A DNA stretch of 41,455 nucleotides. Origin: Candidatus Shapirobacteria bacterium. Lineage in GTDB: Bacteria; Patescibacteriota; Microgenomatia; UBA12405. A program made the translations under genes and the position numbers. Position 1 is the first letter of the stretch. The number at the start of each line of letters is the position of its first letter. The DNA lies in the NCBI GenBank assembly GCA_018062705.1, contig JAGORQ010000007.1:1-41455 (forward strand), given 5' to 3'. The notes beneath the pieces were generated by a model, which did no database searches, had not been told where the DNA came from, and saw only the letters and a program-made list of their open reading frames with translations. This document shows positions 1-41,455 of the stretch, one piece after another.

Positions 1-219
1 GATTAAGGCTGAGGCTAGGCCAACGTCAGAAAAATAACCAAGAATGGCGACAGATTCAGCGACTATAGCAAACAAACCAACATCACCTGCCCCCAAAAGA
101 ATTGATAGTAGAAAAAAACCAACAACAGAAACTCCTTGAATACCAAAGTTTCGAATTGTCAAAAACAGAACATTGCTGGCAGATTTTTGCTTTATTTCTT
201 CAATATCGATTGTGTCCAT
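1..219 (-). CDS. Polysaccharide flippase N-terminus (partial)
   Basis: A 73-codon open frame runs from an ATG at 219 to the window edge with no stop. It has a short charged amino end (MDTIDIEEIKQKS) followed by hydrophobic segments with the ALIxxR-type look of Wzx/PST polysaccharide exporters (VLFLTIRNFGIQGVSVVGFF, then a glycine-rich second helix). It overlaps the end of the preceding membrane-protein gene by 28 bases, as expected for translational coupling in the same operon. By family such proteins flip polyprenyl-linked glycans across the cytoplasmic membrane, which fits the glycosyltransferases upstream. Only the first two helices are visible, so a MATE-type or other multi-pass transporter cannot be excluded. 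Confidence 0.6.
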   Translation of the reverse strand, partial: MDTIDIEEIKQKSASNVLFLTIRNFGIQGVSVVGFFLLSILLGAGDVGLFAIVAESVAILGYFSDVGLASALI

Positions 220-1934
220 AGCTTTTTGGTAAAGAAGATTGTGGCTGTAATTAGAGTTATTACTGTAATTAAATTAGCAATTATTCTGCCTGTAGTGTTG
301 ACAAATTTTACATATACTTGGTTGTTGCCTGCAGGCAGATGAATTACAATTCGACCAAATTCAGGTTCGATGGTGTGAGGAATAGGTAAACTGTTGTTGG
401 TAATTTTAAAATCTTTGTAACCTAGAATAGCCAAGGTAACATCAGCTTCTATAGGCAAACTAATATTGCCAATATACCAATCAGTACCCTTTTTAGAGCC
501 CGTTACTTGGTAACTAACTGTGCGAGGTGTGATGTCGTCGACAAAATCTTTGGCTGGTCCTAGGGCTGCTTTAGAGGCTGTTTTGGGTAGGTAGTCATAA
601 ATACCACTGGTAATTTCGTTGATCCAGGCCTTGCCGGAAAATTTTTGTTCATCAGATAGTGGACCCCATTCAACTGGGGTGTAATGTGAAATATTTAAGG
701 CAAATAAACTGACGAGTAAAAAAGTGGCTAAGGGGAAGGTAAATTGCTTGAGCCGACTGTTTTGAATAATTTCAGGTAAAACAGCGATAGGTAGGGAAAA
801 CAGCAATACAGAAATATTGAGAAAGCGCCAGGGAAACTGTATTTTTTGAATGGGGGTAAGGATTAACCAAAGCCAAGTGGATTGGTTGTGGGTCATGTAG
901 GCACTAAAATAAGCCATAAATACCAACAGTAAAATTAGTGAAGAGCGGAGTCGGTTTTTGGGTAGACGAATAAAATTTATTGCATAATAGATAAAAATAA
1001 GCGTGGGGATAATCCAGTGGAGGTAGCCAATAGCAAAGGACATGCCGTCGTTTGGACCCCAAACTGAGGCACCGTTACCCCAAAAAGTACTGATAAATAA
1101 CTGTTTGAGAGTGACAAAATGTACCGAAAAATGGTAGTAATTTATAAACATGCTTTCGATTTGGACATATTTGGTTTCAAGAATTACTGGCAAAGTGTAA
1201 AAGGCGGCTAAACCAAATGCTAGAAGGGCCGACGAGGCTAATTTGAGAATTGAGTGAAAATATTTTTTGACATCAAGTTTGTAGTAAAAATACATCCAGT
1301 ATATGCTCCAGATGATTAAAATAGGAGTAAATACCAAGGTCATAGGATTGTGGGAGAGCATTAATCCGGTAAATGACAGTCCGAGAAAAAGAATAAATTT
1401 TAATTTCTTTGTTTCGATAAGCTTTTTGGCCATTAAAAGTATTAGGGGGAAAAAGACAGCCGCCCAGGCTTCGTTCATGGCCCCACGAACATAAATGTTG
1501 ACGGCGTGATAGGGCGCGTAGGTATAAAATAAAGCAGCGAGCAGTCCACCTAAGGGAGAAAAAACATTGGCGGCTAAAAAATACATACATAAACCAGCGA
1601 GAATGAAATTGGCTATGGCGGTGTAACGAACGGTGGCCATAAAGCTAAGGCCGATGGTACGGAAAAGTTGTCCGACAAAATAAGGCATGGGCGGATAAAA
1701 GTTGAAGAGCGGGTAACCGTAGCCATAACCTAGGTCTGGGGCCCAGCGACAAGGAATTTGACCGTCTTGGAAACATTTTTCAAGCTCTAGTTGACGAATC
1801 ATTTGCATGTCGTCGTGCATAATCCAGTACATGCCCGGTCTTAATAAAAAGGCAAAAGCAGGAATAATTAATATGAAGGTTAGTAAAGGGTAGAACCAAG
1901 ATTTTTGACTAAGTTTCTTTAATTTTGACATCAT
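192..1934 (-). CDS. PTPS-related multi-pass membrane protein (glycosyltransferase-like)
   Basis: This 580-residue protein has about ten or more hydrophobic helices followed by a soluble C-terminal domain and a last membrane helix near residues 555-575. The first luminal loop carries HDD at residues 40-42, then RW at 63-64 and a GYGYGYP...FNFYPP stretch at 69-82. These are the hallmarks of the membrane family named 6-pyruvoyl-tetrahydropterin synthase-related (PF10131). Despite its name, that family resembles GT-C glycosyltransferases, with an acidic pair in the first extracytoplasmic loop. I infer a sugar-transfer role on the outer face of the membrane. Two adjacent ATG codons begin the frame, 12 bases after the previous stop, with a weak GGAAG upstream. 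Confidence 0.7.
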   Translation of the reverse strand: MMSKLKKLSQKSWFYPLLTFILIIPAFAFLLRPGMYWIMHDDMQMIRQLELEKCFQDGQIPCRWAPDLGYGYGYPLFNFYPPMPYFVGQLFRTIGLSFMATVRYTAIANFILAGLCMYFLAANVFSPLGGLLAALFYTYAPYHAVNIYVRGAMNEAWAAVFFPLILLMAKKLIETKKLKFILFLGLSFTGLMLSHNPMTLVFTPILIIWSIYWMYFYYKLDVKKYFHSILKLASSALLAFGLAAFYTLPVILETKYVQIESMFINYYHFSVHFVTLKQLFISTFWGNGASVWGPNDGMSFAIGYLHWIIPTLIFIYYAINFIRLPKNRLRSSLILLLVFMAYFSAYMTHNQSTWLWLILTPIQKIQFPWRFLNISVLLFSLPIAVLPEIIQNSRLKQFTFPLATFLLVSLFALNISHYTPVEWGPLSDEQKFSGKAWINEITSGIYDYLPKTASKAALGPAKDFVDDITPRTVSYQVTGSKKGTDWYIGNISLPIEADVTLAILGYKDFKITNNSLPIPHTIEPEFGRIVIHLPAGNNQVYVKFVNTTGRIIANLITVITLITATIFFTKKLWTQSILKK

Positions 1935-1946
1935 AGCTTCCGGTTA

Positions 1947-3431
1947 TTATAAACGATAAAGAACTAAGGAATCATTGTTTGGTTTGGGAAAGGTGTTAAT
2001 TAAAGTGAGTTTTTGAATTTCGTCGGGTAATAAACGTATTCGGGAGCTGTTGCCGAGGATATAAACTTCATCACCGTGGTTGTGGGCGTCAATCAATTTC
2101 TCGGGAATTTTTTCAAATCCTATACCCACCCCAAAAACAGTCAGATGGGTAATGTTGTTGGTGTAAATTTGAAGTCCGTCAGGTAATGTTCCAAAATAGC
2201 CTTCAGTGCCAACAATAACATTGGCTGTTTTTGAACGATCTATAAGAAAATCGGCAGAAGGTTTTATGCCCCAGCCAGAGGTCCAATCTTGAATATAACC
2301 GGTTTCGGTGGAGGGTAGGTGGTAATTAAATAAGTTGGTTTCAAAATTCCAAATTTTAAATAGGTTCGTGGATAAATATATCAGTACAAATATATTAAAA
2401 TATTTTATTTTTGAAAATTGAGAGAAAAGTAGAGTGACTAAAATAATAAACGGTGGGAGAGTAAATAAAATATAACGGGCGGTAAAGACTTTGGCTAAAG
2501 ATAGCGTAGCTACCAGGGGCAACCCAAACCATAAAATAAGACTGATGGTGTCGAGTTTTATTTTTGGTTTTTTTAAGATATACAAGACAAATAGTAAAGT
2601 GATCGTAATTAAAAATAGTGGAGGAAAGTACTGGCTATAGATGGTAATAGTGTCTGATAAATGTGGTTTAAAAGGGTCGAGAGGGTGCTTGATGATTTCA
2701 GAGATAGGCCAAACATAATCCTTGTTGCGAGATGCTAATTGGTTGAATTGGGGGCCAAGTCGAAGAATATTATAAAAGGCCGTGGCAATAATTGTTGAAA
2801 TAATTGGATAGACACAAAGTTGAATTTTTTTGTAGTTGTATAAAATAAAAATGACAAAATTGAGAACAATAAAATAAAGCGCGGGAGATTTGGTAAGCCA
2901 GGCAAGTCCTAAAGTGCCGCCGAGTATGAGTGATGTGTCTAGACGAGGATGTTTGGCTAGGAGAAAGACAAGAAAAAGTGACAGTGTGGTAAAGAAGGAG
3001 AGAAGGGTGTCGGCAGTGGCCAGTCTATCAAAGAAGAATGAAAAAAATGATATTAAATAGAGATAGCCACCGATAAAAGCGACCAAGGGGGTTGTTTTGA
3101 AAATTAGTCTAAGTATCAGATAGATGCAAAGCAAAATTCCCAGCCCGGAGAGTACTGAAAGTGTGCGCGAAGCAAATAGTGGGTCGGCGATTATTTTGAA
3201 AAAGGGAACGGTAGCCCACATAAACAGAGGCTGTTTGCCATCAGTTACCGGAATAAAACGAAGTGTTTCGACTGATTTAATTATTTGTGACCAGCGAATA
3301 TAAATTGCTTCATCCCCAAAAACAGGCAATGCGGTTAGATTAATAAACCTGGATATGAGATAGACGGAGCTGAGTAGTAAAACTGTCAGTAAATCAGTCA
3401 TAGAGACCGCGAAGGTCATTTTTTTTGACAC
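1947..3431 (-). CDS. GT-C family (PMT/ArnT-like) glycosyltransferase
   Basis: This is a 494-residue multi-pass membrane protein. The first loop after helix 1 carries FGDEAIYI (acidic pair near residues 40-41), the metal or donor-binding signature of GT39/GT83-type glycosyltransferases, which move sugars from polyprenyl-phosphate carriers to acceptors outside the membrane. A soluble tail of about 110 residues follows the last helix. The longest frame starts at 3431, overlapping the upstream GT2 gene by 38 bases. An ATG at 3401 gives a tighter 8-base overlap and starts right before helix 1 (MTDLLTVLLL), and may be the real start. The adjacent GT2 is the likely producer of its polyprenyl-phosphate-sugar donor. 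Confidence 0.75.
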   Translation of the reverse strand: MSKKMTFAVSMTDLLTVLLLSSVYLISRFINLTALPVFGDEAIYIRWSQIIKSVETLRFIPVTDGKQPLFMWATVPFFKIIADPLFASRTLSVLSGLGILLCIYLILRLIFKTTPLVAFIGGYLYLISFFSFFFDRLATADTLLSFFTTLSLFLVFLLAKHPRLDTSLILGGTLGLAWLTKSPALYFIVLNFVIFILYNYKKIQLCVYPIISTIIATAFYNILRLGPQFNQLASRNKDYVWPISEIIKHPLDPFKPHLSDTITIYSQYFPPLFLITITLLFVLYILKKPKIKLDTISLILWFGLPLVATLSLAKVFTARYILFTLPPFIILVTLLFSQFSKIKYFNIFVLIYLSTNLFKIWNFETNLFNYHLPSTETGYIQDWTSGWGIKPSADFLIDRSKTANVIVGTEGYFGTLPDGLQIYTNNITHLTVFGVGIGFEKIPEKLIDAHNHGDEVYILGNSSRIRLLPDEIQKLTLINTFPKPNNDSLVLYRL

Positions 3432-4161
3432 GAATAATTTCTTGTATCATCTGAACCGACTCTTTTTGGTATCGCTTGACACTGTCGCCCTTGGTGTCAC
3501 TAGTGTCTTCGTTGCGCCAATCAACTACCACTTCTTTAATTTTGTAACCCCGTTTTTGGGCCATAAAAAGTAATTCAACATCGAAGGCAGTGACTCGCCA
3601 ACCAGGGTGCTGAATCATGTTTTTGAACACCTCGAGGTTGGGAAAAAGATTTTTGGCAGTTTTTAAACGAAGCATTTTAAAACCGCACTGAGTATCGACG
3701 ATATTTCTCAACAAAACCAGACGTCTGAGAGTTAAGAAAATAGGGCCACCGATTTTGCGAAGAAACGAGTTGCCTTCACGACCAATGCCCCGTGAACCAA
3801 TAACCACATCGTAACCCTGGTCAAAAAAAGGGTAAAGCTTGGTGATTTCGCTAATTGGTGTTGATTGGTCGATATCGGTCATCAAAACTATTGGGTATGA
3901 GGCGTGCTGAATACTATTCCAAATACCTCCAGGTTTACCACCCTTCTGGTTGAGCTTGTAAATATGAAAGTTGGGGTGAGATTTGGCGAATTTTTGAAGT
4001 AAATTTAGACTAGAGTCGGTGGAGATATCATCAGTAATAACAACTTCCCAGTCATAGTTTTGGGTTTTGAAAAAGCCCTCTATTTCTTGGAGAACCCCTC
4101 TTTCGAGGTTTTTGGTTTCGTTGTAACAAGACATGACTATTGAAACGGCTGGCTTGGTCAT
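3394..4161 (-). CDS. Family 2 glycosyltransferase (polyprenyl-phosphate sugar synthase type)
   Basis: This 255-residue cytosolic enzyme has a GT-A fold signature: SIVMSCYNE near the N-terminus, the TDD pair at 44-45, DID at residues 96-98 as the DxD metal site, and SRG followed by DTQCGFKM. The order and the CGFKM motif match dolichyl-phosphate glucosyl/mannosyltransferase relatives (ALG5/DPM1), which charge a polyprenyl phosphate with one sugar from a nucleotide donor. No C-terminal membrane helices are present. Its ATG overlaps the upstream stop as ATGA, indicating coupled translation. The sugar and lipid substrates cannot be read from sequence. Confidence 0.85.
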   Translation of the reverse strand: MTKPAVSIVMSCYNETKNLERGVLQEIEGFFKTQNYDWEVVITDDISTDSSLNLLQKFAKSHPNFHIYKLNQKGGKPGGIWNSIQHASYPIVLMTDIDQSTPISEITKLYPFFDQGYDVVIGSRGIGREGNSFLRKIGGPIFLTLRRLVLLRNIVDTQCGFKMLRLKTAKNLFPNLEVFKNMIQHPGWRVTAFDVELLFMAQKRGYKIKEVVVDWRNEDTSDTKGDSVKRYQKESVQMIQEIIRVKKNDLRGLYD

Positions 4162-5669
4162 AATGATGATCTGGTTCTTGATTGAATTATTATTCCACCA
4201 AAACGGTGCACATCTACTATCTTACCAATTTTTTCTTGTTCGTTTAGCCATGGATTCAATCGAGAGGGATGGTCAGGATCAATTTCGTAAAGTGATAAGT
4301 GGGGTGAGTTGGAGTCAGTTTTTGGCTCAGAACAGAGTTTTTGGCTAGTGCGCCAATAAAATAAATAATTGTAGGAATAAGGGATAACCGGTGGAACATA
4401 AATATTTAGGGTAAAAGGTTTTTCTTTGTATTGTTGGCAGACATAGTCAACAGCAAGTATCTCGTTGCCTAGACTAACGTTGGATGGGCCGTCAGTACCG
4501 GCGGTAATGTAATTTTTGGTAAAAGACAAATTACCGTTGATAAATAATCCAATTACACCAACGACAGTAATAAGTGAAAATATATTTAGTGCAAAAACAG
4601 TGAGGCCCATGGTAAAAAGTAGAAAGAATGCCGGGAATAGTCCAGTTAGATAGTAGTCATAGAGAGTGCCGTAGTTGCCGACAAAAAATAGTAATAACAC
4701 TAGCGGTAAGAACAACCAGATAACAATTATTTGAATAAAAGTGCTTTGAGGCAGTTTTTTTAGTAGAAAAAACAAGCCGAAGGTAAATATAATTAAAAAT
4801 ATTGTCGAACTAATGGTGGTATTGGTGTCTAATTTAGAAAAAAATATTTCGTAGTAATCAATCAGACGGCGACCAACGAATTTTATGGAAGGAACAGCCC
4901 AACTTTTGCCGGTGTCACTGTTAACCTTGCCAGTCAGAAACCCGAGAAAAGCTTGGGTGACAATAAATTTGTTTTTGAATTCGAATAAAATTTGAGGAAT
5001 TAAGAGAATAAAAAAAGCAAAAAAACTTTTGAGGTAAAGTTGATAGCTAATTTTTTTACTAGTAGAGAAATTTAATAAGGCTATAAGGCCAATTATTGGA
5101 AAAAAGAAAATTGCTGAGGCTGCCTCTAGTTGAAGCGCTACCCCCAATAAAAAGGCTAAGGGAATACTGTAGTGGTATTTTTTTTCTTGGAAAATTTTTA
5201 TCAAACAAAGTATTAGTAAAAACACGACGGTGGGTAAAGGTGAGGGGTTACTAAACCAACGACTTGATCGAATTAGGTAGTAACTAAAAGACCAAAAAAA
5301 AGCACCTAAATAACCAGAATTTTTGTGCCAATACTTTTCGAGAATCAGATAAATGAGAGGAATTGAAAAACTTTCGATTAAGCTGATAAACCAGGCCGCA
5401 TAGGCAGGATTGCCCCGAGACAATAAGTAGCCTGGGGTAATTAGGTAATACCAAAGTGGGCCGAGAAGTAAACCTTGAATACCAGTGGTAGGACCAATTG
5501 CAGGAAAGTGTTTGAAATTAATAATGTCGGTGGCCATTAAGGCATCGCGACCCTGATCATAATAAAAACTTAGCATTTGATTTTGGCGATAACAGCGAAA
5601 AAATAGGCCAATTAACCAAATAGTAATGAGTAGCCAATAATTTTTTATAAAAGTTTTTATAGGGATCAT
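4158..5669 (-). CDS. GT-C family glycosyltransferase, DQGRDA type (copy 1)
   Basis: This 503-residue multi-pass protein has its first loop motif YYDQGRDA at residues 36-43, matching the acidic first-loop motif of PMT_2-type GT-C enzymes. A conserved IGP...GLLLGPLWYY segment follows. It is clearly related to its upstream neighbour (positions 5666-7126), with the same DQGRDA and IGPxT...LGPxxYYL order, so the two look like an old tandem duplication. Both ends overlap the flanking genes by four bases (ATGA), placing it firmly in the operon. I infer extracytoplasmic sugar transfer from a polyprenyl-phosphate donor; acceptor unknown. Confidence 0.78.
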   Translation of the reverse strand: MIPIKTFIKNYWLLITIWLIGLFFRCYRQNQMLSFYYDQGRDALMATDIINFKHFPAIGPTTGIQGLLLGPLWYYLITPGYLLSRGNPAYAAWFISLIESFSIPLIYLILEKYWHKNSGYLGAFFWSFSYYLIRSSRWFSNPSPLPTVVFLLILCLIKIFQEKKYHYSIPLAFLLGVALQLEAASAIFFFPIIGLIALLNFSTSKKISYQLYLKSFFAFFILLIPQILFEFKNKFIVTQAFLGFLTGKVNSDTGKSWAVPSIKFVGRRLIDYYEIFFSKLDTNTTISSTIFLIIFTFGLFFLLKKLPQSTFIQIIVIWLFLPLVLLLFFVGNYGTLYDYYLTGLFPAFFLLFTMGLTVFALNIFSLITVVGVIGLFINGNLSFTKNYITAGTDGPSNVSLGNEILAVDYVCQQYKEKPFTLNIYVPPVIPYSYNYLFYWRTSQKLCSEPKTDSNSPHLSLYEIDPDHPSRLNPWLNEQEKIGKIVDVHRFGGIIIQSRTRSSL

Positions 5670-7126
5670 TGTTGGGTGTGGGTTAGTTTATATATATTGA
5701 TACCGTTTACTTGCCATTGACTGTCGATTTTTGCCCAACCAAAAGCAGCAATTGACCACTCAGGATTATTGATTGGATTGCAATCGATCTGGAAGGGTTC
5801 ACAGACTACAAAAAGCTGGTCAGTAATTTTTTGATCGAGATTGTAAAGTGACGCGTTTTTTTCTGCAAAAAAATAGCGGTAAGGGGGGTCGTAATTTTGC
5901 TTGGCTAACAGAGAAAAATTGAATGGTTGACCGGATGATTCCCGAATAATTAATTTAGTAATGTCGGATGTAGTCTGGAGCTGTCGAGGTGGTTGCCAAC
6001 GGAAAGGGTTTTGACTGATTCCGAGGGAGATAAGCCCAAAAAAAATGGGTAAAGAAATTATTTTAGGTAATCGGGAAAGAATATAACCAACAATTAAAAA
6101 AATTACTGGAAAAATAAATCCAAAATAGTGATCATATATATGCTGTTTGTAAAGTGAGAGTCCAATTAAGCCTATGCCATACCAAATCCAGAGCAAGAGA
6201 TAAGTGGGTGATTTTTTCTTGATAAAGGCAGTTAACCCGAGAAATAATATTAATATACTCCCAATAAAACCAAACGAATCTGCTTTTGAAAAAATTAGTC
6301 GGGTGTTAACTTGAGTAAACAAAGGAAAAATTGTGTAAATAGATTTGTAGGGTTTGAGATTTACAGTGGTTTCTCGATAAGTAAAAAAGTGAACAATCGC
6401 GTTAATGTTTTGCCCCTGATGTTTTAAGTCAAATAATATTTGTGGGGTGAGTGATAAAACAAAAAGAGTAAGTGACAGACCGATGTAGAACAGATATTGT
6501 TTAAAAGATTGTTTGTTTTGAAATACAAAAAATAACTTTAAAAGTAGATAAATAGCAGCAAAAGGTAGTAATAGGAGAGCCAGGAAATGCGAATTGAGAC
6601 AGACTATAAACGAAAGTGTGGCTAATAACAGATATTTTGGCTTTGAATCGATAGTTGATTTGATAATTGAAATAACAAAAACTAAAGCAAAAAATGGCAT
6701 GATGTTTGGGTTCCAAGAAAAATTTGAGTATTTGATAATTACTGGAGAAATGGCATAAAGTGACGAGGCAAAATAGGCAGTGGATTTGTTTAAATAACGT
6801 GAGGCAAACCAATAAATTAGATATACCGTGGCAATGCCAAAAATGGCCACAATTATTGATGGCCCGATGGGGTTGAAATTGGTAAGAATCAGCCCAGGAA
6901 CAACAAAGAGGTAGTAGTAAAAAGGTCCGAGATACATGTTGCCAATACTAGTTTGGGGGCCAATAAAGAACAGATTACCGTTTTTGAGGAAATCTCGGGC
7001 AATAACAGCGTCGCGGCCCTGGTCACCTAAAAACTCCATGTAGTCCCCTATTTTGTAAAGTCGAGCAAATCCGGAGATTAACAGAATTAATATTAGTAAC
7101 CAATTTTTTTGAATTAGAGTTTTCAT
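5666..7126 (-). CDS. GT-C family glycosyltransferase, DQGRDA type (copy 2)
   Basis: This is a 486-residue multi-pass membrane protein if translation starts at the ATG at 7126. That ATG overlaps the upstream TGA as ATGA; a longer frame from 7150 adds only eight residues and a larger overlap, so 7126 is preferred. The first loop carries FLGDQGRDAVIARD (residues 33-44), followed by IGPQTSI and LGPFYYY. It is a paralogue of the next gene in the operon. The family transfers sugars from lipid-phosphate carriers outside the membrane. The GT2 directly upstream is its probable donor-producing partner. Confidence 0.77.
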   Translation of the reverse strand: MKTLIQKNWLLILILLISGFARLYKIGDYMEFLGDQGRDAVIARDFLKNGNLFFIGPQTSIGNMYLGPFYYYLFVVPGLILTNFNPIGPSIIVAIFGIATVYLIYWFASRYLNKSTAYFASSLYAISPVIIKYSNFSWNPNIMPFFALVFVISIIKSTIDSKPKYLLLATLSFIVCLNSHFLALLLLPFAAIYLLLKLFFVFQNKQSFKQYLFYIGLSLTLFVLSLTPQILFDLKHQGQNINAIVHFFTYRETTVNLKPYKSIYTIFPLFTQVNTRLIFSKADSFGFIGSILILFLGLTAFIKKKSPTYLLLWIWYGIGLIGLSLYKQHIYDHYFGFIFPVIFLIVGYILSRLPKIISLPIFFGLISLGISQNPFRWQPPRQLQTTSDITKLIIRESSGQPFNFSLLAKQNYDPPYRYFFAEKNASLYNLDQKITDQLFVVCEPFQIDCNPINNPEWSIAAFGWAKIDSQWQVNGINIYKLTHTQQ

Positions 7127-7845
7127 TTGGTGAAATTTAGCTTGTACCATAGTCTGAGTAAATCCTTTAGCCCAGATATAACAACATTAATTTTTGAGCC
7201 AGTAGCGGTGCCGGCTTTGCGAGGGTAATGGTGAACACCAGACTCGACAATCTTGAAACCTGCATGTTTGGACTTGATTAAAAACTCAGAGGAAATAAAT
7301 GGACCCCTTTCGGCTTCTAACTTGGGGATGGTGTCGATTACTTTTTTGCTGACTAATTTAAAACCACAGTCAATGTCGGTGACTTTTAGACCAAATAATA
7401 CAAACACAGCAAGTTGCCAGATCTTGGTGCCGACAATTCTAACTGATGACACCTTGCGTCCGAGATAGTGTCCAATAACCATGTCGGCGTTAGTTCTTTT
7501 TTGGGTTTCACGAAGTGAAAATATGTCGTTGAAGTCAAACTGGCCATCGGCATCGATAAAGGTTATCCATTGGTACTTGGCGGTATAAAACCCACTTTTG
7601 AAGGCTGCACCATACCCTCGGTTTGGGTGGTGAGTAACTATTTGAATATTTTGAGGAAATTCTTTTTGAATGTTTAGAGCTATTTTCCCGGTATTGTCCT
7701 TTGAGCCGTCGTCAACAATAATTATTTCCCATTTTTTGGCTACCTTTTGAATTATTGGTAGAGTTTTATCGAAGGTCGATTGAAGATTACCCTCTTCGTT
7801 GTAACAAGGTAAGAACAGTGACAATTCGTCAAATATGTAGTTCAT
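7123..7845 (-). CDS. Family 2 glycosyltransferase, first gene of the glycan operon
   Basis: This 240-residue cytosolic GT-A enzyme has FLPCYNEE at 11-18, IVDDGS at 43-48, FIDADGQFD at 97-104 as the metal-binding site, and DIDCGFKL later, the pattern of DPM1/ALG5-like polyprenyl-phosphate glycosyltransferases. A longer frame to 7887 exists. The ATG at 7845 is preferred because the protein family begins there and because a promoter with TATACT ends nine bases upstream, so the longer version would start before the predicted transcript. It couples to the next gene by an ATGA overlap. Confidence 0.85.
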   Translation of the reverse strand: MNYIFDELSLFLPCYNEEGNLQSTFDKTLPIIQKVAKKWEIIIVDDGSKDNTGKIALNIQKEFPQNIQIVTHHPNRGYGAAFKSGFYTAKYQWITFIDADGQFDFNDIFSLRETQKRTNADMVIGHYLGRKVSSVRIVGTKIWQLAVFVLFGLKVTDIDCGFKLVSKKVIDTIPKLEAERGPFISSEFLIKSKHAGFKIVESGVHHYPRKAGTATGSKINVVISGLKDLLRLWYKLNFTK

Positions 7846-7854
7846 GGTGAGTTG

Positions 7855-7916
7855 AGTATAACAATAAAACATATTGTCGCCAACCAACTTGACAGTGGAT
7901 TATTTTGAGGTATAAT
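7855..7916. promoter_or_regulatory. Divergent promoters between glycan operon and DUF11 gene
   Basis: Plus strand: TTGACA at 7889-7894, a 16-base spacer and TATAAT at 7911-7916, a perfect consensus pair driving the DUF11 gene with a leader of about 20 bases. Minus strand: TTGGCG at 7878-7883, a 17-base spacer and TATACT at 7855-7860, driving the glycan operon with a predicted start point at or within a few bases of the ATG at 7845. Confidence 0.7.
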
Positions 7917-7941
7917 ATCCTGTAATCTTTTAATATTAAAC

Positions 7942-8562
7942 ATGAAACAAATTAAGAACTCTTTGGCCATTTTGACCCTACTTGCTTGCTTCTTTGTGTT
8001 TTCAGGTCCTGTGTTTGGACAATATTATTCACAAACTGAATCCAAACCTTCCTTGGTGATTGATAAAATGGTTAGACCTATAAACGATGAGAAGTTTTAC
8101 GATAATATAGATTCATCCCAGAAGATATTTAGTCAAGATGAACAAGTTGAATTTAAAATTATTGTTAAAAATACCGGAAATACTGAGATTACTAATATTA
8201 AAGTAGCTGATAGGTTGCCTAAATATTTGTCTTTAGTATTTTTTCCGGGTGAATTTAACAAATCATTGAACCAGATTGATTTTTCAGTTGATAAATTGGG
8301 TGCTGGTGAGAGTAAAGAATACTTAATCCGGTCCAAGTTGGTTAATTTGCCTGCCTCAACATTTTGTGGTCAAAAACTTAAATTGACTAATCAGTCGGTG
8401 GCTACTGCGACAAAAGTAAGTGATAGTGATAATTCAAGTTTTTATGTAAGTCAGACTTGTATCCCAGATACTGGTAGTTCTGATATTTTAATGAAAACTC
8501 TATTGGTATTAACTAGTGTATTGGCTGGCTTGGGTGTGCGAAAGTATGCTAGAGGATATTAA
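7942..8562 (+). CDS. DUF11 surface protein with IPDTG sortase signal
   Basis: This 206-residue exported protein has a signal peptide in residues 1-26 (cleavage plausible after VFG; LLAC at 13-16 could alternatively act as a lipobox). Residues about 50-155 resemble a DUF11/CARDB-like beta domain (VKNTGNTEITNIKVADRLP is typical). The C-terminus has IPDTG at 174-178, a hydrophobic stretch and the basic tail RKYARGY. This is the three-part layout of a cell-wall sorting signal, with Ile in place of Leu in LPXTG. A sortase lies in this window at 30040-30723. It is transcribed away from the glycan operon and could be a target of it. Confidence 0.75.
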   Translation: MKQIKNSLAILTLLACFFVFSGPVFGQYYSQTESKPSLVIDKMVRPINDEKFYDNIDSSQKIFSQDEQVEFKIIVKNTGNTEITNIKVADRLPKYLSLVFFPGEFNKSLNQIDFSVDKLGAGESKEYLIRSKLVNLPASTFCGQKLKLTNQSVATATKVSDSDNSSFYVSQTCIPDTGSSDILMKTLLVLTSVLAGLGVRKYARGY

Positions 8563-8568
8563 TTGACG

Positions 8569-9696
8569 TTATCTATAAAATTTTTCTAGGTGAAGATAGA
8601 GTGTCATATGGCCGTCGGCATGGAATAGCTTGACGTGATTTCCGGTCCCCATTTTCTTTCCGGGATATTTGTCTTTAAAAAAATAGGCGATGCCGTCATC
8701 GACGGCGTAAACAGTATTGGTGTCTGAGTACATGTCGATGCCGTGATGAAAATGATCGCTGTACATATAGGAGTAGGCAGTGCGTCCACGTCCCTGAGTA
8801 ATCGTGTAATTTTTCATCGGCCATTGGTGACTGGCTAAAAAGTTCAGACTGTCGATGTCATTGGTGTATTCGAAGTTGGCGACTTTTTCTTTGGTTAGAT
8901 TGTAGAGTCCAAAGTGGAGATGGGCTCCAAAAGAAAATCCTGTATTCCCCATAATTCCAATAGCTTCGCCTTTTTTGACCACTTTGGTGCCGTCAAAAAC
9001 TGCAGTTTGGAGTGATTCTAGTTCGGCTTGAGCCTCGGCCTTGAGTTTTTGATAGCGGACTTCGTCGTTTTTGGTGACCTGTAAAAGGTTGGTTTTGTCT
9101 GTTCGTTGTTTGGCTAAGCTGGCTTGCTGGTCGGAAAGTTTTTTCTGGAGAGTTTCTAATTCGGTTTGCTTGTCTATTTTTTGGTTTTTCTGGATGTCGA
9201 AAGTAGTTCTAGCTGTTTCAAGATTTAGAAGGGTGGTTTGACTATTGCGCTGGATGGTGGCGATGTATTTGTATTGCTCCAAAAAACTATTAAAGCTAGA
9301 GGATAAAAAAATAGCTGGTATTGGTGAGAGTCTTTTTTGGAGTCGATAATTTAGGTTTATTTCTTTGATGTAATCGGCTGTTAATTGGTTTAAATTGACA
9401 TCAAGATTGCCAATTTTTATTGAAAGATCATTGATATCTGACTCGAGAGATTTGATACTTTGTTCTGACTGGTTAATTTTTAATAAAGTTAGTTCGACTT
9501 GGGAATTGAGTATTTTGATTTGATTGCTGAGAGTGTCTTTTGATTTAGCTAGTGTGGCAAGCTTTTGAGTATAGTCGTTGATTTGTTGGGTGATAGTGTC
9601 AACTGTACCAACTGAATCAACCGCGTTTACTGGAATGGATAGCTGGCTGAAAAACGAGACTAGTAGGCTTATCCAGAATAAGATATGAGAAAGCAT
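8569..9696 (-). CDS. Coiled-coil M23 murein hydrolase, apparently circularly permuted
   Basis: This 375-residue exported protein has a signal or anchor helix at 5-25 and a long coiled coil at about 30-230, as in EnvC/PcsB partners of FtsEX. The C-terminus holds all M23 (LytM) zinc and catalytic motifs but in swapped order: the normally terminal block KKGEAIGIMGNTG...HLHF (H259, H261) comes first, and the normally leading block HHGID (H317, D321) through LYLHL (H369) comes last, ending five residues before the stop. The gene overlaps ftsX by one base (TAATG), so it is almost certainly the FtsEX-controlled wall hydrolase of division. No frameshift is needed to read this arrangement. Confidence 0.85.
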   Translation of the reverse strand: MLSHILFWISLLVSFFSQLSIPVNAVDSVGTVDTITQQINDYTQKLATLAKSKDTLSNQIKILNSQVELTLLKINQSEQSIKSLESDINDLSIKIGNLDVNLNQLTADYIKEINLNYRLQKRLSPIPAIFLSSSFNSFLEQYKYIATIQRNSQTTLLNLETARTTFDIQKNQKIDKQTELETLQKKLSDQQASLAKQRTDKTNLLQVTKNDEVRYQKLKAEAQAELESLQTAVFDGTKVVKKGEAIGIMGNTGFSFGAHLHFGLYNLTKEKVANFEYTNDIDSLNFLASHQWPMKNYTITQGRGRTAYSYMYSDHFHHGIDMYSDTNTVYAVDDGIAYFFKDKYPGKKMGTGNHVKLFHADGHMTLYLHLEKFYR

Positions 9697-10568
9697 TAGT
9701 ACTTAATATAACGCTTAGCACCAAGCCATGAGGCAAGGTAGCCAAGTAGTGAACCGCTGATAATGGAGGTGGCAAGTAATATTAAATAAAAATTAATTGA
9801 GGTAGTTAAAAAAATGATCGGTTGAAAAAATTGATTCATTTGAGTGCGAAAATATAAGGCTAGACTGATACTAACTGCTGAACCAACAATTCCGCCGAAT
9901 AGTCCGTAAAACAAACCTTCGATTAAAAAAGGTTTTTTGACATAAAATTTTGAAGCACCAAGCAAACGGGATATGCGAATTTCCTCTTTGCGGTTAGTTA
10001 TTTTCATGCCAATTATTATCGAGATAACTATAAATGATATTAATGTGCCAAAACCAACAAGAATTACACCGGTTTTCCTAATTAGATTTGTCCAGTTGAT
10101 TAGGGATTGAATTATGTCTTTTTGGTAAATGATTTCATCGACTTGATCCTTTTTTGAAGTAAAGTTTTGAGCTATCTCTTCAAGAATTTTTGGATCTGAA
10201 ACAGAAACTTCGAAGGATGCCGGGAGCACACTACTGGTGACCATTTCGGTTAATAGTGGATTGCTTTTATTTTGTTCCTTGTAAATAGTTAAGGCTTTCT
10301 CTTTGGAAATAAATTTAATTTCTCGAATGTCGGGGTAGTTACTTAATTCTTTTTGGAGATTTTCGACGGTATTTCTATCAAGCCCATCTTTGAGAAAAAT
10401 TGTTACTTCTGGTTTGCTTTCAAAATATTTTAAAACCGATGACATGCCACTACTAAAAATGACGAATATGTTTAAGCCAAAAAAACTGACAGTCATAACA
10501 ATGATGGCGGTTAAACTTTGGATGGGTGAACGGCGGATATGATGCCAAGCAGATTTTAGAGGGGTCAT
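9696..10568 (-). CDS. ftsX: Cell division protein FtsX
   Basis: This is a 290-residue membrane protein with the FtsX layout: a cytoplasmic start, helix 1 at about 20-40, a large extracytoplasmic domain (about 45-165, with SKEKAL and LPASFEV motifs), then three helices, with the permease signature ITNRKEEIRISRLLGAS between helices 2 and 3. FtsX couples ATP hydrolysis by FtsE to activation of a periplasmic or extracellular wall hydrolase. Here that partner is the downstream coiled-coil M23 protein. It overlaps ftsE by four bases (ATGA). Strong assignment from both sequence and neighbours. Confidence 0.93.
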   Translation of the reverse strand: MTPLKSAWHHIRRSPIQSLTAIIVMTVSFFGLNIFVIFSSGMSSVLKYFESKPEVTIFLKDGLDRNTVENLQKELSNYPDIREIKFISKEKALTIYKEQNKSNPLLTEMVTSSVLPASFEVSVSDPKILEEIAQNFTSKKDQVDEIIYQKDIIQSLINWTNLIRKTGVILVGFGTLISFIVISIIIGMKITNRKEEIRISRLLGASKFYVKKPFLIEGLFYGLFGGIVGSAVSISLALYFRTQMNQFFQPIIFLTTSINFYLILLATSIISGSLLGYLASWLGAKRYIKY

Positions 10569-11293
10569 AATATTTTTTTCTTGGTTTTTAACTTTTTCTT
10601 TTTGTTGATTATTGGTGTAGAGGTAGGGGTTGACTGACTGTCAATTATTTGGCCATTATCAATAGAAATTACTCTTTTACTCAGAGATTGAACTATGTCT
10701 AAATTGTGGGTTGTCATAATAATAGTAGTCCCAGATTGTTCATTAATGTCTTTAAATAGTTTGATCAAGTTCCAGGAATTTTGATTGTCTAAGTTACCGG
10801 TTGGTTCGTCGGCGAGAATTATTTTTGGTTCGACAGCTAAGGCACGAGCTAGAGCTGCGCGTTGGAGCTCACCGCCAGATAATTGTGAGGGAAACTGATG
10901 CCGACGGGTCTGAAGACCGACTTGGTTAATTACTTGGTCTATTTTGGCGGATATATTTTGGGAAGGATAACCGACGATATCAAGAGCAATCGAGATATTT
11001 TCCTCAATGTTTTTGTCGGGAATTAATTGATAGTCTTGAAAAACAACTCCAATTTGACGGCGAAGAATATCGATTTGAGGCTTGGTGGCAGTATTAATGT
11101 GGCAATCGTTGATGATAATGTCACCTGAGGTAGGTTTGATTTGGTGTAATAGTAATTTTATAACAGTAGATTTGCCGGCACCAGATGGTCCAACAATGAA
11201 AACAAATTCACCTGGCTCAATAGTTAGACTGCTGTCGCGGAGAGCAGTGACAACACCGTAGGATTTAGTGACGTGATCAAAAATTATTTTCAT
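10565..11293 (-). CDS. ftsE: Cell division ATP-binding protein FtsE
   Basis: This is a 242-residue ABC ATPase: Walker A GPSGAGKS at 35-42, Q-loop near FQDYQL, signature LSGGELQR at 138-145 and Walker B ILADEPTGNLD at 159-169, then the H-loop in TTHN. It forms the FtsEX complex with the next gene. The last 25 residues are a lysine-rich, low-complexity extension (KKKKLKTKKK) not usual in FtsE. The start codon is preceded by a palindromic repeat whose edge supplies GAGGGATTT, a possible ribosome-binding site six bases from the ATG. prfB and ftsEX are neighbours in many Gram-positive genomes, and that order is kept here with two genes between. Confidence 0.93.
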   Translation of the reverse strand: MKIIFDHVTKSYGVVTALRDSSLTIEPGEFVFIVGPSGAGKSTVIKLLLHQIKPTSGDIIINDCHINTATKPQIDILRRQIGVVFQDYQLIPDKNIEENISIALDIVGYPSQNISAKIDQVINQVGLQTRRHQFPSQLSGGELQRAALARALAVEPKIILADEPTGNLDNQNSWNLIKLFKDINEQSGTTIIMTTHNLDIVQSLSKRVISIDNGQIIDSQSTPTSTPIINKKKKLKTKKKIL

Positions 11294-11296
11294 TTT

Positions 11297-11350
11297 AAAT
11301 CCCTCTGTCCCGAAAGCTTTCGGGACTTCTCCCTTTGAGGAAAGGGAGAA
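11297..11350. repeat. Double-hairpin palindromic repeat A1 before ftsE
   Basis: A 20-base perfect palindrome at 11307-11326 (arms GTCCCGAAAG/CTTTCGGGAC) abuts a second hairpin at 11327-11350 (arms TTCTCCCTTT/AAAGGGAGAA, loop GAGG). The same design recurs at 15345, 25926 and 38706 and, in relaxed form, at 26321 and 36987. It lies between co-oriented genes in the envelope operon and would fold in the transcript. Confidence 0.85.
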
Positions 11351-11360
11351 ATAACCTTAA

Positions 11361-11840
11361 TTATTCTAAAATTTTAATTGAGCCAACGTCCATAAGCCAA
11401 GAGGCTTTGTTGGAACGGTTGGTTTCACCCTTAACTTCAACTTTTTTGCCAACAAATAAATCAAGGTCGACGGCAGATGAAGTAAGTGCGGCTCGCTGAG
11501 AAGCGCCTCCCGGACGATTTAATGTGTGAGTACCCTCACCATTGACTCCACCTTTGTCGATGGTGCCAGAGGCGGTATCAGTAAAATTTTTGCTGGTATT
11601 GCCGTATAGTTTACCGGTTTTTAGCTGTTGTGAATCGCTGATATTATCGGTAGACACAGCTACTTGTGTGCTTGAATCAACTGTCGGGCTGTTGTTGGAT
11701 GTAGTAACTGCTGAAGGATTTAGGCGGGAGAGCCAAAAACCTAAACCAAGCCCTAAAAAAACAATAATGATGATCAGGCTGAGCGAGAGCTTTGAGTTTG
11801 AAGATATTTTTACAGGTGCGGATAAATTGGGGATGTCCAT
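11361..11840 (-). CDS. Membrane-anchored protein with small C-terminal beta domain
   Basis: This 159-residue protein has a cytoplasmic start, one membrane helix at about 19-40 and a Ser/Thr-rich outer linker. The C-terminal part (about 118-159) reads DLFVGKKVEVKGETNRSNKASWLMDVGSIKILE-like and resembles an OB-fold of the bacterial DUF5666/OB type. It lies between an LCP protein and ftsE. Function unknown; the location suggests an envelope role. A TATACT at 11867-11872 lies 26 bases before its ATG and may be a promoter. Confidence 0.6.
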   Translation of the reverse strand: MDIPNLSAPVKISSNSKLSLSLIIIIVFLGLGLGFWLSRLNPSAVTTSNNSPTVDSSTQVAVSTDNISDSQQLKTGKLYGNTSKNFTDTASGTIDKGGVNGEGTHTLNRPGGASQRAALTSSAVDLDLFVGKKVEVKGETNRSNKASWLMDVGSIKILE

Positions 11841-11919
11841 ATAGATAGATAATGGCTAATGAAAAAGTATAGCAGAAATACGAGAACCGTAAAACGTAAT
11901 ACGTTAACCGAATTAATTA

Positions 11920-12903
11920 TTAGTTTATTTTACTCAATATAAAATCACTTAATTTTGAATAATCATTGTTGATGGGGAGGAAGACCCATTGAGGGTTGAT
12001 GAAATTGTTTGGATGATACAGTAGATGGGTGATGTCGTATTTTTCAATTTTTAGTCTTGATATGTGCTTCCGATTGTTTTTTAAAATTGAAACTAGGTCG
12101 CTGTCGGTAAAATTGGTTTCAAGATGAAATTGCCAAAAATTGTAAAGCTTAACAACTCGGGAATAGTTTAGGAGAACTGATGGTTGTTTTAGCTTGTCAA
12201 TTAGGGCATCGATAAGAAGTGCTTGACGTTGAATTCGGCCCAAATCTGTACCGCCAGCTATGGTAGTTTCAGCACTCTTGCGAGACCGAACAAATTCAGT
12301 GATATTTTTAGAATCTAAATGAATTAGACCTGCAGGGAAGGAGATGGTTTTGTAAATCGGAGTTTTGGGGTTGGGATTTTTGATATATTCGGGGTTGGGA
12401 TATTTTTCATCTACAAAACCGTGAGTCAAATTAACATCAACTCCATCAATTATGTTGGCTAATTCAATTAGGTTGTCAGTAGTGATGATTATGGTTCGAT
12501 CTATAGGTTGGTCTAGTAGTTTTTGAAAACTAGCGGAAATGTAATCAAAGCGGTTTGGGGTAGTTTTTGATTGGGGATACGTTTGATTAATTTTCGATTT
12601 AAGATCGTAGCTCCACAAATCTCGGGGAAGGGGGAAGAGTTTTACAAACGTTTCTGATTGGTCAAAATGTCCAAAAATTATGGTGTCGGTAGTTTCGGTT
12701 TTTTCGAGTGAATCGTTGCGCCGGTCTAGTCCCAGTATTATAAAATTAAAATTTGGTGGTAAATTTGAACTTGAACCTTCGACTAATTTTGTAAAATAAT
12801 TGATATTTCGTCCAAAGTCACGACGAATTTTATTATTAAGATAATAATAAAAACCGGCAAAAGAGATTAAAACTAAAGAAAGTAAAATAAATATTTTTTT
12901 CAC
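11920..12903 (-). CDS. LytR-CpsA-Psr (LCP) family protein
   Basis: This 327-residue protein has an N-terminal membrane helix (residues 4-22) and an LCP domain outside. Motifs are in family order: ILGLDRR near 57-63, TDTIIFGHFD, the arginine-containing LFPLPRDLW, and TDLGRIQRQ near residue 225. LCP enzymes transfer lipid-linked glycans onto peptidoglycan or other acceptors, which pairs logically with the glycan operon at the window start. The start is GTG at 12903, five bases after the prfB stop, so it is co-translated with prfB. Confidence 0.88.
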   Translation of the reverse strand: MKKIFILLSLVLISFAGFYYYLNNKIRRDFGRNINYFTKLVEGSSSNLPPNFNFIILGLDRRNDSLEKTETTDTIIFGHFDQSETFVKLFPLPRDLWSYDLKSKINQTYPQSKTTPNRFDYISASFQKLLDQPIDRTIIITTDNLIELANIIDGVDVNLTHGFVDEKYPNPEYIKNPNPKTPIYKTISFPAGLIHLDSKNITEFVRSRKSAETTIAGGTDLGRIQRQALLIDALIDKLKQPSVLLNYSRVVKLYNFWQFHLETNFTDSDLVSILKNNRKHISRLKIEKYDITHLLYHPNNFINPQWVFLPINNDYSKLSDFILSKIN

Positions 12904-12908
12904 TGAGA

Positions 12909-13979
12909 CTAAAGTTTTAATTCGGCTTTAATAAATTCATCAAGGTCGCCGTCTAATACACTAGTTGTGTCTGATGTTTCGAAACGAGTGCGAAGATCTT
13001 TGACCATTTTGTAGGGATGGAGAACGTAGGAGCGAATTTGATGACCCCAGCCGGCTATAATATTTTCACCTTTGATATCTTTGTGTTCTTGGCTTTGGCG
13101 TTCTTGTTCGATGGCCCAAAGTTTTGATTGGAGCATCAGGAGTGCCACTGCCCGATTTTGGTCTTGGGCTCGCTGGCTTTGGCAAGAAACACTAATGCCA
13201 GTTGGTTTGTGGGTTAGACGGACAGCGGTACTTACTTTGTTGACGTTTTGACCGCCGTGACCGCCAGCCCGGTAGGCTGAAAATTCAATTTCTTCTGGTT
13301 TTATGGTTATTTCATCATTATTGTCAATAATTGGAGTGACTTCAACTTTGGCAAATGATGTTTGTCGGAGCTGGTCGGCATTGAAGGGAGACAGACGAAC
13401 TAGGCGGTGAACTCCCCCCTCTCTTCTGAGATAGCCATAGGCAAATGGTGCAGTAACTTTAATATCAACTGACTTGATTCCGGCTTCATCACCAGGATTG
13501 AAATCAAGTACTTCGAATTTCCAGCCCTTTTTTTCAAAATAGCGGAGATACATTCGCTGAAGAATAGCTGCCCAATCCATTGCCTCGGTGCCGCCTTGGC
13601 CGGAGTGAATAGAAAATAAAACATTATTTTTGTCGTATTTGCCAGATAGATATGTTTGTAGTTCTAACTCAGAAACAGTCTTCTCGATGGAAATTAACTG
13701 TTGGTTTAGATCTTGAGCTAATGATTCGTCTGGATCTGTTTCAAGTAAATTGGCAATTTCTAAAAGTGATTTAAGGTCGAGAGTTAGATCTGAGAGTGAA
13801 TTAACAGTTTTTTCGGTATCTGATAGTTCTTGCATTATTTCGGCAGCTTTTTGGGGATTGTCCCAAAGGGACGGGTCGACTGAACTTTGTTTTAATTCAA
13901 CCAAACGCTCTTGTAGTTTAGAAAAACCTAATTTAGCTTTGAGGTTTTCGACTTTTTCAGTGAGAAGGCTGATTTCCAT
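12909..13979 (-). CDS. prfB: Peptide chain release factor 2
   Basis: This 356-residue class I release factor has the GGQ motif at 242-244 in [15 protein letters not shown] and the SPF tripeptide at 197-199, which reads UGA and UAA. RF2 presence with ordinary TGA stops in the neighbouring genes indicates the standard bacterial code. The N-terminus aligns in a single frame, so the programmed +1 frameshift found near codon 25 in many prfB genes is absent. It is followed after five bases by the LCP gene and preceded by a small membrane protein. Confidence 0.95.
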
Positions 13980-13981
13980 AG

Positions 13982-14365
13982 TTATTTTTTGGATTCAAGG
14001 TCTTTCATGATATTGTCGTAAATACTTTTGACAATCACTTTTTTGACTTCAATGATTATTTTATTTGGTAATTCAGCAGAGATTCCGCCAAGTTTATTAA
14101 GATTGGCTTGTGCTTGGATTATAACAGGTGAAGATGGGAGATTTTGGAGGGCATCACGGCTTTTTTGAGGGAGTGACTGGTAGGCTTTTTGGGATAAATT
14201 GGTAACTTCTGTTCCTAAGACTGTGGGATCGCTTTGAGTTTTTGTTTTGTGGGGGGTGTTGCTGGCAAGGTAGACGACTAGAAAATATATTAAGACGCCA
14301 AAAATAATTAATCTAATAAGTGATTGAAAAGTAAATTGAGTGGATGATTTATTTTTGAGGGACAC
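13982..14365 (-). CDS. Small single-pass membrane protein, unknown
   Basis: This 127-residue protein has one membrane helix (about 15-33) and an outer segment of about 90 residues containing [18 protein letters not shown] and a lysine-rich C-terminus. I do not recognise a family. It sits two bases upstream of prfB in the envelope operon. Bifunctional role or enzyme motifs are not visible. Confidence 0.6.
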
Positions 14366-14370
14366 GGTAA

Positions 14371-14742
14371 TTATTTGGCGTTAAGCCAACTAATTATTGG
14401 CTCATCACCACTGATACATTTTTGGCTTTGTGGGTCGAAGGCAACTGGGACACCGATGCCGTTTTTGGTGTCAATTTCGGGACATTTAGCAATAGTGGTT
14501 TCAAGCTGTTTTTGGTTGGCTTTGTTGTAATACACTTCTTTGTAGGCTATTTTGATTTTGGTCTCTAGTTTGTTGTCAGAAATATGTTGTTTTACTTTTT
14601 CGCAATGAGAACAACCCTCTCCCCAGAATAAAATTAAATTTGCCTCAGAGTCTGAAACGACAGGTGCTTTGTTGGCTTGATAAAATTTGAAGCCAATTAA
14701 AATAAGAATAACAAAGAAAATTAGGGGGATTAGTTTTTTCAT
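14371..14742 (-). CDS. Membrane-anchored thioredoxin-fold protein
   Basis: This 123-residue protein has an N-terminal helix (residues 4-19) and a small thioredoxin/glutaredoxin-like domain with CSHC at 44-47 following the beta strand NLILFWGEG. A GVPVAFD segment later provides the expected cis-proline position. The fold implies a disulfide oxidoreductase working on the outer membrane face. Two extra cysteines (in AKCPEID and SQKCISG) may form a second disulfide. Its ATG overlaps the cyclophilin stop as ATGA. Confidence 0.72.
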   Translation of the reverse strand: MKKLIPLIFFVILILIGFKFYQANKAPVVSDSEANLILFWGEGCSHCEKVKQHISDNKLETKIKIAYKEVYYNKANQKQLETTIAKCPEIDTKNGIGVPVAFDPQSQKCISGDEPIISWLNAK

Positions 14743-15323
14743 TTGGTGGTAGTGATAATTGAAATAATTTTGTCACCTTGGTTGATAGAGTTGAGTGATT
14801 CAAAACCGGAAATTACTTCGCCAAAATTTACATAATCACCGGTGAGATGGGAGCAACCGGTGTCATCGTAACAAATAAAAAACTGAGAATCATTGCTAAC
14901 TTCTTTTGTATCAGGGGTGCGAGCTAGTCCCAGACTTCCCTTTTTGAAGGGTAAATTGTTTAGTTCTGATTTAATCGTGCCGCCACCATTACCTGTACCC
15001 ATTGGATCGCCACCTTGAGCCATAAATCCAGGAATAACCCGATGAAAAGTTAACCCGTTGTAAAAACCTGAGTTAACTTTTTTGAGGAAATTTGCCACTG
15101 TGTTGGGGGTTTCTTTTTGGTAAAGCTTAATTACTATTTGACCGTCCTTGGTGTTGAGACCAACTAGGGGGTCGTTTTGAGTACTAGGTGTAATTGATAG
15201 CAGGTAACTTGTTGGGGTGATTTTTAGAGATGAATCGGGAAACTGAAGGTTGGTGGTGGTGCTAGTGGCGCCGCAGGCGGATAAAAGAAAAGCACTGGCA
15301 ATAATCGTTAATACTTTTTTCAT
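14739..15323 (-). CDS. Cyclophilin-type peptidyl-prolyl isomerase, lipoprotein
   Basis: This 194-residue protein starts with a lipoprotein signal peptide with lipobox LLSAC (Cys17), so the enzyme is anchored outside the membrane. Residues about 50-190 are a compact cyclophilin domain with the active-site run FHRVIPGFMAQGGD at 93-106 and a following GTG. It should speed proline isomerisation in exported proteins. With the thioredoxin-like protein just downstream it makes a small extracytoplasmic folding pair. A palindromic repeat fills its 5' side. Confidence 0.92.
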   Translation of the reverse strand: MKKVLTIIASAFLLSACGATSTTTNLQFPDSSLKITPTSYLLSITPSTQNDPLVGLNTKDGQIVIKLYQKETPNTVANFLKKVNSGFYNGLTFHRVIPGFMAQGGDPMGTGNGGGTIKSELNNLPFKKGSLGLARTPDTKEVSNDSQFFICYDDTGCSHLTGDYVNFGEVISGFESLNSINQGDKIISIITTTK

Positions 15324-15344
15324 AATTTATTTTAACAGAGTCAA

Positions 15345-15395
15345 ATCCCTCAGGCGTCGACTTTGTCGAAGCCACCTCCCTTTGACAAGGGAGGT
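15345..15395. repeat. Double-hairpin palindromic repeat A2
   Basis: An imperfect hairpin GGCGTCGAC...GTCGAAGCC at 15353-15373 is followed by a perfect hairpin at 15374-15395 (arms ACCTCCCTT/AAGGGAGGT, loop TGAC). It has the same layout and orientation as the repeats before ftsE and uvrA. It fills most of the gap between the C39-like peptidase and the cyclophilin gene. Confidence 0.8.
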
Positions 15396-15402
15396 AGGGC
15401 AT

Positions 15403-16152
15403 TCAGTTTTGTGTAAGTATAAGTATCCTTTTTTCTCCTAGATCAATATCTTCTTTTTTGTTTGATGTGGGGAAATCGTGAATGGAGGACATTAGTAAAG
15501 AATAGCTATATTTGAAATAGGCGCCAAATTGGGTACCAACGTCATGAACTATAAATTGCTGGCGATTGTCATCGTAGCCGAGAATGACTAAGTTGTGGTA
15601 CCACGGTCCGCCACTTTTGAATCGTTTGTTTTCTTGATATAAGGTTTTGCCGTTGGCCGGGACTATAACTGGAATATCTTGGGATAAATACTGCCTAATG
15701 TCTTCGATAGTTGGGTTGTCAATTATTTTTGTTTGATAGTTGAGAAACTGGGTTGATAGTTGGGACATTTGAGTTAAATTTATATCATGTGACCAATTAT
15801 TTTGGGCTTCATAGCTGAATAGTTGCTGATAGCGAGTCAAAAGATCTGAAGTTGTTGGGGTTATTTTTTGATAATAATAATCGAGAGTTATTATGGCGGC
15901 TTCTTCACAGGCATCTTGCCAGGGCTGGTCCCAATTTTTCTCTGGAGCCTGAGGGATAAAGGGTGTTTCAATCAGATGCTTGTTGGGGAGACCAGATTCA
16001 AGAATCTTTGAAGGTCCGCCAGCTGGTGGATAGACAATCGTGTCTTGGAGGGCTTCAAACTGACGGTTGATAGGACTTTTATATTTTGAAAATGACAGGA
16101 CAAATAGGACAAATAAGACGAATACCAATAATATATATAATAGTTTTTTCAT
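15403..16152 (-). CDS. C39-like peptidase domain protein
   Basis: This 249-residue protein has an N-terminal membrane helix at 4-20 and an outer papain-like domain of the Peptidase_C39_2 type: PFIPQAP with Q68, DACEEAA with Cys82 as nucleophile, PWYHNLVILGYDD with His186, and HDVGT with Asp204. The family cleaves or remodels peptides outside the cell, sometimes at cell-wall cross-links. It is the first gene of the envelope/division operon. Its ATG lies six bases after a TAAAAT box in a 37-base gap shared with typA, so its mRNA is probably leaderless. The helix DNA contains short TTTGTCC-type reiterations encoding LFVLFVL. Confidence 0.82.
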   Translation of the reverse strand: MKKLLYILLVFVLFVLFVLSFSKYKSPINRQFEALQDTIVYPPAGGPSKILESGLPNKHLIETPFIPQAPEKNWDQPWQDACEEAAIITLDYYYQKITPTTSDLLTRYQQLFSYEAQNNWSHDINLTQMSQLSTQFLNYQTKIIDNPTIEDIRQYLSQDIPVIVPANGKTLYQENKRFKSGGPWYHNLVILGYDDNRQQFIVHDVGTQFGAYFKYSYSLLMSSIHDFPTSNKKEDIDLGEKRILILTQN

Positions 16153-16158
16153 TAGAGT

Positions 16159-16183
16159 ATTTTAGCCTATTTTGTGGTAAAAT
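16159..16183. promoter_or_regulatory. Divergent -10 boxes of the peptidase operon and typA
   Basis: TAAAAT on plus at 16178-16183 ends six bases before the typA ATG. TAAAAT on minus at 16159-16164 ends six bases before the C39-like peptidase ATG. The -35 regions are poor matches. The spacing predicts transcription starting at or next to both start codons. Confidence 0.5.
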
Positions 16184-16189
16184 GGACGA

Positions 16190-18031
16190 ATGCCTAAATA
16201 TACTAACCTTCGTAATATTGCCGTTATTGCCCACGTTGACCATGGAAAAACTACATTGGTTGATGCTTTGCTAAAACAAACCCATACTTTTAGAGAAAAT
16301 CAGGAAGAAATGCAGACTGACCGTATTATGGATAGTAATGATTTGGAAAGAGAAAAAGGGATCACTATTTTATCGAAAAACACCTCGGTATTTTATAAAG
16401 ATACCAAAATTAATATTATTGATACTCCGGGTCATGCAGATTTCGGGGGTGAAGTAGAGCGAGTGTTGAACATGGCTGATGGGGCATTGTTGATTGTTGA
16501 TGCGGCTGAAGGTCCACTGTCACAAACTAAATTTGTGCTTAAAAGAGCTCTAGATTATGGACTTAAAGTAATTCTAGTTATCAACAAAATTGATCGTAAA
16601 GATGCTGATGTTAAAAAAGTGGTGGCTGACGCCGAAAATTTATTTTTATCACTGGCGTCCGATCCTGAATTATTGGACTTCCCGGTAATTTACGCTATCG
16701 GTCGTGATGGTAAAACTTGGGATAAAATGCCCCCAAGTTTAGATGCGCCCGGTGATACTACTCCCCTATTTGAAACAATTATTAAAACTATTCCGTCGGC
16801 AGTTAAAGACGAGAAAAAAGAGTTCCAAATGCTAGTGTCGTCGTTTGAAAAAAATGGCTACTTAGGTAGATTGTCGGTAGGTAGAGTCAATCAAGGAACA
16901 ATTAAAAAAGGACAGTATGTGTCGCTAATCAACCCTAATCAAAGTTTGGTGGGGAATTTTAAAATAGAAAAAATGTATGTTAATGAAGGAATCTTAAAAG
17001 TTGAGGTGGATGAGGCGTCCTCAGGAGAAGTGGTCTATTTGGCGGGTATTTCAGCAATTGAAATTGGCCAGACTTTGACTAGCCCGAATTTTCAAGTAGC
17101 TTTACCTACAATCGAGGTGGCCGAACCAACACTTAAAGCTAGTTTTGGCCCAAATACTTCAATTTTTGCTCGGGATGAATCAAGATTTTTGACTAGCCGA
17201 GAGTTAAAAGAGAGACTGCACGAAGAGGTAGAAACAAATTTGGGGTTAAAGATAGAAGATGATCCAACCGACTCGATTCGAGTCTTGGTGTCGGGACGAG
17301 GTGAATTACATTTGGCTATTTTGGTGGAAAAACTCCGTCGTGAAGGTTATGCGATGGAAGTAGGCAAGCCAGAAGTTATTTTGAAAACTATTAATGGTAA
17401 ATTACACGAGCCGTTTTCGGAATTGACTATTTTGACTCCAGAAGAATATGTGGGAGCAATTACTTCGGAATTGGGTAAGCGTAAAGCCCAAATGCTGGAC
17501 ATGCAAACAGATGACCGAGCTGGTGTAAAGATTTCTTATAAAATTAGTGAAAAAAATGCTCTAGGACTTCGAAGTGCCTTGATGACTGAAACTAAAGGTT
17601 CGGTGTCGATTAGCTTTTTGAGCTTGGGCTATGAACCAAAGCAGGAAGAGACTGTCAGAACTCGAAATGGCGTGATGATTGCTTCGGAAAGCGGTAAAGC
17701 ACTGTCTTTTGGACTAGATTTGGCCCAAAAGAGAGGGGTGACGTTTATTGCCCCAACAGAGGGAGTCTATGAAGGACAAGTGGTCGGACTTCGACCGGTT
17801 CAGGGAGATTTGGAACTAAACATATGTAAGGGCAAACAGTTGACCAACATGCGCTCTTCGGGAAATGACGATGCTATTGCCCTGGCACCGCCAGTAAAAT
17901 ATTCGATTGAAGAATCACTTGATTTTATTGAGGCTGACGAATTAATTGATATTACACCTAAGACGATTCGGTTGAGGAAAAAGTATTTGCTGAAAGTGGA
18001 TAGAGTAAGGGCGGAGAGGAAAGGGAAATAA
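16190..18031 (+). CDS. typA: Ribosome-associated GTPase TypA/BipA
   Basis: This 613-residue translational GTPase has G1 AHVDHGKTT at 14-22, the switch region EREKGITI, G3 DTPGHADF, G4 NKIDR, then EF-G-like domains II, III and V and the C-terminal domain unique to TypA (ending in an Arg/Lys-rich tail). TypA binds the 70S ribosome and acts in stress adaptation and ribosome assembly. Length and domain order match the family. It is the only gene on plus between 8562 and 29900 and is monocistronic. Confidence 0.96.
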   Translation: MPKYTNLRNIAVIAHVDHGKTTLVDALLKQTHTFRENQEEMQTDRIMDSNDLEREKGITILSKNTSVFYKDTKINIIDTPGHADFGGEVERVLNMADGALLIVDAAEGPLSQTKFVLKRALDYGLKVILVINKIDRKDADVKKVVADAENLFLSLASDPELLDFPVIYAIGRDGKTWDKMPPSLDAPGDTTPLFETIIKTIPSAVKDEKKEFQMLVSSFEKNGYLGRLSVGRVNQGTIKKGQYVSLINPNQSLVGNFKIEKMYVNEGILKVEVDEASSGEVVYLAGISAIEIGQTLTSPNFQVALPTIEVAEPTLKASFGPNTSIFARDESRFLTSRELKERLHEEVETNLGLKIEDDPTDSIRVLVSGRGELHLAILVEKLRREGYAMEVGKPEVILKTINGKLHEPFSELTILTPEEYVGAITSELGKRKAQMLDMQTDDRAGVKISYKISEKNALGLRSALMTETKGSVSISFLSLGYEPKQEETVRTRNGVMIASESGKALSFGLDLAQKRGVTFIAPTEGVYEGQVVGLRPVQGDLELNICKGKQLTNMRSSGNDDAIALAPPVKYSIEESLDFIEADELIDITPKTIRLRKKYLLKVDRVRAERKGK

Positions 18032-18073
18032 AGAAACTAGATTCTAGAAACTCGATTCTGGAATAAGACAAGA

Positions 18074-18382
18074 CTAATTAGAGTTAATGGGCTTTTGGAG
18101 ATATTGTTGGAGGTCGATAGGGGCGGGTGTAGGAACAATTTTGGACCAATTGATTTGGGACATGGAATCTTCCATGAATTTGCTAATTAGTTTGGGAAAA
18201 TTAACGCTGGAAAATACATAAACAACCAAACCGGCAATAACGACAGTCCCAAAGAGTGATCCAAGTGAGTGGAATAGTCCAGTGAGAAAACTGTTGCCAA
18301 TGCTTTTGAGAGGGTGGGTGTACCTATCAATTTTGGTATTTAACTTCTGGAGTTCTAAAATTATTTGCTCGTCGGTGGTCAT
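18074..18382 (-). CDS. DUF5665-like small membrane protein
   Basis: This 102-residue protein has an N-terminal amphipathic region (EQIILELQKLNTKIDRY), a membrane helix at about 38-58 preceded by FLTGLFHSLGSLFGTV, and a Pro-rich tail. The pattern resembles the DUF5665 family of single-pass proteins. Function unknown. Its ATG overlaps the HIT gene stop as ATGA, so it is the last gene of the DHH-HIT unit. The 42-base gap to typA (convergent) has a direct repeat of CTAGATTCTAG-like sequence but no clear terminator. Confidence 0.6.
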   Translation of the reverse strand: MTTDEQIILELQKLNTKIDRYTHPLKSIGNSFLTGLFHSLGSLFGTVVIAGLVVYVFSSVNFPKLISKFMEDSMSQINWSKIVPTPAPIDLQQYLQKPINSN

Positions 18383-18771
18383 GATTTTATTTTAGTACAA
18401 ATTGAAGACAATTCATCGGGGGTAAAATTGATGCGAAGGTCGGCGCCAAACTCATTTATTAATTTATCATTGAAATATCGGGGAATTATGTGAATGTGGG
18501 CATGTTCTACTTGATTACCCATGGTGAGAAAGGAAATAAAAAGTGGCTTAAGATTGGCGTTAATTTTTTTGGTGACCTCAAGTACAAACTCCCAATACTC
18601 GCCAAAATTGGGAACGTCGTAGACCCAACGGTGATGATTCTTGGGAATAACCATGGTATGACCCTCGGAAAATGGTTTGATGTCCAAGAAAGCCAGAAAT
18701 TTGTCGTTTTCGGCAACCTTGTGACAAGGAATTTCACCTTTGACGATTTTGCAGAAAATACAGTTGTCCAT
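18379..18771 (-). CDS. HIT family nucleotide-binding protein
   Basis: This 130-residue cytosolic protein has the histidine triad EHAHIHIIPR with His90, His92 and His94, preceded by the typical CIFCKI zinc-type cysteines at 4 and 7 and DIKPFSEGHTMVIPK. HIT proteins hydrolyse nucleoside phosphoramidates or dinucleoside polyphosphates. It follows the DHH gene by two bases and overlaps the DUF5665-like gene by four. The exact substrate cannot be told. Confidence 0.9.
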   Translation of the reverse strand: MDNCIFCKIVKGEIPCHKVAENDKFLAFLDIKPFSEGHTMVIPKNHHRWVYDVPNFGEYWEFVLEVTKKINANLKPLFISFLTMGNQVEHAHIHIIPRYFNDKLINEFGADLRINFTPDELSSICTKIKS

Positions 18772-18773
18772 GT

Positions 18774-19829
18774 TTAGAGTATAACTGGTTTATTTTTGCT
18801 CATCCATAACATCACTTCAGATAAGGCTTCTTCGGGAGATACCGGTATGCCGTCGTGTTTTATTGTGGCGCCTGACGCTCGATCATGGCCACCACCAATG
18901 CCCATACCCTCAACTAGACACCTAACACTAACACAATTAGGAAGTGAGCGAAGTGAAAGACTGCAACGACCGTCGGAGTATGGTTTAAAACTAATTCCCC
19001 ACGGGTAGTCTTCGATAATTCTGAGATATTGGGAAATAAAAATATTGTTGGCTTCAGAGATGTCCTCGTCGGTTAAATTGTGTTTGGCAACAAAGTCTCG
19101 TGATATGTAAGATGTTTGAAACTTGGGCCAATTTTTGACTTCGTGAAATTCAGAATTTTTCATAAATTCCTGAATTATCATAAAGACTCTTTGGCTGTAA
19201 AGCGAATATCTTGATTTAAACTCCTGAATTTCGATATGACTGGCTTCAAGAATTTTCCTGACAATTGAGAGTAGTTGGTACTGACCTGGTTTGATAAAGT
19301 TAAAAGTACCAGTGTCGCCTAAAATACCTAGTAGTAACAATTCGCAATAATTTTTGTCTAATTTTATGTCTGACTTAAACAAATCGTAAATTAATTCTGA
19401 GGTTGAATTGGCGCTTGGTTTTTGAAGATGTAGGTCAAATTTTTCAGTAGGGCTAGCGTGATGATCGATGCAAATTTTTAGTGCCTTTGAGTTGGCGATT
19501 TTTTCTAGTTTGTTGGTAAAACGAGAAAACTGACTACCGTCAAGAAATATGAGAGAGTCATAGTTTTCGACAATATCGGCAATATCTTGTTTAAATTTTA
19601 TATCTTTGAAGCCAGTAAAAACGGAATACCTGGTAATTGGTCTGCCAGTAAAAGCTACGGTTACTTTTTTCTTAGGAAACTTATGTGAAATGGCGTATTT
19701 TAGGGCTAAGGTTGAGCCAATAGCGTCATCGTCGGGTGAATAGTGAGCGGTGATTAAGGTGTTTTTTGATTTTCGAATTAGATCAAAAAATTCTTGACGG
19801 AATTTGGGGGTGAGGCGGGTGTAAGTCAT
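18774..19829 (-). CDS. DHH/DHHA1 family phosphoesterase (NrnA-like)
   Basis: This 351-residue enzyme has the DHH superfamily motifs: HYSPDDDAIGS at 29-39, FLDGS at 96-100, DHH at 122-124 and GDTGTFNF, then the DHHA1 substrate domain with GGGH at 312-315. This fits NrnA-type nanoRNase/pAp phosphatase or cyclic-dinucleotide phosphodiesterases. The middle Asp of DHH-motif I (SPDDDA rather than PDGDA) is a mild variant. The start is supported by a TATAAT at 19835-19840 ending five bases upstream. Confidence 0.88.
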   Translation of the reverse strand: MTYTRLTPKFRQEFFDLIRKSKNTLITAHYSPDDDAIGSTLALKYAISHKFPKKKVTVAFTGRPITRYSVFTGFKDIKFKQDIADIVENYDSLIFLDGSQFSRFTNKLEKIANSKALKICIDHHASPTEKFDLHLQKPSANSTSELIYDLFKSDIKLDKNYCELLLLGILGDTGTFNFIKPGQYQLLSIVRKILEASHIEIQEFKSRYSLYSQRVFMIIQEFMKNSEFHEVKNWPKFQTSYISRDFVAKHNLTDEDISEANNIFISQYLRIIEDYPWGISFKPYSDGRCSLSLRSLPNCVSVRCLVEGMGIGGGHDRASGATIKHDGIPVSPEEALSEVMLWMSKNKPVIL

Positions 19830-19834
19830 TGCCC

Positions 19835-19840
19835 ATTATA
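19835..19840 (-). promoter_or_regulatory. -10 box of the DHH-HIT operon
   Basis: TATAAT ends five bases before the ATG at 19829, with no room for a ribosome-binding site, so a leaderless transcript is predicted. The -35 region is weak. Confidence 0.5.
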
Positions 19841-19883
19841 CCAAAGTGGGGTCTGAGCACGGTTTATTTTAGTAAAAAGTTGC

Positions 19884-20207
19884 TTATTCGTTTGGTTTTA
19901 GAGTTGATTTCTTTGCAATAAGGAGTCTAGTTAATTCTTGTTCATCAAAAGTAGACTTTAACACATTAAGCACGTCAAATGGAGTTACTCCTTGGTATCG
20001 TTCTGCAGTTTGAACACATAGTTGCTCTAGTGTTTGTTGCCTGTCTTCTGGGTCAATAGGTCTCATTATGGATTTATTTTTACCTTGCAAATCTAATGCT
20101 TTAAATTCTCTATTAAAAGCTTCACTTAAGACACTTGAAAACATTTTTTTTGCTTCTCCTGTCAGTCCTTTACCTGCTCTGGCTTCATAGTGTTTACTGT
20201 CTTTCAT
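19884..20207 (-). CDS. Unknown soluble protein
   Basis: A 107-residue hydrophilic protein starting at the ATG at 20207 (a longer frame to 20267 would overlap the upstream HTH gene and cross two TATAAT boxes). It is rich in charged residues and predicted helical (GEAKKMFSSVLSEAFNREF; PFDVLNVLKSTFDEQELTRLL). I recognise no family. TATAAT at 20214-20219 ends six bases before the ATG. The neighbour upstream is a winged-helix-like protein, so it could be a small regulator or antitoxin, but nothing in the sequence proves this. Confidence 0.5.
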   Translation of the reverse strand: MKDSKHYEARAGKGLTGEAKKMFSSVLSEAFNREFKALDLQGKNKSIMRPIDPEDRQQTLEQLCVQTAERYQGVTPFDVLNVLKSTFDEQELTRLLIAKKSTLKPNE

Positions 20208-20247
20208 TGTTATATTATAATTGATATTTATTATAACGCAACAAAGA

Positions 20248-20565
20248 TTATGGTGCCCGATATACAACTGCTCGGGTGGTGCCGAGTTTTTTTAATATAC
20301 CCTTCTTCTGCAATTGTAGCAAATCATAATGTAAAGTTTTGGGATTTAGTGAGGGAAAACGTCGGGCGAGAAAATCAAATGAACAATTAGGGTGATCGGT
20401 GATAATGGCGAGGATTTCTTCACGCCGTGGGGAGAGATGTTCACGATTCCAAGATTCGAACGTGTAAGGATTGCCTTCAATTCTGGCTGAGGCAATGGCA
20501 CTTCTAAGAATTTGTTCATTCTGAATTTCTTTGAATTTTCGGACACTCATCACTTTAATCGGCAT
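20248..20565 (-). CDS. Winged-helix DNA-binding protein (DeoR/Fic-C-terminal-like)
   Basis: This 105-residue protein has a short N-terminal segment with ASARIEGNPYTFE, which resembles the IEGN motif that precedes Fic domains. It then has a winged helix-turn-helix at about 48-103 (RREEILAIITDHPNCSFDFLARRFPSLNPKTLHYDLLQLQKKGILKKLG pattern, with the recognition helix at NPKTLHYDLLQL). It probably binds DNA as a repressor. No Fic catalytic HPFxxGNGR is present. The start could be the ATG at 20565 or at 20550. Confidence 0.6.
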   Translation of the reverse strand: MPIKVMSVRKFKEIQNEQILRSAIASARIEGNPYTFESWNREHLSPRREEILAIITDHPNCSFDFLARRFPSLNPKTLHYDLLQLQKKGILKKLGTTRAVVYRAP

Positions 20566-20567
20566 TT

Positions 20568-20607
20568 AGAAGATGTTAGATAATGTTAGAAGATATTAGA
20601 AGATATG
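20568..20607. repeat. Imperfect short tandem repeat
   Basis: Four to five imperfect copies of a roughly 10-base TTAGAAGATA-like unit lie between the end of the MFS frame and the helix-turn-helix gene. No function is evident. Confidence 0.6.
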
Positions 20608-20615
20608 GGAAGGTG

Positions 20616-20744
20616 TCAATTCTTGAGATACTCTCGTGCAGTAATGATGGCGATAAAGAAGGCTACCCCCGTACTAAAGGTGATCAATACGTAATGACCG
20701 GCACCAATTGCTATTCCGTAAACTAGTAGATAGCCTGAGGCGAC
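20616..20744 (-). pseudogene. Severed C-terminus of the MFS transporter
   Basis: Directly after the TAG at 20745-20747 the same frame stays open for 42 codons to a TGA at 20616-20618. It encodes a hydrophobic helix pair (VASGYLLVYGIAIGAGHYVL, then a second helix) and a charged end (REYLKN). This is what a complete transporter needs for its last membrane helices. The TAG looks like a single C-to-T change in a CAG codon. Confidence 0.7.
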
Positions 20745-21734
20745 CTAACGCATCGAAAGTCGTTTTAATGAAAATAGGCTAGCACGTATATGATCCTCTG
20801 ATAACTCATGGATATCTCCATCAATTTTTGATAAAAGATATCCGAAGAATACTTGATTTATTGTCATTAGACAAACGACAACTATGTACTTTGGGAAAAT
20901 ACTCATTGCAATTAGTGATCCAGCAATGGCAGTTGTGACATATATAAGTGAGACTTTTGGTTTTTCAGCATAAAGTTTACTGCCAATCGAACGAGCGAGA
21001 CCGCCAACTCCGATCAAGAAACCAATATTGACAACAGCAACATTGTATATTTGGCCAAAATTTCCAAATATACTCTTTATAGTAAATGAATATCCTCCAA
21101 ATATGGCAATAATTATGAATATTAACTTAAACTTATGTTTATTCAGGTAACTAAATCCATCTTGTATTATTGAGATAAATGAGTTGTTGTTCTTTGTTTC
21201 ATTGATGTCGTTTCGTAATAAATACAGTGGGATATTGGCTGAAAACATACAGACACCACTAACAACTAGCGCAAGTTCATAGCTAATCCTGCTGACATAA
21301 CCACCAATTATTGATGTTATAAATAATACGAAATCCATAAGTGAATTATAGTTGGCTGTATCTTTTTTTATATCTAAAGATATCGATTTTAAAATTCCCA
21401 TATCGTTGCCAGAGGAAAAACCATTGCCGAGAGCTAATATTAATAGGGCAAATAAATATTGATAATAGTTTCCCGGTAGACACATAATTAACATTGATAG
21501 GAAATTTAGAGTGTTAGCGAGATAAGTAACTTTACGATACCCAAATTTGTCGCCAATAACACCAGTGGGATATTCAAGTAAAACACCGAAAAGCTGATAA
21601 ATGGACATTAAAGTGAAAGCTTCGGTCGGTGAAAGTCCACGATAAATTAAATATGGAATTGCTAGTACTAACCAAAAATAGGTGAAGGCTAATGATTGGG
21701 ATATAAAAAATAACCTTAGTTTAGGATTTTTCAT
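20745..21734 (-). CDS. MFS transporter, truncated by an in-frame amber codon
   Basis: This 329-residue multi-pass membrane protein has MFS features: the helix 2-3 loop GVIGDKFGYRK (motif A-like, GDxxGRK) and about nine to ten visible helices. The frame stays open to 21995 but the ATG at 21734 is the start, because the longer version would be antisense-like reading of the secA end and a palindromic repeat. It lies 16 bases after secA. A TAG at 20745 ends the protein 42 codons early, so the product would lack its final helices unless the stop is read through, is a sequence error, or the gene is decaying. Substrate unknown. Confidence 0.7.
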   Translation of the reverse strand: MKNPKLRLFFISQSLAFTYFWLVLAIPYLIYRGLSPTEAFTLMSIYQLFGVLLEYPTGVIGDKFGYRKVTYLANTLNFLSMLIMCLPGNYYQYLFALLILALGNGFSSGNDMGILKSISLDIKKDTANYNSLMDFVLFITSIIGGYVSRISYELALVVSGVCMFSANIPLYLLRNDINETKNNNSFISIIQDGFSYLNKHKFKLIFIIIAIFGGYSFTIKSIFGNFGQIYNVAVVNIGFLIGVGGLARSIGSKLYAEKPKVSLIYVTTAIAGSLIAMSIFPKYIVVVCLMTINQVFFGYLLSKIDGDIHELSEDHIRASLFSLKRLSMR

Positions 21735-21750
21735 TGATAGATATTTTATC

Positions 21751-24426
21751 CTAAGATAAAGCGGGGTAGTGGCATTTCTTGAATTTTTTGCCGGATCCGC
21801 ACCAACAAGGATCGTTGCGATTGATGGTGGATTTGGGCTGTACAGATACCGAACGAGATTGCTTCGTCGCTTCGGTAACTGCTCCTCGCAATGACGGGTC
21901 GGAAGAGCTCGCAATGACGTTACGATTTTCAACAACATTTTCAGGTGCGGTGACTGGGGCGGCGGTGGGTTCGAGGCGGAAGAGAGTCCGGGCAAAGTTG
22001 TACTCGAATTGACGCATCAGTTTTTGAAACATTTCATAACCCTCTTTACGATACTCAATTAACGGGTCACGCTGAGCATAACCTCGAAGACGAACACCAT
22101 CGCGGAGGTCGTCTAAAGCTGTTAAATGCTCCACCCAGAGAGGGTCGAGCGTTCGAATAACGGCATAGGCCAAAATGTTGTAGCTGAGGTCTGTGCCAAA
22201 ATACTGGCGACGAGATTCCCATTGGTGAGTAAGTTTATCGAGCAAATACTCTTTGGTATCGGAAGTTTTTTCTAGTTCACTTTTTATTTTTTTATGTTCT
22301 GAATCGGGTAATGGCAACACTTCGGCGAATTCGAGACTAATTTTACTAGTATCAAGCTCCCCGGTCTCGTAATTGGTATTAACAGTAATAATATTATTGA
22401 CTTCACTAATTAAATATTTTTGAATTTCTGGCCAAAGTTTCTCGGTGTCATTTTTGGCATTATAGATAGTATTGTCACGGAGTGAATAGACAATTTTGCG
22501 TTGCTTGTTGATGACATCATCGTATTCAACGACATTTTTGCGAGTGTCAAAATTGTGCCCCTCAACCTTGACTTGAATTTGCTCAATTACTTTGGAAACT
22601 AGAGGATGAGTTAGTGCCTCATCTTCGGGCATATTGAACCGAGTCATGAGATCACTTATTTTTTCGCCACCAAAAATACGCATTAAATCGTCGTCTAATG
22701 CCACGTAGAAAGTGGAAGTACCTGGATCACCCTGGCGACCAGCGCGACCGCGGAGCTGATTGTCGATGCGCCGTGATTCGTGGCGCTCGGTGCCGATGAC
22801 ATATAGTCCGCCGAGAGCAACGACTTTATCGTGTTCTGTCTGCCATTCAGCTTTTTCTCGATTGTCTTTGGGGCCACCCAAGATAATATCGACACCACGA
22901 CCGGCCATGTTGGTGGCCACGGTGACTGAGCCGGCCCGACCGGCTTTGGCAATAATTTCTGCCTCAGATCGGTGATTTTTGGCGTTGAGCATTTGAAAGG
23001 GCACACCTTTTTTGCGAAGCATGGAAGCAACTATTTCATTTTTTTCAATTGAAGTGGTGCCGATTAAAACCGGTTGACCGGCAAGATGCAACTCGGCCAC
23101 TTTGGCGGCAATAGCTGCATATTTAGCTCTTTGAGTTTTGAAAATCAGATCACCAAAATCATGACGTTTAATGTCTTGGTAAGTTGGAATAGTAATCACA
23201 TCAAGATTGTAGATTTTTTTGAATTCTTCGGCTTCGGTAGAAGCAGTGCCAGTCATGCCAGCTAGTTTGGAGTAAAGGCGGAAATAATTTTGAAAAGTAA
23301 TGGTGGCCCAAGTCTGCGATTCTTGCTGGACGCTTAAGCCTTCCTTGGCTTCAACTGCTTGATGAAGACCATCAGACCAACGACGACCATTCATTAAACG
23401 ACCAGTAAATTCGTCAACAATAACTATTTGACCATCGGCGATAACATAGTCTTTGTCTTTGTGAAACAAGGCCTTGGCCTTGATGGCATTTTCGACGTAA
23501 TGGATGGTTTCAAAGGACTCTTCATAAAGATTAGTAATACCTAAAACTTTTTCGACTTTGCGAATACCAAATTCAGACAGGGTGGCAGAGCGGAATTTTT
23601 CGTCGATAACATAGTCGGTGGGTTGAAGATCCTCGGCTATCTTGGAGTATTTATAGTATTTATCGGTTGGCTGGTTGTTGGACGAAGAAATAATTAACGG
23701 CGTTCTGGCTTCATCAATCAAAACAAAGTCAACCTCGTCGACAATGGCAAAATTGTGAACTGGTCGCTGAACCATGTCATCAAACTGCGATACCATGTGG
23801 TCGCGAAGATAATCAAAGCCAAATTCATTGTTGGTGCCATAGGTGACATCGGCTCGGTAGGCTTCTTGGCGAGAAATTGGTCGGAGATGGGCCAAACGAT
23901 TATCGAAGTTTTCGGAAGGATCGGTAAAAGAGGGATCTAAGATAAATGACTGTTCATGGATTAAACAGGCGGTAGTAATTCCTAAAAGGTGTAAAGCTTG
24001 GGGGTACCAGCCAGCACCGACGCGAGTGAGATAGTCGTTTGGAGTGATAATATGAACGCCTAGGCCAGTCAGGGCATTAAGATAAGCGGGGAAAATAACT
24101 GAGTGAGTTTTACCCTCACCAGTACGTTGTTCGGCGATAGCACCACGATGTAGAGCGATGGCGGCGGTGAGTTGAACGTCGTAGGCACGCTCGCCAATGG
24201 TGCGAAAAATAGCTTCGCGGCAAACAGCGTAGGCCTCGGGGAGAATCTCGTCGAGAGTTTTGCCACTCTTTAATAATTCTTTAAAATAAGGGGTTTTGGC
24301 AGATAATTCGGCGTCGGATAATTTTTTTACTTCGGCTTCAAAGGAATTAATTTTGATTACTAGTGGTTTGAAGGACTTGAGATGGCGATAGTTGTCGTCG
24401 ACTAAGGACTTAAGAAATGAAAGCAT
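21751..24426 (-). CDS. secA: Preprotein translocase ATPase SecA
   Basis: This 891-residue protein carries Walker A TGEGKT at 102-107, the DEAD-type VDEVDFVLIDEARTPL, ATNMAGRGVDI and QLRGRAGRQGD of the second helicase domain, and the C-terminal SEC-C zinc motif with Cys874, Cys876, Cys885 and His886. SecA drives export through SecYEG. A frame extension to 24450 exists, but a TATAAT ends six bases before the ATG at 24426. Residues about 836-858, in the linker before the zinc motif, are encoded by a palindromic repeat. The helicase core and zinc ligands are intact. Confidence 0.96.
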   Translation of the reverse strand: MLSFLKSLVDDNYRHLKSFKPLVIKINSFEAEVKKLSDAELSAKTPYFKELLKSGKTLDEILPEAYAVCREAIFRTIGERAYDVQLTAAIALHRGAIAEQRTGEGKTHSVIFPAYLNALTGLGVHIITPNDYLTRVGAGWYPQALHLLGITTACLIHEQSFILDPSFTDPSENFDNRLAHLRPISRQEAYRADVTYGTNNEFGFDYLRDHMVSQFDDMVQRPVHNFAIVDEVDFVLIDEARTPLIISSSNNQPTDKYYKYSKIAEDLQPTDYVIDEKFRSATLSEFGIRKVEKVLGITNLYEESFETIHYVENAIKAKALFHKDKDYVIADGQIVIVDEFTGRLMNGRRWSDGLHQAVEAKEGLSVQQESQTWATITFQNYFRLYSKLAGMTGTASTEAEEFKKIYNLDVITIPTYQDIKRHDFGDLIFKTQRAKYAAIAAKVAELHLAGQPVLIGTTSIEKNEIVASMLRKKGVPFQMLNAKNHRSEAEIIAKAGRAGSVTVATNMAGRGVDIILGGPKDNREKAEWQTEHDKVVALGGLYVIGTERHESRRIDNQLRGRAGRQGDPGTSTFYVALDDDLMRIFGGEKISDLMTRFNMPEDEALTHPLVSKVIEQIQVKVEGHNFDTRKNVVEYDDVINKQRKIVYSLRDNTIYNAKNDTEKLWPEIQKYLISEVNNIITVNTNYETGELDTSKISLEFAEVLPLPDSEHKKIKSELEKTSDTKEYLLDKLTHQWESRRQYFGTDLSYNILAYAVIRTLDPLWVEHLTALDDLRDGVRLRGYAQRDPLIEYRKEGYEMFQKLMRQFEYNFARTLFRLEPTAAPVTAPENVVENRNVIASSSDPSLRGAVTEATKQSRSVSVQPKSTINRNDPCWCGSGKKFKKCHYPALS
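21854..21920. repeat. Palindromic repeat inside secA
   Basis: One full unit at 21854-21896 begins CGAGATTGCTTCGTCGC and ends CTCGCAATGACG. A truncated second unit (GCTCGCAATGACG) follows to 21920. The same family is found in uvrC at 34000-34043. It is translated as part of the C-terminal linker of SecA without causing a stop or frameshift. Confidence 0.8.
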
Positions 24427-24432
24427 GAGTTT

Positions 24433-24438
24433 ATTATA
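24433..24438 (-). promoter_or_regulatory. -10 box of secA
   Basis: TATAAT ends six bases before the chosen secA ATG at 24426. No clear -35 is present. It supports the shorter start and a leaderless transcript. Confidence 0.45.
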
Positions 24439-24470
24439 TCTTAAATACAACCTTAAGCAGTCGTGTGCTG

Positions 24471-24538
24471 GTCATTCCCGCGCAGGCGGGAATCCACTTG
24501 AATAATTTTATATAGATTCCTGCTTTCGCAGGAATGAC
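24471..24538. repeat. MITE-like inverted repeat element B1
   Basis: The 68-base element has terminal inverted repeats GTCATTCC/GGAATGAC, each followed inwards by a small hairpin (ATTCCCG...CGGGAAT and ATTCCTGC...GCAGGAAT). It lies between secA and serS. A degenerate relative is at 26201-26250. This sequence style is common in many bacterial genomes; no transposase is nearby. Confidence 0.8.
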
Positions 24539-24582
24539 TGTGTTGCGGGTGAGAAGTTCAATAAATAATTGTTGGTTTTAGC

Positions 24583-24632
24583 ATGCCTGGCCCGCCGCCG
24601 TCAGCCGAGGCTGACTTTGGCGAGGCAGGGTG
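24583..24632. repeat. GC-rich palindrome at the serS 3' end
   Basis: A GC-rich block in AT-rich surroundings centred on GTCAGCCGAGGCTGAC (24599-24614 region; seven-base arms) with outer GCC/GGC complementarity. It starts seven bases after the serS stop. On the minus strand it could fold as a transcript end, but no U-tract follows, so a repeat is the safer call. Confidence 0.65.
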
Positions 24633-24638
24633 GCTCCT

Positions 24639-25904
24639 CTATAAAGTAGGGCGAATTTCTTTGAAGCCGGTGAGGGCCCAAAGACATTCGGGGATTTTGA
24701 CACTACCGTCGGCTTGTTGTCCATTTTCGATAAGAGCAAGTACGGCACGATCAGTAATAACGGTAGCGTTGAGGATATGGACGAATTTATTGTCACCATT
24801 GATTTTGACCTTGGTGTTTAGTCTACGTGATTGGTAATCGGAACAAGTGCTACACGATTGAGTTTCGCGATAATTGTCTTGACCGGGGAACCAACAATTG
24901 ATGTCGTACATTCGACGATTTGGTTGAGGTAAATCACCAGCACAACAATTCATAACTTGATAGTGTAGACCAAAATATTGCATCAGTTCTTCTTCGTGCT
25001 GCAACATTTCTTGCTGCATGGCATCGGAGGTCGCAAAATCAGGTAGGGTAAAGACATTCATTTCGACTTTGTTGAAAAAATGAACTCGGAATAATCCGCG
25101 GGTATCTTTGCCATAAGTGCCCGCTTCGCGACGGAAACAGGGCGAATAATTGACGTATTTTAGGGGTAGTTTATCAGCAGGTAGGACTTCGTTGGAGTGG
25201 TAAGGCACAACTGAATGTTCTGATGAGCTGATAAAAATAAGGTCATCCTCGGGGACAGAATAGTAGGCACCCATTAGATTTTTGTTGGAAGCATAGCCAC
25301 AGCCCCATTCAGTTTGGGATTTGATCATGGCTGGGGGCACCATCCCCTTCCAACCTTTGCCGACTAATTTGTTGAAGGCGTAAAACATGACGGCCATTTC
25401 AAGAACAGCACCTTGGTTTTTGAAGTAACCAAAACGACTACCAGATAATTCTCCGGCTTTTTTGACATCAAGAATGTCGAGCTTTTCACCGAGATCAATA
25501 TGGTCGAGCGGTTTAAAATCGAAAGTAGGTTTTTGTCCAACGGTTTTGATAACCACATTATCATGGTCGTCTTTGCCTTCTGGAACATCTTCGGCAGGAA
25601 TATTGGGAATTTCTTCAAGGACTTCGTTTAATTTTTTTTCTGATTCCTTTAGTTTATCTTCAGCAACTTTTAGAGATTCTTTAATGAGTTTACCTTTTTC
25701 AATTAACTCAGGTGATGGTTTACCTTTGAATTCTTTGGAGAGAGAATTTTGTTGGGCGCGAAAAGTTTCGGCAATTGAAAGATCTTCGCGATATTGTTTG
25801 TCAAGAGTTACTACTTGATCGAGAATGGCGGGATCTTTTTGGCGGTTTTGAAGAGCTTGTTTGACGAGGTCTGGGTTAGTGCGGATTAAATTGATGTCTA
25901 ACAT
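24639..25904 (-). CDS. serS: Seryl-tRNA synthetase
   Basis: This 421-residue class II synthetase has the N-terminal tRNA-binding coiled coil at about 30-105, motif 2 CFRREAGTYGKDTRGLFRVHFFNKVEM-type (arginines in FRRE and GLFR), and the C-terminal HILNATVITDR...ENGQQADGSVKIPE. The usual motif 3 GSGxAxGRT is replaced by ATVITDR. The arginine is retained, so activity is expected; this variant motif seems typical of the lineage. It charges tRNA-Ser. Its 5' leader contains several hairpins and a repeat, but no T-box sequence. Confidence 0.95.
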   Translation of the reverse strand: MLDINLIRTNPDLVKQALQNRQKDPAILDQVVTLDKQYREDLSIAETFRAQQNSLSKEFKGKPSPELIEKGKLIKESLKVAEDKLKESEKKLNEVLEEIPNIPAEDVPEGKDDHDNVVIKTVGQKPTFDFKPLDHIDLGEKLDILDVKKAGELSGSRFGYFKNQGAVLEMAVMFYAFNKLVGKGWKGMVPPAMIKSQTEWGCGYASNKNLMGAYYSVPEDDLIFISSSEHSVVPYHSNEVLPADKLPLKYVNYSPCFRREAGTYGKDTRGLFRVHFFNKVEMNVFTLPDFATSDAMQQEMLQHEEELMQYFGLHYQVMNCCAGDLPQPNRRMYDINCWFPGQDNYRETQSCSTCSDYQSRRLNTKVKINGDNKFVHILNATVITDRAVLALIENGQQADGSVKIPECLWALTGFKEIRPTL

Positions 25905-25925
25905 GATTTTATTAATAATGATTTA

Positions 25926-25985
25926 AATCCCTCCCGTCCTTCGATGCACTCAGGACGACCTCCCTTTGACAAGGGAGATAGGGCA
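25926..25985. repeat. Double-hairpin palindromic repeat A3
   Basis: Arms CGTCCT/AGGACG at 25935-25957 are followed by a hairpin at 25958-25979 (CCTCCCTT/AAGGGAG, loop TGAC). It lies just upstream of serS in the same orientation as repeats A1, A2 and A6 relative to their genes. Confidence 0.8.
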
Positions 25986-25998
25986 ATCATATCTGTTT

Positions 25999-26029
25999 CT
26001 CGGGGGGATGATATGACAAGATCCCCGAG
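25999..26029. other. Stable hairpin in the serS leader
   Basis: CTCGGGGGGAT pairs with ATCCCCGAG across a ten-base loop. It lies in the serS 5' leader region together with repeat A3. The rest of the 25905-26357 gap holds repeats, a gene remnant (below) and a TAAAAT box at 26078-26083 that may serve as the serS promoter. No T-box or riboswitch core was found. Confidence 0.5.
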
Positions 26030-26200
26030 GTAGAGGAGGAGAAGTTGGTGATCATCGGCTTAAACATAATTAGAGGTATTTTAGCACGAATTTTAAGAAA
26101 GTCTTGTTTTAATTTGCCTAGTTTATGGGAAAAAATGAGTAACAGATAGATAACAATAAAGTAATAAAATATGGAACTAAACGCTGAATATATCTATGTA

Positions 26201-26250
26201 TCATTCCTGCGAAGGCAGGAACCCATAGATATTTGACTACGCGGTATGAC
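26201..26250. repeat. Degenerate inverted repeat element B2
   Basis: TCATTCCTGC...GCAGGAA forms one hairpin end as in the element at 24471-24538. The other end is reduced to a diverged GGTATGAC. It adjoins the HD-gene tail remnant. Confidence 0.65.
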
Positions 26251-26257
26251 GCCACTT

Positions 26258-26314
26258 TTATAGACCAATATCACTAGCAATAGTTTGCATTGAAGTCAGA
26301 CAAATTTCAATGAA
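26258..26314 (-). pseudogene. Orphan tail of an HD-domain gene
   Basis: Nineteen codons ending in TAA encode FIEICLTSMQTIASDIGL, nearly the same as the FVEICLVSMQKISNDIGL end of the intact HD gene 45 bases upstream. Nucleotide identity by eye is about two thirds. Homology stops abruptly at 26314 where a palindromic repeat begins. It is a second copy of a 3' end, not a complete gene. Confidence 0.75.
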
Positions 26315-26320
26315 AAAAAC

Positions 26321-26353
26321 CAATCCCCCTTAGTCCCCCTTTAACAAGGGGGA
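26321..26353. repeat. Palindromic repeat A4
   Basis: CCAATCCCCCTTAGT is followed by the hairpin TCCCCCTT/AAGGGGGA at 26334-26353 with loop TAAC. It lies exactly between the intact HD gene stop and the orphan tail copy. Confidence 0.75.
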
Positions 26354-26357
26354 AACA

Positions 26358-26945
26358 CTACAAACCAATATCATTTGATATTTTTTGCATTGAAACTAAA
26401 CATATCTCTACAAATTTCTCTAAAGGCATATTTAATCCTTCAGGATTGCTACATTCGGCCACTTCGTCACGACGAGTGCCGGCGGCAAACTTGGGTTCCT
26501 TTAAAAATCTTTTTAAAACTGAAGAAGTTTTCACAGAGGAAAGTTTACGGTCGGGGTAGACAAAGGCCACGGCGGTGATCAGACCAGTAAGTGAATCGGC
26601 ACAATAAATGGCCCATTCAGCTTTATTATTTTTTTGGATATTTTGACGTTTGTCGTGGGCTAAAATAATTCTCTGGAGAGTGTCATCAATTTCCAAACTA
26701 TAGAGGCCTAATACTTCGCGAGTGCGGAGAGGATGGAGCTCTTTGGTGTCGCCACTATAATCAATGTCGTGAATTAGACCAGCTATTGTCCAATAGTCGC
26801 GTGATAAATCATTTTCATTTAATAAATTATTTTCTTGAAAATAATCATAAAGTCCGCCCATGCAGGCCTCAAGCGCGAGGGAGTGGAAGAAAATATTTTG
26901 TTCGAGACGATCTTTAACGGCTTCTACAAATTTTGTCCGGTCCAT
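26358..26945 (-). CDS. HD-domain hydrolase
   Basis: This 195-residue protein has the HD metal-binding pattern: His21 in FFHSLALE, His-Asp at 59-60 in AGLIHDIDY and a later ADSL aspartate. The family contains phosphohydrolases acting on nucleotides or signalling nucleotides. It follows the NUDIX gene by two bases in the lysS-NUDIX-HD unit, suggesting nucleotide clean-up. A second copy of its last 19 codons lies downstream beyond a repeat. Confidence 0.82.
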   Translation of the reverse strand: MDRTKFVEAVKDRLEQNIFFHSLALEACMGGLYDYFQENNLLNENDLSRDYWTIAGLIHDIDYSGDTKELHPLRTREVLGLYSLEIDDTLQRIILAHDKRQNIQKNNKAEWAIYCADSLTGLITAVAFVYPDRKLSSVKTSSVLKRFLKEPKFAAGTRRDEVAECSNPEGLNMPLEKFVEICLVSMQKISNDIGL

Positions 26946-26947
26946 AA

Positions 26948-27352
26948 TTATTTAAGGATGTTAATAATTAAATCTCTGCCATTTTCTGGATAAATTTTTA
27001 AATTCTTATTTAGATTATCTTTATTCACCCATTTTGGCTCGAATAATTTCTCAGGAATATTTAAATATTTTTTCTCTGGGCCAGTTACGACAAATTCTGT
27101 GTCCTTGGTGGTGCAATGAAAATAGTAGTCGTGGCGATTAGGACTATCCACTGCCTTAACAAAAGAATATGAATCTATTTTTAAACCAAGTTCTTCTTTT
27201 ATTTCTCTTAGCAGGGCTGTTTCTGGAGCTTCATCAACCTCAATGCCACCACCAGGAATAGCATAGTATTCCTCACCGTTTTTAACTCGGTGGATTAAAA
27301 CAATATCTTTTCCGTTTTGAATTATGGCCCCAACACGATGTATTTTGGACAC
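26948..27352 (-). CDS. NUDIX hydrolase
   Basis: This 134-residue protein has a complete Nudix box at residues 35-57 (GGIEVDE, REIKEELGL), the metal-binding motif for hydrolysis of nucleoside diphosphates linked to another moiety. It starts with GTG overlapping the lysS stop (TAGTG), so it is translated after lysS. Substrate unknown; possible roles are oxidised nucleotide or dinucleoside polyphosphate hydrolysis, the latter a by-product of lysyl-tRNA synthetases. Confidence 0.9.
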   Translation of the reverse strand: MSKIHRVGAIIQNGKDIVLIHRVKNGEEYYAIPGGGIEVDEAPETALLREIKEELGLKIDSYSFVKAVDSPNRHDYYFHCTTKDTEFVVTGPEKKYLNIPEKLFEPKWVNKDNLNKNLKIYPENGRDLIINILK

Positions 27353-29244
27353 TACTTTATGAAATCTTTAACAGCTTGCCCTAGGTGGGAGGAGAGAGAA
27401 TCATCTAATAAATAGATGCTGGTGTGGTCGGGGCTAAGACCGAGTTCGCGCTCAGAGCAAAGCATGCCGTGCGATTCGACACCCCGAAGTTTGGCGACTT
27501 TGATATCAACTATTTCTTTGTCTTCACCAAATACCTTGGCGCTAACTAAAGAGACTGGGACAATATCCCCAGCTTTTATATTTGAGGCACCACAAACGAT
27601 TTGCAAGGTTTCTGTCCCAACATCAATTTGGCAAACATGAAGTTTGTCGGCGTTGGGATGATTTTCTAGAGTAATAATTTTGCCGATGACAACTAATTCG
27701 TTTTCTTTACCAATTTTTTCGATAGTCTTTGTTTTATTTGGTTTGGGTAAATTGTAGATGCGGCGGGTTTCGTCGGTTATTTCAAACTTCATTTGCGGGA
27801 AAAAGGTACCTTCACGGGCGGTGACATTTTCCAAAAACCAAAATAGACGTTCACTGTGGGCATAGCCGGAAGTTGGAGGCATCCCCCACTCAAGCATTTC
27901 GACATAATCAATGTCTAACATTTGAGATTCATCGTCGCCTGCATCACGATTTTGTTGTTGTTCTTGAAATCGGGCGAGCTGGTCAACTGGGTCGTTGAGC
28001 TCGGAATAGCCATTACCCAGCTCAGATCCAGCAATAATTATGTGGAATCTTTCGGTTAATTCAGGATTGTCTTGGCGGGATTTGGCTAGTGGCGAACTAA
28101 ACTTAGGCTCATCAATGACAAACACGGGGCCGGCAATTTCTCGACGAACAATTTTCCAAAGATTGTCAACAATTCGGGCGCGATTGGTCAGACCTTCGGT
28201 ATTAATTTTTTGTTGTTTTAAAAGTTCAAGAATTTTTTCTTCGGAGTCAGTGAAGATGTCAACGGAAAATCTTTTTTTGATTAAATCTCCATAACTGATT
28301 CTGGGCCAGGGTTGGTCTAAATCGAAAGTGTGTTCTCCTCGAGTAAAGACAGATTTACCGTACAGGTTTTTGGCGATGTACTTGAACATGGATTCTACTA
28401 AGTCCATATTTTGGTGGTAGTCGGCATAGGCCCAATACCACTCACACTGATAATATTCTTGCAAATGTTCATCATCAATTCCTTCGTTGCGAAAATTTGG
28501 TCCAAGAGTAAAGATTTTTTCAAATCCGCCACCAATTAGTCGTTTTTGATAGAGTTCTGAAGAAATACGCAAATAAAAGTCTTGGTCGAGGGCATGGTGA
28601 TGGGTAACAAACGGTTTGGCGTCGGCACCGCCGGTAACTAGTTCCATAATGGGAGTTTCGACTTCGATAAAGCCATGATCGGTGAGAAACTGACGATTGA
28701 GTTGCCAAAATTTGGATTTGCGAATAAACAAGCTTTTGCGGTCGGGATTCATGACTAAGTCAAGATAACGGCGACGGAAAATGGTTTCCTGATCAGTTAG
28801 TCCTTGCCATTTTTCGGGTAAAGGCCTGATTGCCTTGGTTAACATCTTGATATCTTGGGCAAATATGGAGATTTCGCCGGTTGAAGTTTTGTCAATTTTA
28901 CCGGTGACTTGAATGAAATCGCCGATGTCAATTAATTTAAGATCTTCAAAACCAATGGTTTGGTTGTCAGCACTAGTAGGTGACAAATTTTGACGAAGGA
29001 TAAAGACTTGAATTTTGCCAGACTGGTCTTGAATGTGGGCAAAAGAAATACCGCCTTGTTTCCGAAAAGACATAACCCGACCAGACAGTGTCAATACTTT
29101 TTGTTGGTATTTATCAAAGTTGTTGACGATCTCTTGGTGGTCAGCGTCTTTTTGAGATTGGGCTGGAAAGGAGTTAATGCCTAGGGCGCTAAGCCGGGCA
29201 ATTTTTTCCAAACGGACTTTTCGAAGTTCATCTATGGTGGACAT
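27352..29244 (-). CDS. lysS: Lysyl-tRNA synthetase (class II) fused to an EMAPII-like tRNA-binding domain
   Basis: This 630-residue protein has an N-terminal OB anticodon domain (about 50-150), the class II catalytic core with motif 2 FRNEGIDDEHLQEYYQCEWY, and WGMPPTSGY leading into motif 3. Motif 3 reads YAHSERLFW instead of the usual GLGIDRL, with the arginine kept. Residues about 515-630 form an extra OB domain of the Arc1p/EMAPII/PheT type (LVVIGKI...HPNADKLHVCQIDVG, VCGASNIKAGD, HGMLCSERELGL). Ordinary bacterial LysRS ends near residue 500. The extra domain should tighten tRNA binding. The TATAAT at 29250-29255 ends five bases before the ATG. Confidence 0.93.
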   Translation of the reverse strand: MSTIDELRKVRLEKIARLSALGINSFPAQSQKDADHQEIVNNFDKYQQKVLTLSGRVMSFRKQGGISFAHIQDQSGKIQVFILRQNLSPTSADNQTIGFEDLKLIDIGDFIQVTGKIDKTSTGEISIFAQDIKMLTKAIRPLPEKWQGLTDQETIFRRRYLDLVMNPDRKSLFIRKSKFWQLNRQFLTDHGFIEVETPIMELVTGGADAKPFVTHHHALDQDFYLRISSELYQKRLIGGGFEKIFTLGPNFRNEGIDDEHLQEYYQCEWYWAYADYHQNMDLVESMFKYIAKNLYGKSVFTRGEHTFDLDQPWPRISYGDLIKKRFSVDIFTDSEEKILELLKQQKINTEGLTNRARIVDNLWKIVRREIAGPVFVIDEPKFSSPLAKSRQDNPELTERFHIIIAGSELGNGYSELNDPVDQLARFQEQQQNRDAGDDESQMLDIDYVEMLEWGMPPTSGYAHSERLFWFLENVTAREGTFFPQMKFEITDETRRIYNLPKPNKTKTIEKIGKENELVVIGKIITLENHPNADKLHVCQIDVGTETLQIVCGASNIKAGDIVPVSLVSAKVFGEDKEIVDIKVAKLRGVESHGMLCSERELGLSPDHTSIYLLDDSLSSHLGQAVKDFIK

Positions 29245-29249
29245 AGGTG

Positions 29250-29255
29250 ATTATA
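29250..29255 (-). promoter_or_regulatory. -10 box of lysS operon
   Basis: TATAAT ends five bases before the lysS ATG, leaving no space for a ribosome-binding site. Confidence 0.5.
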
Positions 29256-29292
29256 CCCAAAAATTTGTCATTTTTCATTGAACCATTTAACC

Positions 29293-29321
29293 ATTTCACC
29301 CTCCTATTGGAAGGGTGAAAT
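29293..29321 (-). terminator. Hairpin downstream of greA
   Basis: Perfect ten-base arms ATTTCACCCT/AGGGTGAAAT with a nine-base loop begin 22 bases after the greA stop. The stem is strong, but the following bases (TTAAATGG) are not a true U-tract. It is the best candidate for the greA transcript end, ahead of the lysS promoter. Confidence 0.5.
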
Positions 29322-29343
29322 TATAAATACAAAGAATCGGGTA

Positions 29344-29805
29344 CTAGGCTATCGCAACAATCTTGTAGGTAATTTTGCCCACTGGAGCATTGACCTCGAC
29401 TTCTTCATTGAGTTTTCGACCCATTAAAGCTATCCCTAAAGGAGACTGGTCGGAAATTTTATTGTCGTTTGGATCTGCCTCGAGATGAGAGACAATAAAA
29501 AATTCTTTTTGGGAATTTCCACTGATTTTTATTTTAACTTTTGAGCCAACTTGAACAATCCCTTTTGGATTTGATCCAGTAATTATTTCTGAATTTTCCA
29601 AAGCGTCTTCAATTTTGTCGACTTTGTCGTTAACTATTTCCAGCTCTTCCTTAAGTTGAGTGGCCAGTGAGTCCTCGGAAGATTCATCTGGCTGAGCAAC
29701 TTCTTCTATCTCAGTAATTAATTTATCGCGTTTAATTTTGAGGTCGGCAAGTTCCTGGGTAATTTTGTCGAAACCGGAGGCGGTGAATAGCGTTTTGGTA
29801 CTCAT
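29344..29805 (-). CDS. greA: Transcription elongation factor GreA
   Basis: This 153-residue protein has an N-terminal antiparallel coiled coil (about 12-75) with acidic tip residues (DESSED) and the C-terminal FKBP-like domain (VQVGSKVKI, DQSPLGIALMGRKLNEEV). GreA rescues backtracked RNA polymerase by stimulating transcript cleavage. Length is typical (about 155-158). Its leader of about 170 bases contains a terminator-like structure just before the gene, which suggests attenuation. Confidence 0.95.
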   Translation of the reverse strand: MSTKTLFTASGFDKITQELADLKIKRDKLITEIEEVAQPDESSEDSLATQLKEELEIVNDKVDKIEDALENSEIITGSNPKGIVQVGSKVKIKISGNSQKEFFIVSHLEADPNDNKISDQSPLGIALMGRKLNEEVEVNAPVGKITYKIVAIA

Positions 29806-29824
29806 CTAAAAACTTAATTTATAA

Positions 29825-29890
29825 CAAAAAAACCTCCCAATTTTTATTTTCTACGATAGTGGCTTGACTATCGAGAATTATTTGGAGAGG
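29825..29890 (-). promoter_or_regulatory. Terminator-like hairpin in the greA leader
   Basis: Read on minus: the outer arm at 29882-29890 (CCTCTCCAA) pairs with 29833-29840 (TTGGGAGG). A perfect seven-base inner stem CGATAGT/ACTATCG spans 29854-29873, and seven U residues follow at 29825-29831. The structure sits 19 bases before the greA start. It fits an intrinsic terminator that would reduce read-through into greA. Confidence 0.6.
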
Positions 29891-29896
29891 CAAATA

Positions 29897-29986
29897 ATGG
29901 CATCAATTGACATGCAAGCTTCTCCAAAAAAGTTGGAGCGTTTGGTTGCTTTGGTGCAATGTAATTTATCCATTTGGAGTATATAG
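29897..29986 (+). CDS. Possible 29-residue small ORF
   Basis: An ATG at 29897 is preceded by GGAGAGG at 29884-29890, an excellent Shine-Dalgarno at six bases. That is rare in this window, where most genes lack one. The peptide MASIDMQASPKKLERLVALV... ends at TAG 29984-29986. It overlaps the greA leader on the other strand, and the GGAGAGG is also one arm of the leader hairpin, so the match may be coincidental. No plus-strand promoter is clear. Confidence 0.25.
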   Translation: MASIDMQASPKKLERLVALVQCNLSIWSI

Positions 29987-30034
29987 TAAGGCGGATTTAT
30001 TCATTTGTCAAATGAATTTGAATTAGTTTAGAAT
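29983..30034. promoter_or_regulatory. Divergent greA and sortase promoters sharing a palindrome
   Basis: Minus: TTGACA 30006-30011, 17-base spacer, TACTAT 29983-29988 (greA). Plus: TTGTCA 30005-30010, 18-base spacer, TAGAAT 30029-30034, five bases before the sortase ATG. Both -35 boxes lie within the perfect 17-base palindrome TTCATTTGTCAAATGAA at 30000-30016. Confidence 0.6.
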
Positions 30035-30039
30035 ATGTA

Positions 30040-30723
30040 ATGCTTATAGATTTTTTTCGGCCGGTTCCAAAAAAGCGCTCTATAAAATTAGTTGGGAAGA
30101 AGGGCATTTTGTTTAATAATTTGAATAAAAGAAGGCGTTTGGTATTTTATGTAGGAAACTCACTTTTTGTTTTGAGTTTAGTATATTTACTTTATTTGTA
30201 TTACCCCCTAGGTATGGCTATATTTCGATTTGAGACTGTATCTACTAGTAATCAAATAGGAGTTACTATTTCCCCATCAATTGATTCTGAATATTCAATT
30301 ACTATTCCAAAACTAGCGGCATACTCAAAAATAATTCCGAATGTATCGCCTTTTTCGTTTGAAGAATATAGTAAAGTGCTAGAAAATGATTGGGTGGCTC
30401 AAGCCAAAGGAACCTATTTTCCCGGCAACGGTGAGGGTAAGTCAACCTACCTGTTTGCTCATTCAACTAGGCAAGGGCTTGAATTAATTCGCCATAACTC
30501 GGTGTTTTATTTGCTCGGCGAACTTAAAAATGATGATGTAATTTTTGTCCGTTACCTAGGTAAAGTTTATACTTATCAAGTTTACAGTCAAAAAGTTGTC
30601 TCGCCAAAGGAAGTAGAGTACATAAAATATGCTGAACCTGATAAAGAATTGTTGGTACTCCAGACTTGCTGGCCTTTAGGCACAGATTGGAACAGGTTGC
30701 TGGTGTTTGCGAAGAGAGTGTAG
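30040..30723 (+). CDS. Sortase
   Basis: This 227-residue protein has a basic cytoplasmic start, a membrane helix at about 33-57 and an extracellular sortase domain with the catalytic triad His141 (LFAHST), Cys210 (LVLQTC) and Arg219 (DWNRL). The spacing of TLxTC to Arg is normal for the family. Sortases join surface proteins carrying LPXTG-like signals to the envelope or to each other. The DUF11 protein at 7942-8562 with IPDTG is the visible candidate substrate. It has its own promoter and precedes the tyrosine T-box leader. Confidence 0.9.
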   Translation: MLIDFFRPVPKKRSIKLVGKKGILFNNLNKRRRLVFYVGNSLFVLSLVYLLYLYYPLGMAIFRFETVSTSNQIGVTISPSIDSEYSITIPKLAAYSKIIPNVSPFSFEEYSKVLENDWVAQAKGTYFPGNGEGKSTYLFAHSTRQGLELIRHNSVFYLLGELKNDDVIFVRYLGKVYTYQVYSQKVVSPKEVEYIKYAEPDKELLVLQTCWPLGTDWNRLLVFAKRV

Positions 30724-30737
30724 GATTGTGATATAAT
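30707..30737 (+). promoter_or_regulatory. Promoter of the T-box operon
   Basis: An extended -10 TGATATAAT (30729-30737) with a poor -35 TTGCGA (30707-30712) at 19 bases. The hexamers lie at the end of the sortase gene. Predicted transcript start is near 30744. Confidence 0.6.
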
Positions 30738-30743
30738 ATTATT

Positions 30744-31003
30744 AAGTTTGGAACGCGTCGAGGAGAACATAATACACTCTCTGAGCAGTTCGACAAAATC
30801 GAACAGGGAGCTCCCTAAATAGAGCTAGAGTAACACTGCAAACCCGCCTTTGGCGAGGTAAACAAATACTCGATAATGAGGTAAATAATTATCGATCCCG
30901 CAGTGGCGGGATTTTTTTATTTACGAAACAAGGTGGTACCGTGAGAAGCCCTCACCCTTGTAAGGCCATTTTATTGGTTTTACATCGGCGAGGGCTTTTT
31001 TTT
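30744..31003 (+). promoter_or_regulatory. Tyrosine-type T-box leader
   Basis: The leader holds the diagnostic T-box AAGGTGGTACCGTGAG at 30930-30945. The antiterminator forms from ACAAGG/CCTTGT and GTGAG/CTCAC around the TGGT bulge. The competing terminator forms from AGCCCTC (30947-30953) and GAGGGCT (30990-30996) followed by eight T residues. TGGT pairs with an ACCA tRNA end, as in tRNA-Tyr. A closing helix GTTTG (30746-30750)/CAAAC (30839-30843) and the stem ACTCT/AGAGT frame a loop with UAC at 30773-30775, the likely Tyr specifier. It precedes the M20 peptidase and TyrRS genes. Confidence 0.9.
30896..30918 (+). terminator. Stem III of the T-box, resembling an intrinsic terminator
   Basis: ATCCCGC/GCGGGAT with loop AGTG is directly followed by seven T residues. 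It is in the position of T-box stem III, ahead of the antiterminator. As drawn it could also end transcription before the switch. Confidence 0.55.
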
Positions 31004-31006
31004 ATT

Positions 31007-32038
31007 ATGAAACTGAAAATAAATTCAAAATTGCTTGGCGAATTGGTCGCTGTTAAGTCATTGAGTACTGACTGCAGTGAATGTCGCAAAGCTTTAAATC
31101 TTATAAAAAAACAACTAGATGCCAAACAAATTGTGGTCAAAATTGGCGAATTTAACGGACAGCCTCATTTAATCTCTGGAGACATCAATTCCGCTGATAT
31201 TTTATTTTTGTCACATATAGATGTTGTGTCAAGCAGTGGTCAAATTTTTGAATTAAAGATTAGTGGGAACTTGTTGAAAGGTAGAGGTGTGTTTGATATG
31301 AAAGGTCCCATGTTGGCATCATTAGAAGCTTTTATTAAATTGCCCGACGAGGTAAGAAATAGAATACTGTTCGTAATAACTTCTGATGAGGAAATTGGTG
31401 GATTTCATGGCACAAGTAAATTAACTAAATTGTTTAAAAATATAAAACTGGCGATTGTGCCAGACGGTGGAAGTGGTGAAAATATAGTAGTAAATCAAAG
31501 AGCCCCACTACATGTTAAGTTAAGTCACAAAGGTGTCGCGGTGCATGCGTCACGTCCTGCCGAGGGAATCAATTCGGTGGAAACGCTGGCTAAGTGTTGT
31601 ATTGAATTGTCAAATCGTATTCCAAATTGCAGTATAACTGTTTTTAATGGTGGCGATGCAATAAACAAAGTGCCAGACTCAGCTTCGGCTACTTTGGATA
31701 TAAGAATAGAGAGTGAAAAGGACTCGACAATGATTAGACATTTACTTGCGACTATTTCAGTAAAGTACAATTGCTTGTTTGAGGAAATTGATAATCCTTT
31801 GTTTTTTGAAGCTGACCCTAACAATATTTATATTTCTAGATTTAAGGATTTAGTAGGAAGTAGTTTTGTAACTGAAGCAGGTACATCTGATGCTCGATTT
31901 TTGTGGAGCGATTTACACATTCCTATTATTGTTACCTCAGCTGACGGCGGTGGGGCACACAGTGATGCCGAGTGGGTGGACGCTGAGTCGCTAAATAAAC
32001 TGGCGACTAATATTTACAATTTCGTTATTAATTTATAA
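31007..32038 (+). CDS. M20 family metallopeptidase under T-box control
   Basis: This is a 343-residue enzyme from the ATG at 31007; a longer frame from 30941 runs through the T-box and is rejected. M20 metal ligands are present: His70 and Asp72 (LSHIDVV), Asp97 (GVFDMKG), catalytic Glu128-Glu129 (TSDEEIGG), Asp153 (VPDGGS) and the late His in GGGAHSDAEW. The family comprises carboxypeptidases, dipeptidases and deacylases such as DapE and ArgE. Control by a tyrosine T-box suggests release of tyrosine from peptides or conjugates. The ATG is three bases after the terminator U-tract, with no ribosome-binding site. Confidence 0.85.
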   Translation: MKLKINSKLLGELVAVKSLSTDCSECRKALNLIKKQLDAKQIVVKIGEFNGQPHLISGDINSADILFLSHIDVVSSSGQIFELKISGNLLKGRGVFDMKGPMLASLEAFIKLPDEVRNRILFVITSDEEIGGFHGTSKLTKLFKNIKLAIVPDGGSGENIVVNQRAPLHVKLSHKGVAVHASRPAEGINSVETLAKCCIELSNRIPNCSITVFNGGDAINKVPDSASATLDIRIESEKDSTMIRHLLATISVKYNCLFEEIDNPLFFEADPNNIYISRFKDLVGSSFVTEAGTSDARFLWSDLHIPIIVTSADGGGAHSDAEWVDAESLNKLATNIYNFVINL

Positions 32039-32040
32039 GT

Positions 32041-32046
32041 TATACT
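32041..32046 (+). promoter_or_regulatory. Possible internal -10 box before tyrS
   Basis: TATACT ends seven bases before the tyrS ATG in the 15-base gap after the M20 gene, a possible second, leaderless promoter that would bypass the T-box. The -35 is poor. Confidence 0.35.
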
Positions 32047-32053
32047 AAAGCAT

Positions 32054-33625
32054 ATGCAAATAATGAATTTTGAAGTAGTCTCAAAAATTTTAGAAGATAA
32101 AGGAATTGATTTTGAGGTGATAACCTTTACTGACGAGGTGATTGCAGCTCGGGAAGTGGATACTTCGGCGGATCACAACTATGATCCGAAGAACGCAATT
32201 AAAACGCTAGTGATTAGAACCAAAGATGGATTTAAAGCTGTCGTTTTAAAAGGGTCGGAAAAAATTGATGGAGAGTTATTGGAAACAATAGTTGGTAAGT
32301 GGAGTGTGATTGATGAGAAGACATTGCTTGAGGAGTTTGGTTTTGTGCCAGGTACGGTGTGCCCATTGGCCTTGGAGATTCCTATATTGATTGATAAAAG
32401 TGTATTGCAGTTGGAAACATGGAGTATGGGGACTGGAGATATTTTTAAGGGATTTAATATTAATAAAGCAGAGGTGGCGCAAAAATTGAAATTCAGCGAT
32501 GTAGAGATCGCACTGAAGTATAAAGTATTTAGTCAAGAGGTTGAAGACAAATTTCACTTGATAACCCGCAATTGTCAGGAGGTGCTGACGGAGGAGGACT
32601 TGAAAGAGTTGTTGGCTTCAGGAAAACAGATTAATCATTATATTGGATTTGAGATTTCCGGATTGGTACATTTGGGAACGGGCCTGATGTCGATGGGGAA
32701 AATTGCTGATTTTATTAAGGCGGAGGTAAAGTGCAAAATATTTTTGGCTGATTTTCATTCGTTTTTGAATAATAAATTGGGTGGTAACTGGGAAAATATT
32801 CGCTGGGCGAGTCAAAACTATTTTAAGCAGGCTTTGATTGCTTCTTTAAAAGTGTTTGGGGTAGAGGAAAATCAAGTTGAATTCGTGAGTGGCAAAGAAC
32901 TGTATGAAACTCACCCGGAGCATTGGCAAAATTTCATGGAGATTGGTAAACAGGTGACACTGTCGAGGAACTTAAGAAGTATTTCGATAATGGGCAAAAA
33001 AGAAGGGACGGACGTGGATATGGCGACTTTGTTCTATCCGCCTTTGCAGGTGGCCGATATTGTAACCATGGATATTAATTTGGCTCATGCGGGAATGGAC
33101 CAAAGAAAAGCACATGTGATAGCTCGAGATGCGATTAAAAAAATTCCAGGTAATCATCCAACACCCATTGCCATTCACCAAAACCTAATTGCTGGGCTAA
33201 CTGCACCCGAGTCTGGTGCCAATGATGAGGAGTCGTTGAAAATGAGTAAGTCAAAACCAGGAAGTGCAATTTTTGTGCATGATACACCAGAGGAAATTAG
33301 AGAGAAACTTAAAAAAGCCTATGGTCCGCCAAAGGAAGTTGACTTTAATCCCCTACTGAACTGGGTAAAGACTTTGGTTTTCTGGGGTGAAGAAGATGGT
33401 GAGTTCACAATTGAACGACCAGAAAAATTTGGTGGAAATAAAGTTTACTTAAAATATACTGATGTGGTGGCAGATTATGCGAGTGGTGAATTATTCCCAC
33501 TAGATCTAAAAAATTCGCTAGCGGAATGGTTGATTAAAAAACTGGAGCCAGTCCGAGCACATTTTGAAATGCCAGAACACAAAGAGGCGTTGGAGAAGAT
33601 GAAGGGATTGTTGGCTAAGAAATAG
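32054..33625 (+). CDS. tyrS: Archaeal-type tyrosyl-tRNA synthetase fused to a YbaK-like domain
   Basis: This is a 523-residue fusion. Residues about 4-155 form a YbaK/aminoacyl-tRNA deacylase domain (KTLVIRTKDGFKAVVLKG with Lys50, GFVPGTVCPLAL). Residues about 165-523 are a class I TyrRS of the archaeal/eukaryal kind: HYIGFEISGLVHLGTG at 195-210 (HIGH region, usually HLGH), LADFHSFLNN, AGMDQRKAH at 346-354, and KMSKSKPG at 396-403. No bacterial S4-like C-terminal domain is present. The Tyr-type T-box upstream supports tyrosine specificity. Its end overlaps uvrC tail-to-tail by 11 bases. Confidence 0.92.
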   Translation: MQIMNFEVVSKILEDKGIDFEVITFTDEVIAAREVDTSADHNYDPKNAIKTLVIRTKDGFKAVVLKGSEKIDGELLETIVGKWSVIDEKTLLEEFGFVPGTVCPLALEIPILIDKSVLQLETWSMGTGDIFKGFNINKAEVAQKLKFSDVEIALKYKVFSQEVEDKFHLITRNCQEVLTEEDLKELLASGKQINHYIGFEISGLVHLGTGLMSMGKIADFIKAEVKCKIFLADFHSFLNNKLGGNWENIRWASQNYFKQALIASLKVFGVEENQVEFVSGKELYETHPEHWQNFMEIGKQVTLSRNLRSISIMGKKEGTDVDMATLFYPPLQVADIVTMDINLAHAGMDQRKAHVIARDAIKKIPGNHPTPIAIHQNLIAGLTAPESGANDEESLKMSKSKPGSAIFVHDTPEEIREKLKKAYGPPKEVDFNPLLNWVKTLVFWGEEDGEFTIERPEKFGGNKVYLKYTDVVADYASGELFPLDLKNSLAEWLIKKLEPVRAHFEMPEHKEALEKMKGLLAKK

Positions 33626-34964
33626 TTTTCTTCATTAACTCTTTACGATAACGATTGGCGAAACGATGGGCTTCGTTGCGGAGGGCTTCGAGCAACAGAA
33701 GGGCCTTGGAATTTTTTGGTAAATTTATCTGCTGCCAATCATCATCTAGTTTTATCACAATGGTTTCGAATTTCTTGGCGAGACCGATTAAGGCAATTTC
33801 CTGATGGGCTCCGGCAAGCGTAGCCCCTACTTTACTAAGAATGTCATTGCCGGCCGACACTTGAGGTTTGCCTCCATCTACCACAATCAAATCAGGAAAA
33901 TTCCATTCGGGATGTTGTAGCCGACGAAAGAGTATTTCTTTAATCATGGCGGAGTCGTTGGCGGACATCTCCTCCGAACTAGTCTGTGCAGATCCCCTAC
34001 GAGATTGCTTCACCTTCGACACGCTCAGGTTCGCAATGACGGACTGGGATATTTTAAATTTGCGGTATTCGCGATTGTCGATAATACCGTTTTGCCAAAC
34101 GGTCATGGAGCCAACAAAATGCTTGGTGCCCATTTGGGAAATGTCGTAACATTCAATTCGATTGATTTGTTTTAGAGTAAAAAATGGGTTTAGGGTGGTA
34201 ATAAGTTCTTTGATGGCATCACTATATTTATCCTCAGGGAGGCTGATTTGTTCAAATAGATTTTTGATACTTCTCCAACCAGAGACAATATAATTGATTG
34301 ATTCGAGTTGATAGCGAACTGACAGGGCGGCTTCAAAGTTTTCAGTGGTCGAAAAATTTTTCATTTCGGTTTTGAGCTGTTTTTGAAGCAGTTTAAAATG
34401 ACCGGAAAGAATTTTTTTGATTTTGCCAATAGTCTGTCGATACTTTTGTGAATCAGGAGCTGGACCGGGACAGAGTTTGAGATGACAATAAAGACAATTG
34501 GTTTTAGGATGGGTGGATTTATTGTAAAAAGGAAAAATTCGGCGGATGGTTTTGAGAAGTGATTTGATGGCTGAGGTGTTGGGAAAAGGGCCGTAGACGT
34601 CGCAATTTTTAACCAACGTAGAGTTGTACGCAGTAAAAATGTAGGGTAGTTCAGTCCGACTGATACAAATGTATTGATAACTACGGTCGTCTTTTAATAA
34701 TGAGTTATATTTAGGTTTGAATTTTTTGATGAGTTTGGATTCGAGAATTAGGGCAGAAATTTCCGAGTCGACAATTTTAGTCTCGACTGTGGCAATATGG
34801 GAAACCAGTGCTTCAGTTTTTGGACCCAAGGCATCCATACGCTGAAAATATTGGGAAATACGTTTTTTTAGATTAATCGCCTTGCCTACATATATTATTT
34901 CGCCCAAGCGATTCCGGTAGATATAGACACCAGGGTTGGAAGGTAATGATTTGAGATCGATCAC
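33615..34964 (-). CDS. uvrC: Excinuclease subunit C lacking the C-terminal HhH domain
   Basis: This 449-residue protein has an N-terminal GIY-YIG nuclease (NPGVYIYRN...IIYVGKA), a four-cysteine region at about 157-166, the UVR motif (FSTTENFEAALSVRYQLE) and an RNase H-like 5'-nuclease with Asp274, Asp363 and His433. It stops after RNEAHRFANRYRKEL, where ordinary UvrC (about 600 residues) continues to a helix-hairpin-helix pair. Residues 306-330 between FKIS and NDSAM are encoded by a palindromic repeat. The start is GTG at 34964, five bases after TAAAAT. It cuts DNA on both sides of a lesion with UvrAB. Confidence 0.93.
   Translation of the reverse strand: MIDLKSLPSNPGVYIYRNRLGEIIYVGKAINLKKRISQYFQRMDALGPKTEALVSHIATVETKIVDSEISALILESKLIKKFKPKYNSLLKDDRSYQYICISRTELPYIFTAYNSTLVKNCDVYGPFPNTSAIKSLLKTIRRIFPFYNKSTHPKTNCLYCHLKLCPGPAPDSQKYRQTIGKIKKILSGHFKLLQKQLKTEMKNFSTTENFEAALSVRYQLESINYIVSGWRSIKNLFEQISLPEDKYSDAIKELITTLNPFFTLKQINRIECYDISQMGTKHFVGSMTVWQNGIIDNREYRKFKISQSVIANLSVSKVKQSRRGSAQTSSEEMSANDSAMIKEILFRRLQHPEWNFPDLIVVDGGKPQVSAGNDILSKVGATLAGAHQEIALIGLAKKFETIVIKLDDDWQQINLPKNSKALLLLEALRNEAHRFANRYRKELMKKTIS
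34000..34043. repeat. Palindromic repeat inside uvrC
   Basis: CGAGATTGCTTCACC...GGTTCGCAATGACG matches the repeat within secA. Its middle CTTCGACACGCTCAGG differs. It is translated in frame within a loop of the endonuclease domain. Confidence 0.8.
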
Positions 34965-34992
34965 AGTTAATTTTAGCAGTGATTATATTCGA

Positions 34993-35021
34993 TTGAATAT
35001 TTTTGAATTATTTCTTATAAT
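34993..35021 (+). promoter_or_regulatory. Promoter of the 107-residue gene
   Basis: TTGAAT (34993-34998), a 17-base spacer and TATAAT (35016-35021) end seven bases before the ATG at 35029. It is the clearest full promoter in the window predicting a leaderless mRNA. The uvrC -10 (TAAAAT, 34970-34975) lies on the other strand. Confidence 0.7.
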
Positions 35022-35028
35022 ATAAGTT

Positions 35029-35352
35029 ATGGTAGCAATTAAAAAATTTTCGCATGAAGTTGAAGTAACGCAAGGTGATAAAAAGATGCCATTTTCAGGA
35101 GATGATAATGGTAATCCTTCTTTTGAGTTTTTTTATCTACATGGGTATAATTTACCCCCAGGACTAAGAACAGTTATCTTGAGACAGAAAAATCCTGTAA
35201 TAATGTTTAGTGGTATTGCACGCCCAAAGTACACTGTTGACGGAAAAGTTATAGTTGAGGAAGCTAAAATAGCGATATTAAATGATCAGACACGAGTAAT
35301 TTTTACAGATGTGGTTCCGCCGCTGGAAATGCTATTTACCAGAAGTAAGTAG
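35029..35352 (+). CDS. Unknown small protein
   Basis: A 107-residue soluble protein, rich in beta-type segments (HEVEVTQGDKKMPF, RTVILRQKNPVIMF, EEAKIAILNDQTRVIF). I recognise no family. It has a strong promoter of its own. Its TAG stop lies in the first bases of a 38-bp copy of the uvrA tail, so the junction is recent and the original C-terminus may have differed. It is convergent with the RelE-like toxin gene. Confidence 0.6.
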   Translation: MVAIKKFSHEVEVTQGDKKMPFSGDDNGNPSFEFFYLHGYNLPPGLRTVILRQKNPVIMFSGIARPKYTVDGKVIVEEAKIAILNDQTRVIFTDVVPPLEMLFTRSK

Positions 35353-35387
35353 ATGTCTTTTGAGATACTGGCCGGTGTAGGATTTGG
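35350..35387. repeat. Second copy of the uvrA 3' tail (direct repeat, left)
   Basis: These 38 bases match 36005-36042 at 36 positions by eye. On minus they read as KSYTGQYLKRHL, the same as the last residues of UvrA (KSYTGQYLKKHL). The copy begins one base after the toxin stop codon, so the two tails bracket the toxin-antitoxin pair. Confidence 0.85.
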
Positions 35388-35660
35388 TTAGTAGACCTGG
35401 TTGTGAGAACCGATATCAAAAAATATTACGTGTGAGTCGTCAACTTTAAAGTATATAATTCTTAAATCGCCTCCGAGTGAAAATGAACGAAAACTATTTT
35501 TATTACCTATTAACTGGTGATCTTTAAGTAATGGGTGGTTTGGCTTTTCAATAAATAGTTCTGTTCTTTGGATAAACACCTTAACGAGTTTTTTGTTTTG
35601 TCCGATTCTCTTTTTGTAATTTTTGTCAAATTGAGGCGAATGTTCAATGTTTATTTTCAT
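35388..35660 (-). CDS. RelE/YafQ-family mRNA interferase toxin
   Basis: This 90-residue basic protein has the family's C-terminal run SFSLGGDLRIIYFKVDDSHVIFFDIGSHNQVY-like, with the Arg in GDLRIIY and the closing IGSHxQVY. Toxins of this fold cut mRNA on the ribosome. It starts one base after the antitoxin stop with AGGA upstream, the typical antitoxin-first order. It is placed between two copies of the uvrA tail. Confidence 0.85.
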   Translation of the reverse strand: MKINIEHSPQFDKNYKKRIGQNKKLVKVFIQRTELFIEKPNHPLLKDHQLIGNKNSFRSFSLGGDLRIIYFKVDDSHVIFFDIGSHNQVY

Positions 35661-35661
35661 C

Positions 35662-35949
35662 TTAATCCTGCAACTGCTTCATCAAATCATCAACTGATGC
35701 AGCTGAACGCAGTTTAACTTTACCACTTTCAATATCTTCCATCATCTTGTCATATCTTTTTGCGTTCTTGGCGGACAATTTGACAGGCTCTGGCTCAAGA
35801 CTAAAATTCATAACACTATTTAATAATTGAGTATAGTGGAAGCGAGTGTAGTCTTGAATTGAGGAAAAACCAATTTTTTGAGTTTTGGTTTTGACTGCGT
35901 TCAAAAGCGTTTTGCTGATAGGGATTTGGAGAATTGTATCGTTGGCCAT
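35662..35949 (-). CDS. RelB/DinJ-like antitoxin
   Basis: This 95-residue protein starts with a ribbon-helix-helix-type segment (DTILQIPISKTLLNAVKTKTQKIGFSSIQDY), which should bind DNA and autoregulate. It is followed by a charged C-terminal helix (NAKRYDKMMEDIESGKVKLRSAASVDDLMKQL) that should cover the toxin. The gene order, spacing and own promoter make it a type II antitoxin with good confidence. Confidence 0.8.
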   Translation of the reverse strand: MANDTILQIPISKTLLNAVKTKTQKIGFSSIQDYTRFHYTQLLNSVMNFSLEPEPVKLSAKNAKRYDKMMEDIESGKVKLRSAASVDDLMKQLQD

Positions 35950-35958
35950 ATTATAAAT

Positions 35959-35987
35959 ATAATATATTCATAATAGTAGATTGTCAA
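35959..35987 (-). promoter_or_regulatory. Toxin-antitoxin promoter
   Basis: TTGACA (35982-35987), a 17-base spacer and TATTAT (35959-35964) end nine bases before the antitoxin ATG. It lies between the uvrA stop and the antitoxin gene. Confidence 0.65.
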
Positions 35988-35995
35988 GGGGTTCT

Positions 35996-38704
35996 TTACT
36001 GTTTTAGATGTTTTTTGAGATATTGGCCGGTGTAGGATTTGGGGCAATTGATGATATCCTCGACAGTGCCCTGGACTAGTACCTGACCGCCTCGATGGCC
36101 ACCCTCAGGACCCATATCGATAATCCAATCGGAATTTTTGATGACGTCTAAATTATGCTCGATGACGACAACGGTGTTGCCCATGTCAACTAAACGACGG
36201 AGGACTTTAATTAATTTATCAATGTCATAAAAATGAAGTCCAGTGGTGGGTTCGTCGAGAACATAGAGAATTCGACCATTGATCCTTTTGACTAATTCAC
36301 GGCTAATTTTAAGACGTTGTGACTCACCACCTGACAAGGTATTGCTGGGTTGACCGAGTTGAAGATAGCCCAAACCAACTTCTTGAATGGTGCTTATTTT
36401 TCGCCTTATTGAGGAAATGTTTTTGAAAAAATCGGCGGCTTCGTCAAAAGTTAATTTGAGAATTTCGGCAATATTTTTTTCTTTGTACAATACTTCGAGA
36501 GTTTCATCCTTATATCTAGTGCCGTGACACTCATCACAGGTAACGTAAATATCGGGTAAAAACTGCATTTCAATTTTGATTTGGCCCTGACCTTCACAGG
36601 CTTCACAGCGACCACCCTTGGTATTAAAAGAAAAACGACCAGAGGAAAAACCCCGAATTTGAGCTTCAGTGGTTTTGGCCATCAAGGTGCGGATATCATC
36701 AAACACCTTGGTATAGGTAGCCGGATTACTGCGAGGAGTGCGACCAATTGGTGATTGATCGACTAAAAGTACATCCGATAAGTTACCCGCACCTTCAATT
36801 TTGTCGTATTCACCAATAGTGCCATAGTAGGCGCCAAGAGTAGCTTTGCGGACTCCACCATAGAGAGTGTCGTGGACCAGGGTTGATTTGCCCGAGCCAG
36901 AAACTCCAGTAACAGAGACTAGACGATTAAGGGGAAAATTGACAGTGACATTTTTGAGATTCCACTGACGAGCACCGGTGATTTTAACCCCTCCCCCTAC
37001 GGGACCTCTCACCCCCTCCGAGGGTCTTCGACTTGACAGGGGAGGCTGAGCAGAACTCTTTGATTCGATTTTTAGTTTGCCGGAGAGATATTGGCCGGTG
37101 AGGGATTTTTTGGATTTTAAAATATCGTCAAGAGAACCCTCAGCCATAATTTCACCACCGTTTTTCCCAGCATGTAGGCCGAAATCAACGATATGGTCGG
37201 CGTGACGAATGACATCTTCGTCGTGTTCAACGACGACCACACTATTACCAACGTCTTTTAATTTTTGGAGGGTGGCAATGAGCCGGTCATTGTCGCGAGA
37301 GTGAAGGCCGATGGTGGGTTCATCTAGAATATAAAGTACGCCGGTTAGACCGGTGCCGATTTGCGAGGCTAAACGGATTCGTTGTGACTCGCCGGAAGAA
37401 AGCGTGCCAGCTTCACGATCGAGTGATAAATAATCCAGACCGACGGCGATTAAAAACTCGAGCCGAGTGTGGAGTTCGCATTGAATTGGTTCAAGGATTT
37501 CTTTTTCTTTGTCGCTAACTAAAATTGTATTTAAGTCGTTGATCCAGGTGTAAATTTGCTCGATGGGGAGATGGCAAGTCTCCGCGATATTTTTTTTCTG
37601 AATAGTGACTGAGAGGGCGTCGGGGTTGAGACGGTCGCCATGACAGATAGGGCAATTTTCTTTAATCATGTACTGTTCTAATTCTTCACGAATTCCTTCG
37701 GAGGAGGAATTGAAATAGCGGGCTTCAAGCATGCGAGCTTTCCATTCGGGAAACTTGGAGCGGTCGACTTGAAGTTTGGAACCTAGTCCTTTACACTCCG
37801 GACAGGCACCTTGAGGCGAATTAAAAGAAAAAAGTCGTGGTTCAATTTCTGGAAGTGATAAATTACAGTGAGGGCAGGCGTAGTTTTCGGAGTAGAGAGT
37901 ATCAACTAATTCTTTTGGAGACTCAGGAAAATCAAAACCAATGTCGTTGATTTTGGAAACAACACATAAGCCGTTACTCAGTTTCATGGCTTGTTCAACA
38001 CCGTCGATGAGCCGGGTATAGAGATCGGCTTCATTTTTGAGGCTATCCTTGGTGACTGAGACTCGATCGCAAACAGCATCAATGTTGTGTTTGTTAGTTT
38101 TGGCTATACCAAAATCGGTATAGAGATCGATAATTTTGCCATCGACCCGGAGATATTTGTAACCGAGTTTGCGCATGTTTTCACAAAGGCCATGAAAATC
38201 CCCCACCTTGTTGCGAACCAGTGGCGCCAATATTAGAAAACGGGCAGTAACAGTGCCGGAAATTTCGGATTTGATGACTGACAGTATTTGGGTGGCAATT
38301 TGTTTGGTGGTTTGAGGAGCAACTTCTCGACCGCAGTTGGGACAAGAAGGGTGGCCGATGCGAGCATAGAGTAGGCGGAGATAATCGTAAATTTCGGTAA
38401 CAGTGCCCACAGTGGAACGAGGGTTGTGAGAAATGGCTTTTTGATTGATAGCGATACTGGGTGATAGACCTTCGATCAGATCAACCTCGGGGCGCTTGAG
38501 ATTGCCTAAAAACTGGCGAGCATACGATGACAGACTTTCGACATAGCGACGCTGACCTTCGGCAAACAAAGTGTCGAAAGCCATACTGGATTTGCCGGAT
38601 CCTGACACACCGGTAAAGACCACAAATTTGTTTTTGGGGATCTCAAAAGAAACATTTTTTAGGTTGTTTTCTCGAGCTCCCTTGACTATGATTTTGTCTA
38701 GCAT
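35996..38704 (-). CDS. uvrA: Excinuclease subunit A
   Basis: This 902-residue protein has two ABC ATPase modules: Walker A GVSGSGKSS near 33-41 and GVSGSGKST in the second half, signatures LSSGESQRIRLASQIG and LSGGESQRLKISREL, and paired CxxC zinc sites (CPHC...CPEC and CEAC...CDEC). UvrA finds DNA lesions and loads UvrB. Residues about 552-573, the linker between the modules, are encoded by a palindromic repeat (QPPLSSRRPSEGVRGPVGGG). The last 12 codons are duplicated beyond the toxin-antitoxin genes. A double-hairpin repeat sits just before the ATG and offers GAGGGATTT. Confidence 0.96.
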   Translation of the reverse strand: MLDKIIVKGARENNLKNVSFEIPKNKFVVFTGVSGSGKSSMAFDTLFAEGQRRYVESLSSYARQFLGNLKRPEVDLIEGLSPSIAINQKAISHNPRSTVGTVTEIYDYLRLLYARIGHPSCPNCGREVAPQTTKQIATQILSVIKSEISGTVTARFLILAPLVRNKVGDFHGLCENMRKLGYKYLRVDGKIIDLYTDFGIAKTNKHNIDAVCDRVSVTKDSLKNEADLYTRLIDGVEQAMKLSNGLCVVSKINDIGFDFPESPKELVDTLYSENYACPHCNLSLPEIEPRLFSFNSPQGACPECKGLGSKLQVDRSKFPEWKARMLEARYFNSSSEGIREELEQYMIKENCPICHGDRLNPDALSVTIQKKNIAETCHLPIEQIYTWINDLNTILVSDKEKEILEPIQCELHTRLEFLIAVGLDYLSLDREAGTLSSGESQRIRLASQIGTGLTGVLYILDEPTIGLHSRDNDRLIATLQKLKDVGNSVVVVEHDEDVIRHADHIVDFGLHAGKNGGEIMAEGSLDDILKSKKSLTGQYLSGKLKIESKSSAQPPLSSRRPSEGVRGPVGGGVKITGARQWNLKNVTVNFPLNRLVSVTGVSGSGKSTLVHDTLYGGVRKATLGAYYGTIGEYDKIEGAGNLSDVLLVDQSPIGRTPRSNPATYTKVFDDIRTLMAKTTEAQIRGFSSGRFSFNTKGGRCEACEGQGQIKIEMQFLPDIYVTCDECHGTRYKDETLEVLYKEKNIAEILKLTFDEAADFFKNISSIRRKISTIQEVGLGYLQLGQPSNTLSGGESQRLKISRELVKRINGRILYVLDEPTTGLHFYDIDKLIKVLRRLVDMGNTVVVIEHNLDVIKNSDWIIDMGPEGGHRGGQVLVQGTVEDIINCPKSYTGQYLKKHLKQ
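36005..36042. repeat. uvrA 3' tail (direct repeat, right)
   Basis: The in-gene copy of the 38-bp repeat also present at 35350-35387. It encodes the UvrA C-terminal residues KSYTGQYLKKHL. Confidence 0.85.
36987..37050. repeat. Palindromic repeat A5 inside uvrA
   Basis: ACCCCTCCCC...CTACGGGACCTCTCACC...CTTGACAGGGGAGG is a GC-rich variant of the CCCTC/TTGACAAGGGAGG repeats seen between genes. Its ends (CCTCCCC/GGGGAGG) can pair. It is read in frame as a Pro/Gly/Ser-rich linker. Confidence 0.75.
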
Positions 38705-38705
38705 T

Positions 38706-38757
38706 CAAATCCCTCTGTCCGGCGTTCGCCGGACCTCTCCCTTTGACGAAAGGGAGA
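38706..38757. repeat. Double-hairpin palindromic repeat A6 before uvrA
   Basis: Hairpin 1 at 38717-38734 (GTCCGGCG/CGCCGGAC) and hairpin 2 at 38736-38757 (TCTCCCTTT/AAAGGGAGA, loop GACG). It shares the AAATCCCTCTGTCC edge with the repeat before ftsE and lies one base beyond the uvrA ATG. Confidence 0.85.
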
Positions 38758-38794
38758 TTAAAATGTAAATTTTGACAATTCTATATTTTACTTT

Positions 38795-38819
38795 ATTTTC
38801 TTCGGTTTGTCTTCGGGTG
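38795..38819. repeat. 25-bp direct repeat, left copy
   Basis: The 25 bases ATTTTCTTCGG...CTTCGGGTG are identical to 39405-39429. The two copies bracket the 148-residue gene and a candidate small RNA. Confidence 0.85.
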
Positions 38820-38825
38820 GATAAA

Positions 38826-38855
38826 TTGACAAAATGAGGTATAAAATGTTAGAAT
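38826..38855 (+). promoter_or_regulatory. Promoter of a candidate small RNA
   Basis: TTGACA (38826-38831), an 18-base spacer and TAGAAT (38850-38855), pointing at a structured segment with no long ORF. Confidence 0.6.
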
Positions 38856-38861
38856 ATTTTT

Positions 38862-38943
38862 ATAAAAGTTGGGAGGGACGGTGAATCCTTTGTCTTAATC
38901 GCCTAGGTGCACCCGTTCATAAGCTCTCAACTTTTTGTTTTTT
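38862..38943 (+). ncRNA. Candidate structured small RNA with intrinsic terminator
   Basis: A promoter, a roughly 80-base non-coding segment and a terminator line up on plus. The closing helix is AAAAGTTGGGAG (38864-38875) with CTCTCAACTTTT (38924-38935), 12 pairs with one G-U, followed by a T-rich run. An inner helix ACGGTG/CACCCGT and a GGTGCACC palindrome fill the middle. It does not match 6S, tmRNA, SRP RNA or RNase P as I know them. It is convergent with the 148-residue gene and may act as its terminator from the other strand. Confidence 0.45.
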
Positions 38944-39388
38944 AAAGGATATATTTTAGGACTTCGCTGATTGGAACAACTTGGTCTGGTTTGAGTTTGT
39001 GGTTGTAGGTATCAATGGCTATTTGATGACATACAGCTTTTTTGCCGACTTGATTGAATGAAATGAGCTTCTTATCAAAAAACAAGCCCTTCTTGCGAAG
39101 CATTTGTATTATGTAATTTTTTATTAAATTTTCCTGACCGACATATTCCGTGTCGATAATTATTTGTTGCAAATGAGACACTTCTTTTTCAATCAAAATA
39201 CAAATCAAAGCAGAGAATACTTGACAAATAAACTGTTTTGGCTTGAGCGCCTTTCTAAAAACTGCCTCAAGTTCTTGCTTGTCTTTTGATTTGAGTAGGA
39301 TACTCCGATGATGATGGTTGGAAAATGGTACAACCGAATTTTGGTGAGTATACTCAATCTTCGATGACTGATCTATGAGAATTTTCAC
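38942..39388 (-). CDS. Unknown protein with IIIDTEYVGQE motif
   Basis: This 148-residue soluble protein starts with GTG at 39388. The C-terminal half has LQQIIIDTEYVGQENLIKNYIIQMLRKKG and VGKKAVCHQIAIDTYNHKLKPDQVVPISEVLKYIL. The acidic DTEY pair after a hydrophobic strand, a second Lys/His segment and the overall strand-helix order recall RNase H-like folds; this is an inference only. A His-rich FSNHHHRS lies near residue 25. It sits between 25-bp direct repeats just after the SDR gene and looks like inserted cargo. Confidence 0.55.
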   Translation of the reverse strand: MKILIDQSSKIEYTHQNSVVPFSNHHHRSILLKSKDKQELEAVFRKALKPKQFICQVFSALICILIEKEVSHLQQIIIDTEYVGQENLIKNYIIQMLRKKGLFFDKKLISFNQVGKKAVCHQIAIDTYNHKLKPDQVVPISEVLKYIL

Positions 39389-39404
39389 TAATAAATATTA
39401 CACA

Positions 39405-39429
39405 ATTTTCTTCGGTTTGTCTTCGGGTG
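39405..39429. repeat. 25-bp direct repeat, right copy
   Basis: Identical to 38795-38819 and placed one base after the SDR stop codon, i.e. in the natural 3' flank of that gene. Confidence 0.85.
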
Positions 39430-39430
39430 A

Positions 39431-40111
39431 TTAGCGCTCGATCCTGATATCACTTATCCAAATATTTTTTGGTTGGGTTAGCATGAAAACTAAGGCAGAG
39501 GCTAAATCGGCAGGATTGGTGAAAGTTGTGTAAGGCACATTGATATCGCCGGCTTTTTGAAAAAATTTGGTGGCGATGCCACCCTGATAAACTCCGGCGA
39601 CTTTGACATTGGTGCCCTTGAGATCTATTTTTAGCACTTCAGTAAAACCATAGACACCAAATTTGCTGGCGCAGTAGACTGATTGATTTTCACCAGCAAC
39701 CACACCAGAGCGAGAGGAAATGTTTAGGATGATGGATTCGTCTTGGAGCTTGAGGTTGGGTAAACAGTGTTTGGTTATTTTGATTAGACCGGTAAGATTG
39801 GTGCTAATTACTTGGTCGATTTCTTCGTCGGAAATATTTTCAACTATATTTTTGTTTTGCCAGACGCCAGCATTATTAATGAGACAATGAATATTTTTAT
39901 GGTCGTCAATTATTTTGTTTATGGTTCGATTAATTTGATTGCCGTCTTGAAGATCGCAATCATAAAAACTTGCTTTAATGTCGCCCAGGTTGTCCCGTTT
40001 GCGACTAACAACAATCACATTTGCCTCTTGGTCAATTAATTTTTTAACAATTTCTAATCCAATACCGTCGCTACCACCAGTGACGATGATGTTTTTGTTT
40101 TTGAGATTCAT
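39431..40111 (-). CDS. Short-chain dehydrogenase/reductase
   Basis: This 226-residue Rossmann-fold enzyme has the cofactor motif TGGSDGIG near 11-18, NNAG near 79-82, Ser in LNISSRSG and the catalytic YCASK. These are classical SDR features for NAD(P)-dependent oxidoreduction. The segment SRKRD after the second strand suggests NADP(H) preference. Substrate cannot be told. A TATAAA box eight bases before the ATG may drive it. Confidence 0.9.
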   Translation of the reverse strand: MNLKNKNIIVTGGSDGIGLEIVKKLIDQEANVIVVSRKRDNLGDIKASFYDCDLQDGNQINRTINKIIDDHKNIHCLINNAGVWQNKNIVENISDEEIDQVISTNLTGLIKITKHCLPNLKLQDESIILNISSRSGVVAGENQSVYCASKFGVYGFTEVLKIDLKGTNVKVAGVYQGGIATKFFQKAGDINVPYTTFTNPADLASALVFMLTQPKNIWISDIRIER

Positions 40112-40125
40112 TTGATTAATTTATA

Positions 40126-40185
40126 TCACAAACTCTCAATCTCTTTTATTTTGTCTCTAATCCTAACAGCTTTTTTGAAGCTTAG
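40126..40185 (-). pseudogene. Orphan uvrB 3' tail, copy 1
   Basis: Twenty codons to a TGA encode LSFKKAVRIRDKIKEIESL, the end of the UVR motif that closes UvrB proteins. A stop codon lies four codons before it, so no full gene is attached. It lies between the SDR and the 110-residue gene and is about 78% identical in DNA to the copy at 40567-40638. Confidence 0.8.
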
Positions 40186-40216
40186 AATTTTTCAGTTTAA
40201 CTTTTGATGGATAATT

Positions 40217-40567
40217 TTAGCCTTCTATTTTTGTCGGATATATTGTCGGAGTAATGGCGTTGACTTCGTGTATTGCACCCTCGGCGAAGGCTTGCAAAGT
40301 TTGAATAGAAACACTGGTGATAGGGTAGTCTTGAGTTGGTGTTATTTGGTTTCCATCTTGGCCAACAAAACTGCCGTTTAAAAGTTGGATGGCGGTTACA
40401 TTCTGTAAATGTTGAATTGCCCTAATAACAGGAAATAACTGTGTCGATACTACTCGCCTTTTCAGGTCTCCTTCTGGATCAAGTGTTGGTTGATTAGCAA
40501 GGGCGACTATCTCAAGACCTGCCCAAAGCTTGTGTCGTGTATCAAGCATATTTATATATTTTATCAC
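40217..40567 (-). CDS. Unknown small protein between uvrB tails
   Basis: The frame is 116 residues from a GTG at 40567, which overlaps the uvrB-tail stop as TAGTG, or 110 residues from the ATG at 40549. The latter has a TAAAAT eight bases upstream. The protein is soluble with LWAGLEIVALANQPTLDPEGDLKRRVVSTQLFPVIRAI-like helices and then beta-prone, Thr/Gln-rich sequence. No family recognised. It is bracketed by two diverged uvrB tails and appears to be cargo. Confidence 0.55.
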   Translation of the reverse strand: MIKYINMLDTRHKLWAGLEIVALANQPTLDPEGDLKRRVVSTQLFPVIRAIQHLQNVTAIQLLNGSFVGQDGNQITPTQDYPITSVSIQTLQAFAEGAIHEVNAITPTIYPTKIEG

Positions 40568-40638
40568 TACAAATTCTCGATCTCTTTGATTTTGTCTCTA
40601 ATTCTAATTGCTTCTTCGAAGTCGAGGTCGGAGGCGAG
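40567..40638 (-). pseudogene. uvrB 3' tail, copy 2
   Basis: Twenty-four codons to a TAG encode LASDLDFEEAIRIRDKIKEIENL, a standard UvrB C-terminus. In-frame stops (TAG, TGA) lie immediately upstream at the junction, so the body of uvrB is not attached here. The rest of uvrB is not in the window and may lie beyond position 41455. Confidence 0.85.
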
Positions 40639-40660
40639 TGGTCACTAGAATATGTGGGCG

Positions 40661-41455
40661 TCACGATTTGTTAACGTATTTTATTGGTAGATAAGACATC
40701 CACCGCGGGTCGCTTGGATTTCGCCACCACTTACTACATTGCTCAAGATAATGTCTAAAAAAAACATCCTTGTTAAACTCAGTTTGCCTAAAATTTACAG
40801 TCTGCTCTCCTTTTCCTAATGTTGTGTCGTAACTTATTGCTCTGTATGAAATAGATTCACCTTCGGTAATCATCCTAAAACTGTCCTGACCGATTTTTAC
40901 CATATAGGGCTCAACGGCACCAATTAGACTGGCAGTTATCTCACAATTCCAATATAAGACAATTCTTGGCGGATCTTTCATCATTTTTGTCACATGTGGA
41001 AAAATTTTTTTGTCCTTCATCATGTCAAAAACCGCCTTAAGTTCTTCTGGATTAATATTTTGAGGCAAGTACCCCTTCATTGATTCATAAACCTTATCTG
41101 ATTTTGGAGGTGTTATTCCTTGAGGAAAATCAATGTAGTTTCCATTTGGGTCTTCTGAAATTCTTTCTTTTCCTCCGTATTTACTGACAACCTCGTTGTA
41201 TGCGGCCTTAGCTTCAACACTTAATTCTGTGTCTAAAATGTGGTTTTGTTCTCTAGCTTCCTTGAGCCACTCTGGAAAAGAGGTTTCGTAAAGATCGGGG
41301 TATCTTGCTTTCATCTTCCCAACAAAGCCAGCACTTGCCAACGTTCTCGCCAAAACTAGCGCTTCTGGAGACGGTTCTATTCTATCTAGCTCGGTAAATA
41401 AAATGGAAGCTATTTTTGCCTGTTCACAAAATTGCTTTACATCAATATATTCTGA
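40661..41455 (-). CDS. Unknown protein, 5' end outside window
   Basis: The frame is open from the window edge to a TGA at 40661, giving at least 264 residues. An internal TTG at 41353 need not be the start, because the frame reads on as EYIDVKQFCEQAKIASILFTELDRIEPSPEALVLARTL. The protein is soluble with Trp-rich C-terminus (SKWWRNPSDPRWMSYLP). I recognise no family. It is followed directly by a uvrB tail copy, the same arrangement as the next gene downstream. Confidence 0.6.
   Translation of the reverse strand, partial: SEYIDVKQFCEQAKIASILFTELDRIEPSPEALVLARTLASAGFVGKMKARYPDLYETSFPEWLKEAREQNHILDTELSVEAKAAYNEVVSKYGGKERISEDPNGNYIDFPQGITPPKSDKVYESMKGYLPQNINPEELKAVFDMMKDKKIFPHVTKMMKDPPRIVLYWNCEITASLIGAVEPYMVKIGQDSFRMITEGESISYRAISYDTTLGKGEQTVNFRQTEFNKDVFFRHYLEQCSKWWRNPSDPRWMSYLPIKYVNKS

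What the first reader, a model, noticed from the sequence alone, without database searches (positions are those of the whole stretch)
32054..33625. Archaeal-type TyrRS with a fused YbaK-like editing domain
The synthetase half follows archaeal TyrRS motifs throughout, and a YbaK-type deacylase domain is fused at its N-terminus. Editing domains of this type are known in ProRS or as free proteins; I know of no TyrRS fusion. Archaeal TyrRS normally reads C1-G72 in tRNA-Tyr while bacterial tRNA-Tyr has G1-C72, so the tRNA must match. The fusion may remove mischarged amino acids.
Basis: partly seen in the sequence, partly recalled or inferred. Interest (0 to 1): 0.75.

Follow-up and report, generated by a model that had tools for sequence, protein, structure and literature searches.

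The report
Tyrosyl-tRNA synthetase with added proofreading domain
A tiny uncultured bacterium's only enzyme for loading tyrosine onto its tRNA is an archaeal-type enzyme fused to a proofreading-type domain otherwise tied to proline tRNA, and related domains turn up beside or fused to this enzyme in several distant lineages, suggesting that this enzyme, long thought to need no such proofreader, can acquire one.

Summary
Confirmed. ORF 32054-33625 (523 aa, one frame) is an INS/YbaK-family editing domain (aa 1-145) joined to a complete archaeal-type TyrRS (aa 162-523). It is the genome's only TyrRS, and the single tRNA-Tyr is archaeal-type (C1-G72, A73, short variable loop). The archaeal TyrRS/tRNA-Tyr pair in such CPR bacteria was already published (Mukai 2017); the YbaK fusion was not in any paper I could search. 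It recurs at 73% identity in Ca. Shapirobacteria, so it is no assembly error. The same YbaK clade (100/99) lies in an overlapping operon with archaeal tyrS in a distant lineage, and fused (with a B3/4 domain) to a bacterial-type TyrRS in another. These domains keep the INS lysine and GXXXP; YbaK domains fused to TrpRS in the same group have lost the lysine (7 of 7). In this genome C1-G72/A73 occurs only in tRNA-Pro and tRNA-Tyr, the pair that the homologue ProXp-ala reads. A tyrosine-specifier T-box leader precedes the operon (peptidase, then fusion). Best reading: a T-box-controlled, cis-editing TyrRS; deacylation of tRNA-Tyr and the amino acid removed are inferred. New variant of a known kind.

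The parts
30749..30962 (+). T-box leader (short stem I) upstream of the operon
   Evidence: RF00230 47.2 bits, E 6.5e-9, model 1-219; below Rfam's gathering score of 93, but relatives in the same setting score 98 and 108 and G024/G017 have the same short form.
30773..30775 (+). putative specifier codon TAC (Tyr)
   Evidence: Read by eye from sequence GAACATAATACACTCTCTGAGC; the same place reads UAC in G017, G024, G138 and G628. Inference from alignment.
30932..30943 (+). T-box antiterminator core GGTGGTACCGTG (UGGU would pair with ACCA of an A73 tRNA)
   Evidence: Only match in the window with up to 1 mismatch; 0.07 expected.
30943..31003 (+). intrinsic terminator of the T-box (GC-rich hairpin plus T run)
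   Evidence: Fold of 30925-31003: -35.6 kcal/mol, z -5.7.
31007..32038 (+). M20 (ArgE/DapE-like) peptidase, first gene of the operon; ATG after the terminator (the listed ORF starts at GTG 30941 inside the leader)
   Evidence: PF01546, PF07687; a homologue lies upstream of TyrRS, after a T-box, in G017, G011 and G015 (44-45% identity).
32054..33625 (+). YbaK-TyrRS fusion, 523 aa
32054..32488 (+). N-terminal INS/YbaK editing domain (aa 1-145)
   Evidence: PF04073; clade with other TyrRS-linked domains 100/99
32201..32203 (+). codon of Lys50 = conserved INS active-site lysine (Lys45 of C. crescentus ProXp-ala)
   Evidence: alignment column; role from PMC10164551
32351..32365 (+). GXXXP motif (GTVCP, aa 100-104)
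32489..32536 (+). linker (aa 146-161), alignable with that of the Shapirobacteria fusion
32537..33622 (+). archaeal-type TyrRS (aa 162-523); HLGTG at aa 206-210, KMSKS at aa 396-400

Best explanation
The gene makes the cell's only tyrosyl-tRNA synthetase. Its C-terminal archaeal-type part charges an archaeal-type tRNA-Tyr (C1-G72, A73). Its N-terminal INS/YbaK domain most likely acts in cis as a post-transfer proofreader that hydrolyses wrongly charged tRNA-Tyr, with the synthetase supplying tRNA selection and perhaps also the C1-G72/A73 end, which in this genome only tRNA-Pro and tRNA-Tyr carry. A tyrosine-specifier T-box would raise expression of a peptidase (to free amino acids) and of this synthetase when uncharged tRNA-Tyr accumulates, the condition in which mischarging is most likely. 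Shown by sequence: domain content, sole TyrRS, tRNA identity, retained Lys and GXXXP, repeated link of this YbaK clade with TyrRS, T-box leader. Inferred: deacylase activity on tRNA-Tyr, the amino acid removed, and regulation.
For: Domains and sole TyrRS. tRNA-Tyr C1-G72/A73; of 47 tRNA genes only 4 tRNA-Pro and tRNA-Tyr have C1-G72. The same YbaK clade (100/99) is fused to archaeal TyrRS (G000, G024), in a 4-base-overlapping operon with archaeal tyrS (G628), fused to a bacterial-type TyrRS (G722), and free in G140. A second, different YbaK gene sits 3 bp upstream of archaeal tyrS in G138. All keep the INS lysine and GXXXP, unlike the seven TrpRS-fused domains, which lost the lysine. Purifying selection. 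All five genomes of the clade have a C1-G72 tRNA-Tyr, including G722 whose TyrRS is bacterial-type. Homologues ProXp-ala and ProRS INS are aminoacyl-tRNA deacylases; ProXp-ala reads C1:G72 and A73, YbaK gains specificity by binding a synthetase, and the Lys is needed in all members tested (PMC10164551, PMC3973320, PMC11295145). Tyr T-box in all four archaeal tyrS loci with linked YbaK.
Against: Most relatives with archaeal TyrRS and C1-G72 tRNA-Tyr do without the domain, so it is not essential to that system. Known INS domains remove small amino acids, and TyrRS is not known to mischarge those. Basic residues that ProXp-ala uses on C1:G72 are not clearly all present (its Lys50 is R/T/K/V here). 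No structural model: both AlphaFold jobs failed (pLDDT 38 and 36). T-box association is 4/4 against 4/20 (Fisher p 0.007), with no correction for kinship. No biochemistry.
Confidence: 0.6

Rival explanations
1. Identity collision: by adopting C1-G72/A73, tRNA-Tyr came to look like tRNA-Pro at its acceptor end, so ProRS or another enzyme occasionally mischarges it with Pro, Ala or Cys; a tRNA-Pro-type INS domain was tethered to TyrRS to clear exactly these. (A specific version of the best explanation.)
For: C1-G72/A73 is confined to tRNA-Pro and tRNA-Tyr in this genome; ProXp-ala reads exactly these bases; all five clade genomes have C1-G72 tRNA-Tyr, even with bacterial-type TyrRS.
Against: ProRS also needs anticodon G35/G36 (PMC3973320), which tRNA-Tyr lacks; most C1-G72 genomes lack the domain.
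Confidence: 0.25
2. The domain removes a tyrosine-like error made by TyrRS itself (D-Tyr, m-Tyr, DOPA, Phe), replacing D-Tyr-tRNA deacylase (DTD) or adding to it.
For: TyrRS charges D-Tyr (general knowledge); DTD (PF02580) is absent from G000, G024 and G628. In G722 the same YbaK is joined to a B3/4 domain, the type that removes Tyr from tRNA-Phe in PheRS (role from general knowledge).
Against: DTD is also absent from all 14 other genomes of the family tested, which have no TyrRS fusion, and present in G722, G140 and G138, so there is no correlation. INS pockets known so far take small side chains.
Confidence: 0.25
3. The domain is an appended tRNA-binding or stabilising module without catalysis, like the B2/OB domains fused to CPR TyrRS and LysRS.
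For: B2-TyrRS and B2-LysRS fusions are known in CPR (PMC5370408); the TrpRS-fused YbaK domains lost the catalytic lysine and are nevertheless kept, so a non-catalytic use of the fold seems possible.
Against: The TyrRS-linked clade keeps the lysine and GXXXP in 5 of 5 and includes a stand-alone protein (G140) that has no synthetase attached.
Confidence: 0.2
4. The domain edits tRNA-Pro (Ala- or Cys-tRNA-Pro) in trans, and its tether to TyrRS is incidental.
For: It belongs to the INS family; the genome's ProRS shows no INS domain (only three PF04073 hits in the genome).
Against: The genome has another free INS protein (C37, 135 aa) related to the structure 2cx5; repeated independent linkage to TyrRS is not explained.
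Confidence: 0.08
5. Assembly chimera or chance read-through of two genes.
For: None found.
Against: Same architecture and alignable junction at 73% identity in an independent genome; purifying selection on the N-domain.
Confidence: 0.01

Closest known systems
Archaeal-type TyrRS with C1-G72 tRNA-Tyr in CPR bacteria (Mukai et al. 2017, PMC5370408)
   Same: Archaeal-type TyrRS, C1-G72 tRNA-Tyr, Microgenomates-type bacteria; the paper also reports N-terminal domain fusion and swapping in TyrRS.
   Different: Their fused domain is the B2 OB fold of PheRS beta, not an editing domain; no YbaK fusion and no T-box are mentioned in the parts I read.
ProXp-ala fused to the N-terminus of ProRS in protists
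   Same: INS-family domain at the N-terminus of an aminoacyl-tRNA synthetase of archaeal/eukaryotic type.
   Different: Class II ProRS and tRNA-Pro, not class I TyrRS and tRNA-Tyr (PMC11295145).
INS domain of bacterial ProRS; [quoted passage not shown]
   Same: Same family by sequence (PF04073), conserved lysine, GXXXP.
   Different: Forms its own clade linked to TyrRS; sister (91/85) to a free CPR family, outside the rows with E. coli YbaK, YeaK and ProRS INS.
T-box leaders
   Same: Stem I, specifier UAC, T-box core GGTGGTACC, terminator.
   Different: Short stem I in this family; found in CPR genomes, sometimes followed directly by a tRNA-Tyr gene.

Membership tests
Archaeal/eukaryotic-type TyrRS | Full-length match to the archaeal TyrRS model above its cut-off; no bacterial S4 C-terminal domain | tested here: met
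   PRK08560 378 bits vs 220; TIGR00234 85 bits vs 113.8; no S4 match
Archaeal/eukaryotic-type TyrRS | Class I signature motifs (HIGH-like, KMSKS) | tested here: met
   HLGTG aa 206-210 and KMSKS aa 396-400, aligned with 2cyc
Archaeal/eukaryotic-type TyrRS | Partner tRNA-Tyr with C1-G72 | tested here: met
   CCATCGG...CCGATGG-A-CCA on contig C39
INS/YbaK superfamily | Homology to PF04073 / known INS structures | tested here: met
   PF04073 E 9.6e-14; profile vs PDB 1wdv 8e-13, 1dbu 4.9e-10, 2dxa 5.1e-10
INS/YbaK superfamily | Conserved active-site lysine (Lys45 of ProXp-ala) | tested here: met
   Lys50 here; lost in all seven TrpRS-fused domains
INS/YbaK superfamily | Fold | tested here: inconclusive
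   AlphaFold pLDDT 38 and 36, 4 sequences only
INS/YbaK superfamily | Aminoacyl-tRNA deacylase activity | not testable with these tools
   needs biochemistry
YbaK proper (Cys-tRNA-Pro deacylase) | Curated TIGR00011 model above cut-off | tested here: not met
   40 bits vs 153; tree places it apart from E. coli YbaK
ProXp-ala | Lys50 and Arg80 contacts to C1:G72 | tested here: inconclusive
   Position +5 after the lysine is R/T/K/K/V in the clade; Arg80 position not aligned with confidence
T-box leader | Rfam RF00230 match, T-box core, terminator, specifier | tested here: met
   E 6.5e-9 but 47.2 bits, under the gathering score 93 because stem I is short; core, terminator and UAC present

The most novel reading that the evidence does not exclude
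A family of INS-type domains specialised for tRNA-Tyr gives TyrRS a post-transfer editing site, recruited because C1-G72/A73 makes tRNA-Tyr resemble tRNA-Pro, and shuffled among archaeal-type and bacterial-type TyrRSs as operon partner, fusion or free protein; in some genomes it belongs to a T-box-controlled second tRNA-Tyr/TyrRS pair beside a bacterial pair.
Probability: 0.4. Interest if true: 0.78.

Novelty: new variant of a known kind. Interest (0 to 1): 0.63.

Why it matters
As far as I know TyrRS has no known cis-editing domain; D-Tyr is handled in trans by DTD. A 2024 review states that INS-superfamily members other than the ProRS INS domain are single-domain proteins, apart from ProXp-ala fused to ProRS (PMC11295145). 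A TyrRS with such a domain, repeatedly linked in distant lineages, would show that proofreading can be acquired by a synthetase thought not to need it, and that a change in tRNA identity (C1-G72) may open or require that route. It makes a concrete test possible: does tRNA-Pro-like acceptor identity on tRNA-Tyr create errors that need editing? It also suggests tyrosine T-boxes in CPR bacteria, and a natural genome with two TyrRS/tRNA-Tyr identity pairs (G628), of interest for orthogonal translation.

Tried and rejected
Loss of DTD as the reason for the fusion: absent from the whole family tested, fused or not, and present in G722. Homology among the unknown ORFs near tRNA-Tyr, YbaK, TyrRS or TrpRS (G024 418 aa, G138 297 aa, G013 333 aa, G025 460 aa) and ORF1 of the TrpRS-A operon: none. 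Viral contigs: no relatives. Second bacterial tyrS in this genome: none. Assembly chimera: rejected by G024. I first took the ~600-aa INS-bearing frames of the family as ProRS; the one read in full (G015) is an AspRS.

Full report
OBSERVATION. The ORF 32054-33625 (+) is one uninterrupted frame of 523 aa. It contains a tRNA_edit domain (PF04073, aa 40-129, E 9.6e-14) and a tRNA-synt_1b domain (PF00579, aa 191-497, E 4.4e-37). The synthetase half exceeds the cut-off of the archaeal TyrRS model PRK08560 (378 vs 220 bits) and not that of the bacterial model; its best solved relative is the TyrRS 2cyc. The window domain alone is too divergent to find a PDB chain, but a profile of its clade plus two relatives finds 1wdv, H. 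influenzae YbaK 1dbu and E. coli YbaK 2dxa with E 8e-13 to 5e-10. Between aa 140 and 165 there is no methionine, so the TyrRS half is not started separately at the junction.

GENOME. The window is a whole contig of a 1.07-Mb genome, 95% complete. PF00579 occurs three times: this gene, a bacterial TrpRS and an archaeal-type TrpRS. There is no other tyrS. PF04073 occurs three times: this gene, the N-terminus of that bacterial TrpRS, and a free 135-aa protein. The single tRNA-Tyr found (C39) is CCATCGG...CCGATGG-A-CCA: C1-G72, A73, short variable loop. Of 47 tRNA genes, C1-G72 is found only in four tRNA-Pro genes and in tRNA-Tyr, all with A73.

WHAT IS ALREADY KNOWN. Mukai et al. 2017 (PMC5370408) reported archaeal-type TyrRS and C1-G72 tRNA-Tyr in CPR bacteria, B2-domain fusions of TyrRS and LysRS, and the tRNA-Trp(A73)-ORF1-TrpRS-A operon followed by a bacterial TrpRS, which is what contig C8 of this genome holds. 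No YbaK fusion is mentioned in the parts read. Literature searches for YbaK with TyrRS, TrpRS or CPR found no such fusion; the library holds open-licence papers only.

DISTRIBUTION. In the 35 genomes of the family, archaeal-type TyrRS is the rule but only this genome and G024 carry the fusion; none of the other class genomes searched (374 in all) has it as one frame. G024 is JACPHO010000001.1, Ca. Shapirobacteria. A scan of 84,980 species genomes with the N-domain alignment gave only three loci: that one; a free 157-aa protein in Ca. Roizmanbacteria (G140); and an 832-aa protein of another Patescibacterium (G722) that reads B3/4 (PF03483) - YbaK - bacterial-type TyrRS with the SYY C-terminal domain. 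This scan uses short exact patterns and misses distant relatives. In 380 genomes across the phylum the profile found one more close member, G628, where the YbaK gene overlaps archaeal tyrS by 4 bases. In G138 a different YbaK gene lies 3 bp upstream of archaeal tyrS.

TREES. The five TyrRS-linked or related domains (G000, G024, G722, G140, G628) form one clade (100/99); the G138 domain does not belong to it. In the TyrRS tree the two archaeal-type fusions fall in separate supported groups (100/99 and 95/92; p-AU 0.045 against holding them together), although their YbaK domains are sisters with an alignable linker. This points to transfer or recombination of the fused domain, or to an old fusion with many losses. 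dN is 0.27 against dS 2.2 for the YbaK part.

ACTIVE SITE. [quoted passage not shown] In seven TrpRS-fused YbaK domains (G000, G013, G023, G025, G138, G296, G722) it is Ala, Ser or Gly. So the TyrRS-linked domain looks catalytically competent and the TrpRS-fused ones do not, at least by the known mechanism.

tRNA LINK. All five clade genomes have a C1-G72 tRNA-Tyr, including G722 with its bacterial-type TyrRS. G628 has two TyrRSs and two tRNA-Tyrs: a C1-G72 tRNA next to the archaeal operon (tRNA - aminotransferase - YbaK - tyrS) and a G1-C72 tRNA elsewhere, with a bacterial TyrRS. Which enzyme charges which tRNA is inferred from identity rules. ProXp-ala reads C1:G72 and A73 of tRNA-Pro, which offers a reason why an INS domain could be recruited to such a tRNA-Tyr. 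This remains an idea: many C1-G72 genomes lack the domain.

OPERON. Upstream of the fusion lies an M20 peptidase (31007-32038; 15-nt gap) and before it a T-box leader (30749-30962, E 6.5e-9), with core GGTGGTACCGTG, a strong terminator, and UAC at the specifier place. The score is under Rfam's gathering threshold because stem I is short; G024 and G017 share this form and G138 and G628 have full-length versions above the threshold, all reading UAC. In G017 the order is T-box - tRNA-Tyr - M20 - unfused TyrRS, so the window operon equals this one with the tRNA lost and YbaK gained. A T-box core lies within about 5 kb upstream in 4 of 4 YbaK-linked archaeal tyrS loci and in 4 of 20 unlinked family loci (Fisher p 0.007, not corrected for kinship, small numbers).

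MECHANISM. Most likely the fusion charges tRNA-Tyr and clears misacylated tRNA-Tyr in cis. The amino acid removed is open: small amino acids put on by a ProRS-like error, or tyrosine analogues. DTD distribution gives no support for a D-Tyr role. No structure could be predicted.

VERDICT.

Noticed in passing
L004:4206-5660 (-); also L122:4474-5955, L123:345-1835, L124:2873-4342, L115:1884-3383 (-), L152:103-1605 (-): Bacterial-type TrpRS with an N-terminal YbaK domain in six genomes (a seventh, G722, is listed below); in all seven the INS lysine is replaced by Ala/Ser/Gly, so the domain may have a non-catalytic or changed role.
   Followed up: partly
L131:179-2677 and L142:274-2517 (G722): One genome in which both TyrRS (bacterial-type) and TrpRS carry B3/4 plus YbaK at the N-terminus; B3/4 next to or fused with TyrRS without YbaK is indicated in relatives G735, G750, G763, G774 (frames of 650-670 aa).
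   Followed up: partly
L101:85-1887 (G015): AspRS-like synthetase with a C-terminal YeaK-like INS domain; frames of about 600 aa with the same domain type in G003, G004, G008, G016, G023 are probably the same. Identity read from sequence.
   Followed up: partly
L137:2802-8170 (G628): T-box, tRNA-Tyr (C1-G72), aminotransferase, YbaK, archaeal tyrS in a genome that also has a bacterial TyrRS and a G1-C72 tRNA-Tyr: two tyrosine identity pairs in one cell.
   Followed up: partly
L130:4312-4640 (G024): T-box followed by a second tRNA-Tyr with A1-U72 ahead of an unknown 418-aa ORF and the YbaK-TyrRS fusion; the other tRNA-Tyr of the genome is C1-G72.
   Followed up: partly
L048:147-2604 (G017): T-box, tRNA-Tyr, M20 peptidase, unfused archaeal tyrS: tRNA gene inside a T-box-led operon of a CPR bacterium.
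   Followed up: yes
L004:4206-7880: tRNA-Trp (A73), ORF1, TrpRS-A, bacterial TrpRS: the operon described by Mukai 2017, here with the YbaK-fused TrpRS.
   Followed up: yes
window 27352-29244 (-): LysRS with a C-terminal tRNA_bind (B2-like) domain, as already reported for Microgenomates.
   Followed up: no
L115:3371-4474 (-) (G296): DIT1/PvcA-like protein (isonitrile synthase family, PF05141) overlapping the start of a YbaK-TrpRS gene; the same genome has two tandem bacterial TyrRSs (L148).
   Followed up: no
L112:3062-3955 (-), L041:3074-4330 (-): Unknown ORFs (297 and 418 aa, no Pfam match, unrelated to each other) between tRNA-Tyr and YbaK or YbaK-TyrRS.
   Followed up: partly
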